Positions 1 through 64,000 of a stretch of 64,000 bases of DNA are shown here, piece after piece. The translations under genes and the position numbers were made by a program. A model generated the notes under the pieces. That model was given only the letters and a program-made list of their open reading frames with translations. It searched no databases and had not been told where the DNA came from. The stretch is from Niallia circulans (GTDB lineage: Bacteria > Bacillota > Bacilli > Bacillales > Cytobacillaceae), in assembly GCF_007273535.1 (NCBI RefSeq), contig NZ_RIBP01000004.1:3324001-3388000 (forward strand), read 5' to 3'. Position 1 is the stretch's first letter; the number at the start of each line of letters is the position of its first letter.

Positions 1-545
1 GCAACAATGCTTGTACTAGAATTTTCAAACATAATTTCATCAATTAAATGCAAATCTAGTGCCTGTTTTGGCTTTAACCATGTTTCTTCGTCCATTAGGG
101 CCAAAAGCTCATCATATGATTTTCCGCTTTTCAGGTTATACGCACTGGCTATTGTTTCGTTTACTGTTTTTAAAAAATCAGCAGCCTTATTCATATCTCT
201 ATAATCACCTTGTGCCCTCATGGCTGAGTTATGAATCATTAATTGCGCTGTAGGTGCCATTAGAACTTTATCACCAGCCATAGCAATAACTGACGCTGCA
301 CTTGCTGCTAATCCCAATATCTTTACTGTTACATTGTTCGGATGTGCTTTAAGCAAGGCGTATATTTCAGATGCATCAAAGACCGAACCGCCACCGCTAT
401 TTATTTCTACTGTTACCTCATCACTATCTACAATGCTTTCTAAAGCATCATTGATTTTTTTAGGGCTAGTTGCTTCAATTCCGAACCAATCATAAATCCA
501 CTGGTCATTGCTTGAAATTATTGGACCTCTTACGCTAATTTTCAC
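1..545 (-). CDS. ClpP-like prohead protease (3' end outside the window)
   Basis: This is a serine protease of the ClpP/S49 type used by phages to mature the prohead or cut the scaffold. The translation shows the family hallmarks in order: EINSGGGSVFDA near residue 50, the nucleophile region GLAASAASVIAMAG near residue 85, and MIHNSAM carrying the catalytic His. I chose a GTG start at 545 because a GGAGGTG motif precedes it and it overlaps the portal stop codon (GTGA), which implies translational coupling. The reading frame is still open at position 1, so the protein is truncated only by the window edge. It follows the portal gene, as in lambda-like packaging modules. Confidence 0.88.
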   Translation of the reverse strand, partial: MKISVRGPIISSNDQWIYDWFGIEATSPKKINDALESIVDSDEVTVEINSGGGSVFDASEIYALLKAHPNNVTVKILGLAASAASVIAMAGDKVLMAPTAQLMIHNSAMRAQGDYRDMNKAADFLKTVNETIASAYNLKSGKSYDELLALMDEETWLKPKQALDLHLIDEIMFENSSTSIV

Positions 546-2110
546 TCTTCCACCTCCTTCTCGTCCTCAGTTTTTTTGGTTGGTTCTGATTCTTCCTCTT
601 GAATTAAGCCAGCTTCTTTTCTTGCTTTCTCTTCCAACGATCTTAACTGATTATTCTTGAAGAAGTTTCCATTACCCATAGCAACGGTTTCCTGAGAACG
701 TGTAGAGAATCCATTTGCCACCCGCTTCTCTGCTGCGTTCACCTCCTTCAAAGGATCTAATTGCCCTTGAGATGGTCCATTCCATTCCGCTCCGCAATAT
801 GCCTTTCTTGCCATCGGATCAGTAAAGAAGCCAGGTGCATATATTCTTCCTTTTGCTATTCCTTCTGCCAGAAACTCCTCATAAGTAGGCTGGCAAAATC
901 CATTTGCAAGCCAATCTCGTCGCATTTTAAACATCTTCCATGCTTCTAACAGCGCCCCTCTTGATGCTGAATAAGAAGATGTAAAGTTCTTTAGAAGCAA
1001 TTCATAAGGAATTTCTAATGCTGCTCCTATCTGTCTGCATATAGAAGTGACAAACCCATCATAATTTGGGTTTGGTCTGCCTGGATTAGACTCTTGAATC
1101 TTTTCATTTTCACCTAAAAAATGGACACTCCCATTACCTAGTTCGATAGTGGAATTGTCCTCTTCGTCAATCATATCCTCTGAATCTAAAGGGCTAAAGG
1201 TGTTATCACCTTTTCCGGTTTCCGTTGTAACAAATACCGAATACATACCGTTAATAACAGCAGCCATTAATTCAGCTTCGGAATATCTGGCTAATTGCTT
1301 TAAACTTTCAATGACAGGAGCAAGCACTGGAACGCCTCGTCTCTGCTCTGGTCTTTCACTTTCCATCAAATGAATAACATTTATTCTTCCAGAAGCAGCA
1401 CCAAATTTCGGTATTCTGTTCCATTTATTGATTGCCGCAGTGGATGAATAAGGATGCTTATCCGCTATATGATAAGCAACTACTTCTCCCATGCCGTTTA
1501 TTTCTACGCCATTAATAATCTTATCGTCCTTAGCAATGGCATCATATGGAGTACAAACTCTATCTGCTTCTATAAGTTTTATTCGCAAGTCATAGGGCAT
1601 TCCGGTTCTTGGCATCATAGGAAGGAGCGCCACGCAATCCCCACTCATTAACCAAGAAAGAAAGGCAAGTTGTTGTAATTCATAAAAGTTATTCATTCTT
1701 TGAGCATCACAATTAATGGAGTCTGCCCATAAAGCGAACTCTCTTTCCACTTTGGTTTCCCACGCATCTGCATCTTCAACTGTCATATTTAAGTAATCAG
1801 CATCTATTTGTGCGTTTAGCCTTAATCCTGCTCCAACAACGTTTGTACGCATTGTTTTTAAAGCGCCTGTTGCAATTGGAGCACCCATATATAAATCTCT
1901 GGAACGTTCTCTTAAAGTATCAATGTTGTACTCAATGTCCTCTATTACCGAACCAGTGCTTGTCAACCATCCTTGCAAAGCTTTCTTTTTTGCACTGGCA
2001 CCATGGTTGTCATATCCACTATTGATGATTTCTATTTTCTTTTTGGCATGCATTCGATTTAGTCCGGCTTTTGGGCTAAAAAAGGATATTGTTTTATCTA
2101 AAAAATTCAT
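542..2110 (-). CDS. Phage portal protein (lambda family)
   Basis: The product is a 522-residue portal protein forming the dodecameric ring at the capsid vertex through which DNA is packaged. Length and sequence fit the lambda gpB-type portal family. Features include the N-terminal RSRDLYMGAPIATGALKTMR segment and the central GRPNPNYDGFVTSICRQIGA segment, with an acidic and lysine-rich C-terminal tail ending in KKTEDEKEVEE. It sits between the gpW-like gene (13 bp upstream) and the ClpP-like protease, whose start overlaps its stop. The order terminase, W, portal, protease is that of lambda. Confidence 0.92.
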   Translation of the reverse strand: MNFLDKTISFFSPKAGLNRMHAKKKIEIINSGYDNHGASAKKKALQGWLTSTGSVIEDIEYNIDTLRERSRDLYMGAPIATGALKTMRTNVVGAGLRLNAQIDADYLNMTVEDADAWETKVEREFALWADSINCDAQRMNNFYELQQLAFLSWLMSGDCVALLPMMPRTGMPYDLRIKLIEADRVCTPYDAIAKDDKIINGVEINGMGEVVAYHIADKHPYSSTAAINKWNRIPKFGAASGRINVIHLMESERPEQRRGVPVLAPVIESLKQLARYSEAELMAAVINGMYSVFVTTETGKGDNTFSPLDSEDMIDEEDNSTIELGNGSVHFLGENEKIQESNPGRPNPNYDGFVTSICRQIGAALEIPYELLLKNFTSSYSASRGALLEAWKMFKMRRDWLANGFCQPTYEEFLAEGIAKGRIYAPGFFTDPMARKAYCGAEWNGPSQGQLDPLKEVNAAEKRVANGFSTRSQETVAMGNGNFFKNNQLRSLEEKARKEAGLIQEEESEPTKKTEDEKEVEE

Positions 2111-2123
2111 AAGCTATCACCCT

Positions 2124-2360
2124 TTATAAATCTCTTGGCATAAACCTCATGGCCCTTCTGCCTTTTCCTTTTGAACTTGCTTCTAATTTCACAATTTCAT
2201 TTTTCCAATAAATAACCGATTTTCTTATTTCCGTTAAATTAGCTCTTGTTAATGACCTTGTACCGATACTATAACTTTGACCTGTAGTTACTGCTGATTC
2301 CGCAGAAAGCCAATCGTAATACATCTTTCTGGCAATTTCTAAATCGGTCATTCCTTCCAT
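2124..2360 (-). CDS. gpW-like head-tail joining protein
   Basis: This 78-residue protein lies between the large terminase and the portal, exactly where lambda gene W lies. It is rich in helix-forming residues (LEIARKMYYDWLSAESAV, then LTEIRKSVIYWKNEIVKLE) and ends in a basic tail. These traits match small gpW/gpFII-type joining proteins, which seal the head after packaging. The start ATG overlaps the TAA of the terminase gene. The assignment rests on position and size more than on a diagnostic motif. Confidence 0.7.
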   Translation of the reverse strand: MEGMTDLEIARKMYYDWLSAESAVTTGQSYSIGTRSLTRANLTEIRKSVIYWKNEIVKLEASSKGKGRRAMRFMPRDL

Positions 2361-4189
2361 TATTGCACCCCTTTAGACACTGTTCTCCGTTTTCGTTTCT
2401 TACTCGTGCCTGTATTTCCGGCAGCATATTCTTTTTCCAAGTCAGGATTAATGATTTCTAAAGCAGCTGTATTATAAACTCTTAAATCCAATGGCTCATT
2501 TCGTGCTCTAACTTTCTTCCAAACTTGATACGGAACTCCTTGCTCATACCTTGTTACCAGTTTTTCAGCTGTTAGTCCTTTAAAGTAGTCTGCGTTATAT
2601 CCTCTTCCTTTTGGAAAATGACAATAGTTAGGACCGAAGTCTTCCATCTGAAGACTGGACATCACTCTTGATTTACCTTCATTAACTCCTAAATGTACTA
2701 GCAAAGTTTTGGAAGGTTTCTGTCTACTTGTACCAGCAACTAAAGGATCATACTCGCCTTTTCCTGTCGATTTCCCTTTAATGGCATAAACCCTTCTGGC
2801 TTCTCTTTGCTTGGTAAACTTGTAAACTTCTTGAGTGTAGTGTCCACCACTATCCATACAGGTACACATAATTGCAAACTGTTTTCCGTTTGCCTTGCTC
2901 CAAGTTCTTGATAAAAAAGTATCTAGCTCGTTCCATATATCCTGTTGTTTCAAATCACCATAAATTACTTGATACTGGATTCCCCAGGATTCCTTCCCTT
3001 TTCCCCATCCAACCACTTCAATTTCAAAACGATCGTCTTGCGTGTCAACTGAAGCAGTTAGAATTTTCACATCGTCTGGAACTTCTACATCTTCCCCATA
3101 ATCTTCAGCACGTTTCATTAAATCGTCGTCTTCGAGCTGCTGCCCTTCTTCCTCCCATGTTTCACCTAAACTCGTATTCACCCAAACTTTCATTGCTTCT
3201 GGACCTTTCTCCTTCGCTTTAAGAAAGTCATCCACAATTTCTTTCCATTTCCTCCACGGGCTTAATAATTCGTTTAAGTGAAAACCTCTGTAATTAGCCT
3301 CTGGTTCATTCGCAATCCAAAAACCGATTTGCCTTTTCCATTCATATTCTGAATGCATCGCTCCACATTCTTTACAAGCGTGTGTTATAGGGCTGCTTAA
3401 ATCATTCTTATCAAACACAATTTGTGCCCAACTTAACGGCTGCAGTCCTTCACATGATGGACAAGGTAAGTGATAATATTCTTTCGTGCTAAATTCAAAT
3501 TCAGCCTCAATTCGGGAACTGCCTTTATTTGTTGGAGTAGAAACAAAGACCTTTTTTCGGTTAAGAAAGTTATTCGTTCGCTTTTCAGCAAGAGATAGTG
3601 GATCTCCCTCTGCACCAGCAGAAACAGGAAAACGGTCCACTTCGTCCGCTAAGAATATTCGAATAGAACGACCAGCCAAATCACCAGGAGCATTTGCACC
3701 AACCAAAGCTATATAACCGCCAGGAAAAGACTTTTCTAACGTTGTGTTTCCACCATTCCTTGTTTTTACGTCTGCAACTTTTCCCCTTATAGCCGGAGTG
3801 TCTCTAATCATTGGAGCTAACCGTTGCTTAGAAAAGCTTTTTGCCAATTTTTCTGTAGGTTGCATAATTAAGATTGGGGATGGATCTTGATCTATATGAT
3901 AACCCGTCATATTCAGAAGGAATTCTGTTTTCCCTACCTGTGCTGATGACATTATCACAACTTTTTCACAATCAGGATCACTAATGGAGTCCATAATCCC
4001 TCTTTGATAAGGTGCTCTGTCTGTTCTCCATTGTCCTGGTTCTGCAGATCCTTCACTTGATAATTTTCTGTATGCATCCGCCCATTGGCTAACTGTTAAT
4101 TCTGGAGGAGGTTCTAATATGTCTGAAGCCAATTGTTGAAAGAGCGCTAGTGTCTTTTTATAATCTGAGCTGGTTGACACGGTGATCAC
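2360..4189 (-). CDS. Large terminase subunit (GpA family)
   Basis: The 609-residue protein is the DNA-packaging ATPase and nuclease. The N-terminal ATPase region contains the adenine-binding and Walker-like segment VIMSSAQVGKTEFLLNM near residue 80 and a Walker B-like FLADEVDRFP near residue 180. A CPSCE...CKECG zinc-binding pair follows near residues 245-275. The C-terminal nuclease region has conserved acidic residues (TASVDTQDDRFEIEVVGWG and CMDSGGHYT). The predicted start is GTG at 4189, inside the end of the small-terminase gene, a 32-bp overlap; an in-frame start further in cannot be excluded. Confidence 0.92.
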   Translation of the reverse strand: MITVSTSSDYKKTLALFQQLASDILEPPPELTVSQWADAYRKLSSEGSAEPGQWRTDRAPYQRGIMDSISDPDCEKVVIMSSAQVGKTEFLLNMTGYHIDQDPSPILIMQPTEKLAKSFSKQRLAPMIRDTPAIRGKVADVKTRNGGNTTLEKSFPGGYIALVGANAPGDLAGRSIRIFLADEVDRFPVSAGAEGDPLSLAEKRTNNFLNRKKVFVSTPTNKGSSRIEAEFEFSTKEYYHLPCPSCEGLQPLSWAQIVFDKNDLSSPITHACKECGAMHSEYEWKRQIGFWIANEPEANYRGFHLNELLSPWRKWKEIVDDFLKAKEKGPEAMKVWVNTSLGETWEEEGQQLEDDDLMKRAEDYGEDVEVPDDVKILTASVDTQDDRFEIEVVGWGKGKESWGIQYQVIYGDLKQQDIWNELDTFLSRTWSKANGKQFAIMCTCMDSGGHYTQEVYKFTKQREARRVYAIKGKSTGKGEYDPLVAGTSRQKPSKTLLVHLGVNEGKSRVMSSLQMEDFGPNYCHFPKGRGYNADYFKGLTAEKLVTRYEQGVPYQVWKKVRARNEPLDLRVYNTAALEIINPDLEKEYAAGNTGTSKKRKRRTVSKGVQ

Positions 4190-4739
4190 TCATTTCGTCA
4201 TCTTCGTCCTCGTCCTCTCCATTCAAGAACATCTTATCTTTACTAATTTCATAAAATACGCTCGGATCATAATCTTTTAATTCCGTTAGTAATTCAATAA
4301 CAGAATTCTTCAGTAGATCTTTAATCACTTGAAGATCTTCGACCATAATTAATTGAGGAGCCATTTTGGATGGAAGAGAAAGTGTCTTTTGCCTAAAAGC
4401 TATAAGCATATCGTTCATAATTCTTTTCACATCTTCTGAACGATGTAGCTCTCCTTTTATAATTTGGACTTCTAATTGTGTCTTTTCTTTTTTTGCTCTT
4501 GTCCACAGTGCCATTTCTTCTTCTTTATCTATTTTAGAATCACTTGGTAAAGCTTTGGAAATTTGATATTCAATAAATTTATTAATGGATTGTGGCAAAT
4601 CATAATAACCTCTGCTAAGACGAACCAAGGCTCCATCGTCCGCAAATTGTTGAATTCTTCGCTTAGATACACCTAGTATTTCGCTAATTTCTGCTGTTGT
4701 TACTACTTTTGCAATTTCACCTGATTCCTTACGTGGCAA
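4158..4739 (-). CDS. Small terminase subunit (Nu1-like)
   Basis: This protein recognises the packaging site and recruits the large subunit. An N-terminal winged-helix motif is visible (TTAEISEILGVSKRRIQQFADDG), as in lambda Nu1. A helical region and a very acidic stretch (NGEDEDEDDEMSD) follow. I prefer a TTG start at 4739 over the upstream TTG at 4772, because AAGGAGG stands 9 bases before the former and lies inside the coding sequence if the latter is used. The gene heads the packaging operon, and its 3' end overlaps the large terminase. Confidence 0.8.
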   Translation of the reverse strand: MPRKESGEIAKVVTTAEISEILGVSKRRIQQFADDGALVRLSRGYYDLPQSINKFIEYQISKALPSDSKIDKEEEMALWTRAKKEKTQLEVQIIKGELHRSEDVKRIMNDMLIAFRQKTLSLPSKMAPQLIMVEDLQVIKDLLKNSVIELLTELKDYDPSVFYEISKDKMFLNGEDEDEDDEMSDHRVNQLRL

Positions 4740-5245
4740 GGCTTCTCTCCTCCTTCCAAAATTATTTCCCAAGATTTTCGAATGAGAAAACGAAATCGAC
4801 TATTTTGGCCAGAAACTAGAACCGTTTTTGGCTCGTCAGCACCCGCTAAAGAACTCAGATGCCAGAAGAACCTAAGGTTTTTGTAAATTATTGGTAAAAA
4901 TATGAAATGTGGCAAAAACACTGGTATATCAATGTTTGTCGGCACTTTTCAGTGCTAAATTGGTTGGTTCAGAATTTTACTTCTCACTTATAGGTGGCAA
5001 ATGGATGACAGAATTTCTCCAATGCATCATATCTATGTAATTGTGTTGCATTCAAAAAAAGGGCGTGAGCCCTTGATAACACTGGTTAAAATAAAAAATT
5101 TATTTATTTACGCACAAACCCTAAAATTTTGTTGTATTAGCCGTTTTTCGAAGAAAAAAAGGACAAAGCGAAATGGATTTTATAAATTGGCTATGTTAAT
5201 GGTTAAGGTTGATTTTTCGTGAGGTTGTTTTTGTTTGTGAAATGT

Positions 5246-5282
5246 TACACTTAAACTAATATGGCAGGTTAGTTTAAGTGTA
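5246..5282. repeat. 14-bp perfect inverted repeat in the intergenic region
   Basis: The arms at 5246-5259 and 5269-5282 are perfectly complementary over 14 bases, with a 9-base spacer. No strong T run follows on either strand, so this may be a protein-binding site or an RNA hairpin rather than a terminator. It is the first of five hairpins in the gene-free stretch 4773-5845. Confidence 0.6.
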
Positions 5283-5408
5283 TTTATTCACAGACTAGAA
5301 GTATTACGAAACTTTATAAGAATGGGACAATCGCCGTCTCCACAATGGACAAGGAATCATATCTTTATAGTAGGTGATAAACCTCCTACTCATTAAAAAC
5401 TTCCTTAA

Positions 5409-5433
5409 AGGTGTACCTTCCCTGGGTACATCT
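5409..5433 (+). terminator. GGTGTACC-type hairpin
   Basis: AGGTGTACC (5409-5417) pairs with GGTACATCT (5425-5433), one pair being G-U, followed by a T-rich stretch. It resembles a weak intrinsic terminator for plus-strand transcription. Related hairpins sharing GGTGTAC occur at 5730-5756 and 6737-6761. Confidence 0.45.
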
Positions 5434-5564
5434 ATTTTATTTTTTATTACAGGTTCTTATAAGTGTTTGTAAAAGAAACGAGCTATAAATGTACTGTAAC
5501 AAAAGTAAGTCATATGAATATGATATATAGACATAATATCACCTGTCCCAATAAGATAGGTTTT

Positions 5565-5599
5565 AACGAAGACAATTGTAGGGATTGTCTTCGTTTTTT
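5565..5599 (+). terminator. Intrinsic terminator, plus strand
   Basis: A perfect 12-bp stem (5565-5576 with 5584-5595) carries a 7-base loop and runs into T residues on the plus strand only. No plus-strand gene precedes it, so it probably ends an untranslated RNA. Confidence 0.7.
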
Positions 5600-5693
5600 G
5601 CCTTTAGATACTTAAAACTAATAGCCCGTACCAATTATTTGAACTAGCATATAATATTTATGTAACTTCCCCTTTTATATTATTTACTTTTCT

Positions 5694-5718
5694 ACCCTTC
5701 TTTCTAGAAGGGTTTTTT
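5694..5718 (+). terminator. Intrinsic terminator, plus strand
   Basis: ACCCTTC (5694-5700) pairs with GAAGGGT (5707-5713), followed by six T residues. This is a second plus-strand terminator without an upstream ORF. Confidence 0.65.
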
Positions 5719-5729
5719 ACCTAAATAGT

Positions 5730-5756
5730 TAAGGTGTACCTTTAAAGTACACCTTA
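5730..5756. repeat. GGTGTAC inverted repeat
   Basis: TAAGGTGTAC (5730-5739) is perfectly complementary to GTACACCTTA (5747-5756). It belongs to the same hairpin group as 5409-5433 and 6737-6761. It lies between the plus-strand terminator at 5694 and the 3' end of the DUF1796 gene. Confidence 0.55.
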
Positions 5757-5845
5757 GCTGGAGAGAGTTATGGCTATATGAATGGTATGTGGAAGAAAGA
5801 ACGAAAAACATGTTAGTAAAAAATTTCAGAATATATAAAGGGTAT

Positions 5846-6469
5846 TTAAGCTAGGGTTATTCCTTGGAAAACAAACTCCCACCAACTATTATTTCCTTCC
5901 CAAATTTCCTCATTAGGCAGCTCAATAGTACATACATTATTGATATTCCAGTCTACTTCTAGTAATTCCTTAACATGGGTATGGTTGACAACCAGGATAG
6001 AGAATTCATTTTTTACCATTCGAGAAAGTATATTTTCTAACTCCATTATATCTGTTGTGGTAGCGTTCGTTCTAATAAATAATAAACGTTGTGAGGTAGT
6101 AAGCATAGTCATAAACCGATTGATACGATTGAAATACTTTTCTTGAACCTGTGGTAGGCTTGGAAGATCTGTTAATGTATTAACATCTGTTTTAAAATCG
6201 TGATTAAAGGATACGTAATTTACGGAATCCACAACCAGGACATCCTCGGTAGATGCGTACTGTGGAATGACTAAATTACTCAGGTTTAAAAAATTAGCAA
6301 AGTTAGTATTTATTAATGCGTTTACATTTTTTAATTTTGGCGTTCCTACCCAATCAAAAGGACCTGCAATTAGTCTTAAGTTATATTTTCTTAATTTTAA
6401 AGCAGGAATACAATTCTCCCCTAGGCTAAATATAGCATTATATGGACCTTTAATTTCATCTAATTTCAT
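5846..6469 (-). CDS. DUF1796 family putative papain-like cysteine peptidase
   Basis: The 207-residue protein matches the DUF1796 family by its N-terminal signature FSLGENCIPALKLRKYNLR (residues about 15-33) followed by AGPFDWVG. The Cys of GENC would be the nucleophile of the proposed papain-like fold; NHDF later supplies a candidate His. Its molecular role is unknown. The ATG at 6469 is preceded by GGGGAAG. It is a single minus-strand gene flanked by hairpins, in a prophage segment between late regulators and terminase where cargo genes are common. It is probably a cargo gene with its own promoter. Confidence 0.75.
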   Translation of the reverse strand: MKLDEIKGPYNAIFSLGENCIPALKLRKYNLRLIAGPFDWVGTPKLKNVNALINTNFANFLNLSNLVIPQYASTEDVLVVDSVNYVSFNHDFKTDVNTLTDLPSLPQVQEKYFNRINRFMTMLTTSQRLLFIRTNATTTDIMELENILSRMVKNEFSILVVNHTHVKELLEVDWNINNVCTIELPNEEIWEGNNSWWEFVFQGITLA

Positions 6470-6736
6470 TGAATCTTCCCCTTAACTAAAATATAAACAT
6501 ACATCTTTGTATAGTAGATGTATGTTATTAAAAAGGGCATGGACGTATGTTTAATTTGATAAAAAAAGGCATGACTATCTTCCGAATTTTTTTGTTATTA
6601 AGAAATACTAATTACTTGGACAAGAGCCGTGCTTTATTTTCTTATAAAGAATACTTTATTAATGTGGTGTGGAAGTCACAAAGTTTCTGTAAGGTCGGGG
6701 GACCAGTTTTCTTTCCAAACTTTCTTCTTTTAGCAG

Positions 6737-6761
6737 GGGTGTACCTTCAATAGGTGCACCC
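6737..6761 (+). repeat. GGTGTACC-type hairpin
   Basis: GGGTGTACC (6737-6745) pairs with GGTGCACCC (6753-6761) with one wobble. This is the third member of the GGTGTAC hairpin group around the DUF1796 gene. Confidence 0.45.
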
Positions 6762-6782
6762 GTTTCAGCTTAAAAAGATTAA

Positions 6783-6832
6783 ACAAAGTGTAAAAAACCT
6801 TACTCGGCTGAATAAGGTTTTTTACACTTTGT
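6783..6832. terminator. Long perfect inverted repeat, probable bidirectional terminator
   Basis: Two perfectly complementary 20-base arms (6783-6802 and 6813-6832) enclose a 10-base loop. Six-base A and T runs lie inside the stem, so it could terminate transcription on either strand. It would insulate the diguanylate cyclase gene from upstream plus-strand transcription. Confidence 0.7.
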
Positions 6833-7285
6833 GATTAATGAAGGGTAATACATTATATGCAGCTATTTTATAATTTTCTACAGATTAAAAGCATGAAATG
6901 TGAATTTTACCGTTATAAAGTACCTTCTGGCCAAATTCAATAGAACATCATCCTTAAAATTAATATTCCATCAAAAAAACACCAACAATTTATTGAAATG
7001 TACAGGAGGATGTAGCCTTTTTACAGTAAATATTACTTAGATTAAATAAAGTTTAGAATAGCATAAATACTATAGGTAATATATGAGTAATTTGACTTGT
7101 ATACACTAGGAATTTATAAATAAGGCTGAAATATACCTTTAACTAATAATATAATAATGAAACAGAAAAAAAGTTTTATGCAAAAGAAACTGAATCCATA
7201 TCAGATGGAAAAGATTCGCTAAAATATATAATTCTACATTGAGACATAACAAAAGAATGTTAAAGTACAAGGAGTTCTATTCAAA

Positions 7286-8236
7286 ATGAGAAAAGGTTTA
7301 AATGATTATCAATTATACGAAAATTTCAATGAACTTGCTGCAGACATTCTTGCCTTAGCAAAAAATATAATCCCGGGGGGATATTTCTTTCTAAGTGCTT
7401 TTACGGATAAAGAGCAGCACATTCTAAAAGTTGCTAAAAATAAGGAAAACATCCAAATTAATGAAGGATCACGAATTCCACTACAATCCGCAGTTTGTAC
7501 TAGGATTAATTTTTCTAAAGGAAGTCCTTTGGTTTATACAGATATTGGTAAAGAAAATAGCTTAGGGGGATTAAAAAAAACTTATCAAGCAACCAATGTA
7601 AATGCTTATTTAGGAGTGCCTGTAATTCTAAGAAATGGAGAAGTTTTTGGGACGCTATGTGCAGTTCAAGAGAGAGCTACTACTTTTAATGGAGATAGCA
7701 TCAAGTTAATTGAAAAATTAGCGAAAATGTTTTCGTACTATTTAGAGTTAGAAAGTATGGCTTATAGAGATCATTTAACTGGTTGTTATAACAGATACTC
7801 TTTAGAAAAGTTTTTTCAACTACACACAAGAGAGGAAGGGGTAGTTCTTTTTTTAGACTTAGATGGTTTTAAGAACATTAACGATAAGTTAGGACACGAA
7901 ACAGGTGATTTTGTCTTAAAGGAAGTTTCACTAAGGATAGAAGAAGCAATTCGGAACAGCACATTAAGAGGAGCTGTATTTCGTTTAGGTGGAGATGAAT
8001 TTGTAATTAATCTCATTGGTCCTATTAGTAAAGAAAGGATAGATGATATAGCCACTAATCTTATCCGTAGTTTATCATCTTGGGATTTCCATACGAATGA
8101 TTTTTACTTATCAACAAGTATTGGTATAGCTCCTTATATAAAAGAGGACCATTCACTGACAGAGTTACTAAAAAAAGCAGATAATGCTTTGTATAGAGCA
8201 AAATCAAGTGGGAAAAATACATATCAATATTTTTGA
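7286..8236 (+). CDS. GAF-GGDEF diguanylate cyclase
   Basis: The 316-residue soluble protein makes the second messenger cyclic di-GMP from two GTP. An N-terminal GAF sensor domain (about 15-155, with VNAYLGVPVILRNGEVFGTL) precedes a GGDEF domain (about 165-316). The active-site motif RLGGDEF is intact at about 235-239, and DLDGFKNINDKLGHETGD is the usual substrate-binding segment. The inhibitory I-site (RxxD five residues before GGDEF) is absent: the sequence reads RGAV. This suggests no product feedback. There are no membrane segments. The ATG follows AGGAG. It is the only plus-strand gene in this part of the prophage and has its own terminator at 8309, typical of a cargo gene. Confidence 0.9.
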   Translation: MRKGLNDYQLYENFNELAADILALAKNIIPGGYFFLSAFTDKEQHILKVAKNKENIQINEGSRIPLQSAVCTRINFSKGSPLVYTDIGKENSLGGLKKTYQATNVNAYLGVPVILRNGEVFGTLCAVQERATTFNGDSIKLIEKLAKMFSYYLELESMAYRDHLTGCYNRYSLEKFFQLHTREEGVVLFLDLDGFKNINDKLGHETGDFVLKEVSLRIEEAIRNSTLRGAVFRLGGDEFVINLIGPISKERIDDIATNLIRSLSSWDFHTNDFYLSTSIGIAPYIKEDHSLTELLKKADNALYRAKSSGKNTYQYF

Positions 8237-8308
8237 GTTTTTTAGCATGTTGTTTTTTCAATTACATATGTTATCTATATGTAATAATAAAATTAATACG
8301 ACTTGCTC

Positions 8309-8339
8309 AAAAAAAGTCCCTTTTTTAGGGGCTTTTTTT
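8309..8339 (+). terminator. Terminator of the diguanylate cyclase gene
   Basis: A stem of AAAAAAGTCCC with GGGGCTTTTTT (one wobble) is followed by T residues, 73 bases after the stop codon. The A-rich left side would also allow termination from the other strand. Confidence 0.75.
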
Positions 8340-8452
8340 GATGGATAAAAAAACAGATATTTAGGACATATATACAAGACACAATAGTTGTTAGCTTCTG
8401 AGAATATGGGATGAGTTGCTGGTTGTAGCTCATTTTTATTTATGGAACTAAT

Positions 8453-8535
8453 AGGGCAACATTCCTGTAATAAATGAAAACTGCTTATGGTAGAAACAGG
8501 GCAGTATAGTGAAATAGGAATGGGAAACTTGAGGG
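8453..8535 (+). repeat. Diverged direct repeat, copy 1
   Basis: This segment (CTGTAATAAATGAAAACT, then GGGCAGTATAGTG) aligns with 8933-9013 (CTGTAATAAAGAAAACT, then GGCAGGATAGTG) in the same orientation. The two copies flank the small gene at 8571-8753. Confidence 0.5.
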
Positions 8536-8547
8536 AAGAAAAAAATA

Positions 8548-8572
8548 AAACATCCATGAAACATGGATGTTT
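8548..8572 (-). terminator. Terminator of the 60-residue gene
   Basis: AAACATCCATG and CATGGATGTTT form a perfect 11-bp stem with a 3-base loop, followed on the minus strand by a T-rich run. It overlaps the stop codon of the gene at 8571-8753 and supports that gene being real. Confidence 0.75.
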
Positions 8573-8753
8573 ACTTAATCCTATAAAGGAGACATTTTTC
8601 TCTAACAAGGAATATTGATTTTGTATTAGGATCCAATATTTCTAATAACCCATTTTCATGATTAAAAAAACAAAAGTGTATTTTACTTTTGTATATAACT
8701 TTTTGTCCAAATGATATTTCACCATTTTGAAATTGCTTGTTAGTTGTTGGCAT
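8571..8753 (-). CDS. Small prophage protein of unknown function
   Basis: The 60-residue product has no family I can name. Its sequence (GEISFGQKVIYKSKIHFCFF, then LLEILDPNTKSIFLVREKCLLYRI) has an alternating beta-strand pattern suggestive of a small barrel. A GGGAGGA motif lies 18 bases upstream of the ATG, farther than usual, so the start is uncertain. A strong minus-strand terminator at its stop codon and flanking direct repeats argue that it is an independent expressed unit. Confidence 0.5.
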   Translation of the reverse strand: MPTTNKQFQNGEISFGQKVIYKSKIHFCFFNHENGLLEILDPNTKSIFLVREKCLLYRIK

Positions 8754-8932
8754 GTTTCTAATATGTCTGAGTCCTCCCTTCCAAGTATAAGGGAAGGTGA
8801 CTAAGAAAAGTCTGAAAGGACCCCATATATAGTATGTTACTATATGATAAACATAACATGGGATATGCCCGTAAGTAAATCAAGTTGTACTTATCGATTG
8901 ATAAGAATAGTTCTATACGATGGCATAATATT

Positions 8933-9013
8933 GGCAGCACTTCTGTAATAAAGAAAACTTTCTAGTGTAACAATCGAGGCAGGATAGTGTAAGAGGAGAT
9001 AGACCACTGAAGA
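8933..9013 (+). repeat. Diverged direct repeat, copy 2
   Basis: This is the second copy of the element at 8453-8535, with the same orientation and several shared blocks. Its function is unknown; it may be a shared regulatory segment or the trace of a duplication. Confidence 0.5.
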
Positions 9014-9047
9014 CAATACGGTAGCTTAAAACATAAAAAGAAGCCAT

Positions 9048-9230
9048 TTACGACTCCTTCGGTTTGTTTTTCAGATATTTAACTATGTCGAAAAACACTT
9101 TAAGTACGAATATGAGTATAACTACTCCAATAGCCCAAGTATCTGCATTAAAAATTAAGATACATAAGATAGTAAAAATAGCATAACAACCTATTTTAAA
9201 AACTAAATTCACGAGTTCGGATACAAACAT
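9048..9230 (-). CDS. Small two-helix membrane protein
   Basis: The 60-residue protein has two hydrophobic stretches (VFKIGCYAIFTILCILIF and AIGVVILIFVLKVFFDIV) and a charged C-terminus (KYLKNKPKES). AAAGGGTGA stands 5 bases before the ATG. It lies in the prophage cargo region and does not resemble a lysis holin closely enough for me to call it one. Function unknown. Confidence 0.6.
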   Translation of the reverse strand: MFVSELVNLVFKIGCYAIFTILCILIFNADTWAIGVVILIFVLKVFFDIVKYLKNKPKES

Positions 9231-9467
9231 AAATAAGTCACCCTTTAGAATTTTACTTTAAAGTTAATACGATAGAGAATCAAAAAAGTTTCAAAGGTCT
9301 CGTTATAGTCAACAGCTCATTAATTTAAGCTAATAACCATATAAATGGAGATCGAAAGTATTGGTATTTTAACAATAGTGTACAAATTCATTATATATAA
9401 ACTGTTTATAGGATAAGTTTGTGAAGAAATGTACTTAAACAATAGGGGGCTTGAGTAAAAAAGTTAC

Positions 9468-9517
9468 AAAAGTAAAATGAGCTTGGAGATACATTCTCCA
9501 GCTCATTTTACTTTTTT
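9468..9517. terminator. Bidirectional terminator after the recombinase gene
   Basis: Arms of about 22 bases (9468-9489 and 9495-9517) pair with a single bulge and end in T6 on the plus strand and in A-rich sequence on the other side. It lies just downstream of the minus-strand recombinase gene and ends the late-regulator operon. Confidence 0.8.
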
Positions 9518-9550
9518 GTATTTAAAATCACCCTTCACCTTTAACATAGC

Positions 9551-10108
9551 CTATAAATTTAAATCCATCATCGTTTTGTCCAAGTAATCTTTCTCTAATC
9601 CGATGTAAATGTAAGTAGTTATTTCCTTATCATGATTAAATATCTTTTGAAGTGCAGCTATATTTCCATTTCTTTTATAATGCATATAACCGAAGGTTTT
9701 TCTCATGGTATGTGTTCCACAATTCTTTTTAAATCCACATGAGACAGCCGCTTCTTTAATAATCTTATAAGCTGTACTCCTATCTATTGCTCGTCCCTTT
9801 TTCTTTTTATCTTTCTTCCTACTCAAGAACAAATACTCATCATCGGGTTTCCCCTTTATGTAAGCTTTTAATGCTGACCTCAGTGATCTATTGATTGGTA
9901 CTTCTTTTATTTTCTCTGTCTTCATTTCCACAATACTTATTTCTTCTCCTCTTACGTCTCCAACCTTTAGCTTTAAGATGTCACCTATACGCATGCCAGT
10001 GTTAATCCCTAACACGAATAGGACATAATCCCTTTCGTTTCTTTCTTTTAGAAATCCCTTCATATCCTCAATGATTTGCTTGTCTCTAATTGGATGAACC
10101 TTCTTCAT
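9551..10108 (-). CDS. Short phage tyrosine recombinase (catalytic domain only)
   Basis: The 185-residue protein is a tyrosine recombinase reduced to the catalytic domain. Visible residues are Arg in NTGMRIGDILKL, the HTMRK box (H-x-x-R), FNHDKEITT and a terminal Tyr in TYIYIG. The N-terminal arm- and core-binding domains of a true integrase are absent. It overlaps the sigma-like gene by 4 bases (ATGA), so the two are co-translated. Similar gene pairs upstream of the terminase genes occur in Bacillus temperate phages. Its role is unclear; prophage integration itself is more likely done by the full-length integrase at 17581. Confidence 0.82.
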   Translation of the reverse strand: MKKVHPIRDKQIIEDMKGFLKERNERDYVLFVLGINTGMRIGDILKLKVGDVRGEEISIVEMKTEKIKEVPINRSLRSALKAYIKGKPDDEYLFLSRKKDKKKKGRAIDRSTAYKIIKEAAVSCGFKKNCGTHTMRKTFGYMHYKRNGNIAALQKIFNHDKEITTYIYIGLEKDYLDKTMMDLNL

Positions 10109-10758
10109 GCTGTTTCCTCACCCTTTTCTTCATTAAGTATTTTGGCCACTTTCTTATTTGCTCTTGATATTAGAGATTGCACACTGCTTCTGGATATATT
10201 TAAAAACTTGGCTATTTCATATTGAGAATGTCCTTTACTCTTTAAAAGCAAGACTTCTAATTCTCTCTTGCTTAATGAAGCTGTAGCCTTATCTAAAATA
10301 ATTCTTTCAGAAGGAGTAATCACATTTTCCTTTGGTTCTGTTTCCCATGTGAATTCAGGTTGTTTACTTCGGAAATATCTTTGCATACGTAATGGATCTA
10401 CAGGCTTTGTATTTTGATAAACAGATCTTCTTTCAATTCCTCTGTTCGATCCTGGAGCATGTCCGTTTTTTAACCAAGAAAGAGCATACTCCAAATTTCC
10501 TTGAATTAATGAATAGGGAGCATCTTCTCCTTCCAGCTGCTGCCATCGCTCCTTAATTTCTGCTTTTCTTTTCTTTGATAGTCGAAAAGACTTTCCTGGC
10601 AATTTACTCTCTTTGATTATTTCTTTTAGTTGTTTTTTTTCATCTTTGAATTCCTTTCTTTGCTCTTTCACTAAAGAAAGCGTTTCTTGATATTGTTTAA
10701 TTAATTCTTCATTGGACAATTCTCTGTATTCCCAATTCTCTACTAAGGACAATTCCAC
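10105..10758 (-). CDS. Sigma-like late-gene regulator (Xpf/ArpU type)
   Basis: The C-terminal 55 residues form a sigma region 4 / LuxR-type helix-turn-helix (LSKRELEVLLLKSKGHSQYE, then IAKFLNISRSSVQSL). The middle is a lysine-rich helical region. Proteins of this kind (for example PBSX Xpf) activate phage late promoters. I prefer the GTG at 10758, with AAGGGGG 8 bases upstream, over the upstream start at 10836. It is the first gene of a two-gene unit with the recombinase and lies directly before the late region, as expected for a late activator. Confidence 0.75.
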   Translation of the reverse strand: MELSLVENWEYRELSNEELIKQYQETLSLVKEQRKEFKDEKKQLKEIIKESKLPGKSFRLSKKRKAEIKERWQQLEGEDAPYSLIQGNLEYALSWLKNGHAPGSNRGIERRSVYQNTKPVDPLRMQRYFRSKQPEFTWETEPKENVITPSERIILDKATASLSKRELEVLLLKSKGHSQYEIAKFLNISRSSVQSLISRANKKVAKILNEEKGEETA

Positions 10759-11001
10759 CTGATTTTCCCCCTTATTCCCAACAGAAAATATGCAGTTTTT
10801 TATACAGTCGTTTTGGGAAATACACACTAATCCCAAAGGGAAAATGGCTTTATATCAACAATGTATAAAGATTATTTCCCGTGTTTATTTCCTGTTTTTA
10901 AGAACCCTTATATATCAAGGGTTTTGATGATAGCTTGTTTACATAAGAAATGTTATCTAAAGCAAATTCCTTGTTTAACTGCATAGATATACTTTTTGAA
11001 T

Positions 11002-11193
11002 TCAATCTGTTCCACGTATCCTTTTTGTTTCTTCTTCCATTAAATGTGAAGTGTATTTGCTTCTAGGATGAACAGTCGTTGGTCCAGTCCTTTTGTCTTG
11101 GCGGTATTTACTTACTCCCCATTTCAATTGGAAAATCATTTTTCGTTTTTGTTTTTGTATTTGGTTTCTTTGTTGCTTGCTCTTATGTAGCAT
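11002..11193 (-). CDS. Small basic prophage protein
   Basis: The 63-residue, strongly basic protein (QQRNQIQKQKRKMIFQ, then RTGPTTVHPRSKYTSHLMEE) has no recognised domain. AAGGAG lies about 11 bases upstream of the ATG. A plus-strand hydrophobic frame overlaps it but has only a TTG start without a ribosome-binding site, so I call the minus strand. It is the first gene after the early-operon terminator at 11251-11302. Confidence 0.5.
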   Translation of the reverse strand: MLHKSKQQRNQIQKQKRKMIFQLKWGVSKYRQDKRTGPTTVHPRSKYTSHLMEEETKRIRGTD

Positions 11194-11250
11194 TAGGCGG
11201 ACAACTCCTTATGACAGCTTTTTCACTGTTAGTGATACTCTTGATAAATA

Positions 11251-11302
11251 AAAAAGGACACCGATAAGACAACAATTGAATGTTGTTTTACCAGTGTCCT
11301 CA
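11251..11302 (-). terminator. Terminator of the early prophage operon
   Basis: An outer 7-bp stem (AGGACAC with GTGTCCT) and an inner 6-bp stem (ACAACA with TGTTGT) form a branched hairpin, followed on the minus strand by T6. It closes the leftward early operon that starts at the switch region. Confidence 0.7.
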
Positions 11303-11407
11303 CGCTTTCGGTCTTGGACTTATTGAATTAATAATTTCGTACCAAACTTTACCTTTTATTGGTACTAACTTTACATTAAACTAGAAACATAGGTTAAATG
11401 AAAATGA

Positions 11408-11620
11408 TTATATTAGTTCACTTTCCCTGAAGTGAATCCGACGGCTTTTCCCATCAACCGTTTCTATAATCGTTTCTCCATGACGTACAGCTTCACAGTA
11501 GGAAGCTGTACCCTTGTTACCGTCCAATACAAGAACTTTAACTTTCCCAGGTTCTATAATTTCTTGAATGGACATATCTGGATTAATAATAATTTCTTTA
11601 GTTCTTTTCACATTGAACAC
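11408..11620 (-). CDS. Small prophage protein of unknown function
   Basis: The 70-residue protein (PGKVKVLVLDGNKGTASYCE, then TVDGKSRRIHFRESELI) looks like a small beta-rich domain. ATGGAGTG precedes the ATG, and its start lies within the 3' end of the zinc-ribbon gene (13-bp overlap), which implies coupled translation. No family recognised. Confidence 0.6.
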   Translation of the reverse strand: MFNVKRTKEIIINPDMSIQEIIEPGKVKVLVLDGNKGTASYCEAVRHGETIIETVDGKSRRIHFRESELI

Positions 11621-11823
11621 TCCATTTTTGGTATAATGATGGTAGGTTCAAACAACGTATGGTCGGGCACAAGCTCGGCTTTTTTTCTTTTTAGGAGATA
11701 TGTTTGAGTAATATTCAATTGAAAGATATCATGATCTTCTTCACAAGAATTAGAGCAAAACAAATAATTCTTACCCTTTGCATCAAACGTTTTACCACAG
11801 CAGCTACATTGACTATATAGCAT
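11608..11823 (-). CDS. Small zinc-ribbon protein
   Basis: The 71-residue protein begins with a CxCC...FCSNSC cluster (CSCCGKTFDAKGKNYLFCSN) that should bind one zinc ion. The rest lacks a known domain. It overlaps its neighbours on both sides (11 bp with the 35-codon ORF, 13 bp with the next gene). A GGAG motif lies 8 bases before the ATG. Possible roles are DNA or RNA binding in early phage growth, but nothing shows this directly. Confidence 0.65.
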   Translation of the reverse strand: MLYSQCSCCGKTFDAKGKNYLFCSNSCEEDHDIFQLNITQTYLLKRKKAELVPDHTLFEPTIIIPKMECSM

Positions 11824-11920
11824 GGTTTATTCTCCGGAATAACTCATCAAGCGCTCGATGCCGATAGTCATTTGAATATCTAGCTAAATAGTAAAGCTGG
11901 CCTAAGGTTAATACAATCAT
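11813..11920 (-). CDS. 35-residue overlapping microprotein
   Basis: An ATG at 11920 overlaps the TGA of the preceding gene (ATGA), and the frame runs 35 codons (MIVLTLGQLYYLARYSNDYR, then HRALDELFRRINHAI), ending 11 bases inside the next gene. The tight chaining suggests it is translated by re-initiation. It has an amphipathic, basic C-terminal half. No family recognised. Confidence 0.55.
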   Translation of the reverse strand: MIVLTLGQLYYLARYSNDYRHRALDELFRRINHAI

Positions 11921-12102
11921 ATAATCTGTTCCACCGTCACTTTTCTAGCCTGTTTAATCTTTTCCCTAATATGCAATAGTTCCAATTCTGCAAGTGATCC
12001 TTCGTATAGTTGTCTACCATCTCCTAATTTAGTAACTTCAAAATATAACAACTCACTAATAACAAACTCTTTTCTTTCTTCTTTAATCAATTGACTTTCC
12101 AA
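11917..12102 (-). CDS. FbpA-like small protein (phage copy)
   Basis: The 61-residue product has the pattern of Fur-regulated basic protein A: charged helix, RKEFVISELLYFEV, then LGDGRQLYEGSLAELELLHI. In Bacillus, FbpA-type proteins act with the iron-sparing response, but a phage homologue may have another role. The start is TTG at 12102, with AGGAG 8 bases upstream. It follows the DnaD-like gene by 11 bases. The family match is by eye and moderate. Confidence 0.5.
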   Translation of the reverse strand: MESQLIKEERKEFVISELLYFEVTKLGDGRQLYEGSLAELELLHIREKIKQARKVTVEQII

Positions 12103-12113
12103 AATAACAACTC

Positions 12114-13175
12114 CTAGCTTCTTAGATTTTTAATCTCTTCTTGCAAATCCAACAACAATACTTTTTCCTCTTCTATAGACATAGCAGCTTCTATATTTTG
12201 CGTGTTACCAAACCATTCAGGGATTTTTTCAGTCCTAACATGCTTTCGATTGTTACCACTTGTTCTTTGCTTAGTTTGCTGCTCCTTGTACTTTTGAATA
12301 AAAGCATCAGCTTGTTGTACCGAATAAATATTTTTATCTGCCCAGTTACGCAGGATACTTTCTACGTAAGCAAATGACTTAGCACCACGTTCAACTGCAA
12401 TCTCCATTGCTTTTAGTACCAATTCAGTATTTAGATCACCACACCAATGCATAATCTTTTGTGATATATGACTGCCAATTGTTCCAAATCCATTTTGCTC
12501 ATAAAAATTAAATGGGTTATCTTCAGGCTGGCTTTCTTTTTCTTCTTCAAAATTATCTGAAGTAATTTCTGTAGTAGTCTCTGAAGTAATCTCTGGTATT
12601 GCTCTTTCTTTTTCGCCCTTTCCAGATTCCTTTTCGACCTTTCTATTTTCTTTTACACCCTTTGAATTTTCTTTTTCACTTATCGTATTATCTTTAAGAA
12701 AATACGTATTTTCCTTTTCGCTAAATACTACTGGTAATGGATAACCTTCTAAGCTGTATCCTAAATTATATAAATCCAATTGTATTTTAAGGATATTAAC
12801 ACGGTATTGTAGTGTACGATCCATTTTTAATTTTGGATTTCGTCTTTCATCTAGCCAGCCATTAGCAACAAGTACTTTTAAATATTCTCTCATGGCTTTT
12901 GGCTTAACATTTATCATCGTCTCAACAGACAAATCTTCTGCTTTCTTATAAATCCAACCAGAACTTTCTAATATATTGACTGATAATTCTTCTATATTCT
13001 TAACATCATCAGAATACTTTTGTAATCTGGCCATTTCTTCTTTGATAAATACCTCTGCATCTTCTTTTCGTTCAGACCAATAAATCATTTGATTTAGAAC
13101 AATAGCAAGCTTAAAATCTCCTGTAAGCTCAACTAGTTCTTCCTTTATAATTACCTTTTTTGTTTTGCTAGACAC
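12114..13175 (-). CDS. DnaD-like phage replication protein
   Basis: This is a replisome organiser of the phage DnaD type. The N-terminal half is a winged-helix region (IVLNQMIYWSERKEDAEVFI, then VKPKAMREYLKVLVANGWLDERR). A low-complexity linker of repeated KEN/KES units (about 155-190 counted from the longer frame) leads to a C-terminal DnaD/DnaB_2 domain (FNFYEQNGFGTIGSHISQKI, then SFAYVESILRNWADKNI). I chose GTG at 13175, with AGGGGAG 8 bases upstream, instead of the longer frame to 13217. No separate DnaC-type helicase loader is seen nearby, so it may recruit the host loader. Confidence 0.85.
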   Translation of the reverse strand: MSSKTKKVIIKEELVELTGDFKLAIVLNQMIYWSERKEDAEVFIKEEMARLQKYSDDVKNIEELSVNILESSGWIYKKAEDLSVETMINVKPKAMREYLKVLVANGWLDERRNPKLKMDRTLQYRVNILKIQLDLYNLGYSLEGYPLPVVFSEKENTYFLKDNTISEKENSKGVKENRKVEKESGKGEKERAIPEITSETTTEITSDNFEEEKESQPEDNPFNFYEQNGFGTIGSHISQKIMHWCGDLNTELVLKAMEIAVERGAKSFAYVESILRNWADKNIYSVQQADAFIQKYKEQQTKQRTSGNNRKHVRTEKIPEWFGNTQNIEAAMSIEEEKVLLLDLQEEIKNLRS

Positions 13176-13220
13176 TATATCTGCTCCCCTCTCAATTTCC
13201 ATATATAACCAAATCACCTA

Positions 13221-13391
13221 TCAAAACTCGCATATATAAATTTGGATTTGCTGAGAATCTACCTGTACTGATATTTCTCTTTTCAAATCGTTGGCTTGGG
13301 CTTTTACTTCACTTATACTTAGACCGAAAAGTATCGCTTGATATATTTCTTGGAACGTTTCTTTTACTACAAAATCAACCTGATAAAGCAT
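13221..13391 (-). CDS. Small prophage protein of unknown function
   Basis: The 56-residue protein starts at the ATG preceded by AAGGGGAGGG (13391), giving MLYQVDFVVKETFQEIYQAI. The longer frame to 13445 lacks such a site. It sits 45 bases before the DnaD-like gene in the early operon. No family recognised. Confidence 0.55.
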   Translation of the reverse strand: MLYQVDFVVKETFQEIYQAILFGLSISEVKAQANDLKREISVQVDSQQIQIYICEF

Positions 13392-13414
13392 AATTCCCTC
13401 CCCTTTATTAAAAT

Positions 13415-13426
13415 CGGTGCGCACCG
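13415..13426. promoter_or_regulatory. 12-bp perfect palindrome CGGTGCGCACCG
   Basis: This GC-rich perfect palindrome stands alone in AT-rich DNA 24 bases before the small gene at 13391. Its symmetry and position suggest a protein-binding operator inside the early operon. No known regulator is assigned. Confidence 0.4.
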
Positions 13427-13539
13427 TAATAGTTAGAAAGAACATTTATAGAATTATCCTTCTAGCCATTACGACAAGCCCGATAAGTACTTGTCAATCT
13501 GAACTTTTTATATGTTGGAGTGTTTGTAAAGTAAATTTT

Positions 13540-13869
13540 TTATGCAGTTCTTGATTTTTTGAATTTAGGACCATTCAGTTGTTGAAAATTTTTGCGTATT
13601 TCTTCAAAGATATCTCCATAAATTCGATATTTTTTAGATTCTTTCATCTGCTTAGAGTTACTCAAAAACTTCCCATATTTATGTAGAGATTGCGAAACTA
13701 GAATCATTTCCATCCCGTCTAATTCCACTGGGTTATTCTTTTGTAATATTTTATTAAAAGCAATATCAAATAACTTTTTATTCATACCTAGTAAAGTCGA
13801 GCGATTATAATTCATAGCTATTATTACCATTTCTTTTTGATCTTCAAAGAGAAAGATTGATTGTTTCAT
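13540..13869 (-). CDS. Hypothetical prophage early protein
   Basis: The 109-residue protein (FLFEDQKEMVIIAMNYNR at the start, KFKKSRTA at the end) is helical and basic at the C-terminus. AGGAGG precedes its ATG at the right distance, and 12 bases separate it from the DUF771 gene. I do not recognise a family; it resembles other unassigned early proteins of Bacillus phages. Confidence 0.7.
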   Translation of the reverse strand: MKQSIFLFEDQKEMVIIAMNYNRSTLLGMNKKLFDIAFNKILQKNNPVELDGMEMILVSQSLHKYGKFLSNSKQMKESKKYRIYGDIFEEIRKNFQQLNGPKFKKSRTA

Positions 13870-13881
13870 AATGTCCTCCTA

Positions 13882-14142
13882 TTAACGTTCTGTAATCCAT
13901 TGCAATAAAAACTGCTTAGCATTATCTGCAGGAAAATACCACTTGTTTCCGACTTTATATTTAGGGAATCTTGGATCAAAGAAAAATTCTTTTTGAATAG
14001 TATTCCAACACATGCAAGTTCTTCTTTTTAATTCATTGGCATCCCAATAAACTAGTTCAGCATCAACCTCTGATATTTTCTCTTTTAATTTCTCCATATA
14101 CATTTGTTTAACTTCATTTTGATCAATTTGAATACTTAGCAT
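13882..14142 (-). CDS. DUF771 family phage protein
   Basis: The 86-residue protein matches DUF771 by the string WDANELKRRTCMCWNTIQKE followed by FFDPRFPKYKVGNKWYFPA. This family has an excisionase-like winged-helix fold and is common in the early region of Firmicute phages. I chose the ATG at 14142 because GAGGGAG stands 6 bases upstream; the longer frame starting at 14157 overlaps the XRE gene. It may act in excision or early regulation. Confidence 0.85.
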   Translation of the reverse strand: MLSIQIDQNEVKQMYMEKLKEKISEVDAELVYWDANELKRRTCMCWNTIQKEFFFDPRFPKYKVGNKWYFPADNAKQFLLQWITER

Positions 14143-14156
14143 TTTTTTCTCCCTCA

Positions 14157-14669
14157 CTACTTATTAAATTTTCTAATCTTCATTGTTACATTCCAAGCAC
14201 GAAAAATATCTTTCATAGAAAATCGGTACTCTTTACAAACACAAGCAACTAAATTAATCATGCTTGCTGCAGCATCTAAAACTTCCATAAGTACTTTTTT
14301 CATTTCTTCTCTTTCATCATCTGTTCGAACACTCGCTGGTTTTACCCAGCACACACTATTAAGCTGTTCCAATGCCTCAGTTGTTTCTTTTCTAACTAAG
14401 TAATGCATACTAGCAGGATGCCGATCTATGTAATCACCGTCAAGGTATGGAATACTAACTACACCACTAGCTGCTTCCCAAGTTTCAAAATAAAACTGTG
14501 GATCATCTACAGATAGTGTTACTTCCGGATAAAGTTCTTTAGGTAATTTTCTGGCGCCTGTTTCATATTTGGCAATCGCTTCTCGGCTGTAATTTACATC
14601 GGCTGCTAAATCTTCCTGCGTCATGCCTTGGCGTTTTCTTGCTTTCGATAATAAGTCGCCAATTGCCAT
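14157..14669 (-). CDS. XRE-family regulator with a long C-terminal domain
   Basis: The 170-residue protein opens with an HTH_3 domain (LLSKARKRQGMTQEDLAADV, then NYSREAIAKYETGAR). About 100 residues of unassigned helical sequence follow. The ATG at 14669 has AGGGGG upstream, so I reject the longer frame to 14735. It is the second leftward gene after the switch region and probably acts as an accessory early regulator. Confidence 0.8.
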   Translation of the reverse strand: MAIGDLLSKARKRQGMTQEDLAADVNYSREAIAKYETGARKLPKELYPEVTLSVDDPQFYFETWEAASGVVSIPYLDGDYIDRHPASMHYLVRKETTEALEQLNSVCWVKPASVRTDDEREEMKKVLMEVLDAAASMINLVACVCKEYRFSMKDIFRAWNVTMKIRKFNK

Positions 14670-14887
14670 CTCATTTCCCCCTATTAAATTTTTAAAATCA
14701 TGCTTTAAAATGTCTTTAAAAGTCATTAGCAGCAACTTGGTTGAGAATAATACTATTAATATTTCTTCTTTTTGGTTAATTTCTAGGAATTCTGGTTTTT
14801 GAAAAAAAATTATAATTTTGTCACATTATTTATTTAGAATTGTGACTAAGAAAATATTAGAATTATTGAATATAACAAACCCAAACC

Positions 14888-14900
14888 CAACATTTTGTTG
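14888..14900. promoter_or_regulatory. Operator site CAACA-TTT-TGTTG (distal)
   Basis: This 13-base perfect dyad is identical to the site at 15160-15172 but lies just past the stop of the Cro-like gene. A distal site could allow looping by the repressor. Confidence 0.55.
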
Positions 14901-14905
14901 TGATA

Positions 14906-15121
14906 TTAATCAAAAAAAATTTCATTAGCATCTTTCTTAAATAGTTCTGAAATAGCGAGTGCAATATTTAAACTGGGTGTCCTTACTCCCTGTTCTATCA
15001 TTCCGTAGTAACTCTCTGTTATTTTAATTCCATGCATCTTCTCTAGTAAGAATACAACTTCTTTTTGAACTAAGTCTTTTTCTTTACGAAGATTTATTAA
15101 TATATTTCTTTTCTTATTCAT
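14906..15121 (-). CDS. Cro-like XRE regulator
   Basis: The 71-residue protein is essentially one HTH_3 domain (NLRKEKDLVQKEVVFLLEKM, then ITESYYGMIEQGVRTPSL). It is the first gene transcribed leftwards from the switch, opposite the repressor, the classic Cro position. GGGAGGGT precedes the ATG. Its promoter has TTGACA at 15175-15180 and TATTAT at 15151-15156 (minus strand, 18-base spacer), with an operator between them. Confidence 0.85.
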   Translation of the reverse strand: MNKKRNILINLRKEKDLVQKEVVFLLEKMHGIKITESYYGMIEQGVRTPSLNIALAISELFKKDANEIFFD

Positions 15122-15132
15122 ATTTACCCTCC

Positions 15133-15240
15133 CAACTTCTTGTTGTCTTTATAATAACCCAACATTTTGTTGAGTGTCAATATATAGCACAATTTTTTGT
15201 TGTTTGTTTAAAAAAAGTTTTTATACCCAACTCATAGTTG
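15133..15240. promoter_or_regulatory. Lysis-lysogeny switch: divergent promoters and four operators
   Basis: Four 13-base dyads are visible: 15133-15145, 15160-15172 (perfect CAACA-TTT-TGTTG), 15190-15202 and 15228-15240. Centre spacings are 27, 30 and 38 bases. The leftward promoter (TTGACA/TATTAT on the minus strand) has the perfect operator between its -35 and -10. The rightward repressor promoter has a TATAAT at 15241-15246 directly after the last operator. This is the expected layout for mutually exclusive Cro and CI expression. Confidence 0.8.
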
Positions 15241-15280
15241 TATAATTAATTAATAATGAAACATTGGAAGGACTGTTTTA

Positions 15281-15718
15281 ATGGCTAGTTTAAAAGAAAG
15301 ATTAAAAGAACTAAGAAAAATACATAAACTGACCCAATCTAATGTTGCAGAATTCTTAGGTATTTCAGAAAGTGCATATGGCTACTACGAACAGGGTAGA
15401 AACGAACCATCTTTAGCATCTTTAAAAATCCTTGCGGATAAATACAATGTAAATACATCTTATCTATTAGGTGAAACAGATTTTCCTTCTAAAGATATAG
15501 CTAAGGTTATCCTAGCAGGAGAAGAAATTACTTTAACTGCTGAAGAATATAAAGTATTTGAAGAATTAAAGAGACACCCTATCCTCTTTCACGATTTAGC
15601 GAAAGATCCTAAGAAGAAAATAAAAGAACTGATTAAACTTCAAAAAGCAAGAAATATATTATTTGCTGACGATGAAGAGGAAAATGAAGAAAACGGATTT
15701 GGAGAATTAGAAGATTAG
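15281..15718 (+). CDS. CI-like prophage repressor (XRE family)
   Basis: The 145-residue protein has an N-terminal HTH_3 DNA-binding domain (LKELRKIHKLTQSNVAEFLG, then ISESAYGYYEQGRNEPSLAS) and a variable helical C-terminal part ending in an acidic tail. It lacks a LexA-like self-cleavage domain. Inactivation would therefore depend on a partner, and the ImmA-like protein next to it is the natural candidate. It is transcribed rightwards from the operator region. Confidence 0.85.
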   Translation: MASLKERLKELRKIHKLTQSNVAEFLGISESAYGYYEQGRNEPSLASLKILADKYNVNTSYLLGETDFPSKDIAKVILAGEEITLTAEEYKVFEELKRHPILFHDLAKDPKKKIKELIKLQKARNILFADDEEENEENGFGELED

Positions 15719-15750
15719 CACGATCTTAAGATTAATGATCGTGTTACTTT
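15719..15750 (+). terminator. Hairpin after the repressor gene
   Basis: CACGATC (15719-15725) pairs with GATCGTG (15737-15743), followed by a T-rich stretch. It is a modest terminator directly after the repressor stop codon. Confidence 0.55.
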
Positions 15751-15869
15751 TTAACCTAAACATAGTAATAACTGACTATTAAATTAACTTTTTATGGACA
15801 ATCGTTCTTATATAAGAATATTTAGTTCATCATAACAATTTAACAACATGTGATTATGAGGTAATGAAA

Positions 15870-16451
15870 ATGCATATTTCAGAGAAAAAAATAGATGATT
15901 GGGAGCAACGGGCAAACAAGGTCCTTTCACATTTTAGTTATCAACATACAGATGAAATTGATTTATATGATATCTGTTGGAGATATGGCATTGTTATTAA
16001 GCCCCTTGATCAGAACTATTTAGCAGACACCGAAGAATATACCTCTATTAAACATTTAAAATCATTTTCTATTCCAAAGAAAAGTGGTCGTCGTGGCACA
16101 ATCTACATTGTCCCCCACTTAGATCCAATTGAAAAAAGAATGCTGTTAGCAGAAGAATTTTGCCATATCTACTCCCATTACTCTTCTCAGCTAATGTCGG
16201 ACAATCTAACATTAGATAAGCAAGAAAGCCAGGCAAAGAGAATGGCAGCATATCTACTCATGCCCCACCGCTTCCTAAAAGACATCTATAGAACTGCAGT
16301 CAATGAACCAGTATTAATAAGCGATATTGCCGATTACTTTCTTGTGACAGAAGAATTTGCACACTATCGATTGTCATTGATTTATAACCATAAGGTGGAT
16401 GGGTTTGTACAAATTCGTGAAAGATTGTGGAGTTTAGAAATGTTGAATTAA
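15870..16451 (+). CDS. ImmA/IrrE-like protein with altered metal site
   Basis: ImmA-type proteins are zinc metallopeptidases that cleave the adjacent phage or ICE repressor. The 193-residue product has the family layout, including ESQAKRMAAYLLMP after the metal site. The canonical HExxH, however, reads EEFCH in LLAEEFCHIYSHY, so the first zinc ligand His is Glu. It may be inactive, may use Glu as ligand, or may be a subfamily variant. I chose the second ATG (15870), because GAGGT stands 7 bases upstream. The gene follows the repressor and precedes the TIR gene. Confidence 0.8.
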   Translation: MHISEKKIDDWEQRANKVLSHFSYQHTDEIDLYDICWRYGIVIKPLDQNYLADTEEYTSIKHLKSFSIPKKSGRRGTIYIVPHLDPIEKRMLLAEEFCHIYSHYSSQLMSDNLTLDKQESQAKRMAAYLLMPHRFLKDIYRTAVNEPVLISDIADYFLVTEEFAHYRLSLIYNHKVDGFVQIRERLWSLEMLN

Positions 16452-16474
16452 AATCTGGAAGGAGAATAAGACAC

Positions 16475-17386
16475 ATGTCGATAACCACTTACAGGAATAA
16501 TGTCAAAAGATCTAAAGAAAAATTAATTAATTTAAGAAAAAAATTAGTAAAAGAGCAAGACGCTGAAGGTAAGGCTACAAAGGAAGTTATTAGTATACAA
16601 AAGTCACTTAAAACAACTAAATCATCATCCACTATAAAAACTAAGTTAACCAAGCTAGATAGATTAAACACAACTATTCATAAAGCACGTGATGAACAAA
16701 GAAAAATTAATAAAAACATATCAGATGAAGAAAAACGTCTATTAAGATACGAAGAACAATTATTTAAAGAAGAACAAAGAGAGCTTAAAAAATCAATGTC
16801 TGAAATTAATAAATATAATCATGAAAGAGATAATTATCAAACAGAATTGTTCGAAGAATTAGATAGATATAAAAATGCTATCTCTCTCCATACAAAAGAA
16901 TTACAAGAGAATACGTCAATAGAAGAACAATTTGACGTATTCATATCCCATGCTAGTGACGATAAAGAAGAATTTGTAAAGCCTCTTGCTGAATTGTTAG
17001 TAGAGTCTGGTCTATCTGTTTGGTATGACGAGTACAAACTTACTTGGGGCAAATCTAATAGACAAACTATAGATAACGGGTTAGCAAAATGTCGATTTGG
17101 CATTGTCGTTTTATCAGAATCATTTTTCAAAAAAGGATGGACTAATTACGAACTAAATGGCTTAGTGACAAGAATGGTAACTGAAGGAAGAGACTTAATA
17201 TTACCTATCTGGCATCGAGTCGGATTTGACGAAGTAAAGGAGTATAGTTCTTCTTTAGCTGATATATCCGCACTTAGAACTGATAATCTAAATATTGAAG
17301 AAATTAGAGATATATTAGTAGAAATGCTTGTTCCTGAATTTGAAGAAACATATATTGAACAAGAAGAAGTAAATAAATTAATTTAG
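16475..17386 (+). CDS. Coiled-coil TIR-domain protein, probable phage defence effector
   Basis: The 303-residue protein has a long charged coiled coil (residues about 1-150) and a C-terminal TIR domain beginning FDVFISHASDDKEEF near residue 152. The TIR hallmarks are present: VWYDEYKLTWGKS, a hydrophobic IVVLSESFFKKGWTNYEL block and the glutamate of NYEL (residue 226), which in bacterial TIR NADases is catalytic. In bacteria such domains consume NAD or make NAD-derived signals during phage infection. No Thoeris ThsA, CBASS or other partner gene is adjacent. The ATG at 16475 has AAGGAG upstream. It is expressed from the lysogenic side, between the ImmA-like gene and the integrase, a usual place for superinfection-exclusion cargo. 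Confidence 0.85.
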   Translation: MSITTYRNNVKRSKEKLINLRKKLVKEQDAEGKATKEVISIQKSLKTTKSSSTIKTKLTKLDRLNTTIHKARDEQRKINKNISDEEKRLLRYEEQLFKEEQRELKKSMSEINKYNHERDNYQTELFEELDRYKNAISLHTKELQENTSIEEQFDVFISHASDDKEEFVKPLAELLVESGLSVWYDEYKLTWGKSNRQTIDNGLAKCRFGIVVLSESFFKKGWTNYELNGLVTRMVTEGRDLILPIWHRVGFDEVKEYSSSLADISALRTDNLNIEEIRDILVEMLVPEFEETYIEQEEVNKLI

Positions 17387-17425
17387 TCATCCCTACTGGA
17401 AATTTTTAGCGTGTACCAGAATTAA

Positions 17426-17467
17426 CCCTTGTTAAAAGAACTGCTCTTTTACTAGGGCTTTTTTTTA
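17426..17467 (+). terminator. Terminator after the TIR gene
   Basis: A 13-14-bp stem (17426-17439 with 17445-17457, two imperfections) is followed by a run of eight T residues. It separates the lysogeny operon from the integrase promoter. Confidence 0.8.
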
Positions 17468-17468
17468 C

Positions 17469-17500
17469 TTTACAAACAGAACATTTGTTCTTATTATAAT
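17469..17500 (+). promoter_or_regulatory. Integrase promoter with LexA (SOS) box
   Basis: TTTACA (17469-17474) and TATTAT (17492-17497) are separated by 17 bases. Between them lies GAACATTTGTTC (17479-17490), a perfect match to the Bacillus LexA core GAAC-N4-GTTC. LexA bound there would block the promoter until DNA damage. Confidence 0.7.
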
Positions 17501-17580
17501 AAAGTACCAATTTCTCTATTCATATGTTCCGCGAGACTCTTTAGCATTTTACTTATCAATTATTCAAGGTGGTGAAAAAA

Positions 17581-18690
17581 TTGGCTAGTTTCAGAAAACG
17601 TGGTTCCACATGGGAATACAGAATAAGATTTACTGATCCACAAACTGGAAAAAGAAAAGAAAAAGTTAAAGCTGGTTTCAAAACAAAAAAAGAAGCCCAA
17701 ATTGTTGCTGCTCAAATAGAGCAAGAAATTTTCCTAGGTAATAACCCTATTCTAAAAAAAAATGAATTTAGTGTGAAAGATTGGCTTGAAGAATGGTTAA
17801 AAATCTATGGCGGAATGTGCCATGAAAGTACTCTTATAGCAAGAAAAAATTATATTAACAAATCAATTATCCCTGAAATAGGATTCTACCAGCTGAACCA
17901 GTTAAAAAGAGTAGAATATCAGAAATTCATTAATCAATTAAGTGAAAGGTATGCTAAAAAGACAGTACAAACTATACATTCAATCTTTTGTACAGCTATT
18001 AATAAGGCAGTAGAGTTAGAATACATCCAGTTTAATAAATTTCAGAATATCCAGATACAAAAAGATCATAGTATTGAAAAGAGAAACTATCTAACTAGAG
18101 ATGAAGTTAGTCGTTTTTTAATAACAGCAAAAAATTGCCCTAATCATCATTATCTAATTGCCTCCCTTCTTTTAAGAACTGGTATTAGGAAAGGTGAATT
18201 ATTAGGGCTATTATGGGAAGATGTAAATTTGAAAGAAAAAACAATTAGCATCACTAAATCAAGGAGTAACTATGGGGTTAAGGAGCCTAAAACTCCCTCT
18301 AGTTATAGAACCATTTCAATCGATAATACCTTAGTGGAAGAAATCAAGGAGTATCAAACTTGGCAGGAAAAGAATAAAGAAAAACATGGTATTAATTACG
18401 TGCAAACTAATTATGTCATAACAACGTGGAATGGCACTCCAATGGGAACATTTGGAGTTAACAAAGTAATTAGCACAATTGTAGATAAAGCAAATTTACC
18501 GAAAATTAGCCCACATGGATTGCGCCATACCCATGCTATTATGATGTTAGAGAGTGGCAACGATATAAAAATAGTGAGTGACCGCCTTGGCCACTCATCC
18601 TTAAATATTACAACAGATGTCTACCTACATATTACGAAAAAACATGAAAAAGAAAGTATTTTACGACTTGAATCCTACCTTAAAGATTAA
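17581..18690 (+). CDS. int: Prophage integrase (tyrosine recombinase)
   Basis: The 369-residue protein has the three domains of a phage integrase. The N-terminal arm-binding domain is SFRKRGSTWEYRIRFTDPQT; the SAM-like core-binding domain spans about 65-150; the catalytic domain runs to the end. Catalytic residues visible are Arg in LLRTGIRKGELLGL, HGLRH (H-x-x-R), LGHSS and Tyr in DVYLHIT. I chose TTG at 17581, with AAGGTGGTG 6 bases upstream, over GTG at 17569, because the product then begins like typical integrases (MASFRKRG). It lies last in the prophage, next to the attachment site. Confidence 0.92.
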   Translation: MASFRKRGSTWEYRIRFTDPQTGKRKEKVKAGFKTKKEAQIVAAQIEQEIFLGNNPILKKNEFSVKDWLEEWLKIYGGMCHESTLIARKNYINKSIIPEIGFYQLNQLKRVEYQKFINQLSERYAKKTVQTIHSIFCTAINKAVELEYIQFNKFQNIQIQKDHSIEKRNYLTRDEVSRFLITAKNCPNHHYLIASLLLRTGIRKGELLGLLWEDVNLKEKTISITKSRSNYGVKEPKTPSSYRTISIDNTLVEEIKEYQTWQEKNKEKHGINYVQTNYVITTWNGTPMGTFGVNKVISTIVDKANLPKISPHGLRHTHAIMMLESGNDIKIVSDRLGHSSLNITTDVYLHITKKHEKESILRLESYLKD

Positions 18691-18741
18691 AATATGGGGG
18701 CAAATTGGGGGCAAATCAATATTCACCCCCGTAAAACCCCG
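18691..18741. other. Probable right attachment region with tandem arm-type repeats
   Basis: Two adjacent perfect copies of TGGGGGCAAAT (18695-18705 and 18706-18716) follow the integrase stop. The mutL stop codon begins at 18742. Integrases of this group often have such repeats as arm-type sites beside the core, so the crossover core is expected in or next to the end of mutL. The matching left site is outside the window. Confidence 0.6.
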
Positions 18742-20637
18742 CTACATCACGCGCTTAAACATCTTCTCCATCTCATAAGAAGAATAATGCACAATAATCG
18801 GACGGCCATGAGGGCATGTAAATGGGTCTGATGTGTGGCGCAGCTCTTCAAGCAAGCTTTCGATTTCGTCATTGCGAAGGTGGCGATTTGCTTTTATGGA
18901 CCCTTTACAGCTCATCATGATGGCTGCTTCTTCACGCAGCAGCTTGATGTCGACCTTTTTCATTGATAGGACTTGTTCGATCATTTCTTCGATTGTTTCT
19001 GTTTCTTCGTCCTTTGGGAACCATTGTGGATGGGAGCGGACGAGATAGCTTTGTTGGCCGAATGGTTCAAGGAAGACGCCGACCTTTTCGAGCTCTGCTT
19101 TGTTTTCTTCGATTTTCATCCATTCGTCTAATGAATATTCCAGCGTTAACGGAATTAGCAGCTCCTGAAGCTCGTTATGAACCTCGCCGACCTTATCTCG
19201 GTAAAACTCATATTTAATTCGTTCCTGGGCGGCATGCTGGTCGATAATATACAAACCTCTTTCGTTTTGCGCGAAGATATACGTGCCATGCATTTGCCCA
19301 ATTGGGTATAATGGCGGGACACGGTTTTCTGCGGCTACATCCTCGAGCACTTCCTCTTCCCATGTCTCCTCATTTTGTTCTGCTTCTGGCCCTGGCATTT
19401 GTGCGTAATTATCCGGACTATTGAAAATTTGAATAGCCGGCTCATTTCGTACAAACACTTCAGGCTCCTCTGTCACTGCAGGCACAGCTACGTCGTCAAA
19501 TATCGGCGGCTCTTTCGTAAATGCTGGGAAAGCAAAGGACTGTGCCGTTTGTGATACCTCTTGTCTGGCTTCTTTCACTTGATCAAAGGATAGAAATGTT
19601 TGTTCATCCTTGGGTGCTTTTGCTTTTTCGCGGATAAAGCCAGCCGGAATCAATTCCTTCTTCTTGAAAGCTGCTTTTATGCTTTCACTCACCAATTCAT
19701 TTAACTCCTGCTCCTTGCTGAAGCGAACCTCCATTTTAGATGGGTGAACATTGACATCGACAAGCATCGGGTCCATTTCCACATTTAAGAGCACGATCGG
19801 GAACCTGCCGATTGGCAGCAATGTGTGGTAGCCATCTTGAATACTGCGAACAAGCGAGTAGTTCTTTATGAACCTGCCATTAATCATTGTTGAGATATAA
19901 TTGCGCGAGGCTCTTGTGATTTCCGGCAATGCCATGAATCCTGTTAAAGTAAAGTCCAATGATTTCCCTGTGATTGGAATCATTTTTTTGGCGATATTTA
20001 AGCCATAAATACTAGCTAAAACCTGTCTCACATCGCCATTTCCGTTCGTATGAAGGAGCTTTCTGTCATTATGGATGAGTCGAAAGCTGATTTCAGGATG
20101 TGATAATGCGAGCCTGTTGACAATGTCCGTTATATTGCCGAGCTCTGTATGAATGGACTTCATATATTTCAGCCGCGCAGGTGTATTAAAGAACAAATTG
20201 GACACAGTGATTTCTGTTCCTTTTCGGCTCGGGGCGCTTTCGTGTTTCTTTAAGTGTCCGCCTTCAAGTTCAACCGTTGTTCCCTTTTCACCAGTTGATG
20301 TAGTCAGCTGCACATGGGAGACAGAGGCGATACTTGGCAGTGCCTCGCCTCTAAATCCTAGTGTGCGGATACGAAACAGATCATTTTCGTCCTTAATCTT
20401 GCTTGTCGCATGACGAGAAAAGGCTGTGAGTACATCCTCCTCGTCAATTCCTGCACCGTTATCGAGAATACGTATGCTTTGCAGTCCCGCTTCCTCAATA
20501 AAAATTTCGATATTTGTGCTTTTCGCATCAATGCTGTTTTCTACTAATTCTTTAACAACAGAGGCTGGCCTTTCAACTACTTCTCCTGCAGCAATTTTAT
20601 TGGAAAGTGCGTCATCCAGTTGAAATATCTTTGCCAT
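18742..20637 (-). CDS. mutL: DNA mismatch repair protein MutL
   Basis: The 631-residue protein couples mismatch recognition by MutS to strand incision. The N-terminal GHKL ATPase motifs are intact ([42 protein letters not shown]). The C-terminal endonuclease site [12 protein letters not shown] is at about 466, and CPHGRP is close to the C-terminus, so this is a nicking-type MutL. ATG at 20637 follows GAGGTGAGG; the longer frame is not needed. It is 27 bp downstream of mutS. The C-terminus ([10 protein letters not shown]) is of normal Bacillus type despite the adjacent prophage. Confidence 0.97.
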
Positions 20638-20664
20638 TTTCCTCACCTCTTCTTTTATTTGCAC

Positions 20665-23280
20665 TTAGTCATTTTTTATTTTTTTATGCAGCTCATACAG
20701 CGTATTTAAGGCTTGCATTGGTGTCATATCTAAAATGTCGATTGATTTAATCTTTTGCAGAATTTGTTTTTCCTTACCTGCCAATGGCTTAGCCGCTGGT
20801 GTTTTACCTTCATCAAAGAACGACAGCTGGGCATCTGACTCCACCTCGACAATCGGTGCGTTCTCCTTCACTATTGCTCTCTGCTTGGCCACGTGCTTGT
20901 GTTCCTCTTTTTGCTCAAGGGATGTAAGCAGCTCTTGTGCTCTGTCAATCAGTTCTTTAGGCAGCTCTGCCAATTGCGCAACATGAATTCCGTAACTTTT
21001 GTCTGCCGCGCCTTCTTTAATTTTATGAAGGAATACAACCTTGCCGTTTTGCTCCATTGCGCTGACATGGACGTTTTTAAGGCGGCCAAGCTCTTCATCT
21101 AAAACAGTCAGCTCGTGATAGTGGGTGGAGAATAATGTTTTCGCGCCAACAATGTCATGGATATGCTCAATAATTGCCTGAGCAAGGGCCATTCCATCAT
21201 ATGTGCTTGTCCCTCTTCCAATTTCATCAAACAAGATAAGACTGTCCTTTGTCGCATGAAGAAGGGCATTTCGTGCCTCCAGCATCTCTACCATAAAGGT
21301 GCTTTGTCCAGAAATCAAATCATCTGCCGCACCGATTCTTGTAAAGACCTGGTCGAAAATTGGCAAAGTTGCTTCCTCTGCCGGCACATAGCAGCCGATT
21401 TGAGCAAGGATGCTAGTTAGTGCGACCTGCCTCATATACGTACTTTTACCGGACATATTTGGACCAGTTATAAGCAGCAGCTCTCTATCTCTGTCCATTA
21501 AACAGCCATTGGCAACATAGCTTTGAGAGTTCATGACCTTTTCCACTACAGGATGGCGTCCATTTTGGATAGAAAGTATCCTTTCAGACGAAAAGGCTGG
21601 TTTAACATAACGGCGCTCCTCACTAACCGTTGCAAAGCACTGAAGCACATCAAGCGCACTGACTGTTTTGGCTAGAATCTGCAGTCTTGGAATAAAGTCT
21701 TTAACCGTTTCGCGAATGATGGTGAAAATATCATATTCTAACTCGACGATTTTTTCTTCTGCCTGCAGAATAAGGCTTTCCTTCTCCTTCAACTCAGGCG
21801 TAATATAGCGTTCAGCATTCGCTAATGTTTGCTTCCGTTCATATTGGCCTTCCTCAAGTAAATGAACATTTGCTCTTGTTACTTCAATATAGTAGCCAAA
21901 TATACGGTTATAGCCAATTTTCAGCGATTTTATGCCTGTTTTTTCCCGTTCTTGTCTCTCAAGCTGAGCAATCCAGGTTTTTCCGTTACGGCTCGCATCA
22001 CGGTACCTGTCCAGCTCTTCATTATAGCCGTCTAAGATGATATTGCCTTCCTTAACAGACAAAGGCGGATTTTCCACAATCGCAGTTTCAAGTAAGTCTG
22101 TCACCTCTTCACACGGATCCAATTCGAGTGCGAGTCTGCTTGCCTCATCTGTTCCAAGCTGTGCTATTAGCTCTTGGATTGCTGGAACTTGCTGCAGTGA
22201 TTTTTTTAATTGCACAAGATCACGGGCATTGACGTTACCGAAAGCAACACGACCAGCAAGTCTTTCGAGGTCATACACTTCCTTCAGCTTTTCACGAAGA
22301 TCCATTCTTTCAAAATAATGGCTTATCATCGTCTCAACCATATTTTGCCTTTCAGCAATTTTCTCCTTGTTTAACAGAGGACGGTCGATCCATTGCTTTA
22401 ATAGCCTGCCTCCCATTGCTGTTTTTGTTTCATCTAACAGCCACAGTAAAGAGCCTTTTTTCCCTTTTGAGCGAATCGTCTCCGTCAGCTCTAAATTTCG
22501 TTTCGAGAAATAATCGATTTTCATAAAGTCATCAATGACATAAACAGCAACAGGCTGTAAATGATCAAGATTTCTTTTTTGCGTTCTGTAAAGGTAAGCA
22601 AACAATCTTCCTATAACAAGGCGCAGCTCTTCATCGAGCACATCTGCTAACAAGGCTGCATATTGCTCTAGCCCTTGCGCGTCCTTTTCATAGGAAACAG
22701 TCAATGCTGTCCGCTCCTGCAGACGCTTTTTGCTCTCTTCCGGGAAATCAGGGCTAATGATCACCTCTTTAGCTCCTGATAAAGACAGTTCATTCAAAGT
22801 GGATTCAAACCCGAGCGTTTTCGTTGCTTTGCATTCTCCTGTAGATAGGTCACTATAGGCAAATCCATATGAGTTGTTACCCAATATGGTAATTGTAGCA
22901 ATATAGTTATTTTCCTTATCGGAAAGGTTTCTTCCTTCCATCATCGTTCCAGGGGTAATCAGCTGAACGACTTCTCTGCGGACAACTCCCTTTGCCTGCT
23001 TCGGGTCCTCTGTCTGTTCACAGATTGCCACCTTGTAGCCGCGCTCAACAAGCTGCTCAATATAGTTCTTCGCAGAATGGTGGGGAACACCGCACATCGG
23101 AATTCGTTCACTTCCCCCGCCTTCTCTGCTCGTTAGCGTGATTTCTAATTCCTGTGATGCTTTTATTGCATCATCAAAGAACATTTCGTAAAAATCGCCT
23201 AAACGAAAAAATAAAAAGGCATCCTGATAATCTGCCTTTACTTGTAAGTATTGTTGTATCATGGGCGTATACGTCGTCAT
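20665..23280 (-). CDS. mutS: DNA mismatch repair protein MutS
   Basis: The 871-residue mismatch-binding ATPase starts at the ATG after GGAGG (23280). The N-terminal mismatch-binding motif is present ([14 protein letters not shown]). The Walker A segment [20 protein letters not shown] lies at about 603-620. [19 protein letters not shown] is the Walker B/signature region. A C-terminal beta-clamp-type motif (QLSFFDEG) is also visible. It is the first gene of the mutS-mutL unit and lies downstream of cotE, the same order as in B. subtilis. Confidence 0.97.
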
Positions 23281-23371
23281 AAAATCCTCCAAAAGCATAA
23301 CTCATTTTCAATTTATTATTCTACCATTATAGCATAATGGACCAGTATGTATCAGGTGGTTCCTTCTGCCA

Positions 23372-23404
23372 GAAAAAAATGGTTTGCAGGCATCCGCAAA
23401 CCAT
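23372..23404 (-). terminator. Minus-strand terminator between cotE and mutS
   Basis: ATGGTTTGC and GCAAACCAT form a perfect 9-bp stem, followed on the minus strand by seven T residues. Confidence 0.8.
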
Positions 23405-23415
23405 CTCCTATATGT

Positions 23416-23450
23416 GAAAAAATAAGAACTAGGATGTCACTCCTAGTTCT
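23416..23450 (-). terminator. cotE terminator
   Basis: AGAACTAGG and CCTAGTTCT form a perfect 9-bp stem at the cotE stop codon, followed on the minus strand by a T-rich run. With the hairpin at 23372 it gives two terminators in tandem. Confidence 0.8.
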
Positions 23451-23997
23451 ATTCTTCTTCAGATCCTACAAGGAAATCAGGATTCAAATCCTCAAACTCT
23501 TCATCCTCAACATCCAAGCCCCATACATCATCGCCATCGTGTTCTTTGTGCTCAGGGAATACTTCTACAACTATCTTTGTTTCCCCGATAACTTCCACTA
23601 GGAATTCTCTTTCAACATGGACGATGATTTTGTTGCCATTTGGTGAAATGACTGCTTCAATGCAGTTTGGCTGTTGAAGAACTCGTGCAATTACATCGTG
23701 ATCATCAAGGCAATCAGGATCACGGTATTTCAATTTCACGGTATCTGTATATTCAACTCGTTCTGTCACGACTTCTGTTTGTGTGTTGTCGTTATAGGAA
23801 TACCAAACGTTGATATCGTAGTAGCCGCAAATCTCTACTGTCTTTCCAATCTTTTCCGCTTCGTACGTATGGTTGATGATCCAGCACCCTAAAATGCTGG
23901 AAGGGCTGTTGTCTGGGCAGATCGTATGGTTGGATTTTGTAAATTTACGTCCTTTCGCAACGACTGCCTTTGTAATAATCTCTCTATATTCTCCCAT
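23449..23997 (-). CDS. cotE: Outer spore coat morphogenetic protein CotE
   Basis: CotE directs assembly of the outer coat layer of the spore. The 182-residue product matches the family along its length: [20 protein letters not shown] at the start, [11 protein letters not shown] in the middle and a very acidic C-terminal tail ([15 protein letters not shown]). I chose the ATG at 23997 (MGEYREII), which fits the known N-terminus; the longer frame to 24018 adds residues not found in the family. GAGGAGG lies upstream. This gene is strong evidence for an endospore former. Confidence 0.96.
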
Positions 23998-24254
23998 TTT
24001 CGAGCGAAACCTCCTCATTCATTTTCATTTCATCCTATGCGGGATAGGAGACTAGTGTGCGATAATTTTTGAAGCATACAAATTAAAGCTTAAGCCTAAT
24101 TCATTGTATGAAAATGACGGGCAAATGTGCCGAACTTAGCGAGATTTTCTAGACAAACAACATGAATTCTTCTTGAAGGCAATTAAGAACGATTTTAATC
24201 TTAGCCTGCTTGATAAACCGGCAATTTGTTTGCAGCAGCTTCTGGCACTCCTTC

Positions 24255-24701
24255 TTACAGGACTTGCGCTAACCGAATCATATCTCTACACTTAATGCCG
24301 TTTTCGATTATTTCGTCTTCATAATCTGCAAAAAAATCAAATTCCACCCCAACAATACGGAAACCGCATTTTTGATAAAAGGCAAGCTGGTCCACGCTCG
24401 AATTGCCTGTGCCAACCTCAATTTTCTTAAATCCCTCAAGCCTTGCCCTGCGAGTGGCATCCTTTACAAGCAGTTTCCCGATTCCTCTATTTTGCAGAGT
24501 GTCTTCCACTGCAATATTTACTAATTCTACTGTGCCTGGTTTTGTCGGCAGCAACACGTATACACCTTGTAATTTAGAATCATCCTCAGCAACATAACAA
24601 TTCCCTCTTCTTAAGTAATCATTTATATGCTCATGCGAAGGATCTGCTGACAAAAGCAGCTTTATAGGTGCAGTTTCTCCTAAAAGTTTGCGTATTTTCA
24701 T
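24255..24701 (-). CDS. GNAT family acetyltransferase
   Basis: A single GNAT domain of about 148 residues transfers an acetyl group from acetyl-CoA to an unknown substrate. The acetyl-CoA-binding segment is LQNRGIGKLLVKDATRRARL, preceded by VELVNIAVEDT; FYQKCGFRIVGVEFDF is the usual last strand pair. I chose ATG at 24701 (MKIRKLL), with GGGAG at a proper distance; the ATG six bases upstream is too close to it and the 183-residue frame is unlikely. It lies 118 bp downstream of a histidine phosphatase gene on the same strand. Confidence 0.85.
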   Translation of the reverse strand: MKIRKLLGETAPIKLLLSADPSHEHINDYLRRGNCYVAEDDSKLQGVYVLLPTKPGTVELVNIAVEDTLQNRGIGKLLVKDATRRARLEGFKKIEVGTGNSSVDQLAFYQKCGFRIVGVEFDFFADYEDEIIENGIKCRDMIRLAQVL

Positions 24702-24819
24702 TTCCATGCTCTCCCTTTCCAAGTACTTATGTACTTTAATTTTAAAGGAACCTCGTGATATAAAGCCCAAAAGTTTTTTGGACTTCGAAAAATAGAAGCA
24801 ATTCAAAAATCAAAGTTAT

Positions 24820-25386
24820 TTAAATTAAATGTTTCGTACAATTATAAAGATTACATTCCCATTTGCTGTTAATTAACTTTAATGAGGTTAGTGATGTATT
24901 TTTAAGGGATTGTTCGTACACAGCTTTTGGTGTCAATTCAAGTATGATGGCATTTAGCAGAGCACCATGACTGACTATCAAGGTGTTTTGTTCGACGGGT
25001 GCGATCTTCTCCTGTAAAAAGGATTGTGTGCGTGCTTTAACACTTGCGCTGCTTTCAATACCTAAATCCTGCTCACGCCAGTTCCTTCCCCATCTTGCTA
25101 TTCTTTCCGCTTCTGTCGTTCCTTCAATCAATCCGCCATTTGTTTCACGTAATCGTTCGTCTAATACTAATTTAATTTGCAGCTTGTTTGAGATAATTTC
25201 GGCTGTTTGCCTTGCTCGTGTTAAATCACTTGAATAAATAATTCCCCAATTGCCTGGACGAAGTCGTTCTGCAAGCAGCTTAGCGCCTTTAAGCCCTTCT
25301 TCGTCTAAAGGAATATCTGAGCTTCCTTGTGCTCTTCCCTCTTTATTCCAAGCCGTGCTTCCATGTCTTATTAAGCCTAATTCCAT
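24820..25386 (-). CDS. Histidine phosphatase family protein
   Basis: The 188-residue protein belongs to the phosphoglycerate mutase-like phosphatases. The phospho-acceptor motif LIRHGSTAWNKEGRAQG is at residues 4-20. YSSDLTRARQTAEII carries the second Arg, RETNGGLIEGTT the Glu, and LIVSHGALLNA the second catalytic His. The substrate is not evident. AAAGGGG precedes the ATG. Confidence 0.9.
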   Translation of the reverse strand: MELGLIRHGSTAWNKEGRAQGSSDIPLDEEGLKGAKLLAERLRPGNWGIIYSSDLTRARQTAEIISNKLQIKLVLDERLRETNGGLIEGTTEAERIARWGRNWREQDLGIESSASVKARTQSFLQEKIAPVEQNTLIVSHGALLNAIILELTPKAVYEQSLKNTSLTSLKLINSKWECNLYNCTKHLI

Positions 25387-25651
25387 TTGCTTTTCCCCTT
25401 TTCCTTTTAAAATTCAGCAACTACATGGCTCACAATTTCAAGAGCCCGTAATATCATTCATTACTCTGCTTTTCAAAGCAGAGTAGACCAGTCTTATTCA
25501 TTGCACCTTCCTTCCCTCCAAAATATTGTCTCCTTTAATTCGTCACAACGTTACATAACTCCTGTTAATCCCTCCAATAAAATGCCACATAAAAGGATAA
25601 AAATAGAAATATTTGTTCATTCTATACTTAGTAGAAAAAGGAGGAATTTAT

Positions 25652-26014
25652 GTGGAACAAACACTTTATGACAAAGTAGGCGGAGAAGCTGCGATTGCAA
25701 AGGTAGTTGATTATTTTTACAATGAGTTGGTATTAAAGGATGAGTCAGTTAGTCATTTTTTTGAGCACACAAATATGGAAAAACAGCGTAGCCACCAAAC
25801 AAAATTTATTAGTTTTGCATTAGGGGGGCCGAAGCAATATCCCGGTAAAGCCATGGCAAAAGCGCATGAGGGAATGAATATCCAGCCGGAGCATTTTCAG
25901 GCGATCGTTAAACACCTGCATGCAGCACTTGCACATGCAGGTGTTGGTGAACAGGATATCCAAACTGCCTTAGAGAAGGTCGGCACATTAAAGGATGATA
26001 TTCTTTACAAATAA
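25652..26014 (+). CDS. glbN: Group I truncated haemoglobin
   Basis: The 120-residue 2-on-2 globin binds haem and likely oxygen or nitric oxide. The start is GTG at 25652, after GGAGG. Group I features are LYDKVGGEAAIAKVVDYFY at the N-terminus, FFEHTNMEKQRSHQTKFISF with the phenylalanine-tyrosine distal region, and AHEGMNIQPEHFQAIVKHL with the proximal His (HF). It stands alone, with a strong terminator shared with the convergent DUF3231 gene. Confidence 0.92.
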   Translation: MEQTLYDKVGGEAAIAKVVDYFYNELVLKDESVSHFFEHTNMEKQRSHQTKFISFALGGPKQYPGKAMAKAHEGMNIQPEHFQAIVKHLHAALAHAGVGEQDIQTALEKVGTLKDDILYK

Positions 26015-26052
26015 AAACACACAAGAAGGAACATTCCTTCTTGTGTGTTTTT
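26013..26052. terminator. Bidirectional terminator
   Basis: Perfect 18-base arms (26013-26030 and 26035-26052) enclose a 4-base loop, with A5 and T5 ends. It serves both the globin gene and the convergent DUF3231 gene. Confidence 0.92.
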
Positions 26053-26053
26053 A

Positions 26054-27091
26054 TTATTTAGGTTTAGCCAAATCATCACGATTAACCGCATGTGGCGGTT
26101 CTTCCATCCAGCCATTTTCCATCATGATTTTGGCGCCGCTCGTAACGAACATCATGATGTTCATAAGGGACTTTGAGTACATCAGACCGATATCATGCCG
26201 GCCATTAACAGCAAGCGAATTTCCAAATGCTCTGATTTTCATGGAAAACATGTCCACTTTATGAAAGGTCATTAATTTATCAGAAAAAGGCGCAAATGTT
26301 GATGTTGTTACAAGATGGTCTAAAAATGCTGGTGATGGCAGGTTTTCCTTGTGAAGATGGTCCATATATCGTTCTAGGTTTCTATGCGTCAACTCTTTCC
26401 CTCTTACAAAGAGGCTTTTCACCTTTTCCTGCCTTGCCACCTGGCTAAAGCCTAAAATGAGTGCCTTACTCGTTACATTGTTTTCAATATTATCATAAAG
26501 ATGGGCAATTTCCATTGCGTGCAACGGTCTGATCTTCCCAATGAAGCCGTTAAGAAAAGTCTCAGTTGCAAATTCCGGTCTTTCTGCTATCGGGATATAC
26601 GGCGGCTTCATAATAAGGCCCTTTTTCATTTGGATGGATTTGATTTGTTCAATCAGGGCAATCGTTGCATCCATGCAATAAATGAAAAATTCCCTAACAT
26701 CCTTACGATAGACGATTGGGATTGCAATTTGATATATGCTCAACCCGGCCTTTGCCGCATACTTTAGATAGTGAACATAGAATTGATCCTCGTATAATCT
26801 TGGTGCATTTATATTGACATCTTTTTCTGTAAAGCCGATTGGATGAGGAATATTCTCTTTGTCGAATATTCCTTTAGTAGTATCCAAAAATACCGTCGAC
26901 AATTTTATGGCATCCTGCAGGAGTGCTTTAATTTCTTGATCCTCACAATGCTGCAAATAATACCTTAATATACATAAGGACATGCTGTTTCCCATATAAG
27001 TTGCCCACAGCTTTGCCATTTCGGTTGATGTTAGCCTTTCGCCAGAACTGGATTTATGTGCGCCTATTTTAATCGGTTTGATTGTATTCAA
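26054..27091 (-). CDS. DUF3231 family protein
   Basis: The 345-residue protein is a two-repeat member of DUF3231, a Bacillus family with a ferritin-like helical fold and unknown function. The repeats begin at LTSTEMAKLWATYMGNSMSL and IRPLHAMEIAHLYDNIENNV. FSDKLMTFHKVDMFSMKIRAFGNSL-type sequence marks the C-terminal end. I chose TTG at 27091, with GGAGG 8 bases upstream; GTG at 27106 would put that site inside the gene. A paralogue lies at 41505-42515. Confidence 0.88.
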   Translation of the reverse strand: MNTIKPIKIGAHKSSSGERLTSTEMAKLWATYMGNSMSLCILRYYLQHCEDQEIKALLQDAIKLSTVFLDTTKGIFDKENIPHPIGFTEKDVNINAPRLYEDQFYVHYLKYAAKAGLSIYQIAIPIVYRKDVREFFIYCMDATIALIEQIKSIQMKKGLIMKPPYIPIAERPEFATETFLNGFIGKIRPLHAMEIAHLYDNIENNVTSKALILGFSQVARQEKVKSLFVRGKELTHRNLERYMDHLHKENLPSPAFLDHLVTTSTFAPFSDKLMTFHKVDMFSMKIRAFGNSLAVNGRHDIGLMYSKSLMNIMMFVTSGAKIMMENGWMEEPPHAVNRDDLAKPK

Positions 27092-27174
27092 GGCATTTTC
27101 CTCCACGAATCATTTTGCTTATTTTTAACGTGAAGGATTTAGTTTATACAATGGAATAATCTAGCACAATAAAA

Positions 27175-27954
27175 TTAAAGCAAACCTACCATTTGCAAAC
27201 CGTGAACGATGCCGTCGTCTTCCACTGACTTTGTCACATATTTTGCAGCAGCCTTAATATGGTCCTCAGCATTGCCCATTGCCACACTATTATGGATAGC
27301 TGTCAGCATTTCCATATCATTTTCGCCATCACCAAATGCATATTGATTGCTTTTTGCAATGCCAAGCTTTTCGGTCATTTTTGCTATGCCTCTTGCCTTT
27401 GATCCACCCTTTGGAAGAACGTCGACAGACAACGGATGCCATCTGACAAAATCAAAATCCTCAAAAATTTGCTCATACTGCTTCTCTTCACCCTCTTGAC
27501 AGAACAGAAGGGACTGGAAGAGGTCTCTGTCTTTATAGTAAAGCGGATCATGTGTTGGGAAGCGGCCGATTTTAAGTGTTTGGATGCTTTCTTGGATAAA
27601 AGCATGCTCCACAACATTTGCTTTCATATCCTCGTGGTCCATATATACAATAGGATGGTCATTAAGAAGCGCCGTTTCTGCCAGTCTTTCTAACGCAAGA
27701 ATATTTAATGGATTTTTATAAATGACTTCTCCTTTGAAAACAACATATTGTCCGTTGTAGCTGACATAAGAATCAATCTCTAATTCCTTGCGCAAATCCT
27801 CATACATGAATGGCGCTCTGCCTGTTGCTATCGCTACTTCATGGCCGTTCTTCTTTAATTGAAAGACAGCTTCTTTCGCAGACTGTGGAAGTTGCTTTTC
27901 GTGTGTTAGTAAAGTTCCATCTATATCAAAAAAAATAATACTTTTCTCTTTCAT
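27175..27954 (-). CDS. Cof-type HAD phosphatase
   Basis: The 259-residue protein is a haloacid dehalogenase-superfamily phosphatase of the Cof/YidA type, acting on sugar phosphates or FMN-like substrates. Motif I is FFDIDGTLL, motif II lies in IATGRAPF, and motifs III/IV are KGGSKARGIA and FGDGENDMEML. A C2-type cap lies between about 85 and 190. The ATG at 27954 has AGGGAATGA upstream, so the longer frame is rejected. Confidence 0.9.
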   Translation of the reverse strand: MKEKSIIFFDIDGTLLTHEKQLPQSAKEAVFQLKKNGHEVAIATGRAPFMYEDLRKELEIDSYVSYNGQYVVFKGEVIYKNPLNILALERLAETALLNDHPIVYMDHEDMKANVVEHAFIQESIQTLKIGRFPTHDPLYYKDRDLFQSLLFCQEGEEKQYEQIFEDFDFVRWHPLSVDVLPKGGSKARGIAKMTEKLGIAKSNQYAFGDGENDMEMLTAIHNSVAMGNAEDHIKAAAKYVTKSVEDDGIVHGLQMVGLL

Positions 27955-28116
27955 TTCATTCCCTGCTTTCCATAAGTTGATTTTCCTGCTGCCAAACAAG
28001 TTGTTATTTCTTTATAAAAATAAGCCCTTTATTTTAACAGCTCTCATTTGAACTAAGTTTATGTTATGAAACGCATTTCAGGTCAATAATGAAATGCTTT
28101 ATCATATGTAACCGAA

Positions 28117-29403
28117 TTACTCTCCAATTAATTTTTTATTTTTTTCTAATGCTTTATACAAAAAATAGCAGGTTACGGAACATAATATTGCAAGCAATCC
28201 GATGAACCCATAACCAAATTTCAACCCAATAACAGCACTGTCTGCAGCACCAAACTTACTTGCGATAATTCTTGCAGCGTCAATTATGAGTCCTATCAAA
28301 AAGTTGCCGATAACGCTTGCGATTCCCATCAATGTAACAGTAAAGGTGATTGCTGTACCCGTCTTTTTCGGATAACGTTTTGCAAGCAACGCCATTATTG
28401 TTGGATAAACGATAGCAATACCTATGCCAGATATAGCATATAACAATGCACCCTTTTCACCAATTAGAATGGCCAAGAGCGTACAAATGCCTGAGAAGCC
28501 TGAAAATATCATGATTGATAAAGCAAAGCCGATTTTATCTGTTATAGGCCCAAGCAAAAGCCTCGCAAACATAAAGAATAGAAAAAACAATGACAGCATA
28601 TTGGACGCCTTCTTCAAATCCCAATCATATGCCTGCACTAAAAAGTTTATGAGCCAGCCTCCTACCGCCATTTCTGACACAACTCCTAACGAAAGGACAG
28701 CGACAATTAGCCATGCAACCCGATCTTTCAACAGTGCTTTAAAGGAAGCGGTTTCTCCGTCTTCGTGTTCTTCTGCCGGAAACTTACTAAAAAGCGACGG
28801 GATAATTGGCAGTAAGGACAATGCTAAGAAAAGAACGTACATACCGCGCCAGCCAAGCGCTCCTGTTCCTACCTGCCAATCCATAACAGATGCAGCAAAT
28901 ATTGGAGCAACAGTGGAACTTAATCCATAAAAGAAATGGGAAATGTTAAGCATTGTACCTGTGTTTCTTGTGAAAATACGGGCTGCCATAATTCCAAGAG
29001 CGATTTCAAGCATGCCATTGCCTAAGTACAAGATGAAAAAGGAAACAGAAACTGTCTTAAATCCTGCTGATAAGTAAATGAATACACCTGACAATGCCAT
29101 AATGACAAAGGCGGATGTTCCTGTCCATTTAACACCTATTTTATCAGACATCCAAGAGGTGTAGGAGCATGCTAGGAGATAACCAAATGAGTTTAACGCC
29201 AAAAGCAGCCCAATTTGTGTCTGGCTCGCAAGGAAGTCTGACTGAATAAGCGGGATAGCAGGTCCCTTAATATTTTCCGAAAATCCAAATATCAAAAAAC
29301 CTCCGAATACAATGCTTATAAGCAAATATTGATTCCATTTCGTATTACTCTTCGTGCTTTGCACTATTGCATCTGCACCGCTATGTTTGTTTAAATTCCC
29401 CAT
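28117..29403 (-). CDS. MFS transporter
   Basis: The 428-residue protein has 12 predicted membrane helices and the major facilitator layout, with a loop 2-3 motif SWMSDKIGVKWTG and a central charged loop (FPAEEHEDGETASFK). The sequence recalls the sugar/FucP-like branch, but the substrate cannot be read from it. It lies just downstream of a decayed GNAT gene and ends 162 bp before the HAD gene. Confidence 0.88.
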   Translation of the reverse strand: MGNLNKHSGADAIVQSTKSNTKWNQYLLISIVFGGFLIFGFSENIKGPAIPLIQSDFLASQTQIGLLLALNSFGYLLACSYTSWMSDKIGVKWTGTSAFVIMALSGVFIYLSAGFKTVSVSFFILYLGNGMLEIALGIMAARIFTRNTGTMLNISHFFYGLSSTVAPIFAASVMDWQVGTGALGWRGMYVLFLALSLLPIIPSLFSKFPAEEHEDGETASFKALLKDRVAWLIVAVLSLGVVSEMAVGGWLINFLVQAYDWDLKKASNMLSLFFLFFMFARLLLGPITDKIGFALSIMIFSGFSGICTLLAILIGEKGALLYAISGIGIAIVYPTIMALLAKRYPKKTGTAITFTVTLMGIASVIGNFLIGLIIDAARIIASKFGAADSAVIGLKFGYGFIGLLAILCSVTCYFLYKALEKNKKLIGE

Positions 29404-29422
29404 AATTATTCCCTTTCGATAT

Positions 29423-29894
29423 TTATCCAGGATTTGGTGTTACGAACAGCGTCTTTTCAAGGCAAACCGCTTCACTATTCGATTGATAGATGCCGTAGTT
29501 GGCGATACGCTGATAACCGTGTTTTTCATAAAAAGTGACGGCTGCTTGATTAACCTTTCGTGTTTCTACAAGAATGGAAGTAAAGCCTAAAGTTGCAGCT
29601 TTCTCCTCTAAAACAATAGGATACTTGATCCAATGCCAGCGTTACTATATTTCGCATACATTCTTTTCAGTTCTGCTGATTCCTGCGCATAAGGACGTAA
29701 TTCGCCACAGCCGACTGCCACAATACTAGCAGTGCGAGCAACAGCAAACACAGATAAGGGTGACAGAAAATCTTCGACCGAAACGGAGGATGCACCACTG
29801 CTTCCCGTGATTCCTGCCAATACTTCTGACAGTTCATCATAAGCTGTTTTGGTTCCACCCCATTCGGATTTTCTTTCTTAACAGTTAATTCCAT
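29423..29894 (-). pseudogene. GNAT acetyltransferase, two frameshifts
   Basis: Starting at ATG 29894 with a perfect GGAGG site, the frame reads MELTVKKENPNGVEPKQLM. It then needs a one-base addition near 29845 to continue as DELSEVLAGITGSSGAS, and another near 29618 to pass from GIGSSILLF to EEKAATLGFTSILVETRKVN. It ends in TVFYEKHGY-like GNAT sequence (VTFYEKHGYQRIANYG). The second break is in a T run. Restored, it would be a normal GNAT of about 157 residues. It is either decayed or affected by assembly errors. Confidence 0.8.
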
Positions 29895-30200
29895 TTTTCC
29901 TCCTAACATATTGACGATGTATTTACTTTTGTTATATTAAGGAAGATTTCAATTCATAACTAGCACCCTCCATATAACGACGAAATTTCCTCCGATTATT
30001 AAATTCTTTATAAAGTCCACATATTCCTGCATTCGTCTTATAGAAGAAAACAGACTATTCTAACCTTATGTTTTTGGTAAAAGTACATAAAATTGTTGGA
30101 TTTTTGCCTGTTAGCTGGCAATCATTATGGTAAACTATATTTTGCAATTCATATTCCTTTAATTGCTACAACTATTAGAAAAAGGAGAAGGAGAACAGAC
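29895..30200. other. Intergenic region between divergent genes
   Basis: This stretch holds the promoters of the GNAT pseudogene and the YoaK-like gene. I see no further ORF or hairpin of note. Confidence 0.4.
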
Positions 30201-30902
30201 ATGCATGAAAAATTAAAAACCATCCCCTCCCTTTCCTCCAATTCGATTTATATGGGATTATTACTAGCTATTGTGGGGGGATTCCTTGATGCTTACACCT
30301 TTGTCAGCAGAGATGGTGTGTTTGCTAATGCCCAAACAGGCAATATGGTGCTGCTCGCTGTTAAAGCAGCTAACGGTGAATGGAAAGGGGCACTTTTGTA
30401 CATTCCTCCTCTTGTTGCATTCGTATTAGGGGTGCTTGTTTCTGAAATTGTGAAAATCCCGCATATACGGCATCTCGTCTACAGCTATCGCCGCTCCATC
30501 CTCATTTTAGAATTTTTCGTACTGTTAGTTATCGGCTTTTTGCCAATGAGCGTGCCAAATATGATTGTTACTGTCAGCATTGCATTCGTATCTTCATTGC
30601 AAATATCGACATTTAATAAAATTGATAAATGGGCATATAATTCAACCATTGCAACTGGTAATCTCAGGACAGCCACACAAGCTGCATATGCTGCCTTTGT
30701 CAGTCATGACAAAGAGGCAAAACGGCAGTTTATTGATTTCGGGGTAATTATAGGATCCTTTTTATTTGGTGCCTTGCTTGGAACATTTTCGACAACCTAT
30801 ATTGGAAAAACATCTATTTGGATTGCAGCAGCTATCCTTATTGTTGCTATTCTTTTATATCACCGTGATAAAGGCTACTATAGAAAAGCATCTCTGCAAT
30901 AA
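30201..30902 (+). CDS. YoaK/DUF1275 family membrane protein
   Basis: The 233-residue protein has about six membrane helices and matches DUF1275 by GGFLDAYTFVSRDGVFANAQ followed by TGNMVLLAV near the N-terminus. Function is unknown; transport is possible. I chose ATG at 30201, with AGGAGA upstream; the longer frame to 30093 is hydrophobic by chance. Confidence 0.88.
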   Translation: MHEKLKTIPSLSSNSIYMGLLLAIVGGFLDAYTFVSRDGVFANAQTGNMVLLAVKAANGEWKGALLYIPPLVAFVLGVLVSEIVKIPHIRHLVYSYRRSILILEFFVLLVIGFLPMSVPNMIVTVSIAFVSSLQISTFNKIDKWAYNSTIATGNLRTATQAAYAAFVSHDKEAKRQFIDFGVIIGSFLFGALLGTFSTTYIGKTSIWIAAAILIVAILLYHRDKGYYRKASLQ

Positions 30903-30929
30903 CAAGCTAAAAATAAAGCATTCTTTGCA

Positions 30930-30971
30930 AAAGGAAAAGCCCGCAGCTGTTAAACCGCGGGCTTTTCCTTT
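30930..30971. terminator. Bidirectional terminator
   Basis: Perfect 15-base arms (30930-30944 and 30957-30971) lie between the convergent YoaK-like and YisL-like genes. Confidence 0.9.
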
Positions 30972-30986
30972 GTCTTGTTCCTACTC

Positions 30987-31319
30987 TTATAGCGTAAAGC
31001 CTAAATATAGTACAATAATAAGAGCGACGACAAACTGAATCCATAAAACGATTGTTTTCTTCCCTTTTTTTGTACGGATTAGAATCATCTCTAGTGAGGC
31101 AATTACCCACAATCCTACTAATGTTTTCAATGTGTGCATAACATCAAGACCTGTGTATGTTAGCATCGTTACACCAGTACCAATAATGGCTAAATACATA
31201 AGTCTTAATACCATATGCACGATTTTACTGCCCTTTTCCTTGCCACCTTTATACAAAAGTAATGAAATGACAAACAGGATAAGAGCCAACGCCCATGCTG
31301 TTATATGTATATGTCCCAA
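30987..31319 (-). CDS. yisL: YisL family membrane protein (UPF0344)
   Basis: The 110-residue protein has four hydrophobic helices and the family start GHIHITAWALALILF with SKIVHMVLRLMYL. The start codon is TTG, with GGAGGGGG 5 bases upstream. Its function is unknown; it is conserved in Bacillaceae as a small integral membrane protein. Confidence 0.88.
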   Translation of the reverse strand: MGHIHITAWALALILFVISLLLYKGGKEKGSKIVHMVLRLMYLAIIGTGVTMLTYTGLDVMHTLKTLVGLWVIASLEMILIRTKKGKKTIVLWIQFVVALIIVLYLGFTL

Positions 31320-31930
31320 TCTTTCCCCCTCCTTTCCCTCTCAAAATAGTAACATAGAATAAAAAAAAATATCCAATAAAACTATCATTTTCGACAAACC
31401 TAAGTTTCGCTTGACTGAAACCGCACTCAAACCTTACAAATCCACCATTAAACCACTTTTACATGGCCGTTTTTCTATCTTCCGAGTAACGAAACATCTC
31501 AGAAACTCTTGAAATTTTAATTTTAATCATTTAACATAGTGAACGTTGTTTATAAAAAAGCAAGAAGTTTAAACTGATACAATTTTTTCAGCCATTGTAA
31601 ATGCCACCATGATGTTACACCATTTTCTAGTAATTCTAAACTTTTTATACTTTATGATTTATTGCCTTGTTATTTTCAAGTCAATATTTTTATCGTTTTC
31701 GAAATTGCAAGGACTAAAAAAACCTACAGACATTTCATTTTAAAAGTTTAAATATGTGAATGAAAGGCATTCTAAAGACAGACAAACATGTGGTAACATC
31801 TGATGAGTTTTCATTTGGCTATAATTTTTTGAAAATTGCTATTCTATTTACGATTTCGCCAACTAAGATCGTGTAGAGGCATTTTCAAGCTATTAACTTT
31901 TATATTGATTTAAGTTTTGGAGGTTTTATT
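31320..31930. other. Long AT-rich intergenic region upstream of brnQ
   Basis: About 610 bp separate the divergent yisL and brnQ genes. Apart from a CodY-like site at 31823-31837, I find no ORF with a ribosome-binding site and no strong hairpin. Confidence 0.4.
31823..31837. promoter_or_regulatory. Putative CodY-binding site upstream of brnQ
   Basis: AATTTTTTGAAAATT differs at one position from the CodY consensus AATTTTCWGAAAATT. It lies about 95 bp upstream of the brnQ start, which fits repression of branched-chain amino acid uptake in rich medium. Confidence 0.6.
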
Positions 31931-33262
31931 GTGTCAACTAAAGTACCATTTTCATTTATCGTTATTATTGGTCTCATGTTGTTTGCATTATTTTTTGGAG
32001 CCGGTAATCTTATCTTCCCAGCAATGCTCGGTCAATCAGCAGGCAGTGAAATCTGGTCTGCAAATGCAGGCTTCCTTGTAACAGGTGTAGGTTTGCCGCT
32101 TCTTGGTGTTATGGCCTTTGGATTTTCTGGCAAAGAGGATCTGCAATCATTAGCTAGCCGTGTGCATCCAATATTCGGTCTTGTTTTTACAACTGTTTTA
32201 TATTTGGCAATTGGGCCATTATTTGCAATCCCGCGTACTGGAAATGTTTCCTTTGAAATCGGCGTTAAGCCATTTGTGTCAGAAAGTTCTGTCGGAATTG
32301 CACTATTAATTTTTACAGTTATCTTTTTTACTATCACTTGCTTCTTGTCACTGAACCCAGCGAAAATCGTTGATATTGTCGGCCGTTTTTTAACACCAAT
32401 TAAATTGACGTTCATTGGCATTTTAGTTGTTGTTTCTGTGATTTTCCCAATCGGCAAATTCCAGGCACCATCAGAGAAGTATATGACTAACTCTTTCTTT
32501 AACGGTTTCCAAGAAGGATACTTAACAATGGATACACTCGCTTCCTTCGTATTCGGAATTATCATTATTAATGCTATTCGCGAAAAAGGAGCCAAAACAA
32601 AAGGACAAATTTTAAAAGTTTGCTTAATGGCAACATTAATTGCCGCTGTCATTCTTGCAGCTATTTATTCAGCTCTTTCCTATATGGGTGCATCAAGTGT
32701 AGAAAAGCTTGGACATTTGGATAATGGTGGAGAAGTATTATCGCGTGTTTCTGAATACTATTTCGGAACATACGGCGGAGTTTTATTAGGCTTAATGATT
32801 ACTGTCGCTTGTTTAACTACAAGTGTTGGCTTAATAACAGCTTGTTCTTCTTATTTCCATAAGCTTTTCCCTGCTATCTCTTATAAAGCAATCGCTATAA
32901 GCTTATCAGTATTCAGTGCTATTATTGCAAACGTTGGACTTACTGAGTTGATAGCCATTTCTGTACCTGTTCTAACTATCATTTATCCTTTGGCAATCGT
33001 GCTGATTTTCTTAACATTCCTTCATCCCCTATTTAAGGGAAGACCTGGAGTATATCAAGTCAGTCTATTGTTTACCTTTATTATCAGCCTTGTGGACAGC
33101 CTCCAAGAAACAGCATTGAAGATTCCTGCTTTAGATTCCTTCTTCGCAAGCTTTCTTCCAATGTACGGCATTGGCTTAGGATGGATTGTCCCAGCAATTA
33201 TTGGTGGATTAATTGGATACGTATTGAATTATAAGCAAAACAATGCTTTACACAATAATTAA
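31931..33262 (+). CDS. brnQ: Branched-chain amino acid transporter BrnQ
   Basis: The 443-residue protein is a cation-coupled symporter for leucine, isoleucine and valine with 12 helices. Family hallmarks are FGAGNLIFPAMLGQSAG near residue 20 and GPLFAIPRTGNVSFEIGVKP near residue 95. The GTG start has GGAGG upstream. It has its own terminator and probably CodY control. The following DUF2164 gene is close but separated by that terminator. Confidence 0.93.
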   Translation: MSTKVPFSFIVIIGLMLFALFFGAGNLIFPAMLGQSAGSEIWSANAGFLVTGVGLPLLGVMAFGFSGKEDLQSLASRVHPIFGLVFTTVLYLAIGPLFAIPRTGNVSFEIGVKPFVSESSVGIALLIFTVIFFTITCFLSLNPAKIVDIVGRFLTPIKLTFIGILVVVSVIFPIGKFQAPSEKYMTNSFFNGFQEGYLTMDTLASFVFGIIIINAIREKGAKTKGQILKVCLMATLIAAVILAAIYSALSYMGASSVEKLGHLDNGGEVLSRVSEYYFGTYGGVLLGLMITVACLTTSVGLITACSSYFHKLFPAISYKAIAISLSVFSAIIANVGLTELIAISVPVLTIIYPLAIVLIFLTFLHPLFKGRPGVYQVSLLFTFIISLVDSLQETALKIPALDSFFASFLPMYGIGLGWIVPAIIGGLIGYVLNYKQNNALHNN

Positions 33263-33274
33263 TAAATAAACTCG

Positions 33275-33308
33275 AATGTGGCTGACCTCGTTGTCAGCCA
33301 CATTTTTT
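33275..33308 (+). terminator. brnQ terminator
   Basis: AATGTGGCTGAC and GTCAGCCACATT form a perfect 12-bp stem followed by T residues. Confidence 0.88.
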
Positions 33309-33383
33309 ATGAAAAAACAAGCCTGTAATATGTTGCTGAATCGATGTATAGTACAATTTATTAAGAGGAAGGGACTGTTCATA

Positions 33384-33629
33384 TTGTTTTATAAATTAAC
33401 AAAAGAACAACAGGAAATGATGATTTCCGATATCCAAACATTTTTCTCCCAAGAAAGAGACGAGGAAATTTCCGAATTTGCGGCAGAACGAGTGCTTGAT
33501 TTTTTCAAGGAAACAATTGCAGCCCATTTTTATAATATGGCAATTTCTGATACGAAGAAGCTAGTAGAAGAGCAATTTATGGCGATTGAGGATGAAATAT
33601 TAACATTGGAAAAACCAATAAGGAAATGA
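33384..33629 (+). CDS. DUF2164 family protein
   Basis: The 81-residue protein (FYKLTKEQQEMMISDIQTFF, then FSQERDEEISEFAAERVLDF) matches DUF2164, small helical proteins of unknown function. I chose TTG at 33384, with AGAGGAAGGGA upstream. The longer frame from 33276 would begin inside the brnQ terminator. Confidence 0.75.
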   Translation: MFYKLTKEQQEMMISDIQTFFSQERDEEISEFAAERVLDFFKETIAAHFYNMAISDTKKLVEEQFMAIEDEILTLEKPIRK

Positions 33630-33715
33630 TAAACAAAGCAATGTATGTATAAGGAAAGTGTTTGAAAGCAAACCTTATTTGAAGAAGAAACTACTTTAAA
33701 GGGAGATTTCACTTC

Positions 33716-33858
33716 ATGCGTAAAACATTGCTTGCAGTGCTGCTTGCTGCTTTTTTAGGTTAGGTACGATGATGACTGGCTGTAATGAAATTAATCCAGG
33801 CACAGATCAGCCTGGCGAGGATGAAGTCGGCGATAATGAAATTAATGATGAAGAATAA
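33716..33858 (+). pseudogene. Small lipoprotein gene with one frameshift
   Basis: GGGAGA precedes an ATG at 33716 that opens a signal peptide (MRKTLLAVLLAAFLG) and then meets TAG. One added base near 33763, in a T run, would continue as LGTMMTGCNEINPGTDQPGE with the lipobox MTGC and an acidic tail ending at TAA 33856-33858. Restored, this would be a lipoprotein of about 47 residues. A hairpin follows the stop. Confidence 0.6.
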
Positions 33859-33882
33859 GGCATCGATAACAATCGATGCCTT
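33857..33882 (+). terminator. Hairpin after the lipoprotein gene
   Basis: AAGGCATCGAT and ATCGATGCCTT form a perfect 11-bp stem with a 4-base loop. The T run is weak. Confidence 0.55.
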
Positions 33883-33923
33883 CCAAAAATTGCAGATGTG
33901 CAAGCGTGCTTTATAAGCAAGCC

Positions 33924-34160
33924 TTAACTGCCGTTATTAGCATATTTCAGTTCATATCTCTTTTGTCTAGCAAGCCTGAAAGCTCCTCGATAATTGTGCC
34001 TCACTGTATTATTCCATCTGTACCCACAAGTTGAAGCACTTTTATTCATCACTACGGCAACCTCTTCAAAGGCAGCAATTGCTGTACTCCCCTCACGGAT
34101 ATGCCTCAATACTGTTTCAGCAAGCAAAGCATCTTGTTCTCTCGTAAATGTATCTGGCAT
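33924..34160 (-). CDS. RsfA-like Myb-type prespore regulator
   Basis: The 78-residue protein resembles the N-terminal Myb-like DNA-binding domain of RsfA, a regulator of sigma-F-dependent genes in the prespore. The matching part is TREQDALLAETVLRHIREGS, then CGYRWNNTVRHNYRGAFRLA. It lacks the longer C-terminal region of full RsfA. AAGGTGATA precedes the ATG at 34160; the longer frame to 34256 is rejected. Its targets cannot be inferred. Confidence 0.75.
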   Translation of the reverse strand: MPDTFTREQDALLAETVLRHIREGSTAIAAFEEVAVVMNKSASTCGYRWNNTVRHNYRGAFRLARQKRYELKYANNGS

Positions 34161-34399
34161 TTTATCACCTTTGTTCGTCTTGATTAATCTTAATATCGAC
34201 ACGAAACAGTCTAGGTTTAGTGCCATTTTACATTTCTGCCTAAAACTTTTTATCATATGGCAAGGTAATTATGCCTTTAGCTTGGAAAGCTGGATTAATC
34301 GTTTTAGCTATTTTTTACCCATTGCCTGTAATCGAATATCGGTTGCTGGACAGGTGTCCAGTTTAGTATTCCTTCAAACGATTGTAGACTAGTAGACAT

Positions 34400-35194
34400 T
34401 TATTGTTGCTTAGTACCATTCTCGAAATACTCTTCAAGTGTCCAGTCCTTATCCTGCATCACTTTTGCGGCATCTTTGCCAACATAACGATAGTGCCACG
34501 GTTCATATTCATATTGAGTGATGTCTACCTTATCTTTTGGATAGCGCAGGATAAATCCGTATTTATAGGCATTTGCCATTAACCATTTGCCTTCCTTATC
34601 CTCGCCAAATTCCTCTGTTAACAGGAAATTTTGCTTCTGTGAAGTGATATCCATCGCTAAGCCACTTTGATGTTCACTTGAGCCAGGAATCGCAACAGCC
34701 TGTTCTGCGTTTTCCTCTCCTACATTGGCTACCTCTTGCTTAAATACGGCAGCTTGTCGATCGTAAGAACGGTATCCTGATGATGCATAAAGAATAAGTC
34801 CCTCGTCTTTTGCTCCATTAAACATATCAGCTAATGCTTCTGCTGCTTCTTTTCTCATATGGCTTTTTTCGATATCCTCATCTCCAAAAGAAAATGCAAC
34901 ATCAGGTCTAACGAGATCCTTTGGTTCATAATCACTCGGCAAATAATATTCCTTGTTGACAAGTGCTAACATATTTTCTGGATTTTCAAGAACAAAATGC
35001 CCATCTTCTTTTTTTACTTTATTTTGGTTTTCTGTGGGGATTGTCCACTCTGTTTTTGGCGCCTCTTCCTTTTCAACAATATCCTGCTGTGAGACAGATT
35101 GATTTGAGTTTTCTTTTTGCTGACTATCTTGTTGGGTCGTGCTGCAGCCGCTCAACAATAATGCAATGGCTGACATTGTAATTACTTTCTTCAT
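34400..35194 (-). CDS. M15 family D,D-carboxypeptidase lipoprotein (VanY-like)
   Basis: The 264-residue protein trims the terminal D-alanine from peptidoglycan stem peptides outside the cell. A lipoprotein signal ends in LLSGC (Cys near residue 17), followed by a Gln/Ser-rich linker. The zinc-peptidase motifs are YASSGYRSYDRQAAVF, GSSEHQSGLAMDI (His and Asp ligands) and YEPWHYRYVG (catalytic Glu and His). AAAGGTGA precedes the ATG. Confidence 0.92.
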   Translation of the reverse strand: MKKVITMSAIALLLSGCSTTQQDSQQKENSNQSVSQQDIVEKEEAPKTEWTIPTENQNKVKKEDGHFVLENPENMLALVNKEYYLPSDYEPKDLVRPDVAFSFGDEDIEKSHMRKEAAEALADMFNGAKDEGLILYASSGYRSYDRQAAVFKQEVANVGEENAEQAVAIPGSSEHQSGLAMDITSQKQNFLLTEEFGEDKEGKWLMANAYKYGFILRYPKDKVDITQYEYEPWHYRYVGKDAAKVMQDKDWTLEEYFENGTKQQ

Positions 35195-35426
35195 GTTTTC
35201 ACCTTTCTCTTGTTGCTTTACAACTTATTTCTATTACCCACTTTTTTATAAAGGGAATATTATCATTATAAATTTGTTTGTACACAATACCATTACAAAT
35301 GAATAACAAAACTAAAAAAACTAGATTACGCTTAAAAACTTGGATTGTGATAATTGGCATACTATCATAAATACAGCCCTTTTATGTAACAATAAAAGGA
35401 CTAAACTTATTGGAGGTCATGCCACA

Positions 35427-35642
35427 ATGCCTAAAGATTCAGGCAATATCCATGTTGAGACAGAGTCACATAAAGATGGCTCTAGAGAAGGCGTCATCGC
35501 AAATGCTAATGGTGATCAGATGGGAATAAAAACAGATGCTCGCACTAATAAGGCCAATCCTTTTCATGTTGACTCACTTAAAGCAGATGCAAATATGCAG
35601 CAATTTAGTAATACGCTAGATGATTCATTTCCGAAGAAATAG
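35427..35642 (+). CDS. Small hydrophilic protein of unknown function
   Basis: The 71-residue protein (MPKDSGNIHVETESHKDGSR, then EGVIANANGDQMGIKTDART) is very hydrophilic and Asn/Asp/Lys rich, without Cys. GGAGG stands 10 bases before the ATG. A CATACTA at 35358-35364 resembles a sigma-F/G -10 element, but I find no clear -35, so forespore expression is only a guess. No family recognised. Confidence 0.65.
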   Translation: MPKDSGNIHVETESHKDGSREGVIANANGDQMGIKTDARTNKANPFHVDSLKADANMQQFSNTLDDSFPKK

Positions 35643-35645
35643 AAA

Positions 35646-35667
35646 ACAGGATGCTCAGGCATCCTGT
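35646..35667. terminator. Bidirectional hairpin
   Basis: ACAGGATGC and GCATCCTGT form a perfect 9-bp stem between the convergent small gene and NAT gene. T residues follow on the minus strand. Confidence 0.7.
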
Positions 35668-35669
35668 CT

Positions 35670-36449
35670 CTACCTTAATCCAAATCTTTCCTTTGCAATT
35701 GCTGAAAATTCTTCTGTGTTGATGTCTTGCTTGTGTTTTTTTCCGTCTATCCATTCTGTAAAGGAGTCTTGGGATAATACCATGCTTCCTTTATCTGTTA
35801 ACATGCTAACGAGCGGACCTTTATTAAAGCGGGAATCGGGATGCTCGACAATTGTTTTTTGCATTTCGATCATATCCTTAACGTCATAAAATGCTACGGT
35901 TGATTGGAAGGCGTATCCTAGCGTCCATTCCTCACTTTTATCCTTCAGTTTCATAAAGAAGCAATAGTCTCCATACTCAGTCTCTTCTTGCTTTATTTGA
36001 AATTGTCCATTATCTGATTGGATAATTTCACCATCAAGCGGCACTGGTTTTAACGGCAGGTTTGCACCAAATCCAGAATCGACAATATAACGTCTCCCAT
36101 TCTCTTCAAGCAAAATGGCAGCATGTGTGGCACCTGTTTTACTCCAAGTTTTATTTGCAGCATCATAAGTGATTCCTTTAATCATGGTTACTTGAAAACC
36201 GTTTTCAAGTAAAAACAAGTAGAGAAGTGGATTCAAATCAAAACAAAGACCACCTTCCTGTCGTCCAATAACCTTTTCCATTAAGTACTTTTCTGAAATA
36301 GCTTCTGTTCTTCCCTCAATAATGGCTGTATTTTCAAACGGTACCGTTTTAGCCATTCTTTCAAGAACAAGTTCTAAAGTTTGCAATGTAATAGCTTCAT
36401 CAAGAGGAAAGCCAACCCGTTCGCGCAAGCGTTTATTGATTTGTTGCAT
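35670..36449 (-). CDS. nat: Arylamine N-acetyltransferase
   Basis: The 259-residue enzyme transfers acetyl groups from acetyl-CoA to arylamines and hydrazines. The catalytic triad is visible: Cys in GRQEGGLCFDLNPLL (about 70), His in GATHAAILL (about 110) and Asp in YIVDSGFG (about 125). It lies 4 bp downstream of a cupin gene, so the two form an operon. The physiological substrate is unknown. Confidence 0.93.
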   Translation of the reverse strand: MQQINKRLRERVGFPLDEAITLQTLELVLERMAKTVPFENTAIIEGRTEAISEKYLMEKVIGRQEGGLCFDLNPLLYLFLLENGFQVTMIKGITYDAANKTWSKTGATHAAILLEENGRRYIVDSGFGANLPLKPVPLDGEIIQSDNGQFQIKQEETEYGDYCFFMKLKDKSEEWTLGYAFQSTVAFYDVKDMIEMQKTIVEHPDSRFNKGPLVSMLTDKGSMVLSQDSFTEWIDGKKHKQDINTEEFSAIAKERFGLR

Positions 36450-36453
36450 ATAA

Positions 36454-36804
36454 TTACACCCTTTCTTCTAATGGCAGGTTTTCTCCTTGCAGTACAAGTA
36501 CTGTCATGCCTTCCTCACTTCCAGATTCATGGCCTTCTCCTTTTTCCCAAAGAACACCTTCACCTGATTGGATCGTTTGTACTAGCTTATCAGGACCCTT
36601 TATCCAGCCTTTCCCTTCCATAACAATAAAGGCTTGAGAAACAGGGGCATTATGGTAACCAACAACTCCACCTGACTCTATATGGATAATCCCAATACTG
36701 ACAGGTTCATCTGTTCTCATTATTTTTGTGTAATAAGCTGACATAGACTGATAATTGCCAATCTCTTTTCCTGCAAGCTTGTTAAATGAGATTATTTTCT
36801 TCAT
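36454..36804 (-). CDS. Cupin-domain protein
   Basis: The 116-residue protein is a single small beta-barrel cupin. Motif 1 is degenerate (IESGGVVGYHNAPVSQAFIV) and motif 2 is WEKGEGHESGSEEGMTVLVL. The number of His ligands is reduced, so metal binding is uncertain. GAGGTGA precedes the ATG. It is co-transcribed with the NAT gene. Confidence 0.8.
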   Translation of the reverse strand: MKKIISFNKLAGKEIGNYQSMSAYYTKIMRTDEPVSIGIIHIESGGVVGYHNAPVSQAFIVMEGKGWIKGPDKLVQTIQSGEGVLWEKGEGHESGSEEGMTVLVLQGENLPLEERV

Positions 36805-36881
36805 ACACTTTCACCTCTTGTCCAGTCTATTATCGCATAGTTTATTTCAATCACGGTAACGGTCTGCTTAACCGATTATAT

Positions 36882-37763
36882 TTAAGATTTTTGTTTATGT
36901 TTTTTATAGGCTAATGGAGTCATATGGATTTCCTTGCGAAATTTCTGGATAAAATAGCTAGTGCTGTTAAAACCGACTCTATAGCCGACCTCGGTTATAT
37001 TCGCATCCTCTTCCTGAAGTAACAGCAGGCTCTTCTGTATGCGATAATGCTCCAAATAGCTGAAAGGAGACCTTTTCAAAATTCTTTTGAAATAGCGGCA
37101 GCATTCAGACCGGCTCAATTGACCTGCAGAAGCAATATCCTCAAGGCTTATCTTCTCCTCGTAGTGTTGATGAATCCAATTGAGCATTCGTTTCATTTTT
37201 TCATTCTTACTGGCCTCTGTTTTATTAAAAGCCGGCGGTATCCCATGCATCATAAAGCTTTTCCAAGCTTGAGCCAGCTCTGTACTTATATCAATTTCAA
37301 AAAAAGGCTGTTTTTCCATTAGCAAACGGTTGATTTTCAAAATCGACTCCAGAATGGTTCTTCCCCATTCCTTGTTGCCATCAATGGAGACATATGGAAG
37401 ATTGCTCGCTTGTACATAGGGATACACAAACGTGGAAAACAGTTCTTGTGACAAAACAAAAGAAGGTGCTACATTCATGCATATATAGGAAGCAGCTTCT
37501 GTCTTTTCTTCCGCCATATGAAGCAAGCCGCTATTAATAAACAGTCCGTTACCTTCTAATAATTGAACTCTTTCCCCATTTACGTGAAATATAGCTTCCC
37601 CCTTTTTCATGTATACAAATTGCAGCTCATCATGCCAATGTAGGGGGATATGGCCATGAATATTTTGGTTAATTGTTGTTTCATAGCATGCTATTGGCAA
37701 AAGAACGGTAAGATGCTCTGTCAGCTCCCTTAAATTCTGATCAATGGAAAAATGACCTTTCAT
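36882..37763 (-). CDS. AraC family transcriptional regulator
   Basis: The 293-residue protein has an N-terminal AraC-type cupin ([20 protein letters not shown]) and a C-terminal double helix-turn-helix (about 190-290, with [20 protein letters not shown] and [20 protein letters not shown]). It is divergent from the EamA transporter gene, which it probably controls. GGAGG precedes the ATG. Confidence 0.9.
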
Positions 37764-37865
37764 ACTACCACCTCCATATTGTTATATTTTTTCATGCTAT
37801 TTACGTATTTCCTATCAGATTATTGCTTTATTATAACAATATATTTATATAAGGGTGGAAGAAAT

Positions 37866-38801
37866 ATGTTGAACAATGATCGAAAAAAAGGCTTGTTTTT
37901 TGTGATTACCGGGGCTGCATTTTGGGGTATTGGCGGTACTGTTGCCCAGAAGCTGTTCCAATCTTATGAGGTAAATGTCGATTGGCTTGTTGTTGTCAGG
38001 CTGCTTTTGTCTGGCTGCATCTTGTTGCTATTTAAGCTTTTCAGCAAAAACCGCAGGGAAATTATTAATGTATGGAAGGAGCCAAGCACTGCCATCAGAC
38101 TTGTTGCATTTTCTGTGTTTGGAATGCTGGCAGTTCAATATACGTATATGGCATCCATCCATCATGGCAATGCGGCAGTTGCTACCTTACTACAGTATTT
38201 ATCTCCAATCATGATAATGCTGTATTATCTTATCACAAGAAAAATGCGTTTGACTAAGGTGGATGTCTACACGGCAATTCTAGCGTTATCAGGCTGTTTT
38301 TTCCTGCTCACAAACGGCACCTTCTCTGAGCTTTCTGTCCCTGTCCCTGCTGTCGTTTGGGGTGTTTTGTCAGGAGTTGCTGCTGCGTTTTACACGTTAA
38401 GCGCAGGATCGCTGCTAAAAAAGTTCGACTCTTTAGTAATTGTCGGCTGGGCAATGATTATCGGCGGACTTTGCTTAAATATAGTCGAACCAATTTGGAA
38501 AACAGCACCAGCTTCCATAACTGCCTCACAGCTTATTTATTTAGTGTTTGTCATCCTTTTTGGGACAATGATTGCCTTCTGGTTTTACATCAAAAGCCTT
38601 GAAACACTCATGCCGAAAGAGGCAAGCTTGTTAGGCAGCATTGAGCCATTAGCAGCCTGTTTAACAACTGTTTTCTGGCTGAATATGCCCTTCGGATTTA
38701 TCCAATGGGTTGGTGCTGCATGCATCATAAGTGTGGTACTGCTTCTCACCTTAAGTAAACGCCAAGCAGTTCCCTCTGCTTCTGATGATATCCCGATTTG
38801 A
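37866..38801 (+). CDS. EamA/DMT family transporter
   Basis: The 311-residue protein has ten predicted helices arranged as two EamA repeats ([19 protein letters not shown] and [20 protein letters not shown]). Members export metabolites or amino acids; the substrate is unknown. I chose ATG at 37866, after GGGTGG; the longer frame to 37752 overlaps the regulator promoter. The divergent AraC-type gene is the likely regulator. Confidence 0.9.
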
Positions 38802-38810
38802 TATAGAAAG

Positions 38811-38842
38811 AAAAAAGCTGCCGGTTGCTTCGGCAGCTTTCA
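38811..38842. terminator. Bidirectional terminator
   Basis: AAAGCTGCCG and CGGCAGCTTT form a perfect 10-bp stem between the convergent EamA and GNAT genes, with an A run on the left giving T residues for the minus strand. Confidence 0.85.
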
Positions 38843-39346
38843 AATTGCTTGTTTTTCAACATGATACTTATAAAACTTCTTATCTACCTCCATAAGAGGA
38901 AATGCTTTTGGTAGCTCTGCCATTTCAATACTAGTAAAGCTGTTTTTCTCATAAAAGCGATGTGCGGCTAAAAATTGTGGCGTTGTTCCTAAAAACACCT
39001 CGTTTACAGTACGCTCCTTTGCCCAACTAAGCGCATTCTGCAACAGACGAGTTGCTGTGTTAAAGGCTGAACCGCGATAATCTTTGGCAACAAACATTTT
39101 CCTTAAAGCTACTTGGCTATTGCCAATATCAAGTAAAGCAATTGTTCCGACTACCTTGTCCTCCATACACGCTACCCAAAAATTCCCTTTTCCCCGTTGA
39201 TAAAATGTTTCAATCATCATTAAATCAGGTTGATTTTCTTTTGTTATTGGAATATTGTATTCCGTTTGCTGGATATGTAATATCAAGTCTAATACTTCTG
39301 TTTGATATTGCTCGGAATATACTTTCACAATTGGTTCCTTGCTCAT
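38840..39346 (-). CDS. GNAT family acetyltransferase
   Basis: The 168-residue protein is a single GNAT domain with VVGTIALLDIGNSQVALRKM as the central strand, MFVAKDYRGSAFNTATRLLQ as the acetyl-CoA loop and FYEKNSFTSIEMAEL near the end. The substrate is unknown. It is a monocistronic gene with a terminator at its stop codon. Confidence 0.85.
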   Translation of the reverse strand: MSKEPIVKVYSEQYQTEVLDLILHIQQTEYNIPITKENQPDLMMIETFYQRGKGNFWVACMEDKVVGTIALLDIGNSQVALRKMFVAKDYRGSAFNTATRLLQNALSWAKERTVNEVFLGTTPQFLAAHRFYEKNSFTSIEMAELPKAFPLMEVDKKFYKYHVEKQAI

Positions 39347-39519
39347 CTTGCCACCGCCTATACAGTAATATTTTGTTCGTAATTTATCATCTGTTTTAAA
39401 ATGGAACTACCGTAATAAATATCTGACTTTTCAGTCTATAATATCAAAAACAATTATTTTTTTCAAATAGAATAATTCTGCTATCATAAGGAAAATTTAT
39501 TTTTTGGGAGGTGATTTAT

Positions 39520-39765
39520 ATGGCAAGAATTGGTGTAGAACAATCGCTAACAAATATTTCTGAGGCTCTTCGTGAAAAAGGGCATGAAATCATTAACCTC
39601 CAGCAAGAATCAGACGCACAAGGCTGTGATTGCTGTGTCGTTTCAGGAATCGACTCTAATGTTATGGGCATGCAGGACACACAATTGCAAGGCTCTGTGA
39701 TTGAGGCAAACGGCCTCTCTGCAGATGAAGTATGTCAGCAGGTAGAACAACGAACAAGCAGATAA
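39520..39765 (+). CDS. ykuS: YkuS family protein (UPF0180)
   Basis: The 81-residue protein matches UPF0180 along its length: [20 protein letters not shown], then [20 protein letters not shown]. The two adjacent Cys are conserved in the family. Function unknown. GGGAGGTGA lies upstream of the ATG. Confidence 0.92.
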
Positions 39766-40001
39766 AAATGCAAGTCAGTCCGTTTGGTATGGCGGGCTGG
39801 CTTCTCTCCTCTATAATCCCCTTAAATATACTTTCCTGTTTGTATGAAGATCGTCATTTTTGGCGATACATTTACTAAAACACGACGATTGCCTATTGTT
39901 ATTGGAACATGTTGTTTCCGTAAATATTCTATTCAAGATAATGTAGTTTTTTCCGTCCTGTCATATGATGAAAATATATAGTGTGAAGGGAGATGAATGA
40001 A

Positions 40002-40055
40002 ATGATTATCTTTTTAATCGGATTAGGCATATTGATTGTGGATGTGTTTTTCTAA
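40002..40055 (+). CDS. 17-residue hydrophobic microprotein (candidate)
   Basis: AAGGGAGATGA stands shortly before an ATG that opens an 18-codon frame, MIIFLIGLGILIVDVFF. This is just long enough to span a membrane once. The good ribosome-binding site makes translation plausible, but I cannot name a family and the frame is very short. Confidence 0.4.
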   Translation: MIIFLIGLGILIVDVFF

Positions 40056-40072
40056 TTCTCCCAAATCCTAAC

Positions 40073-40120
40073 AGGCTGATAAAAAACATGACCCTTTTGG
40101 GTGAAGTTTGCCATCAGCCT
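40073..40120 (-). terminator. rtcB terminator region
   Basis: A nested structure has outer arms CAGGCTGAT and ATCAGCCTG and an inner stem ending, on the minus strand, in T6. It lies just after the RtcB stop codon. Confidence 0.6.
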
Positions 40121-40130
40121 GGAACATTCT

Positions 40131-41321
40131 TCAATTTGCCTTGAAATTATATAATGGTTTAATTACTTGAACAATTTCAATCGTATCATCTGTATGCTTA
40201 ATAATATCCTCCATCGGTTTATAAGCCATTGGACTTTCATCCAATGTACCTTCATTAACAGAAGTCGTCCAAACATCCTTCATTACGTCTTTAAATTGCT
40301 CTAATGACACCAATTCTTTTGCTTTTGTCCTGGACATTAATCTACCCGCACCGTGTGGGGCTGATTCATTCCAGTCCTTATTTCCCTTGCCTATTGCGAT
40401 GATGCTTCCATCCCTCATATTCATTGGAATAATCACTTTTTCATCTTTTCTCGCAGAGATTGCTCCTTTTCTGAGAATCATCTGTTCCATATCAATGTAA
40501 TTGTGAATGGTCGTAAAGCTTTCTAAGATGTTCCAGCGCATACGCGAAGTGATTTCCTCCACCATTGCCTTTCTGTTTAATAAAGCATAATGCTGGGCTA
40601 TCTTCATGTCATTCATATAATGCTCAAAGCTTTTCCCTTGAAGGTAGGCAAGATCCTTTTTGACATATGGTCGTTTCAGCGCCTTTAACGTCTCTTCAAT
40701 TTCACTTTCCCTTCCTGCTGCTTTCAATTCATCAATCAAGCCTTGTTTCTCCTGATGCAAGCTCAAAAGCTCATTATAAGCCAAGTTTTGATAATGATCG
40801 GCAATTTGCTTCCCTAAGTTTCTTGACCCAGAATGAATGACAAGTACAATTTTGTCATCCATTTCGTTCAACTCTACAAAATGATTGCCGCCACCTAATG
40901 TACCAACAGATGATTTGGCTCTTTTCAAGCTAAACGGTGCCACAACATTGCGAAATTCTACTCTTTTGGAGTATGGGTGAAATTGACTACTTTCACGTGT
41001 AGAAAAACCGCTTGGAATATGCTTTCGGATAACTTCATCCAATTGATCAAAATTCACTTCTGTTTTATTTTTATCGATGACTGCTACTTCCATGCCACAT
41101 CCAATATCTACACCAACCAAATTTGGAACAATTTTATCTGTTATCGTCATTGTTGTACCGATTGTGCAGCCTGCTCCAGCATGTGTATCTGGCATGATTC
41201 GTATTTTCGTTCCCTTTGTAAATTCCTGATCACATAGCTCCAGTATTTGAGACATCGCTGTTTCTTCTACTTTATCTGTATAAACTTTCGCAATATTATA
41301 TTTTCCTTGGACTTCTAACAT
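40131..41321 (-). CDS. rtcB: RtcB family RNA ligase
   Basis: The 396-residue protein joins 2',3'-cyclic phosphate (or 3'-phosphate) and 5'-OH RNA ends using GTP and Mn2+. Metal and guanylate site motifs are present: GVDIGCGMEV (Cys ligand), GTLGGGNHFVEL, IHSGSRNLGKQIADHY and APHGAGRLMSRTKA with the guanylated His. The start ATG at 41321 follows AAGGAGAG. The length fits the shorter bacterial RtcB2-like branch. No archease, RtcA or RtcR gene is adjacent, so its trigger and RNA substrate are unknown. Confidence 0.93.
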   Translation of the reverse strand: MLEVQGKYNIAKVYTDKVEETAMSQILELCDQEFTKGTKIRIMPDTHAGAGCTIGTTMTITDKIVPNLVGVDIGCGMEVAVIDKNKTEVNFDQLDEVIRKHIPSGFSTRESSQFHPYSKRVEFRNVVAPFSLKRAKSSVGTLGGGNHFVELNEMDDKIVLVIHSGSRNLGKQIADHYQNLAYNELLSLHQEKQGLIDELKAAGRESEIEETLKALKRPYVKKDLAYLQGKSFEHYMNDMKIAQHYALLNRKAMVEEITSRMRWNILESFTTIHNYIDMEQMILRKGAISARKDEKVIIPMNMRDGSIIAIGKGNKDWNESAPHGAGRLMSRTKAKELVSLEQFKDVMKDVWTTSVNEGTLDESPMAYKPMEDIIKHTDDTIEIVQVIKPLYNFKAN

Positions 41322-41504
41322 AGTGACTCTCCTTTTTTGTATTAGAGGAAGCAATTGCAAACAGATTTCTATTACATCCTTCCATATTTATACTTTACTG
41401 CCAATTCGCTCTTTCTAGTATTAATTCCTGCATTATTTTCAAAATGAATGGAAAACCTATACATGGGAAAATTTTTGTTGTAGAAAATTCTTTAGGAGAA
41501 ATTC

Positions 41505-42515
41505 ATGAAAAACAATACAAAAGCACCACTTACCTCTGCTGAAAAAGCAAATCTCTGGAATTTTTATATGGCGAACACAATGTCTCGCTGTATGTTCCAG
41601 CATTTCTTAGCAAATGTAGAAAACAAACAGATTAAGAAAATTATTCAAGACAGTGATTTACTTAGTCAAAGGATAACAGAGCGTGTGAAAAGCTTTTTTC
41701 AAGAAGAAAACATTCCATTGCCTGCAGGCTTTTCTGAGCAGGATGTAAACCTGACTGCTCCTCGGCTGTTTTCTGATAGCTTCTACCTTTTGTACATAGA
41801 CATGATGTATAAGCTTGGATTAATCTTTTACAGCATCACATTACCAAATACAACGAGATTAGATATTCGCCAATTTATAACAGAATCAATGCGTGATGCA
41901 GCTAACTATTCCAATCAAGTGACAGAGGTAATGTTAGAAACTGGCATTTATGTGCGACCACCAAATATTCCGACAATGAACACACAAGAAATGGTGGAGC
42001 GACAAAGCTTTTTCAATGGCTTTTTTGGTGATAAACGAACATTGACTGGGATTGAAATTTCACAGTTATTTGCAAATATCCAGTTTAATACCATTAAAAC
42101 AGTCCTTTTACTCGCATTCAGTCAGGTTGCAGAATCAAATGAAATTCGTAGCTACTTTATAAGAGGAAAACATATAAATATTAAACAAAATACTGTTTTT
42201 TCTAATGTCTTAAAGCAGGAAGACCTGCCACTGACAATGCCAAGTCAATTTAATGTGACAACAACCAATATACCACCGTTTTCAGATAAGTTGATGCTTT
42301 TTCATATCAGCAATTTATCGTCAGCTAAGCTAAGAAACTTCGGCGATTCCATCGCAGTCAGCCCTCGTCATGATTTGGGTTCCATCTATTTCCGGCTTAT
42401 GGTGGAAACTTCGAACTATGCGGAGGATGGAGGAAACCTTTTAATTGAAAATAATTGGATGGAAAAGCCGCCACATAATGTCGATCGAAACCTGCTTGCT
42501 AAGAAAAAGAAATAA
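41505..42515 (+). CDS. DUF3231 family protein
   Basis: The 336-residue protein is a paralogue of the one at 26054-27091, with the same two-repeat layout (LTSAEKANLWNFYMANTMSR and LTGIEISQLFANIQFNTIKT) and the same C-terminal signature (FSDKLMLFHISNLSSAKLRN). TTAGGAG precedes the ATG. Function unknown; a ferritin-like fold is known for the family. Confidence 0.88.
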   Translation: MKNNTKAPLTSAEKANLWNFYMANTMSRCMFQHFLANVENKQIKKIIQDSDLLSQRITERVKSFFQEENIPLPAGFSEQDVNLTAPRLFSDSFYLLYIDMMYKLGLIFYSITLPNTTRLDIRQFITESMRDAANYSNQVTEVMLETGIYVRPPNIPTMNTQEMVERQSFFNGFFGDKRTLTGIEISQLFANIQFNTIKTVLLLAFSQVAESNEIRSYFIRGKHINIKQNTVFSNVLKQEDLPLTMPSQFNVTTTNIPPFSDKLMLFHISNLSSAKLRNFGDSIAVSPRHDLGSIYFRLMVETSNYAEDGGNLLIENNWMEKPPHNVDRNLLAKKKK

Positions 42516-42547
42516 TGATGCTGCCGCAGTTTGGCAGCATCATTATT
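42511..42547 (+). terminator. Terminator of the DUF3231 gene
   Basis: Perfect 15-base arms (42511-42525 and 42533-42547) span the stop region. Confidence 0.88.
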
Positions 42548-42622
42548 TCCAACTACTTACTCTTTGACAATTTCTTATGATAAAGGACATACTTTGCCTC
42601 CTATCTAGTATCAATAAACAAA

Positions 42623-42652
42623 TAATAGCCGCCATTGACTTGGCAGCTATTA
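42623..42652 (-). terminator. Terminator of the membrane-protein pair
   Basis: A 12-bp stem with one wobble (42623-42634 with 42641-42652) is followed on the minus strand by T-rich sequence. Confidence 0.65.
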
Positions 42653-42662
42653 CATGTTTGAT

Positions 42663-43103
42663 TCACAGTCTGACAATACCTAATGTGTGATACTTTTTTA
42701 AAATCATTTCCACCATATTAGCCTTATCCTCCTCACAATTTATGATGAGGAGTACTTCTGCAGGAGAGCATGCTGGTTTGTTCCGCTTGCTTTTTTTTAT
42801 GGATACATCCAAAAATATTCCGACAAGAGCCCCCGCTATCATACCAATTAATCCCCAAATAATAGGACCAAGATACAGAACGAATCCGTAAATTGTCCCT
42901 AACAGCATCATAATCATGCTTATACAGGACACTAAAAATAAATTCATGCCATTATTATTATAGGGGTCAATAAAACTATATTCTGTTTTTTCGGGGAAGA
43001 TAGGTTTTGCTAATATACATTCACGACCGATATGGTTGTTTTCGAGTTCACTTATGGCAAGCTCCAGTTTTAACGAATGTTCAAACAAAGATATGACAGT
43101 CAT
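42663..43103 (-). CDS. Two-helix membrane protein of unknown function
   Basis: The 146-residue protein has a soluble N-terminal part, two membrane helices (NLFLVSCISMIMMLLGTIYG and IIWGLIGMIAGALVGIFLDV) with glycine-rich packing, and a soluble tail. The layout resembles general-stress glycine-zipper proteins, without a clear family match. Its ATG overlaps the preceding stop by one base (TAATG), so it is translated with the upstream gene. Confidence 0.65.
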   Translation of the reverse strand: MTVISLFEHSLKLELAISELENNHIGRECILAKPIFPEKTEYSFIDPYNNNGMNLFLVSCISMIMMLLGTIYGFVLYLGPIIWGLIGMIAGALVGIFLDVSIKKSKRNKPACSPAEVLLIINCEEDKANMVEMILKKYHTLGIVRL

Positions 43104-43990
43104 TATTTTTTCTCCAATAGCTTCATCAAGTCTCTTCTGTTAGCCTTATTCCAATAGTTGTTTTCTAGATAGCGCGCTTGCTCGATTTTAAATAGATCAT
43201 TAAGTGTGAGTGTATGATAATAGCTGTCACATACAGCAAAACAATATAATGAAGGCAAATACAGCGCCCATTGCGGGTCGAGTGCAACTATTGCTTTTAA
43301 ATAATCTCCATTGCAGGTGTAGTAGAAGCTGCTTAACAGATTTGATTGAAATATAGTAATTAACAGCCAAAAACTTAAGTACAATCCTGTTGTAATATTG
43401 CGGATAATTAAATGTCCAAGACCTGGTGTGATGATTGACCAAAAAACTGGAATCCATACACTCATCTTTTGAAGATAATTAATCTCAAATAGACTTAATT
43501 GAAAATCAGCTATTGGAGCCTTTTGCCTTGCTGCAAGCTGAGACAGTTGATTAATATCTGTTGCTAATCTATAGGCATCCCATATATTAAAGATATAAAC
43601 ACCGATATAGATAAAAAACCATTTTATGTCAAGGCATTGCTTCGCCATGTCAAACTGGCCAGTACAAGAATAAACAATCGCCAAATTAAGCTTGGTTTCT
43701 GTATTAACAACAAACTCAAACAGGAATAAAAAGAAGCCTTTCAACCGTTTCCCTAACATTATATGACCTGCACCGGGCATCGCCATTCCCCACCATAATG
43801 GCATATACGGGTTAATTACACGCAAGTAATTACTACCGAAGGGTGTTATTTTTACTTGGGGTCTTCTTAACACATCATGCATCCTACTCACCAGTTTCTC
43901 TCGATGTATACTATGTATGATTCTCCAATAAGTCCTTTTTATTCGAGCAGCATCGTTCTTTATATAAAATTGCTCCACCCTGTTTTTCAT
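43103..43990 (-). CDS. Multi-helix membrane protein with duplicated PGxGH motif
   Basis: The 295-residue protein contains two similar halves, each with proline-glycine-x-glycine-His before a membrane hairpin: MPGAGHIMLGKRLKGFFLFL near residue 73 and ITPGLGHLIIRNITTGLYL near residue 190. This recalls TM2-like domains. I see no strong ribosome-binding site before the ATG. It forms a two-gene unit with the next gene. Function unknown. Confidence 0.65.
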   Translation of the reverse strand: MKNRVEQFYIKNDAARIKRTYWRIIHSIHREKLVSRMHDVLRRPQVKITPFGSNYLRVINPYMPLWWGMAMPGAGHIMLGKRLKGFFLFLFEFVVNTETKLNLAIVYSCTGQFDMAKQCLDIKWFFIYIGVYIFNIWDAYRLATDINQLSQLAARQKAPIADFQLSLFEINYLQKMSVWIPVFWSIITPGLGHLIIRNITTGLYLSFWLLITIFQSNLLSSFYYTCNGDYLKAIVALDPQWALYLPSLYCFAVCDSYYHTLTLNDLFKIEQARYLENNYWNKANRRDLMKLLEKK

Positions 43991-44151
43991 TAAAACGTAT
44001 TCTTAATAATCGTTACAGTTTATTTTTGGAAATTTTATAAGTAAAATAACTATATGTCTTATTAACTAATAACAACTATAAATTAAATTACCGAAGTATA
44101 TATTTATCCAGTATTAGCAAAAATAAAAGTAGCAGGGAGGCATTGTACCAG

Positions 44152-44256
44152 ATGAAAAAAGAAGATGTACTATCAGATGATTTTTTAGAAAAGCTTGTAG
44201 AGGAAATCAATGAGCTGTATGGGTGGGATGAAACGGAAACACCTGTTGAGGAATAG
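44152..44256 (+). CDS. 34-residue acidic microprotein (candidate)
   Basis: GGGAGG stands 11 bases before an ATG opening a 34-codon frame: MKKEDVLSDDFLEKLVEEIN, then ELYGWDETETPVEE. It is strongly acidic and helical and looks like a leader-type or adaptor peptide, but no modifying enzyme is nearby. A hairpin at 44279-44314 follows. Confidence 0.5.
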   Translation: MKKEDVLSDDFLEKLVEEINELYGWDETETPVEE

Positions 44257-44278
44257 CTTATTTGAAAGTCTAAAAAAG

Positions 44279-44314
44279 GCCATGACAAAATGTTAGTCCT
44301 CATTCTATCATGGC
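44279..44314. terminator. Hairpin between the microprotein and the VOC gene
   Basis: GCCATGA and TCATGGC form a 7-bp stem with a long loop. Six T residues follow on the minus strand, so it probably terminates the GNAT-VOC operon. Confidence 0.5.
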
Positions 44315-44439
44315 AAAATACAATAGTATTAGAGCTACTTCTTTAGGCATTTGGTTATAGCCCTACTATCCTAGTATATCGTTCTTTATTAAGAATGTCT
44401 CTTATTTTTTTAAAATTTATTACATTCTATTTCTATCCG

Positions 44440-44838
44440 TTACTTAAATGGAAGAGTAAATTGCCAGGAAACCCCATACTTATCAATAATCCATCCAAAT
44501 TTTCTGCTGAAGGAATAATCTCCAAGAGCCATAAGCTCTTGGCCTCCACTAACGAATGCTTGATAATAATGGTCAATTTGCTCCTCTGTTTCACATTCAA
44601 CATAAATGGAAAATGAGGGTGTAAATCCAAAGTCATGAGAAATGTTGCTGTCTATACACATGAACTCTTGGTTCTTCAATGTGAAGACAGCTTGCATGAC
44701 GCTTCCTTCCTCTCCAGCTTCGTCCTTCCCGTAACGGATCACATTCTTTATACTTGAGTCTTCTATTATGGTTGTATAAAAATGGATCGCTGCTTCCGCA
44801 TTTCCTTGAAACATTAAAAATGGGGTTATCTTAGTCAT
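44440..44838 (-). CDS. PhnB-like VOC family protein
   Basis: The 132-residue protein belongs to the glyoxalase/VOC fold, PhnB-like branch (MTKITPFLMFQGNAEAAIHF at the start and GGQELMALGDYSFSRKFGWI, then IIDKYGVSWQF near the end). Such proteins bind metals or small ligands; no activity can be assigned. ATG at 44838 follows GGAGGG. It overlaps the upstream GNAT gene by 8 bases. Confidence 0.88.
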   Translation of the reverse strand: MTKITPFLMFQGNAEAAIHFYTTIIEDSSIKNVIRYGKDEAGEEGSVMQAVFTLKNQEFMCIDSNISHDFGFTPSFSIYVECETEEQIDHYYQAFVSGGQELMALGDYSFSRKFGWIIDKYGVSWQFTLPFK

Positions 44839-45409
44839 TGGTTTGTGCCCTCCAACCATTAAAATCTTTTTTTATTAAAGAGTACATATACAGGTCGTCC
44901 ATTTTTCCGCTCGTAAATTCATAGCTTCTCAGCAAGCCTTCACACAAAAACCGATGCTTTTTGAGCAAGCTTTGTGACGACAAGTTGGGCGGTTCAATCA
45001 GTGCTTGAATTCTTTCAAGTCCCATATGCTCAAAGCCGTATTGTACGACTACCTTTAAAGCTTCACTTGCCAAGCCCTGTCCCCAATAATTCTTATGCAG
45101 CTCATAGCCGATTTCTGTCCGAAAATGACGCTTATCCCAATTCAAAAATCCGCAGCTGCCAAGCACCTTTCCATTTTCTTTTAGTGTAATTCCCCATCTT
45201 ATGCCCGTTTGCTTCATTCGGATTGACTTATACCATTCGACTTCCTTCCGCACTTCCTCAAGTGACTGAAAAGGCTCCATTCCATAATATTTCATGACAT
45301 CCTTGTCAGAAAGATACTCGAAAATATCTAATGCATCTTCATTTTGGATTTCTCTTAACAGTAACCGTTCTGTTTGCAGGACAGGAAAATCATTTTGCTT
45401 GGAGTACAA
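44831..45409 (-). CDS. RimJ/RimL-type GNAT acetyltransferase
   Basis: A GNAT domain of about 192 residues begins LQTERLLLREIQNEDALDIF, typical of RimJ/RimL-like N-terminal protein acetylases. IGYELHKNYWGQGLASEALK is the acetyl-CoA loop. I chose TTG at 45409, with GGAGGGGG directly upstream; the ATG at 45424 would place that site inside the gene. It is co-transcribed with the VOC gene. Confidence 0.87.
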   Translation of the reverse strand: MYSKQNDFPVLQTERLLLREIQNEDALDIFEYLSDKDVMKYYGMEPFQSLEEVRKEVEWYKSIRMKQTGIRWGITLKENGKVLGSCGFLNWDKRHFRTEIGYELHKNYWGQGLASEALKVVVQYGFEHMGLERIQALIEPPNLSSQSLLKKHRFLCEGLLRSYEFTSGKMDDLYMYSLIKKDFNGWRAQTND

Positions 45410-45438
45410 ATTGTCCCCCTCCATTCCTGAAAATAACC

Positions 45439-45744
45439 TTATTTATTTAAATCCATAAATATTGGAGCAACCTTACATGGCGAAATCTCAATCCTTTGCC
45501 ATACATTGCCTGTCACATAAGGTTCTTCCTTAAGCCACTCATCAAGCGCTTCTTTTGATGGATAGTCTACTACCATCATCGAACCAATCATTTTTTCTGT
45601 ATCATCTAACAGGGCAGCGCCGTATAAATGATTGCCCTCATCAAATCGTTTCTCAACCGACTTTAAATGCTCTGCTCGTGCACCCAATCTCCTTTCCAAT
45701 GCAAAATCATCCGTACCGTCATATGCTGTTACAACAAACTGCAT
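45439..45744 (-). CDS. YciI family protein
   Basis: The 101-residue protein matches YciI-like dimeric alpha-beta barrel proteins: MQFVVTAYDGTDDFALERRL at the start and GSMMVVDYPSKEALDEWLKE in the middle. It may be a small dehydratase or isomerase, but the activity is unknown. AAAGGGG precedes the ATG. It lies 29 bp upstream of the GNAT gene and may be co-transcribed with it. Confidence 0.88.
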   Translation of the reverse strand: MQFVVTAYDGTDDFALERRLGARAEHLKSVEKRFDEGNHLYGAALLDDTEKMIGSMMVVDYPSKEALDEWLKEEPYVTGNVWQRIEISPCKVAPIFMDLNK

Positions 45745-45799
45745 AATTATTTCCCCTTTTATTCCATAATGTATATTCCCTTATATTGCTTCGACGAAA

Positions 45800-45829
45800 A
45801 AAGCACTTTTCCTTCTGGAAAAGTGCTTT
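45800..45829 (-). terminator. vmlR terminator
   Basis: A perfect 13-bp stem with a 4-base loop lies just after the vmlR stop, with T residues following on the minus strand. Confidence 0.88.
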
Positions 45830-45845
45830 AGCTTACAGATATATA

Positions 45846-47480
45846 TTAGTTGGACAGCTCTTTCAGCTTTTGTGTTAGTTCATTGAATTTAGCATCAAGC
45901 ACCGCATATTCTTTATCTTGTGGCAACATAAAGCTGAGCCTTCCTAAAATCTCTTGTCTTTCTGTTTCAAGCTTTAGCCTCAGCTCTTTTTTGTCATCTC
46001 TTGTAGGTGCATGACTTTGCCATTGTTTGCGAATTCCTGTATCTGTTATCACTAATTGGCTAGTTGTTGTTTTCTCAAGGAAATAGCGATCATGGGACAC
46101 GATAAGTAACGTTCCATTATATTGAGCCAACGTCTCCTCCAGCTGCTCACGCGAAGCAAGGTCAAGGTGATTGGTAGGTTCATCCAACAGTAAGACGTCC
46201 TTATCATCTAGTATATAGGCCATTAACTTGCATTTGACACGCTCCCCCATACTCATTGACTCAATCGGTTCCCTCCATTGAGCTGCCGTGAATCCCAAAT
46301 GCTTCATTAACGTCTGAACCCTTCCTCTCTCTTCGAAGGTTTCCTTATAAAATAGCTGCTCTGGTGTTGAATCAAGTGGCAAATCAAATACCTCCTGTGA
46401 TAAATAGCCAATATTGGCTGCAGGTGACATCCAAATATCCCCTTTTCCAACAACACTTCCGGCAATCATTTTCAACAATGTAGACTTACCGCTGCCATTT
46501 GCACCTGTCAGGGCAATTCTTTCTCCATGTTTTATCGTAAAATGTACATCCTTAAACAAGGTCCGTTCACCAAATGATTTCGTCAGCCCTTTCACTTCTA
46601 AAAACCGTTTGCCAACCTTATTGCTTGCTGTTATGGAAAACTGAACAGAATGCTCCTCTGTAACAGGCTCCACGTTACGCTTTGCGAGTTCCTTTTCTAA
46701 TCGTTTTTGTTTTGATTTTACTTGAGCATCCATCCGCTTTGCTTTAACACGATAGTATTCTTTCATGCCTTCTTTTTTTGTTGACTGTGCATGAGCTTTT
46801 TGTGACCATGTATTCAACTCTTTTATTTGACCTTGAATTTGTTCTGTCAATTTTTGCTGTTTTTCATATTCTCGTTGCTGCACCAACCTTTTCGCATTGC
46901 GGGCCTTCATAAAGTCAGAATAATTCCCCTTATGCTCTATAAGCTTCTTATCCTCAATTGCCCAGATTTTTGAGGCAACGGCATCAAGAAAATAGCGGTC
47001 GTGGGACACTAAAATTATCGTTCCTTTATATTCCTTTATCTGTTTCTGCAGTAAATCAAGACTTTGGCTGTCAAGGTGATTCGTCGGTTCGTCTAACAGC
47101 AGGAGATCAGCTCCAGTCGCAAAGCCTTGTGCAAGCCTGACTTTTAATTTTTCACCGCCGCTTAAATATTCATACGGTAAAACTGGCACAGACCATTTTT
47201 CAAGAAGCCTTGTTACATCGACTGATTTGTTTGCAGAGATATGTGTTTTTGCCTCTTGGATGACAATGGCAATATCCAAGCCTTGATTAAGCCACTGTAT
47301 TTGCCCGTCAGTAGGCTCTACATCCCCGTTTAATAAGTGGAGCAGCGTTGACTTACCAGCACCATTATTGCCGATAATTCCTACGACATCCTCTTCCTGC
47401 ACTGATGCTGTTACCTTGTCAAACAGGAGCTGATCTGCCACCTCATATTTGATATTATGCAATTTCATTAATTCTTTCAT
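45846..47480 (-). CDS. vmlR: ABC-F ribosomal protection protein (VmlR-type)
   Basis: The 544-residue protein has two ABC ATPase domains (Walker A GNNGAGKST near 38 and GANGSGKST near 330) and two LSGGE/MSMGE signatures. Two LLLDEPTNHLD Walker B motifs and a charged inter-domain linker (WSQKAHAQSTKKEGMKEYYR) complete the layout. It has no membrane domain. The sequence closely follows B. subtilis VmlR, which displaces lincosamides, streptogramin A and pleuromutilins from the ribosome. GAGGGATTG precedes the ATG. An attenuator leader lies directly upstream (47511-47690), as expected for drug-inducible expression. Confidence 0.92.
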   Translation of the reverse strand: MKELMKLHNIKYEVADQLLFDKVTASVQEEDVVGIIGNNGAGKSTLLHLLNGDVEPTDGQIQWLNQGLDIAIVIQEAKTHISANKSVDVTRLLEKWSVPVLPYEYLSGGEKLKVRLAQGFATGADLLLLDEPTNHLDSQSLDLLQKQIKEYKGTIILVSHDRYFLDAVASKIWAIEDKKLIEHKGNYSDFMKARNAKRLVQQREYEKQQKLTEQIQGQIKELNTWSQKAHAQSTKKEGMKEYYRVKAKRMDAQVKSKQKRLEKELAKRNVEPVTEEHSVQFSITASNKVGKRFLEVKGLTKSFGERTLFKDVHFTIKHGERIALTGANGSGKSTLLKMIAGSVVGKGDIWMSPAANIGYLSQEVFDLPLDSTPEQLFYKETFEERGRVQTLMKHLGFTAAQWREPIESMSMGERVKCKLMAYILDDKDVLLLDEPTNHLDLASREQLEETLAQYNGTLLIVSHDRYFLEKTTTSQLVITDTGIRKQWQSHAPTRDDKKELRLKLETERQEILGRLSFMLPQDKEYAVLDAKFNELTQKLKELSN

Positions 47481-47510
47481 ATAATCAATCCCTCATTTCA
47501 CAGGGAGGAC

Positions 47511-47545
47511 AAAAAAATCCTCCCAAAATAAATTTTGGAAGGATT
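47511..47545 (-). terminator. Attenuator terminator in the vmlR leader
   Basis: On the minus strand AATCCTTCCAAAA pairs with TTTTGGGAGGATT (one wobble) and is followed by T7, 31 bases before the vmlR start. Its left arm overlaps the segment CTAATCC that can pair with an upstream GGATTAG (plus-strand 47608-47614). The terminator and antiterminator are therefore mutually exclusive. Confidence 0.85.
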
Positions 47546-47623
47546 AGCCGGACATTTTAAGCATCATAAATAAGCTGTCTAAAACAGCTATATAGAAAAT
47601 GGGCAGACTAATCCTACTTTAGT

Positions 47624-47686
47624 TTAATTTGCATTATGCATTTCAACTGAAAAAATAAGATTAGTTATCCATCGGCCACCCATCAT
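47624..47686 (-). CDS. vmlR leader peptide ORF
   Basis: A 20-codon ORF (MMGGRWITNLIFSVEMHNAN) begins at 47686 after AGAAAGG and ends before the antiterminator. Codons 8-10 (ACT AAT CTT) contain ACTAATC, which can pair with GATTAGT in the antiterminator's 5' arm. A ribosome stalled by drug in this ORF would free that arm and prevent termination. Confidence 0.7.
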   Translation of the reverse strand: MMGGRWITNLIFSVEMHNAN

Positions 47687-47797
47687 CCTTTCTGCTTTTG
47701 TAATATAAGTGTAGCATAACCTCTTTTTAGGATGCAATGGGCAATTCCGCAAAACAGGATAGGGTCCTCAATTAATAACAGTATTATCAAGCTGTCG

Positions 47798-49003
47798 TTA
47801 ATTCTTTTCCCATTCTTCCCGCAGCAAACCCATACGAATCGAATCATAGTATATACCATTATAGTAACGGCATTTTCTTAATCGTGCTTCGAGCTGCATT
47901 CCAAGCTTTTTCCCGACCTTCATCATACGCCTATTGCCTGACCAAGTCGTAAAGCCGACTCTTACAAGTGGAAGTGTTTGAAATAGATGGTTTATCCACA
48001 GCTTCAGTGCCTTTGTACCATATCCACCGCTCCAAAACTTTGAATCATATATGACGATTCCCATTTCAAGCCAGTTTGATGGCTTATGCTCCCAATAATA
48101 GCTGACAGATCCGATAAGCTTTCCATCTGTCTCTATCGCCCAAAAATCATCTTGATAAAGATACTTGTCTTTTTGCTTTTGAAAGTCATTCCACGAAATG
48201 GCCTGATGCTCGTAATAAGGAGCATCCCATTTTTTCCAATCCGGACTTTCCTCTTTATATGTCATTTTCCAAAGAGGATAGAGGTCGTTTTTCGTTATCT
48301 GTCTAATAAGCACGTTTGCTTCTTTATAAGACACAACACGGCTTGGAGTTTCCCCAAGCAAAATTCTCTCTAAGTCTTGCACACTATTTGCAAGAAATGT
48401 GGGACTGAACGCAGTTAATTCTTCTCTTGCACCATATCCATATGTAACAGCTATTGAATCTATGTCCGTGTTATTTGCACCTATTAAATCATACTTCCTG
48501 TCACCAATCATAATAAAGTCTTGCAGTGAAAAGTCCTTGTAGAGCTTAAGTATGTATTCAATAATCTCTGTTTTTTCTGACCTTGTCCCATCTTGATTAC
48601 TTCCGACAATGACATCAAAATAGGAAGTAATGTTAAAATATTCCGCTGTTTTTTCTGCAAATGCTGTCCATTTAGATGTAGCTATCGCAAGAATACAGCC
48701 TTGGTCCTTTAATTTTTGGAGCAAGCCTGTCATTTCTGGATAAAGCAAATTTTCATACATGCCAGTCTCTTTATATCTTTCTCTGTAAAAATCTATCCCC
48801 TTTTGAATTGTTTCCTCATCAAATCCATAAAAATCAGCAAAAGACACATGCAAAGGTGGGCCAATAAAGCATTCTAAATCATCCAAATCCAGCACTTGTC
48901 TATTAAGCATGCTCAACGCATATTGCACCGATTTCGTAATACCAATCTTAGGATCTGAGAGTGTCCCATCTAAATCAAACAATATGACCTTATATGAACT
49001 CAT
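47798..49003 (-). CDS. HAD phosphatase-GNAT acetyltransferase fusion
   Basis: The 401-residue protein joins two enzymes. Residues 1 to about 215 form a phosphoglycolate phosphatase-like HAD domain (VILFDLDGTLSDPKIGITKS, IATSKWTAF, then IGDRKYDLIGANNT). Residues about 225-401 form a RimJ/RimL-like GNAT domain (VLIRQITKNDLYPLWKMTYK, then SKFWSGGYGTKALKLW). The join is continuous in one frame with no stop or start between. GGGGAGAGG precedes the ATG. The fusion suggests that the two activities act in one pathway, possibly detoxification, but the substrate is not visible. Confidence 0.88.
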   Translation of the reverse strand: MSSYKVILFDLDGTLSDPKIGITKSVQYALSMLNRQVLDLDDLECFIGPPLHVSFADFYGFDEETIQKGIDFYRERYKETGMYENLLYPEMTGLLQKLKDQGCILAIATSKWTAFAEKTAEYFNITSYFDVIVGSNQDGTRSEKTEIIEYILKLYKDFSLQDFIMIGDRKYDLIGANNTDIDSIAVTYGYGAREELTAFSPTFLANSVQDLERILLGETPSRVVSYKEANVLIRQITKNDLYPLWKMTYKEESPDWKKWDAPYYEHQAISWNDFQKQKDKYLYQDDFWAIETDGKLIGSVSYYWEHKPSNWLEMGIVIYDSKFWSGGYGTKALKLWINHLFQTLPLVRVGFTTWSGNRRMMKVGKKLGMQLEARLRKCRYYNGIYYDSIRMGLLREEWEKN

Positions 49004-49120
49004 AAGGTATCCTCTCCCCTTCTAGTAACCATTCATATATATAAATGTAATAGTAGTAAGAAATTTCAAAAATCTTTTTAAACAACATTTCTGTTTTTAA
49101 ATTATAATCAATATACAACT

Positions 49121-49294
49121 CTACTCTTTTCTTCTGTCAACCAGCTCTTTATAGATAAAAACTAGCATCACAAATATAGCTACTGTTAACATGCCATGAA
49201 AATCATATCGTAAAACTTCTGCCACATACGGAATTGCGGGAACGACAAAAGCTACTAGTAAGCTTATTAAGACTGCTAAGACAACCTTATTCAT
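49121..49294 (-). CDS. Small two-helix membrane protein
   Basis: The 57-residue protein (MNKVVLAVLISLLVAFVVPA, then FHGMLTVAIFVMLVFIYKEL) has two membrane helices and a basic tail, DRRKE. AGGAG lies 9 bases upstream of the ATG at 49294. Family unknown; it stands alone between two larger genes. Confidence 0.65.
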   Translation of the reverse strand: MNKVVLAVLISLLVAFVVPAIPYVAEVLRYDFHGMLTVAIFVMLVFIYKELVDRRKE

Positions 49295-49454
49295 GATAAA
49301 CGACTCCTAAATTTATTATAAGTAAATCTTTAATTCTATCATATTCTCTTTTGGTAATTTGTGTAAATAAAAATTTGCATCTACCGAAATCTGAATAGTG
49401 CTTAGTTCATGAAAAATACAAAACGCTGCTTCATTTAACAGCGTTTTTGCACAA

Positions 49455-49895
49455 TTATCCAAGTACTAATGACGCTCTCAAATCATGAATACCGTGCTCC
49501 AAATAGGCTTTTAGGCATGTGAGGGTATAGACCCAGCCTTCTTTTTGGTTGAGCAGCTTTTCAACTAGCAGGGGATCATCTTCTTTAAAACCTGATTCTT
49601 TCACTTCCATAACTGTTTTCGAGTTATGCTCTTTAAGTGTGATGGAAACGATTGTTTCTTCGTGCTTTTCACCCCATGCGAACACGATTTTCTCCTTTTC
49701 TGCTACTTCCATTATACGAATAGCAACTTCTGCCTGATACTCATCGTATCTCAATAGTACTGTGTTTCCTTCTGTCCACTTTTCGGAACTAGAACTAAAC
49801 CAGTAGTTACCAATCTGTTCTGGATTTATAAGCGCTACAAACACTTTCTCAGCAGGTTTGCTTATTTGCAGCTTAACCGTGACTTCTGTTAACAC
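49455..49895 (-). CDS. SRPBCC/AHSA1-type protein
   Basis: The 146-residue protein has the START-like fold of AHSA1 proteins (TVKLQISKPAEKVFVALINP at the start and WVYTLTCLKAYLEHGIHDLR at the end). It may bind a hydrophobic ligand or a chaperone. The start is GTG, with AAGGAGGGGG 7 bases upstream. Confidence 0.88.
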   Translation of the reverse strand: MLTEVTVKLQISKPAEKVFVALINPEQIGNYWFSSSSEKWTEGNTVLLRYDEYQAEVAIRIMEVAEKEKIVFAWGEKHEETIVSITLKEHNSKTVMEVKESGFKEDDPLLVEKLLNQKEGWVYTLTCLKAYLEHGIHDLRASLVLG

Positions 49896-49970
49896 TTTAA
49901 CGCCCCCTCCTTGTTTTTAGCTATCATATCATAGGCATAAAGCTAAACCAAACTACCCTTTTAAAGTAAA

Positions 49971-50005
49971 TAAAAGAGAGTACATCATGTCGATGTACTC
50001 TTTTC
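49971..50005. terminator. corA terminator
   Basis: GAGTACATC and GATGTACTC form a perfect 9-bp stem, extended by A- and T-rich flanks, just after the corA-like stop codon. Confidence 0.8.
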
Positions 50006-50011
50006 GATTTA

Positions 50012-50950
50012 TTAAAATAATCGTTTTCTCCGTAAGACAATCGCTGTCAGGCAGGACAAAACAAATGAAATTGCTAACGCTACAAAAAAAGCATGCTTAT
50101 ATTCTTGAAATGGTATGTTAACATTCATTCCATAAAAGCTTGCGACTATTGTTGGAAGGGAAAGGACTATTGTAACAGATGTTAAGAATTTCATAACCAT
50201 GCTGACATTATTCGAAATAATCGACGCAAATGCGTCCATCATACCGCTTAAAATTGACGCATGTGTTTGAGCCATCTCTATCGCCTGCTGATTTTCAATA
50301 ATAACATCCTCCAGCAAATCTTGATCATCTTCGTACATTTTTAAAAATCTGGTATTCATCATCTTATTCATGACAATATTATTCGATTTAAGTGATGTTG
50401 TAAAATAAACAAGACTTTTTTGTAGATGAAGAAGAGAAAACAGCTCCTTGTTTTTCATTGATTGCAGAAGCTGGTCTTCAATTGTGTCAATCTTTTTACT
50501 GATTTGTTTAAGATATTTCAAATAAGACGTAGACATGCTATACAGTATTTGGAATGCAAATCTTGTTCTTTTATACGTAAAGAAATCCTTAACTTTTCCT
50601 TGGGAAAAAGCATGAAAAATCGGATTATCCTTGAGACAAATTGTCACAAAACAATTTTTGGCAATGATAATTCCTAAAGGAATTGTATCATACGTTGGTT
50701 TTTTCTTATCATCAAAGGTTACGGATGGAATGTTGACAATTATTAAAATATCATCGCCATCTTTTTCTATCCTTGAACGTTCCTCTTCATCCAAAGAATC
50801 CTTTAAAAATTCAATTGGAATATCAAGCTCTGCTGCAATGTACTGAATCTCCTGCTCTTTTGGAGCAACTAGATTAATCCAGCAGCCGCTCGTAATTTTA
50901 TTCGTTTCTTTAAGTACTCCTTCTTCGTTAGAAAGATAAATATTTAACAT
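50012..50950 (-). CDS. corA: CorA family Mg2+ channel (YfjQ-like)
   Basis: The 312-residue protein is a CorA-type divalent cation channel. It has a large cytosolic domain with a long stalk helix and two C-terminal membrane helices. The signature GMN is in VASFYGMNVNIPFQ near residue 273, between the helices. I chose the ATG at 50950, with GAGGAGG 7 bases upstream; the longer frame to 51013 lies inside the regulatory leader. The overall sequence resembles B. subtilis YfjQ. Its ribosome-binding site can be sequestered by the leader (50957-51101). Confidence 0.92.
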   Translation of the reverse strand: MLNIYLSNEEGVLKETNKITSGCWINLVAPKEQEIQYIAAELDIPIEFLKDSLDEEERSRIEKDGDDILIIVNIPSVTFDDKKKPTYDTIPLGIIIAKNCFVTICLKDNPIFHAFSQGKVKDFFTYKRTRFAFQILYSMSTSYLKYLKQISKKIDTIEDQLLQSMKNKELFSLLHLQKSLVYFTTSLKSNNIVMNKMMNTRFLKMYEDDQDLLEDVIIENQQAIEMAQTHASILSGMMDAFASIISNNVSMVMKFLTSVTIVLSLPTIVASFYGMNVNIPFQEYKHAFFVALAISFVLSCLTAIVLRRKRLF

Positions 50951-50956
50951 GGTAAA

Positions 50957-51054
50957 ACCTCCTCTTATTGTGAGGAAGTCAAATGCGTTGCCATAAACAA
51001 GCTGAATTTTCACTCGTATTCAAAATTAAACGGAATGACTCCTTATTGACTTCC
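50957..51054 (-). promoter_or_regulatory. Switchable secondary structure in the corA leader
   Basis: On the minus-strand RNA, CUUCCUC (50972-50978) can pair with the SD sequence GAGGAGG (50958-50964), giving 7 pairs including one G-U, and would hide it. The same region as UUGACUUCC (50974-50982) is perfectly complementary over 9 bases to GGAAGUCAA (51046-51054) inside the leader ORF. The two pairings exclude each other. Confidence 0.6.
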
Positions 51055-51101
51055 CCCTGTCTCGACTCGGGCTCAGGTTCACTGCAATAATGACTACTCA
51101 T
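50979..51101 (-). CDS. corA leader peptide ORF with Glu-Pro repeat
   Basis: A 40-codon ORF starts at ATG 51101, with AAAGGAG 10 bases upstream, and ends 28 bases before the corA start. The peptide begins MSSHYCSEPEPESRQGEV; residues 8-12 alternate Glu and Pro. Such acidic-proline stretches destabilise ribosomes at low Mg2+ in the E. coli MgtL leader. The codons right after it form the GGAAGUCAA switch segment, and the stop codon lies in its partner segment. Confidence 0.65.
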   Translation of the reverse strand: MSSHYCSEPEPESRQGEVNKESFRLILNTSENSACLWQRI

Positions 51102-51143
51102 AAAAATTCAACTCCTTTGGTTTCTGTTTTAAAACACTATTAC

Positions 51144-51171
51144 ATTTTACTTGAATTCTTTATTTTTGCAA
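51144..51171 (-). promoter_or_regulatory. Putative promoter of the corA leader
   Basis: Read on the minus strand, TTGCAA (51166-51171) and TAAAAT (51144-51149) are spaced by 16 bases, about 35-40 bases upstream of the leader ORF. It fits a sigma-A promoter. Confidence 0.5.
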
Positions 51172-51343
51172 CTAAACTAGCAAACTTTTTGAAAAATTTA
51201 TAAAACCAATTTATTAGTCTGATTCTTTCCCAAATTAGCAAATCCATATTCCTAATTACCGCCACATCATTGAATGAATTCCAGAGACCTTTTTCCTGTG
51301 GCCGTACAATATTATTATTTACTGTCTTTAACAAACGCTATAT

Positions 51344-51682
51344 TTAAAAAGCAATTCCTAAAGAGCAGCCTAACGGAGTCCAAATAAACTGCATGGTTTC
51401 TATATATTCAGGTCGTATAAAGAGGTCTAACAAAAAGGAAAACAAAGTTAAGATCATAAACCATTTTATAAATTTAATTGTCCTATTCCTAATTTCCACC
51501 TTGCCTGCTTTTTTCCAATAAAAGAAAGATAGTACCAAAAGATATAACACATACAGGAATAAAAATAAAAGATACCCATACAAAACTACATGTGAATTAT
51601 TTTCCACAAAAACTAGCACCGTTGCTATCACAAACAACACAAATAAGAGCCTATTTAACCAAACAATCTTTTGCACTAACAT
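51344..51682 (-). CDS. Membrane protein of unknown function
   Basis: The 112-residue protein has three to four hydrophobic helices (LNRLLFVLFVIATVLVF, YGYLLFLFLYVLYLLVL, FIKWFMILTLFSFLLDL) and no soluble domain. AAGGAGT precedes the ATG. No family recognised. Confidence 0.65.
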   Translation of the reverse strand: MLVQKIVWLNRLLFVLFVIATVLVFVENNSHVVLYGYLLFLFLYVLYLLVLSFFYWKKAGKVEIRNRTIKFIKWFMILTLFSFLLDLFIRPEYIETMQFIWTPLGCSLGIAF

Positions 51683-51795
51683 TTACTCCTTAACCATTTA
51701 TACTGAAAAATCTCGTATACCTTAAATACAATCTGTCAAAGAAAGTTAATCGTCACTGCCCTCCTCCAGAAACCAGGGAATTTCTGTTTCAAAGT

Positions 51796-52193
51796 TCAAC
51801 TGAATTCAGGCTTTGAAAAGCTCTCTGGTACCTGATTATTTTCCTTCGATAAACAAAATGCCAATTTATCGAGCGTATATGTATGATGGTCCTGCCAGTT
51901 TGTCATTGTACAAGTTTCACCTGTTAGGATCCTGCCGACAACATGATAAAACCCAATATACTGGTGATTATTATCCGCTTCGGTTGGAAAATGAGAAAGC
52001 ATAACAGGTTTTTCTGGCATAATGCCTAGTTTCGTAAAAAAGGAAGTTTGTCCATCTTCCAAGCTTAAGACTGTCGATGCAAATTTCGACAATAAGAGCA
52101 AGCACATATCTCTATTTCATTACGATAATATTCGGCCGTTTTCTCCACATCGACTTCCAAAAGCCAATTCTTTATTACTATTTTTTTCAACAT
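51796..52193 (-). pseudogene. Conserved hypothetical protein, one frameshift
   Basis: From ATG 52193 the frame reads MLKKIVIKNWLLEVDVEKTA, then EICACSYCRN. It is then broken near 52092, where one extra T in a T run would continue it as FASTVLSLEDGQTSFFTKLG and onward to KPEFS at 51796. Restored, it would be about 132 residues with a CxC..C cluster and a GFYHVVG segment, a pattern I have seen in Bacillus proteins of unknown function. It may be a sequencing error or true decay. Confidence 0.65.
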
Positions 52194-52288
52194 TACTACC
52201 CTCTTTCACTATTTACGATACTAATTACCTATCGAAAACATACAACTTCCGTATATAACTGTAAACATTTCCCTTGAAAAAGAAATTA

Positions 52289-52318
52289 TTGACTAAAAAA
52301 CCGACCGGACGGTACAAT
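52289..52318 (+). promoter_or_regulatory. Promoter and operator of the tetR-SMR operon
   Basis: TTGACT (52289-52294) and TACAAT (52313-52318) form a promoter with an 18-base spacer. Within it ACCGACCGGACGGT (52300-52313) is symmetric at 12 of 14 positions, a likely TetR operator for autorepression. Confidence 0.65.
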
Positions 52319-52351
52319 AAATATACATATACATATTGGAGGAGACGCATT

Positions 52352-52903
52352 ATGGAATCAAAAGCAGATATGAAGCGCCATCTCATTATAGAAACAGCAA
52401 AAAGGCTTATTCATGAGCAAGGAATTACCAGCCTAACCCTTGACGCTGTTGCTAAAAAGGCAAGCATCAGTAAGGGCGGTCTTCTATATCACTATCCAAG
52501 TAAAGAAGCGTTAATGAAGGGAATTGCCATTGCTATTTTTGAAGATTTGGAGAATTGTATGGCAGAATACGCAGAGAAAGATCCAATTGAAGCAGGCAAA
52601 TGGACTAGAGCTATGATTGAAGTTACGAAGGATGACTTAGAACATAATGCAGAGCTGAACGTTGCCGTAATGGCTTCCTCCTTATTGGACGAAACGGTGG
52701 CGGAAAGTATCTCAAACAGCTACCAAAGGGCGTTGACAAAGCTTGATAATGATGGCATTTCTCCTGTCACAGCGTCTGTTATCCGCTTAGCACTTGATGG
52801 TCTTTATTATTCACAAATGCTCGGTGTTGCTCCATTGAATAACACAAGGCAGTACGCTGTTCTTGACCAGCTCATGCAGATGACACGTAAGGGGGAGATG
52901 TGA
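52352..52903 (+). CDS. TetR family repressor of the SMR efflux pair
   Basis: The 183-residue protein has an N-terminal TetR helix-turn-helix (ITSLTLDAVAKKASISKGGL, then LYHYPSKEALM) and a helical ligand-binding domain with a TetR_C-type end. I chose ATG at 52352, after GGAGG; the longer frame is rejected. Its stop codon overlaps the start of the first SMR gene, so it likely represses the whole operon and responds to a toxic cation or drug. Confidence 0.92.
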   Translation: MESKADMKRHLIIETAKRLIHEQGITSLTLDAVAKKASISKGGLLYHYPSKEALMKGIAIAIFEDLENCMAEYAEKDPIEAGKWTRAMIEVTKDDLEHNAELNVAVMASSLLDETVAESISNSYQRALTKLDNDGISPVTASVIRLALDGLYYSQMLGVAPLNNTRQYAVLDQLMQMTRKGEM

Positions 52904-53226
52904 TGAGTCCGTATTTATTACTGGCAATTTCCATAATTAGTGAAGTATTTGCAAGCTCAATGCTTAAGGCAACGGACGGCTTCAGGAGACTGCTACCGAC
53001 ACTTGGGGTTGCGGCCGGCTATAGTATTGCCTTTTATGCTCTTTCGTTAACATTAAAAACATTGCCGCTTGGAACGGCATATGCCATTTGGGCGGGTGTT
53101 GGGACAGCACTAACTGCATTGGCGGGCGCATTATTTTATAAAGAGAGCTTAAACAAAAAGAAAATCCTTGGCCTTTTGCTTGTTATCGGCGGGGTTGTCC
53201 TCTTAAATATTGGCGTGGCTCATTAA
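52903..53226 (+). CDS. SMR efflux subunit 1
   Basis: The 107-residue protein has four membrane helices of the small multidrug resistance family. The conserved membrane Glu is in AISIISEVFASSMLKATDGF near residue 14, and LPLGTAYAIWAGVGTALTAL is the GxG signature. ATG at 52903 (GGGGGAG upstream) overlaps the tetR stop. Paired SMR genes, as in EbrAB, YkkCD or YvdRS, form heterodimers. Confidence 0.92.
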   Translation: MSPYLLLAISIISEVFASSMLKATDGFRRLLPTLGVAAGYSIAFYALSLTLKTLPLGTAYAIWAGVGTALTALAGALFYKESLNKKKILGLLLVIGGVVLLNIGVAH

Positions 53227-53243
53227 AGAAAGGAGTTTTTACT

Positions 53244-53591
53244 ATGAAAGGATATGTTTATTTAACCATTTCCATCATTACCGAGGTTTTTGCGACAACG
53301 ATGCTGAAAATGGCAGAGGGCTTTACTGTGCTCCTCCCTTCCATCGGCGTCATTATTGGCTATGTACTTGCGTTTTATTTTATCTCAAAGGCACTACAAT
53401 CACTACCATTAAGCCTATCGTATGCTATTTGGTCTGGGGTTGGGACAGCTGCAACAGCATTGATTGGCGTCATTCTTTGGAAGGAACTAATTACCCCTGT
53501 CATGCTTTGTGGTATTGTCCTTATTATCGGCGGTGTTTTCTTGTTAAATGGTTCTGAAAAAGGTGAAACAGCCAAAAAGCCAGCAAACTAA
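53244..53591 (+). CDS. SMR efflux subunit 2
   Basis: The 115-residue protein is the second SMR subunit, with Glu in TISIITEVFATTMLKMAEGF and LPLSLSYAIWSGVGTAATAL. AAAGGAG precedes the ATG, 17 bp after the first subunit. Together they should form a heterodimeric proton-coupled exporter; the substrate (quaternary ammonium, guanidinium or other) is not evident. No guanidine riboswitch is seen upstream. Confidence 0.92.
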   Translation: MKGYVYLTISIITEVFATTMLKMAEGFTVLLPSIGVIIGYVLAFYFISKALQSLPLSLSYAIWSGVGTAATALIGVILWKELITPVMLCGIVLIIGGVFLLNGSEKGETAKKPAN

Positions 53592-53615
53592 GTCTGGCTT
53601 TTCGGCTGTTTTTTT
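53567..53615 (+). terminator. Terminator of the SMR operon
   Basis: Outer arms AACAGCC and GGCTGTT and inner arms AAAAGCCAG and CTGGCTTTT stack with small internal loops, followed by T5. Confidence 0.82.
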
Positions 53616-54108
53616 AACTAGAAGATTCCCACTTCTCATCTAATTTATCAGCATAAAAGCGTATAGCTTTCTGATAGTTTAATAGTTGTTCATCTGCAGT
53701 TGTATCCACCAAACAAGTTAACAGCAGCTTCATTGCTTGATCATGTTCCTTAAGATTGTAAAGGGTCATGGCGTAAAATGCTTGAAAGGCTTTATTTTGT
53801 GGAAATTTCTCTATCCCTTGTATAAAGGTATTTCGGGACTTCTCATACTCCCCTAATGTACGATAGGTGCTGCCGAGTCCAAGTAATGCACCCTCCAATT
53901 CATTCAGCGGCAATTTCAGCTCGATCGCTTTTTCGTAATAAAACACCGCTTTTCTTTCTTCCCCTAATAAATCAAAGCTCCATGCACATTGATAAAGGAT
54001 GGAAGCATCATTAGGGAATTGTTGCGCCAAGTCTAAAAGCAAACGGTTTGAGTTGGCATGGTCTCCGCAAGCTCTTGCGTGCAATGCTGCTGATAATTCT
54101 TTATCCAT
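53614..54108 (-). CDS. Tetratricopeptide-repeat protein
   Basis: The 164-residue protein carries three to four TPR units (LLDLAQQFPNDASILYQCAW, ALLGLGSTYRTLGEYEKSRN, AFYAMTLYNLKEHDQAMKLL). Such repeats mediate protein binding. The arrangement resembles the bacterial TPR group 5 family. GAGGG precedes the ATG. It is convergent with the SMR operon. Confidence 0.87.
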   Translation of the reverse strand: MDKELSAALHARACGDHANSNRLLLDLAQQFPNDASILYQCAWSFDLLGEERKAVFYYEKAIELKLPLNELEGALLGLGSTYRTLGEYEKSRNTFIQGIEKFPQNKAFQAFYAMTLYNLKEHDQAMKLLLTCLVDTTADEQLLNYQKAIRFYADKLDEKWESSS

Positions 54109-54320
54109 CTAATCCCTCTTTCTAATAGATTATTTATACCATTTCAACATAGTCCCTTCTTTCCCTGCCAAAAATGAGAAACATTAGATTAATTCATTAT
54201 TTTTCACAAATTCCACCTAAACCACTTGGATTAGTGCATTTTTTAAAGTATAATGAATATACAATAATAAGAACATTATAGGTTCCTTGATTTATAGACT
54301 ATCCATTAGGAGGGATTACC

Positions 54321-54503
54321 GTGGTAAATCTTAATGAAGCAAAAAGAAGAATCATGATCCAAAAATTAGAGGTGTATGGCAACTATCCGTTTGATGCGTT
54401 ACACAGCTTTTCTCTTTCTGAATTGAATAAAAGATACCATGAGTGTATGGCAGCAATGCATCCTCATGATGGAACAGGCTCTATTAAATGGAAAAAAAAC
54501 TAA
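54321..54503 (+). CDS. Small FbpA-like protein
   Basis: The 60-residue protein (NEAKRRIMIQKLEVYGNYPF, then LHSFSLSELNKRYHECM) has the spacing of FbpA-type small proteins: a basic helix, a Tyr/Pro turn and a SLSEL helix. The match is weak. The start is GTG, with AGGAGGG upstream. A terminator at 54593-54634 lies downstream. Confidence 0.5.
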   Translation: MVNLNEAKRRIMIQKLEVYGNYPFDALHSFSLSELNKRYHECMAAMHPHDGTGSIKWKKN

Positions 54504-54592
54504 GATAATTTTTATCATTAAACCAACTTTATAGGTATGAATAATTAGATTTAACAACCAATAACAGATGAATATGCCGATCAGTCAGCCTG

Positions 54593-54634
54593 AAGGTCCT
54601 AATGTATAGTGTTTGCTATACTTAGGGCCTTTTA
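54593..54634 (+). terminator. Terminator upstream of ssuA
   Basis: A long imperfect stem (AAGGTCCTAATGTATAG with CTATACTTAGGGCCTT) is followed by T-rich sequence. It separates the FbpA-like gene from ssuA. Confidence 0.75.
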
Positions 54635-54672
54635 TTTTTTAGCTTGAAGGGTGGTGATAGCTGCTAATCTGC

Positions 54673-54699
54673 TTTATGTTCTTTATGTTCTTTACGTTC
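54673..54699 (+). repeat. Three tandem 9-bp repeats upstream of ssuA
   Basis: TTTATGTTC, TTTATGTTC and TTTACGTTC are directly adjacent, 28 bp before the ssuA start. They may be a binding array for a regulator or a polymorphic repeat near the promoter. Confidence 0.6.
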
Positions 54700-54726
54700 T
54701 ATTAAAATCGTATTGGAGGATACATA

Positions 54727-55731
54727 ATGTTTTCATTAAAAAAAGCCTATTTTCTACTATCTGTCATTTTATTAACCTTAATCATTTCAGCATGCGGTGC
54801 TGCTTCTAACGGTTCTGGAGATGAAGATGGCGAAATTACCGTAAATATTGGTGTACAGCAAAGCATTTGGCCAATCCTGCTCGCTAAGGAAAAGGGCTGG
54901 TTCGAGGAAGAGTTCGAAAAGGCTGGTGCTAAGGTCAAGTGGGTCGAATTTCAAAGCGGTCCATCCTACTTTGAATCGATTGCCTCTAATCGCCTCGACT
55001 TCGGTCGAGTTGGGAATATACCAGTACTAGCAGGTCAAGGCGGCGGCATTAAATTTGAGGAAATTGCCACAGCAAGCACTGGTGAGCTTAGCGATGCGAT
55101 CATCGTCCCAGAGAATAGCTCGATAAAAACAGCACAGGATTTGAAGGGCAAAAAAATCGCAGTTGCTAAAGGAAGCAGCGCTTATGGACTTTTATACAGA
55201 ATGCTTGAAAAGGAAGGCATTAACCCATCAGAGCTAGAAATCATTCAACTTCAGCCAGATGAAGCACAGCCTGCTTTTGAAACCGGCTCTGTTGATGCAT
55301 GGGCCATTTGGGAACCATATCAATCTGTTCAAGTCGTCAAAAACAAAGCGAAGGTAATCGCAACAGGCAAGGATATCGGCAGCTACAGTCCTGGCTTCCA
55401 AATTGTTCGCTCCGAATTTGCGAAAGAGCATCCAGAGCTTGTAGAACTGTATTTAAAAGTAACTGAAAAAGCAACAAGATGGCAAAATGAGCATAAAGAA
55501 GAAGCAATAAAAATTTACGCCGACTTAAAAAATACGGATGAAGAAATTATCAGCAGAGTGCTAGAAAATTCCGTACCGGAAAATACAGCTATCAGTGATG
55601 ATATTATAAAGGAACAACAAGCAACAGCTGACTTGCTGTTAGAGCAAGGCGGTTTAACAAAAAAATTGGATGTAGCCGATGTTGTCAACAATACTTATAT
55701 CGAAAAAGTGTTGCAGGAATACGATAACTAA
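54727..55731 (+). CDS. ssuA: Aliphatic sulfonate-binding lipoprotein SsuA
   Basis: The 334-residue periplasmic-type binding protein delivers sulfonates to an ABC importer. A lipoprotein signal ends in IISAC (Cys near residue 23). The SsuA/NrtA-like domain follows: GVQQSIWPILLAKEKGWFEE, SNRLDFGRVGNIPVLAGQGG, AVAKGSSAYGLLYRML and DAWAIWEPYQSVQ. The matching permease and ATPase genes lie about 2.2 kb away on the opposite strand. Confidence 0.9.
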   Translation: MFSLKKAYFLLSVILLTLIISACGAASNGSGDEDGEITVNIGVQQSIWPILLAKEKGWFEEEFEKAGAKVKWVEFQSGPSYFESIASNRLDFGRVGNIPVLAGQGGGIKFEEIATASTGELSDAIIVPENSSIKTAQDLKGKKIAVAKGSSAYGLLYRMLEKEGINPSELEIIQLQPDEAQPAFETGSVDAWAIWEPYQSVQVVKNKAKVIATGKDIGSYSPGFQIVRSEFAKEHPELVELYLKVTEKATRWQNEHKEEAIKIYADLKNTDEEIISRVLENSVPENTAISDDIIKEQQATADLLLEQGGLTKKLDVADVVNNTYIEKVLQEYDN

Positions 55732-55738
55732 AATAGAT

Positions 55739-55768
55739 AGCCCCCCCTTTTCAACTGGGGGGGCTTTG
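55739..55768 (+). terminator. ssuA terminator
   Basis: AGCCCCCCC and GGGGGGGCT form a very GC-rich 9-bp stem followed by T-rich sequence. Confidence 0.88.
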
Positions 55769-55967
55769 TTGTTTTATATTCTTATTAGATTGCACATAAA
55801 ACAGCAAGCAGCACCTTTAGCAATCAAATAAAAAGTCATTATACAGCATCACGAAATGGTATTTAGTAGTGAAAAATATGTTCACAGAAAAGGTCCTTTT
55901 TATCTGATGAAATGTTATAATATTTAAAATTATTGGAAGTAAATAACAAATAGAAAGGCTGATAAGA

Positions 55968-56453
55968 ATGACATATGTAATTCGAAAAATAAAACAAGAA
56001 GATATTACACAAGTTCAAGATGTAGCAAAAACGACTTGGAATGCTACTTATGAAGGAATAATTCCTGAAGGGATACAAAAAAATTTCTTGAAATCAGCTT
56101 ACAATGACGACAGAATGAAGCAACGATTAGTAAGCTCTACCCTTTATGTAGCTGAAGTAGAAGGGAAAGTTATTGGGTTTGCCAACTTTTCTCCAGTAAG
56201 AGAAGATGGTAAAGTGGAGTTAGGAGCCATTTATCTTTATCCAGAGCAGCAAGGGAAAGGTATCGGTACAGCATTGGTGAATGCGGGAATTAAAGATTTA
56301 GACGGTGTAAATGAAATTTATATAAATGTCGAAAAGGATAATAAGATCGGTAAGACCTTTTATGAAGCCAAAGGTTTTGAGGTTGTCAAAGAGTTTGATG
56401 ACGATTTTGATGGTCACATCCTAAAGACAGTAAGAATGGTGTTAAAAGTTTAA
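55968..56453 (+). CDS. GNAT family acetyltransferase
   Basis: The 161-residue GNAT starts YVIRKIKQEDITQVQDVAKT and has the acetyl-CoA loop LYPEQQGKGIGTALVNAGIK with FYEAKGFEVVKEF at the end. TWNATYEGIIPE near the start is frequent in Bacillus GNATs that acetylate small amines or peptides. It lies inside the sulfonate locus but has its own terminator, so a shared role is uncertain. Confidence 0.87.
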   Translation: MTYVIRKIKQEDITQVQDVAKTTWNATYEGIIPEGIQKNFLKSAYNDDRMKQRLVSSTLYVAEVEGKVIGFANFSPVREDGKVELGAIYLYPEQQGKGIGTALVNAGIKDLDGVNEIYINVEKDNKIGKTFYEAKGFEVVKEFDDDFDGHILKTVRMVLKV

Positions 56454-56478
56454 AGCTCGCAGGCTGCGAGCTTTTTTG
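56453..56478 (+). terminator. GNAT terminator
   Basis: AAGCTCGCA and TGCGAGCTT form a perfect 9-bp stem with a 3-base loop, followed by T residues. Confidence 0.85.
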
Positions 56479-56546
56479 ATGCATATAGATACTATTACTC
56501 CAAGTGATTTGTTTACAATCCTAAGGCGTACTATCCGAACCCGTTA

Positions 56547-57887
56547 CTAAATAAGGGATACGTTCTCCTTAGCCGCATCTAATCCTAAATTGCTGCGCAG
56601 TGTGCCGCCAGCGTATTCTGTTTTGAATAAACCTCTGTTCTGCAGCTCTGGGATAACGAATTCTACGAACCGGGACAAGCCTTCACTCATTTGCTGTGGC
56701 ATGATGTTAAAGCCGTCTGCTGCTCCATTTTCAAACCATAACTGCAATTCATCAGCAATACTCTCAGGTGTTCCAGCAATGGTGTAGTGCCCTCTGCCGC
56801 CAGCTAAACGCAATAACAGCTGTCTGATCGTCAGGTTTTCCTTTTTCGCTAAATCACTGATTAATTTTGTCCTGCTTTGATGGCCCTTAATTGCCTCTAA
56901 GTCAGGCAGCTCTGGGAATGGTCCATCTAACGGATAAGTTGTCAAGTCAAAGCCAACTCTGTTGGAAAGCTGTAAAAGACTGTATTCAGGATTAGTAAGC
57001 ATATGAAGCTCTGTTTCTTTTGCGTTTGCCTCCGCCACTGTATTGGCAATAACAGGGCATATCCCAGGCAGGATTAATACTTTTTCTGGGTCGCGGCCAT
57101 AGTCACGAACCCTTGATTTTAGCTTTTTATAGAAACTTTTAGCCTCTTCCAATGTTTGCTGTGCCGTAAACACGATTTCTGCATATTTTGCTGCGAAATC
57201 AATTCCATCCTTAGAGGAACCTGCTTGAACAATAACCGGTTTTCCTTGTGGAGATCGCGGACTGTTTAAGGGGCCCTTAACAGAAAAGTGGCTGCCTATA
57301 TGGTTGATTTCATGAACCTTCTCACTTAATGCATAAACCCCTGCCTCCTTATCCTTAACAAGAGAGCCTTCCTCCCAGCTGTCCCAGAGCTTATGTGTCA
57401 CCTCTAAAAACTCCGTTGCTCGTTTATATCTTTCCTCATGTCCTGCAATCTCTTCAAGACTGAAGTTCCTTGCTTCCTCATCTGTTCCGGATGTAATGAC
57501 ATTCCAGCCTGCCCTCCCATTGCTCAAATGGTCGAGGGAGGAGAAGCTTCTGGCAACATTGTAAGGCTCAGTAAAAGATGTTGAAACTGTTCCAATTAAA
57601 CCGATGTTTTTAGTAACAGCTGCTAGAGCGGGCAAGAGGATAAGCGGCTCCATCCCTCCTCCGCCGAGCTCACCATACTGAACAGCTTTTTTCGAAACAG
57701 AATATCTGTTGGCCATAAAGATTGAATCAAATTTTGCTGCTTCTGCTTTTGCTGCAATTTCCTGATAATAAGCGAAATCTTGAACCCTTTCCACCTCGGA
57801 GGATGGATGCCTCCATGCCCCTTCATGATGTCCCATACTTGTTAAAAATAAATTCAACCGCATCTCTCTCGCAGAACGATTAGCCAT
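56547..57887 (-). CDS. LLM-class flavin-dependent monooxygenase (NtaA/SnaA/DszA type)
   Basis: The 446-residue protein belongs to the FMNH2-dependent monooxygenases related to NtaA, SnaA and DszA. The fold is marked by MRLNLFLTSMGHHEGAWRHP at the start, LIGTVSTSFTEPYNVARSFS and GSSKDGIDFAAKYAEIVFTA. In a sulfonate transport operon it likely releases sulfite from an imported organosulfur compound. It is the last gene after ssuB-ssuC; AAGGAG precedes the ATG. The exact substrate cannot be read. Confidence 0.9.
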   Translation of the reverse strand: MANRSAREMRLNLFLTSMGHHEGAWRHPSSEVERVQDFAYYQEIAAKAEAAKFDSIFMANRYSVSKKAVQYGELGGGGMEPLILLPALAAVTKNIGLIGTVSTSFTEPYNVARSFSSLDHLSNGRAGWNVITSGTDEEARNFSLEEIAGHEERYKRATEFLEVTHKLWDSWEEGSLVKDKEAGVYALSEKVHEINHIGSHFSVKGPLNSPRSPQGKPVIVQAGSSKDGIDFAAKYAEIVFTAQQTLEEAKSFYKKLKSRVRDYGRDPEKVLILPGICPVIANTVAEANAKETELHMLTNPEYSLLQLSNRVGFDLTTYPLDGPFPELPDLEAIKGHQSRTKLISDLAKKENLTIRQLLLRLAGGRGHYTIAGTPESIADELQLWFENGAADGFNIMPQQMSEGLSRFVEFVIPELQNRGLFKTEYAGGTLRSNLGLDAAKENVSLI

Positions 57888-57910
57888 ATTAAGCCACTCC
57901 TTTTTCTTTT

Positions 57911-58756
57911 TTATCCTTTAAAGCTGTCCTGCCATTTGAGCAGTCTTCTTTCAAAAAGCCTAACAAATGAGTCAGACACTTTTCCAAATACAGCGAATAT
58001 AATAATTCCCACAAATACAACCGTCGTCTGGGAGAACTGTCTTGCATCGGTAATTAGGTAGCCAATCCCTTCACTTGATCCCATAAGCTCTGCTGCTACT
58101 AATGCAAGCCATGCAGCACCTAACGCAAGACGGAGACCAAGCAGGATATTCGGCAATGCAGACGGTATAATTAAGTTTGTAATCTGCTTCCATTTGCTGT
58201 ACTGCAAAACTTTCGCAACCTCAAACATTTTCCCATCGACACTGCGAATGCCAAGAAAAGCATTAACATAAAGGGGAAAAAACGCGCCTTTTGCAATGAG
58301 CAGAACCTTTGATACCTCGCCAAAGCCAAACCACAATATAAACAAAGGAATTACTGCTAATGTCGGAATTGTCCGCAGCATTTGCATTGTCGGATCAAGT
58401 GTATGTTCCACTTTGTTCGAAAACCCAACCGCCAACCCTGCCAGAAGCCCAAGTGATCCGCCAATTAAAAATCCGGCAATCGCCCGCAGAAAACTGACTT
58501 GAAAGTGATACAGCAGATTCCCATTCCTCCATAAATCTATGAAGGCCATAAAGATTTCGCTTGGTCTTGGCAGCAGCGTTTCTGACACAAATCCATAAAT
58601 CCCGGCTGCCTCCCAAACAGCTATGAGAACTACTGGAAAAATTAAGCCCCTAAGGAAGATAATGAACCTTGAATCAAACTGCTTATTTTTCTTCTTACTA
58701 TTCTTTGTTTTTTTCACAACTGTTTCTTCGTAAATTAGCTCTGTATTATTACTCAA
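57911..58756 (-). CDS. ssuC: Sulfonate ABC transporter permease SsuC
   Basis: The 281-residue protein has about six helices and the permease EAA loop ([20 protein letters not shown], then [20 protein letters not shown]). The start is TTG at 58756, overlapping the ssuB stop (TTGA), with GGAGGG 8 bases upstream. The N-terminal tail is rich in lysine. It should pair with SsuB and receive ligand from SsuA. Confidence 0.9.
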
Positions 58757-59529
58757 CGTACAGTCCCTCCAATCAGCTCATTATCCTTTTGCTCCGTTTT
58801 CTCAAATTCCCGTAATATTTGCTGGCGGTATGCTTGAAACGCCATGTCTGATTTCTTCCTTGGGTATGGTAAATTCACATCGATGGTTCTTTGAATGGAC
58901 CCTGGTCTGGCATTCATAATCACAACCTTGTTACCTAAATAGATTGCTTCATCAAGATCATGTGTAACAAATAGCATCGTCGTTTTGTTTTCCTGCCATA
59001 TATTTAAAAGAGCATCCTGCATATGTGTTCTTGTGAAAGCATCTAAAGCACCGAATGGTTCGTCAAGCAAAAGCACCTTCGGATTGCGTAGCAATGCTCT
59101 TGCGATTGCTGCTCTTTGGGCCATTCCACCAGAAAGCTCGCGCGGATACGATTTTGCAAAGCCGTCCAATTTCACTAGCTTAATTAACTCCGACACCTGC
59201 TTTTTTACGTCTTTATTCTTTAAGGAGAAGTTTGCCGCGATATTCTTTTCAACCGTATGCCATGGAAACAGTCGCGGTTCTTGAAAGATAAAGCCCTTAT
59301 CAATGCTTGGACCAGCAACTTCCTCTCCATCAATCAGTACAGAGCCAGTTGTATCGATATCAAGGCCAGCGATAATTTTCAACAACGTGCTTTTTCCACA
59401 TCCGCTTGGACCGATAATTGTAATGAATTCCCCTTTTTCTACCGTTAAATCAATATCCTTTAATGCGTGTGTATCACCGCTTTTCGAGCTGAAACTTTTA
59501 TTTAAATCATGGACTGCAAGTAATGCCAT
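58753..59529 (-). CDS. ssuB: Sulfonate ABC transporter ATPase SsuB
   Basis: The 258-residue ATPase has Walker [19 protein letters not shown] near residue 40, the signature [18 protein letters not shown] near 130 and Walker [17 protein letters not shown]. This is the SsuB/TauB/NrtD type. GGGAG precedes the ATG. It is the first ABC gene after yezD and overlaps ssuC. Confidence 0.93.
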
Positions 59530-59647
59530 TGAAAACTTCTCCCTTCTTTGTCTTCAAACATTGAAATTAATATGTACAAAAAAAAGACACGCGCTACCAA
59601 TAGCAATCGTGTCTTCTCCGGATGACCGGTCGAATGACTTTATGTTA

Positions 59648-59806
59648 TCAGCCTTTTTTAGGATTATCCGCTTGAATTCGGATTTTTTCTTCCCGTTCAA
59701 TTTGAGCAATCTTTCCAGCATGGAGTGTGATTGTAACAGAACCGTACTCAATTTCCTTTAAAATCGAAATGATATATTTTTCATTTTCGAAAGTCACTTC
59801 TGCCAT
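59648..59806 (-). CDS. yezD: YezD family protein (DUF2292)
   Basis: The 52-residue protein (ENEKYIISILKEIEYGSVTI, then TLHAGKIAQIEREEKIRI) matches DUF2292/YezD. These tiny proteins are often encoded beside sulfate and sulfonate assimilation genes in Firmicutes. AAAGGGG precedes the ATG. It lies 118 bp upstream of ssuB on the same strand and is likely the first gene of the operon. Confidence 0.85.
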   Translation of the reverse strand: MAEVTFENEKYIISILKEIEYGSVTITLHAGKIAQIEREEKIRIQADNPKKG

Positions 59807-59849
59807 TTTAATAACCCCTTTACGAATTTTTTTCGATTCTTTGCTAGAT

Positions 59850-59887
59850 AAAAAAAGCCGCTTACTCCATTTATCTGGGTAGCGGCC
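59850..59887 (-). terminator. fbpA terminator
   Basis: GCCGCTTA and TAGCGGC arms form a minus-strand hairpin followed by T6-T7, 22 bases after the small FbpA gene. Confidence 0.75.
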
Positions 59888-59909
59888 TTCAGTTTTCTGA
59901 TCAGCACTA

Positions 59910-60071
59910 TTATTCTTTTCTATTTTTCAAGCGTGCAAATTCAATTTCTAAATCTGTTAGTGTTAATTCATACAAATGCTGTTCGCCTTTTTTATAATGC
60001 TTAGCAGCTATTAAATAATCAATTATATAATGCTTTCGTCTATCAACCAACTCTCTTAATATACGAGACAT
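59910..60071 (-). CDS. fbpA: Fur-regulated basic protein FbpA
   Basis: The 53-residue basic protein (LRELVDRRKHYIIDYLIAAK, then GEQHLYELTLTDLEIEFARL) matches the FbpA family. In B. subtilis, FbpA is made under iron limitation and helps the small RNA FsrA spare iron. GGGGAGA precedes the ATG. I find no convincing 7-1-7 Fur box upstream, so Fur control is inferred from the family only. Confidence 0.78.
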   Translation of the reverse strand: MSRILRELVDRRKHYIIDYLIAAKHYKKGEQHLYELTLTDLEIEFARLKNRKE

Positions 60072-60146
60072 TGTCATCTCCCCTTAGTAAACTAGTCGAA
60101 TACTAATTAATCTAATCTTTTTACTTGGTTTTAGAACAAAATATAA

Positions 60147-61348
60147 TTAACGGTGAATTTTTTCCATATATGTCGCCTTATAGTCTACTGTATCTGGATA
60201 CTTGATGCCAACACCTGTATTCAAGCAAACTACTTTTTCAGCCTTACCTATCCAGCCTATTTCACGCAGTTTGTCTGCTGCGGCAACTGTTGCTGCGCCT
60301 TCTGGACAAATGAACTGTCCCTCTGACTTTGCAATAAGCTGCTGGGCATTTGTGATTTCTTCTTCTGACACTGCTATCGCACGGCCATTTGTCTCATAGA
60401 TAGCCTCTAAAACAAGGAAATCGCCTAAAGCCTTAGGCACATTTATTCCAAATGCCTTTGTTTCAGAGTTATCCCAAAAGTCAGATTCCTTTTCGCCTTC
60501 TTCATACGCTTTAACAATCGGGGCACAGCCTTCTGCCTGGACGGCAACTAAACGTGGGAATGGACCATTAATCCAGCCAAGCTCCTGCATTTCAAGAAAC
60601 GCCTTATAAATACCGATTAATCCAACGCCACCTCCAGTTGGATAAAGAATAACATCCGGAAGCTCCCAGCCAAATTGTTCAGCAATTTCATACCCCATCG
60701 TCTTTTTCCCTTCGATGCGATACGGCTCCTTTAATGTAGATGCATCGAAATAACCGTTTTCTTTTATAAGCTGTGCGGTAATTTTTCCTGCATCACTGAT
60801 TACTCCATCAACAAGGTATAACTCTCCCCCAGATATACTTACTTCTTTTCTCGTGATTTCCGGGGCATCTAATGGCATTACCACATGTGCACGAATTCCA
60901 GCTTTTGCTGAATAAAGGGACCATGCTGCACCTGCATTGCCATTTGTCGGCATTGCCAGTTCCGTTACACCTAGCTCCTTTGCTTTGGAAACACCGACTG
61001 CAGCTCCTCTTGCTTTAAAGGAACCTGTTGGGACAAGTCCTTCATCCTTTAAATAAAGCTGCTGGAGCTGTAATTCCTCTCCTGCTCTCTCTAGTGGAAG
61101 CAGTGGTGTCATCCCTTCTCCTAATGTTTTTACATTCTTTTCATTAAGCACTGGAAGGACCTCGTGGTATCTCCAAAGGATTTTTCCCTGCCTTGTAAAT
61201 CGTCCTTATGAATGATATTTTTTAATGATTGCAGCTCATAACGCGCAAGCAGTGGCGAGCCACAGCTACATAGTTGCTGTATTTCTTCGGCAGAATATTG
61301 CTGGCTGCATTTCGGGCATTCTAGATTGTTTATGTAGCTATATCTCAT
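60147..61348 (-). pseudogene. thrC: Threonine synthase, one frameshift
   Basis: Threonine synthase converts O-phosphohomoserine to threonine with PLP. From ATG 61348 (GGAGG upstream) an N-terminal zinc ribbon is read (LECPKCSQQYSAEEIQQLCS, then CGSPLL). The frame breaks near 61166, where CCTTTGG lacks one T; adding it gives SFWRYHEVLPVLNEKNVKTL. The rest (60147-61151) is a full fold-type II PLP domain, with the lysine in GSFKARGAA and the phosphate loop PTGGGVGLIG. Only one base separates it from an intact 400-residue enzyme. Confidence 0.82.
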
Positions 61349-61565
61349 ACTATCCTCCAAAATTAATTTTTTTAAGATGAAAAAAGAGACCAACAAAATA
61401 CAGGCCGGAATGGACTCGTAGTTCGCTGAATCTCTAGTGATCTAGTCGATTCTTTTAAATATTTTGCCAAATCTGATAAACCTATGTTAACAGCATCTAA
61501 AAGTTGTTGTCAATCATTTTTTAGGGTATTCTGATTGATTTACTTGGAATAATAGTTTAGTCCCA

Positions 61566-62090
61566 TTATTCCGTTTGTATTTTTTCTTTTTCCGCTTGTC
61601 TCTTGTTAGGATAGACTGTCGTAACATAATGATAAAACAGTCCAGTAATTGATTGAGTAAATAAAAAAATGGGAAAGGCAAATGGTAAGCTATAATTATT
61701 CTGATATGTAATAATATGCAGGACGGTGAACAGCCACTGTGCAAGAACTCCGAAAACAGCCCAGCCTGCTACATAATATCCAAATGTTTTTTTATGTATT
61801 TTCAACACTTCATAAAAATACATAAAGGCGTAGCCAAAAGGACCGTATAACGCATAATAAACCAAATCAAATAACTCATAATGGTTTGTGTCATTTTCGC
61901 GGTATAAATCCAGTAAGCCTCCCCCTATTGTAAAGTCATACACGATCCCAGTTGATATTCCCCATAATAAACTCATACATGTTATTTCCCTGCGAAGCTT
62001 CTTTGGCGAAAACACTACAAATAAATAAGCAACTATTATAAAAAGCAATAAGGAAATTTCATTGATATCAAATTTTCCAATCCAAATCAA
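61566..62090 (-). CDS. CBO0543-type membrane protein
   Basis: The 174-residue protein has about five membrane helices and resembles the CBO0543 family of Bacillus and Clostridium membrane proteins (WGISTGIVYDFTIGGGLLDL, then YGPFGYAFMYFYEVLKI). The start is TTG, overlapping the stop of the upstream gene (TTGA), with GAGGTG 8 bases before. Function unknown. It forms a pair with the next gene. Confidence 0.7.
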   Translation of the reverse strand: MIWIGKFDINEISLLLFIIVAYLFVVFSPKKLRREITCMSLLWGISTGIVYDFTIGGGLLDLYRENDTNHYELFDLVYYALYGPFGYAFMYFYEVLKIHKKTFGYYVAGWAVFGVLAQWLFTVLHIITYQNNYSLPFAFPIFLFTQSITGLFYHYVTTVYPNKRQAEKEKIQTE

Positions 62091-62569
62091 CGTACCAGCA
62101 CCTCATTTTCTTTTTCCACTATATATGTTTGATACCACTTATGAATCAATAGCCCGAAAATATGCAGTGCAATATAATAAAGCAAATCATAAAGTATGGA
62201 CCAGTCTTTAACTGTTGTAACCTTTAACATATGACTAATACTAGTCAAGCCTAATATAACCAATGTTGAAACGATAATGTGCATGAACTTTTTAAGAAGT
62301 GAAGCATCTGATTTCCCAAAATTCAATGAAATTAAAACAAATAGCGGGATAATAATGCTCCTTTTAATTAAATAAGCGACAAAATCCCACGTATCATGGG
62401 AATAGGTAATGAAACCAAGCTCTTCATAAATAAGCCATGTCCAATTAAGATTCACAATTAATACACATAAAAACAGCACGGTATTTTCTACGACACTAAA
62501 CTTCTTTTTTTGTACAAAAAAACAAATGATGGAAAACCAGCCTATAAAAAAGTAAATTGCAAACGCCAT
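62087..62569 (-). CDS. CBO0543-type membrane protein, partner
   Basis: The 160-residue protein has about five helices (FAIYFFIGWFSIICFFVQKK, then TVLFLCVLIVNLNWTWLIYE) and is the first gene of a membrane pair that overlaps by 4 bases. I chose ATG at 62569, after GGAGG. Function unknown. Confidence 0.7.
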   Translation of the reverse strand: MAFAIYFFIGWFSIICFFVQKKKFSVVENTVLFLCVLIVNLNWTWLIYEELGFITYSHDTWDFVAYLIKRSIIIPLFVLISLNFGKSDASLLKKFMHIIVSTLVILGLTSISHMLKVTTVKDWSILYDLLYYIALHIFGLLIHKWYQTYIVEKENEVLVR

Positions 62570-62743
62570 TTTAACCTCCAATGACTTTTTTTCTAGTATT
62601 TCCTTTAAAAGTACACATTATGATACAGATTTTACCGTTCGGCTCGTCTTTTTTTTAAGGACTACACGAATGCCTTACCGTTTTTTCAAATACTTCATTT
62701 AATAATAAAGAGTAAATTTAGATTGAAGAAGAGAGGTGTAAAA

Positions 62744-63496
62744 ATGAGGGAGCAGGAACTGCACATTTTTCTTCACATCCCAAAAACAGGCGGATCTACC
62801 TTAAACTCCATTTTCACAAGACAATTTTCAGCACAGGAATTGTATGACCATGAGTTTTTTCAAAATAAAATTGTCCCTATTGCTGACCTAACTTCCGAAG
62901 ATAGGATGCAAATTAATGCGATTGCAGGGCATCTTCTGTATGGAGCTCATGAACAATTTACAAAACCGTACCATTATTTCACGATGCTGCGCCATCCAGT
63001 CGACAGAGTTCTTTCGTTATATTCTTACTTAAGAAACTATCCAGGCTATGAAAGACTGCAGAACATGACATTAGAGGAATATGTTCGGACTGAACCAGAG
63101 GCCAAAAATGGTCAAACTCTCCTTTTGTGCGGCTACCCATTGCAATATAATGTCAGCCTTGCGAAAAAACGGCTGGAATCATTCGATGTAGTTGGCATTA
63201 CAGAAAGATTCGATGAATCCTTGTATTTGCTCAAATCGGCCTTTGGTTGGACAGACATCCATTATGAGAAGGTAAACATCACAAAAACAAGGTTAAAGCG
63301 TACGGATGTACCATTAGAAACAATTAAGCTGATTGAGGAGCATAACAAGCTCGATATAGAGCTGTATCATTTCGCTAAAGAGCTGCTTCAAAAAAGGCTA
63401 AAAAACTTGTCCAAACGGGAAAAAAAGGCCATGAAAAGCTTCGTACAAAAACAAAAAAGCATGAACAAGCAAAGTAAAAAAGCAAAGCCTAATTAA
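62744..63496 (+). CDS. Sulfotransferase family 2 protein
   Basis: The 250-residue protein begins with the PAPS-binding P-loop-like motif FLHIPKTGGSTLNSIF and has YFTMLRHPVDRVLSLYSYLR as the 3'-phosphate-binding segment, typical of sulfotransferase family 2 (carbohydrate sulfotransferases). The C-terminus is very lysine-rich (RLKNLSKREKKAMKSF). ATG at 62744 follows GAGAGGTG. Such enzymes sulfate surface sugars; the acceptor here is unknown. Confidence 0.87.
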   Translation: MREQELHIFLHIPKTGGSTLNSIFTRQFSAQELYDHEFFQNKIVPIADLTSEDRMQINAIAGHLLYGAHEQFTKPYHYFTMLRHPVDRVLSLYSYLRNYPGYERLQNMTLEEYVRTEPEAKNGQTLLLCGYPLQYNVSLAKKRLESFDVVGITERFDESLYLLKSAFGWTDIHYEKVNITKTRLKRTDVPLETIKLIEEHNKLDIELYHFAKELLQKRLKNLSKREKKAMKSFVQKQKSMNKQSKKAKPN

Positions 63497-63513
63497 TCTA
63501 GCTTTGCTTTTTT
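63477..63513 (+). terminator. Sulfotransferase terminator
   Basis: Arms AAAAAGCAAAGC and GCTTTGCTTTTT pair perfectly over 12 bases, with a 12-base loop and T residues. Confidence 0.8.
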
Positions 63514-63550
63514 ACTTTCCCGATTTAATCACTATGTTCAGCATAATATG

Positions 63551-64000
63551 TTATTTACTAACAGAGATCCCTTTCATACCAGTTTTCACTAATATAATTA
63601 TGTATAACAGGATTGGGAGCATAAACTGCAGCGGCATACTTAATAAATAATGAATTACCCGCAGTCCTTCATATACATGGTCAGCAAAATATCTACTGAT
63701 AAAAATCGAATAAACAGAGATAATGAACACCATTGGCATAACAAAATAGCGATACGGAAGCTTAAAGATATATTCAAGCCCTTTTAATCCCCCATAAATA
63801 AAAACCGAGCTTTTTACAAGAACACCGAGCATAATCATAAACACAGAAATAACATCTATCCTTTCGATAAATTCGCCAATTGAGACAAGTCTTGTCGCAG
63901 ATAGAAGCGGAAAGTTGGCACGAAGAGCAATATTGCTTCCTAAAGAAGTCGTAATCAAAAAGCTTGTTAATGTTAAAAAAAGCCCGGAAGAAACTACAGA
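63551..64000 (-). CDS. Spore germination permease GerAB-type (5' end outside the window)
   Basis: The visible C-terminal 149 residues hold about four membrane helices (ERIDVISVFMIMLGVLVKSS, then FVMPMVFIISVYSIFISRYF) of the GerAB/GerKB subunit, the integral membrane part of nutrient germinant receptors. The frame is still open at 64000 (SVVSSGLFLTLTSFL), so the gene continues to the right. It supports the endospore-forming nature of the host. Confidence 0.8.
   Translation of the reverse strand, partial: SVVSSGLFLTLTSFLITTSLGSNIALRANFPLLSATRLVSIGEFIERIDVISVFMIMLGVLVKSSVFIYGGLKGLEYIFKLPYRYFVMPMVFIISVYSIFISRYFADHVYEGLRVIHYLLSMPLQFMLPILLYIIILVKTGMKGISVSK

Follow-up and report, generated by a model that had tools for sequence, protein, structure and literature searches.

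Results

A leader open reading frame with acidic-proline codons precedes corA

The window analysed here is a stretch of 64,000 nucleotides from Niallia circulans (contig NZ_RIBP01000004.1, positions 3,324,001 to 3,388,000). On its minus strand, a gene for a CorA-type Mg2+ channel with an ATG start codon at 50950 is preceded by a short ORF, which ends 28 nt before the corA start and encodes the 40-aa peptide MSSHYCSEPEPESRQGEVNKESFRLILNTSENSACLWQRI. The original prediction had described a 40-codon leader with its own AAAGGAG Shine-Dalgarno (SD) site and Glu-Pro-Glu-Pro-Glu at residues 8-12 (51080-51066), and both can be read directly in the sequence. The features of the locus, together with the helices introduced below, are as follows.

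50012..50950, minus strand: corA (312 aa, CorA Mg2+ channel family; Pfam PF01544, E 3.7e-59)
50957..50964, minus strand: corA SD GAGGAGGU, which is also the 3' arm of helix H3 (sequence and RNAalifold)
50972..50982, minus strand: 3' arm of helix H2, UUGACUUCCUC (sequence, pair counts)
50979..51101, minus strand: leader ORF, 40 codons (ORF list; related leaders in relatives)
50999..51022, minus strand: 3' arm of helix H1, late leader (RNAalifold, minimum-energy fold, pair count)
51046..51056, minus strand: 5' arm of H2, GGGGAAGUCAA, directly behind the motif (sequence, pair counts)
51066..51080, minus strand: Glu-Pro-Glu-Pro-Glu codons, leader codons 8-12 (sequence; [ED]P[ED]P in 104 of 105 alignment rows)
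51091..51114, minus strand: 5' arm of H1, comprising leader SD, start codon and first codons (RNAalifold, minimum-energy fold; first ten pairs in the pair count)
51112..51118, minus strand: leader SD AAAGGAG (read in the sequence)
51144..51171, minus strand: candidate promoter TTGCAA-16-TAAAAT (consensus match only, 9/12)

Promoter-like sites number 20 in the scanned region compared with 11.2 in shuffled sequence. At gathering thresholds, no Rfam family matched the corA-leader locus, and the M-box (RF00380) did not score above its gathering threshold in the window or anywhere in the whole genome, with the B. subtilis control being positive. The M-box and all other Rfam families were therefore rejected as an identity for the locus, in agreement with the predicted absence of the M-box. 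An intrinsic terminator in the leader was ruled out as well, the sole terminator-like site sitting inside corA. Two further observations concern the neighbourhood on the same strand: a 112-aa ORF without Pfam match lies upstream of the corA leader (51344-51682), and a match to RF02452 (Bacillus sRNA ncr1575, 124.9 bits) at 47511-47704 adjoins an ORF (45846-47480) that was labelled as ABC-type ATPase from reading its translation.

Three predicted helices in the leader and at the corA ribosome site

Behind the motif, GGAAGUCAA (51054-51046) is perfectly complementary to UUGACUUCC (50982-50974), which overlaps the leader stop. This is the nine-base complement claimed at the outset, and it forms the core of H2. 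Within the 3' arm of H2, CUUCCUC doubles as the corA anti-SD, that is the 5' arm of H3, and pairs with the corA SD GAGGAGG (50964-50958); the alternative pairing of seven pairs proposed for this segment is therefore also present. A longer helix, H1, did not appear in the first account and joins the SD and start of the leader itself to the late leader. In the minimum-energy fold of the empty RNA, H3 and H1 are formed, while H2 competes with H3 and crosses H1. The stability of the fold corresponds to a z of -2.9, and none of 200 dinucleotide shuffles was as stable.

The element is conserved in the genus and the family

Close corA orthologues were found in 12 of 13 genus genomes, the 13th (G005) having a distant CorA only, and all 12 carry a leader with E-P-[E/D]-P-E, both H2 arms and the SD. 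A covariance model (R1) was built from 10 of these 12 leaders, with the duplicates L008 and L011 left out. Run on the 193 family genomes, it matched 111 of them, spread over 13 of 25 genera; the matches numbered 114, including two weak ones (E about 0.009). We first fetched 110 matches, leaving out G121, G166 and the two weak ones, and each of the 110 is located directly upstream of corA. The match in G121 adjoins corA by its coordinates, and the leader is present in that of G166 (L148). L089 and L115 have a disturbed corA frame; in G175 (L115/L151), an intact leader stands before the broken reading frame.

The converse search found corA at E <= 1e-60 in 116 of 193 family genomes. Three were set apart, as G054 and G059 belong to another CorA clade (39% identity) and G091 is a fragment, and 110 of the remaining 113 have an R1 match. 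The last three genomes (G078, G122 and G124) have no R1 match, yet a leader sequence is visible on reading; in G124 (L147), an insertion of some 130 nt separates the motif from the later arms. Absence from relatives had been named as the observation that would speak against the prediction, and the opposite was found, with matches in 111 of 193 family genomes and the motif in 104 of 105 aligned leaders. We regard it as a real and widespread regulatory element.

The acidic-proline motif is kept as amino acids, the later leader as RNA

For an alignment (A2), elements were gathered by RNA similarity without using the motif for selection, and after removal of identical elements (L037, L040, L082, L094, L111) 105 distinct ones remained. 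In 104 of them, [ED]P[ED]P stands in frame and early in the leader, in the forms DPDP (60), EPDP (25), EPEP (15) and DPEP (4), with its first residue at codon 6 (78), codon 8 (25) or codon 4 (1). The sole exception is L126, which reads EPEL, has a weak SD and belongs to the second corA copy of G038. The leaders start with UUG (92) or AUG (12) and are 31-49 codons long. The third position of the motif codons is free, all four proline codons occur at both proline sites, and Glu and Asp exchange. From these sequences, the feature that is kept is the acidic-Pro-acidic-Pro series rather than a given tRNA.

In 102 of the 104 elements, the 5' arm of H2 follows the motif at an offset of 11 nt (66), 14 nt (31) or 20 nt (5), which is approximately the front edge of a motif-paused ribosome with an assumed footprint of +15 nt. 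The frame shifts between motif and H2 arm in L050 and L087, yet the arm is intact, which argues that the later part of the leader is kept as RNA. Relative to the anti-SD start, the leader stop ranges from 14 nt upstream to 44 nt downstream. Altogether, the locus shows the composition of the acidic/proline Mg2+ leaders: a short ORF with early acidic and proline codons before a Mg2+ transporter gene.

Paired changes in the helices

Over the 21 pairs of H1 and H2 in A2, 96.6% of the cells hold standard pairs compared with 94.5 +/- 0.2 after shuffling, and sliding the partner by 1-3 columns lowers the paired cells to 33-55%. Using shuffles that ignore the relatedness among the sequences, we counted 29 double-change cells against 6.0 +/- 2.2 (0 of 500 shuffles as high), and 5 of 21 pairs with a double change against 3.3 +/- 1.0 (42 of 500 shuffles as high). 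Two of these pairs are in H1 (10 cells each) and largely split the AUG-start group from the others, so that they represent few independent events; the three in H2 comprise 2, 4 and 3 cells. H3 is 99.5% paired and nearly invariant with one double change, and covariation therefore says little for this helix. Of the two pairings for which covariation had been envisaged, H2 shows paired changes and H3 hardly varies.

In other families, H1 is formed from unrelated yet complementary sequence, as with CGUUUUCGUAU/AUACGAAAACG of L204, and H2 and H3 of L210 carry matching changes, both given with no chance control. The underlying search for the longest complement serves as illustration only, some of the helices being short (L190 H1, H2 7; L322 H2 6).

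A ribosome paused at the motif is predicted to open the corA SD

We scanned the fold of 104 elements with a ribosome masked at different codons, pseudoknots being unscored. In the empty RNA, H1 (0.96) and H3 (0.98) are formed and the mean accessibility of the corA SD is 0.018, and a ribosome at the leader start gives 0.30. With the P-site at the first proline and everything on the 5' side blocked, accessibility reaches 0.556 (H2 0.79), compared with 0.010 for a ribosome four codons past the second proline. This gain from the 'past' to the 'paused' state exceeded 0.2 in 85.6% of the real elements, but in only 3.8% of controls in which the stretch behind the motif was shuffled (n=104 each).

In a codon-by-codon scan of 12 elements, again with the 5' side blocked, mean accessibility was 0.19-0.43 while the ribosome was still short of the motif and 0.47-0.56 while it moved from the first acidic codon to the third codon of the motif. 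The mean fell to 0.23 at the fourth motif codon and to 0.02 two codons beyond the last Pro of the motif plus one; one of the 12 (L031) showed no opening at the motif. With the ribosome near the end of the leader, the SD reopened in all 12 (0.47 or more), and in five of them the last leader codons then place the ribosome over the SD. As the leader-end ribosome also opens the SD, kinetics matter, and in this fold model each completed passage of the leader may cause a short opening. When only the footprint was masked and the 5' side left free, H1 re-formed and accessibility at the first proline was 0.089; the model therefore requires that the leader start be occupied or that a pseudoknot form.

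The original prediction had a ribosome either lost or paused at the Glu-Pro codons opening corA. Pausing agrees with the fold scan, but ribosome loss alone would leave corA shut in a nested fold, since H1 and H3 keep the two ribosome sites closed when the RNA is empty (SD accessibility 0.018). Given the closed re-folding and the opening at the leader end, we amended the model: the strong ON state would arise when a ribosome starts the leader and fails to pass the motif. Alternative structures that are set by the ribosome, one of them closing a downstream signal, are a further trait of the acidic/proline Mg2+ leaders, present here by prediction and pair counts only.

Distribution beyond the family

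A second covariance model (R2), built from A2, matched 84 of 397 order genomes (13 from the window's family) and 29 of 136 genera, as well as 13 of 398 class genomes, eight of them from the same order. We inspected 56 order loci outside the family after dropping L192. Among these, 49 precede corA (47 by script and, by eye, L176 and L191), a DUF1003-type gene follows in six cases, and one (L216) is false. The script found the strict motif in 28 of the 49 corA leaders, and reading the sequence of L180 revealed DPEP there. In the remaining 20, which come mainly from families f15 and f42, the motif is weaker (such as DPEGP, DPDT or NPDPE) or its acidic and proline residues are scattered. From the class search, L322 is an EPDP leader before corA. 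The weak matches L327, L329 and L330 outside the order were, like L216, taken as false, being without leader or target gene.

Among the best 80 named records with a related CorA, 49 have a strict-motif leader by a pattern that allows wider spacing, a stricter one missing the Geobacillus/Anoxybacillus leaders. The genera represented are Niallia, Rossellomorea, Metabacillus, Neobacillus, Peribacillus, Geobacillus and Anoxybacillus, and three Paenibacillus records have such a leader too. Neither motif nor arms were found in those of the best 80 that come from Ectobacillus, Gottfriedia, Fictibacillus, Desulfosporosinus and Methanosarcina. The CorA of the Niallia taxi record (L228) is 98% identical to that of the window. 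Three Methanosarcina-type loci without leader (L290, L291, L300) encode a CorA that is 51-53% identical to the window's, for which a transfer between domains is possible.

The target genes of the leader follow M-boxes in relatives

The same architecture stands before a DUF1003 gene in six order loci (L196, L198, L205, L206, L207, L209) and one class locus (L324, VPEP); the gene was assigned by Pfam in L205 and by sequence similarity in the others. Neither the DUF1003 protein nor the M-box model had a match in the 13 genus genomes. In the family, the M-box is rare (29 matches in 24 of 193 genomes). Among the 24 matches that were read, seven precede DUF1003 genes (by Pfam; L302, L303, L304, L305, L311, L319, L142), two lie some 320-350 nt before a corA of the other clade (G054, G059), six precede mgtE (assigned by Pfam in two cases and by the N-terminus in four), four stand before an FtsW/RodA gene (L307 by Pfam; L308, L309, L312 by N-terminus) and one before an Nramp gene, with four left without an assigned gene.

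DUF1003 and corA genes thus both follow M-boxes in relatives, so that both kinds of leader target are M-box genes there. This is the main argument for Mg2+ as the signal, and it suggests that DUF1003 takes part in Mg2+ homeostasis. The M-box resembles the leader in preceding corA and DUF1003 genes in relatives; it differs in being an ion-binding RNA and has no match in the window's genome. A strict mutual exclusion of the two was rejected, since ten family genomes match both models (G077, G080, G113, G115, G121, G125, G135, G137, G144, G173); G078 and G122 combine an M-box with a leader seen on reading.

Discussion

Leader-peptide sensing of Mg2+ is known from enteric bacteria. Among the titles and abstract openings found by searching open-licence PMC papers, there was no Gram-positive report and no earlier description of a leader peptide before corA in Bacillales; one paper deals with Mg2+ transporters of B. 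subtilis (PMC4072509). Both mgtL and mgtQ are reported as acidic/proline uORFs that act in this way (PMC11282234, PMC8092293, PMC11552253).

Like the present leader, the mgtQ uORF before Salmonella mgtB is short, has acidic codons near its start and precedes the gene of a Mg2+ importer; alternative stem-loops form, one of which hides the downstream ribosome site until poor leader translation opens it (PMC8092293). In contrast, mgtQ is an 8-residue ORF inside a Gram-negative operon, whereas 31-49 codons stand at the front of corA here, with a tandem acidic-Pro motif and an additional helix that covers the start of the leader itself. The mgtL leader of mgtA in Salmonella and E. coli has EPDP near its N terminus, as do 25 of the 104 leaders here, and when Mg2+ is low, its poor translation increases expression of the importer (PMC11282234, PMC11552253). 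Its output in Salmonella is described as Rho-dependent transcription, in contrast to the SD sequestration predicted here for a leader without intrinsic-terminator-like site. The corL/corA motif of Gammaproteobacteria shares a uORF in the corA 5' region (beginning with UUG in E. coli), a predicted stem hiding the uORF SD and leader translation inverse to corA, but has few proline or acidic residues and a Rho-dependent output (PMC11552253, PMC6429828). Reports of this motif come from Gammaproteobacteria and metagenomic DNA; no Rfam family matches the locus studied here. By prediction, the element described here works like mgtQ and mgtL.

Conservation, motif, paired changes, fold behaviour and gene association were established by computation; we infer Mg2+ as the signal, drop-off or pausing as the event and translation as the level of control. 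The element is very probably a cis-acting leader-peptide switch controlling corA translation. It is likely to report Mg2+ by way of the acidic-proline codons, and the switch would then work as follows. Ribosomes would load on the short leader ORF, whose early [Glu/Asp]-Pro-[Glu/Asp]-Pro is a stalling or destabilising type of sequence. At ample Mg2+, the ribosome would pass the motif and cover the 5' arm of H2, H3 would keep the anti-SD on the corA SD, and corA would be mostly off. At low Mg2+, ribosomes would pause at or fall off the acidic-proline codons with the leader start remaining occupied; H1 would then be barred, GGAAGUCAA would capture UUGACUUCC in H2, and the freed SD would turn corA on. 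If no ribosome is loaded, H1 would shut the leader site and H3 would shut corA.

The same switch could follow another signal, namely the resolution of Asp/Glu-Pro stalls (by EF-P, YfmR or another ABC-F protein) or the supply of prolyl-tRNA, so that corA would follow translation capacity. According to two reports, Asp-Pro repeats stall B. subtilis ribosomes lacking EF-P and YfmR can relieve the stall without EF-P (PMC11381351), and EttA acts on MgtL (PMC11282234); DPDP is also the commonest motif in our set (60 of 104). Prolyl-tRNA sensing, however, would leave unexplained that acidic residues are kept while Glu/Asp and the four proline codons exchange, and M-boxes target the same two kinds of gene, corA and DUF1003, in relatives. 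We regard this alternative as unlikely.

Translational coupling would assign the opening of the corA SD to a leader-end ribosome that covers the anti-SD, with the motif only lowering the leader yield. Such a ribosome did free the SD in 12 of 12 scanned elements (0.47 or more), and the leader stop precedes the corA SD in the window. In five of the 12, however, the last codons put the ribosome over the SD, the stop is not fixed but falls between 14 nt before and 44 nt after the anti-SD start, and coupling would leave the conserved H2 pairing unexplained and would lower Mg2+ import when translation fails, which makes it improbable to our mind. A direct Mg2+ riboswitch acting by RNA folding, with an incidental ORF, would fit the conserved helices, but no Rfam family matches the locus and the in-frame acidic-proline codons would have no explanation; we consider it very improbable. 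Chance ORF and complementarity, for which only the short length speaks, are ruled out for practical purposes by the conservation in many genera and the slid and shuffled controls.

Taken together, the best explanation, which we hold with fair confidence, is a Mg2+ sensor in the form of a leader peptide that acts on translation; it would be the Gram-positive counterpart to Salmonella mgtL and mgtQ, with an RNA architecture of its own. On balance, we lean slightly towards a broader reading. The element would represent a Gram-positive class of Mg2+ sensors in many families of the order, with the ribosome as detector and a three-helix gate on corA and DUF1003; it may be independent of Gram-negative mgtL, mgtQ and corL, and ribosome-based and aptamer-based sensing would have replaced one another at the same genes. 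With well over a hundred naturally occurring versions that differ in motif, spacing and helices, the idea that acidic-proline nascent chains signal Mg2+ via the stability of the ribosome can be tested directly in Bacillus subtilis. If it is true, the nascent-chain trick of mgtL would be a more general solution, the control of corA would be explained in genera without an M-box, and DUF1003, a domain of unknown function, would be tied to Mg2+ homeostasis.
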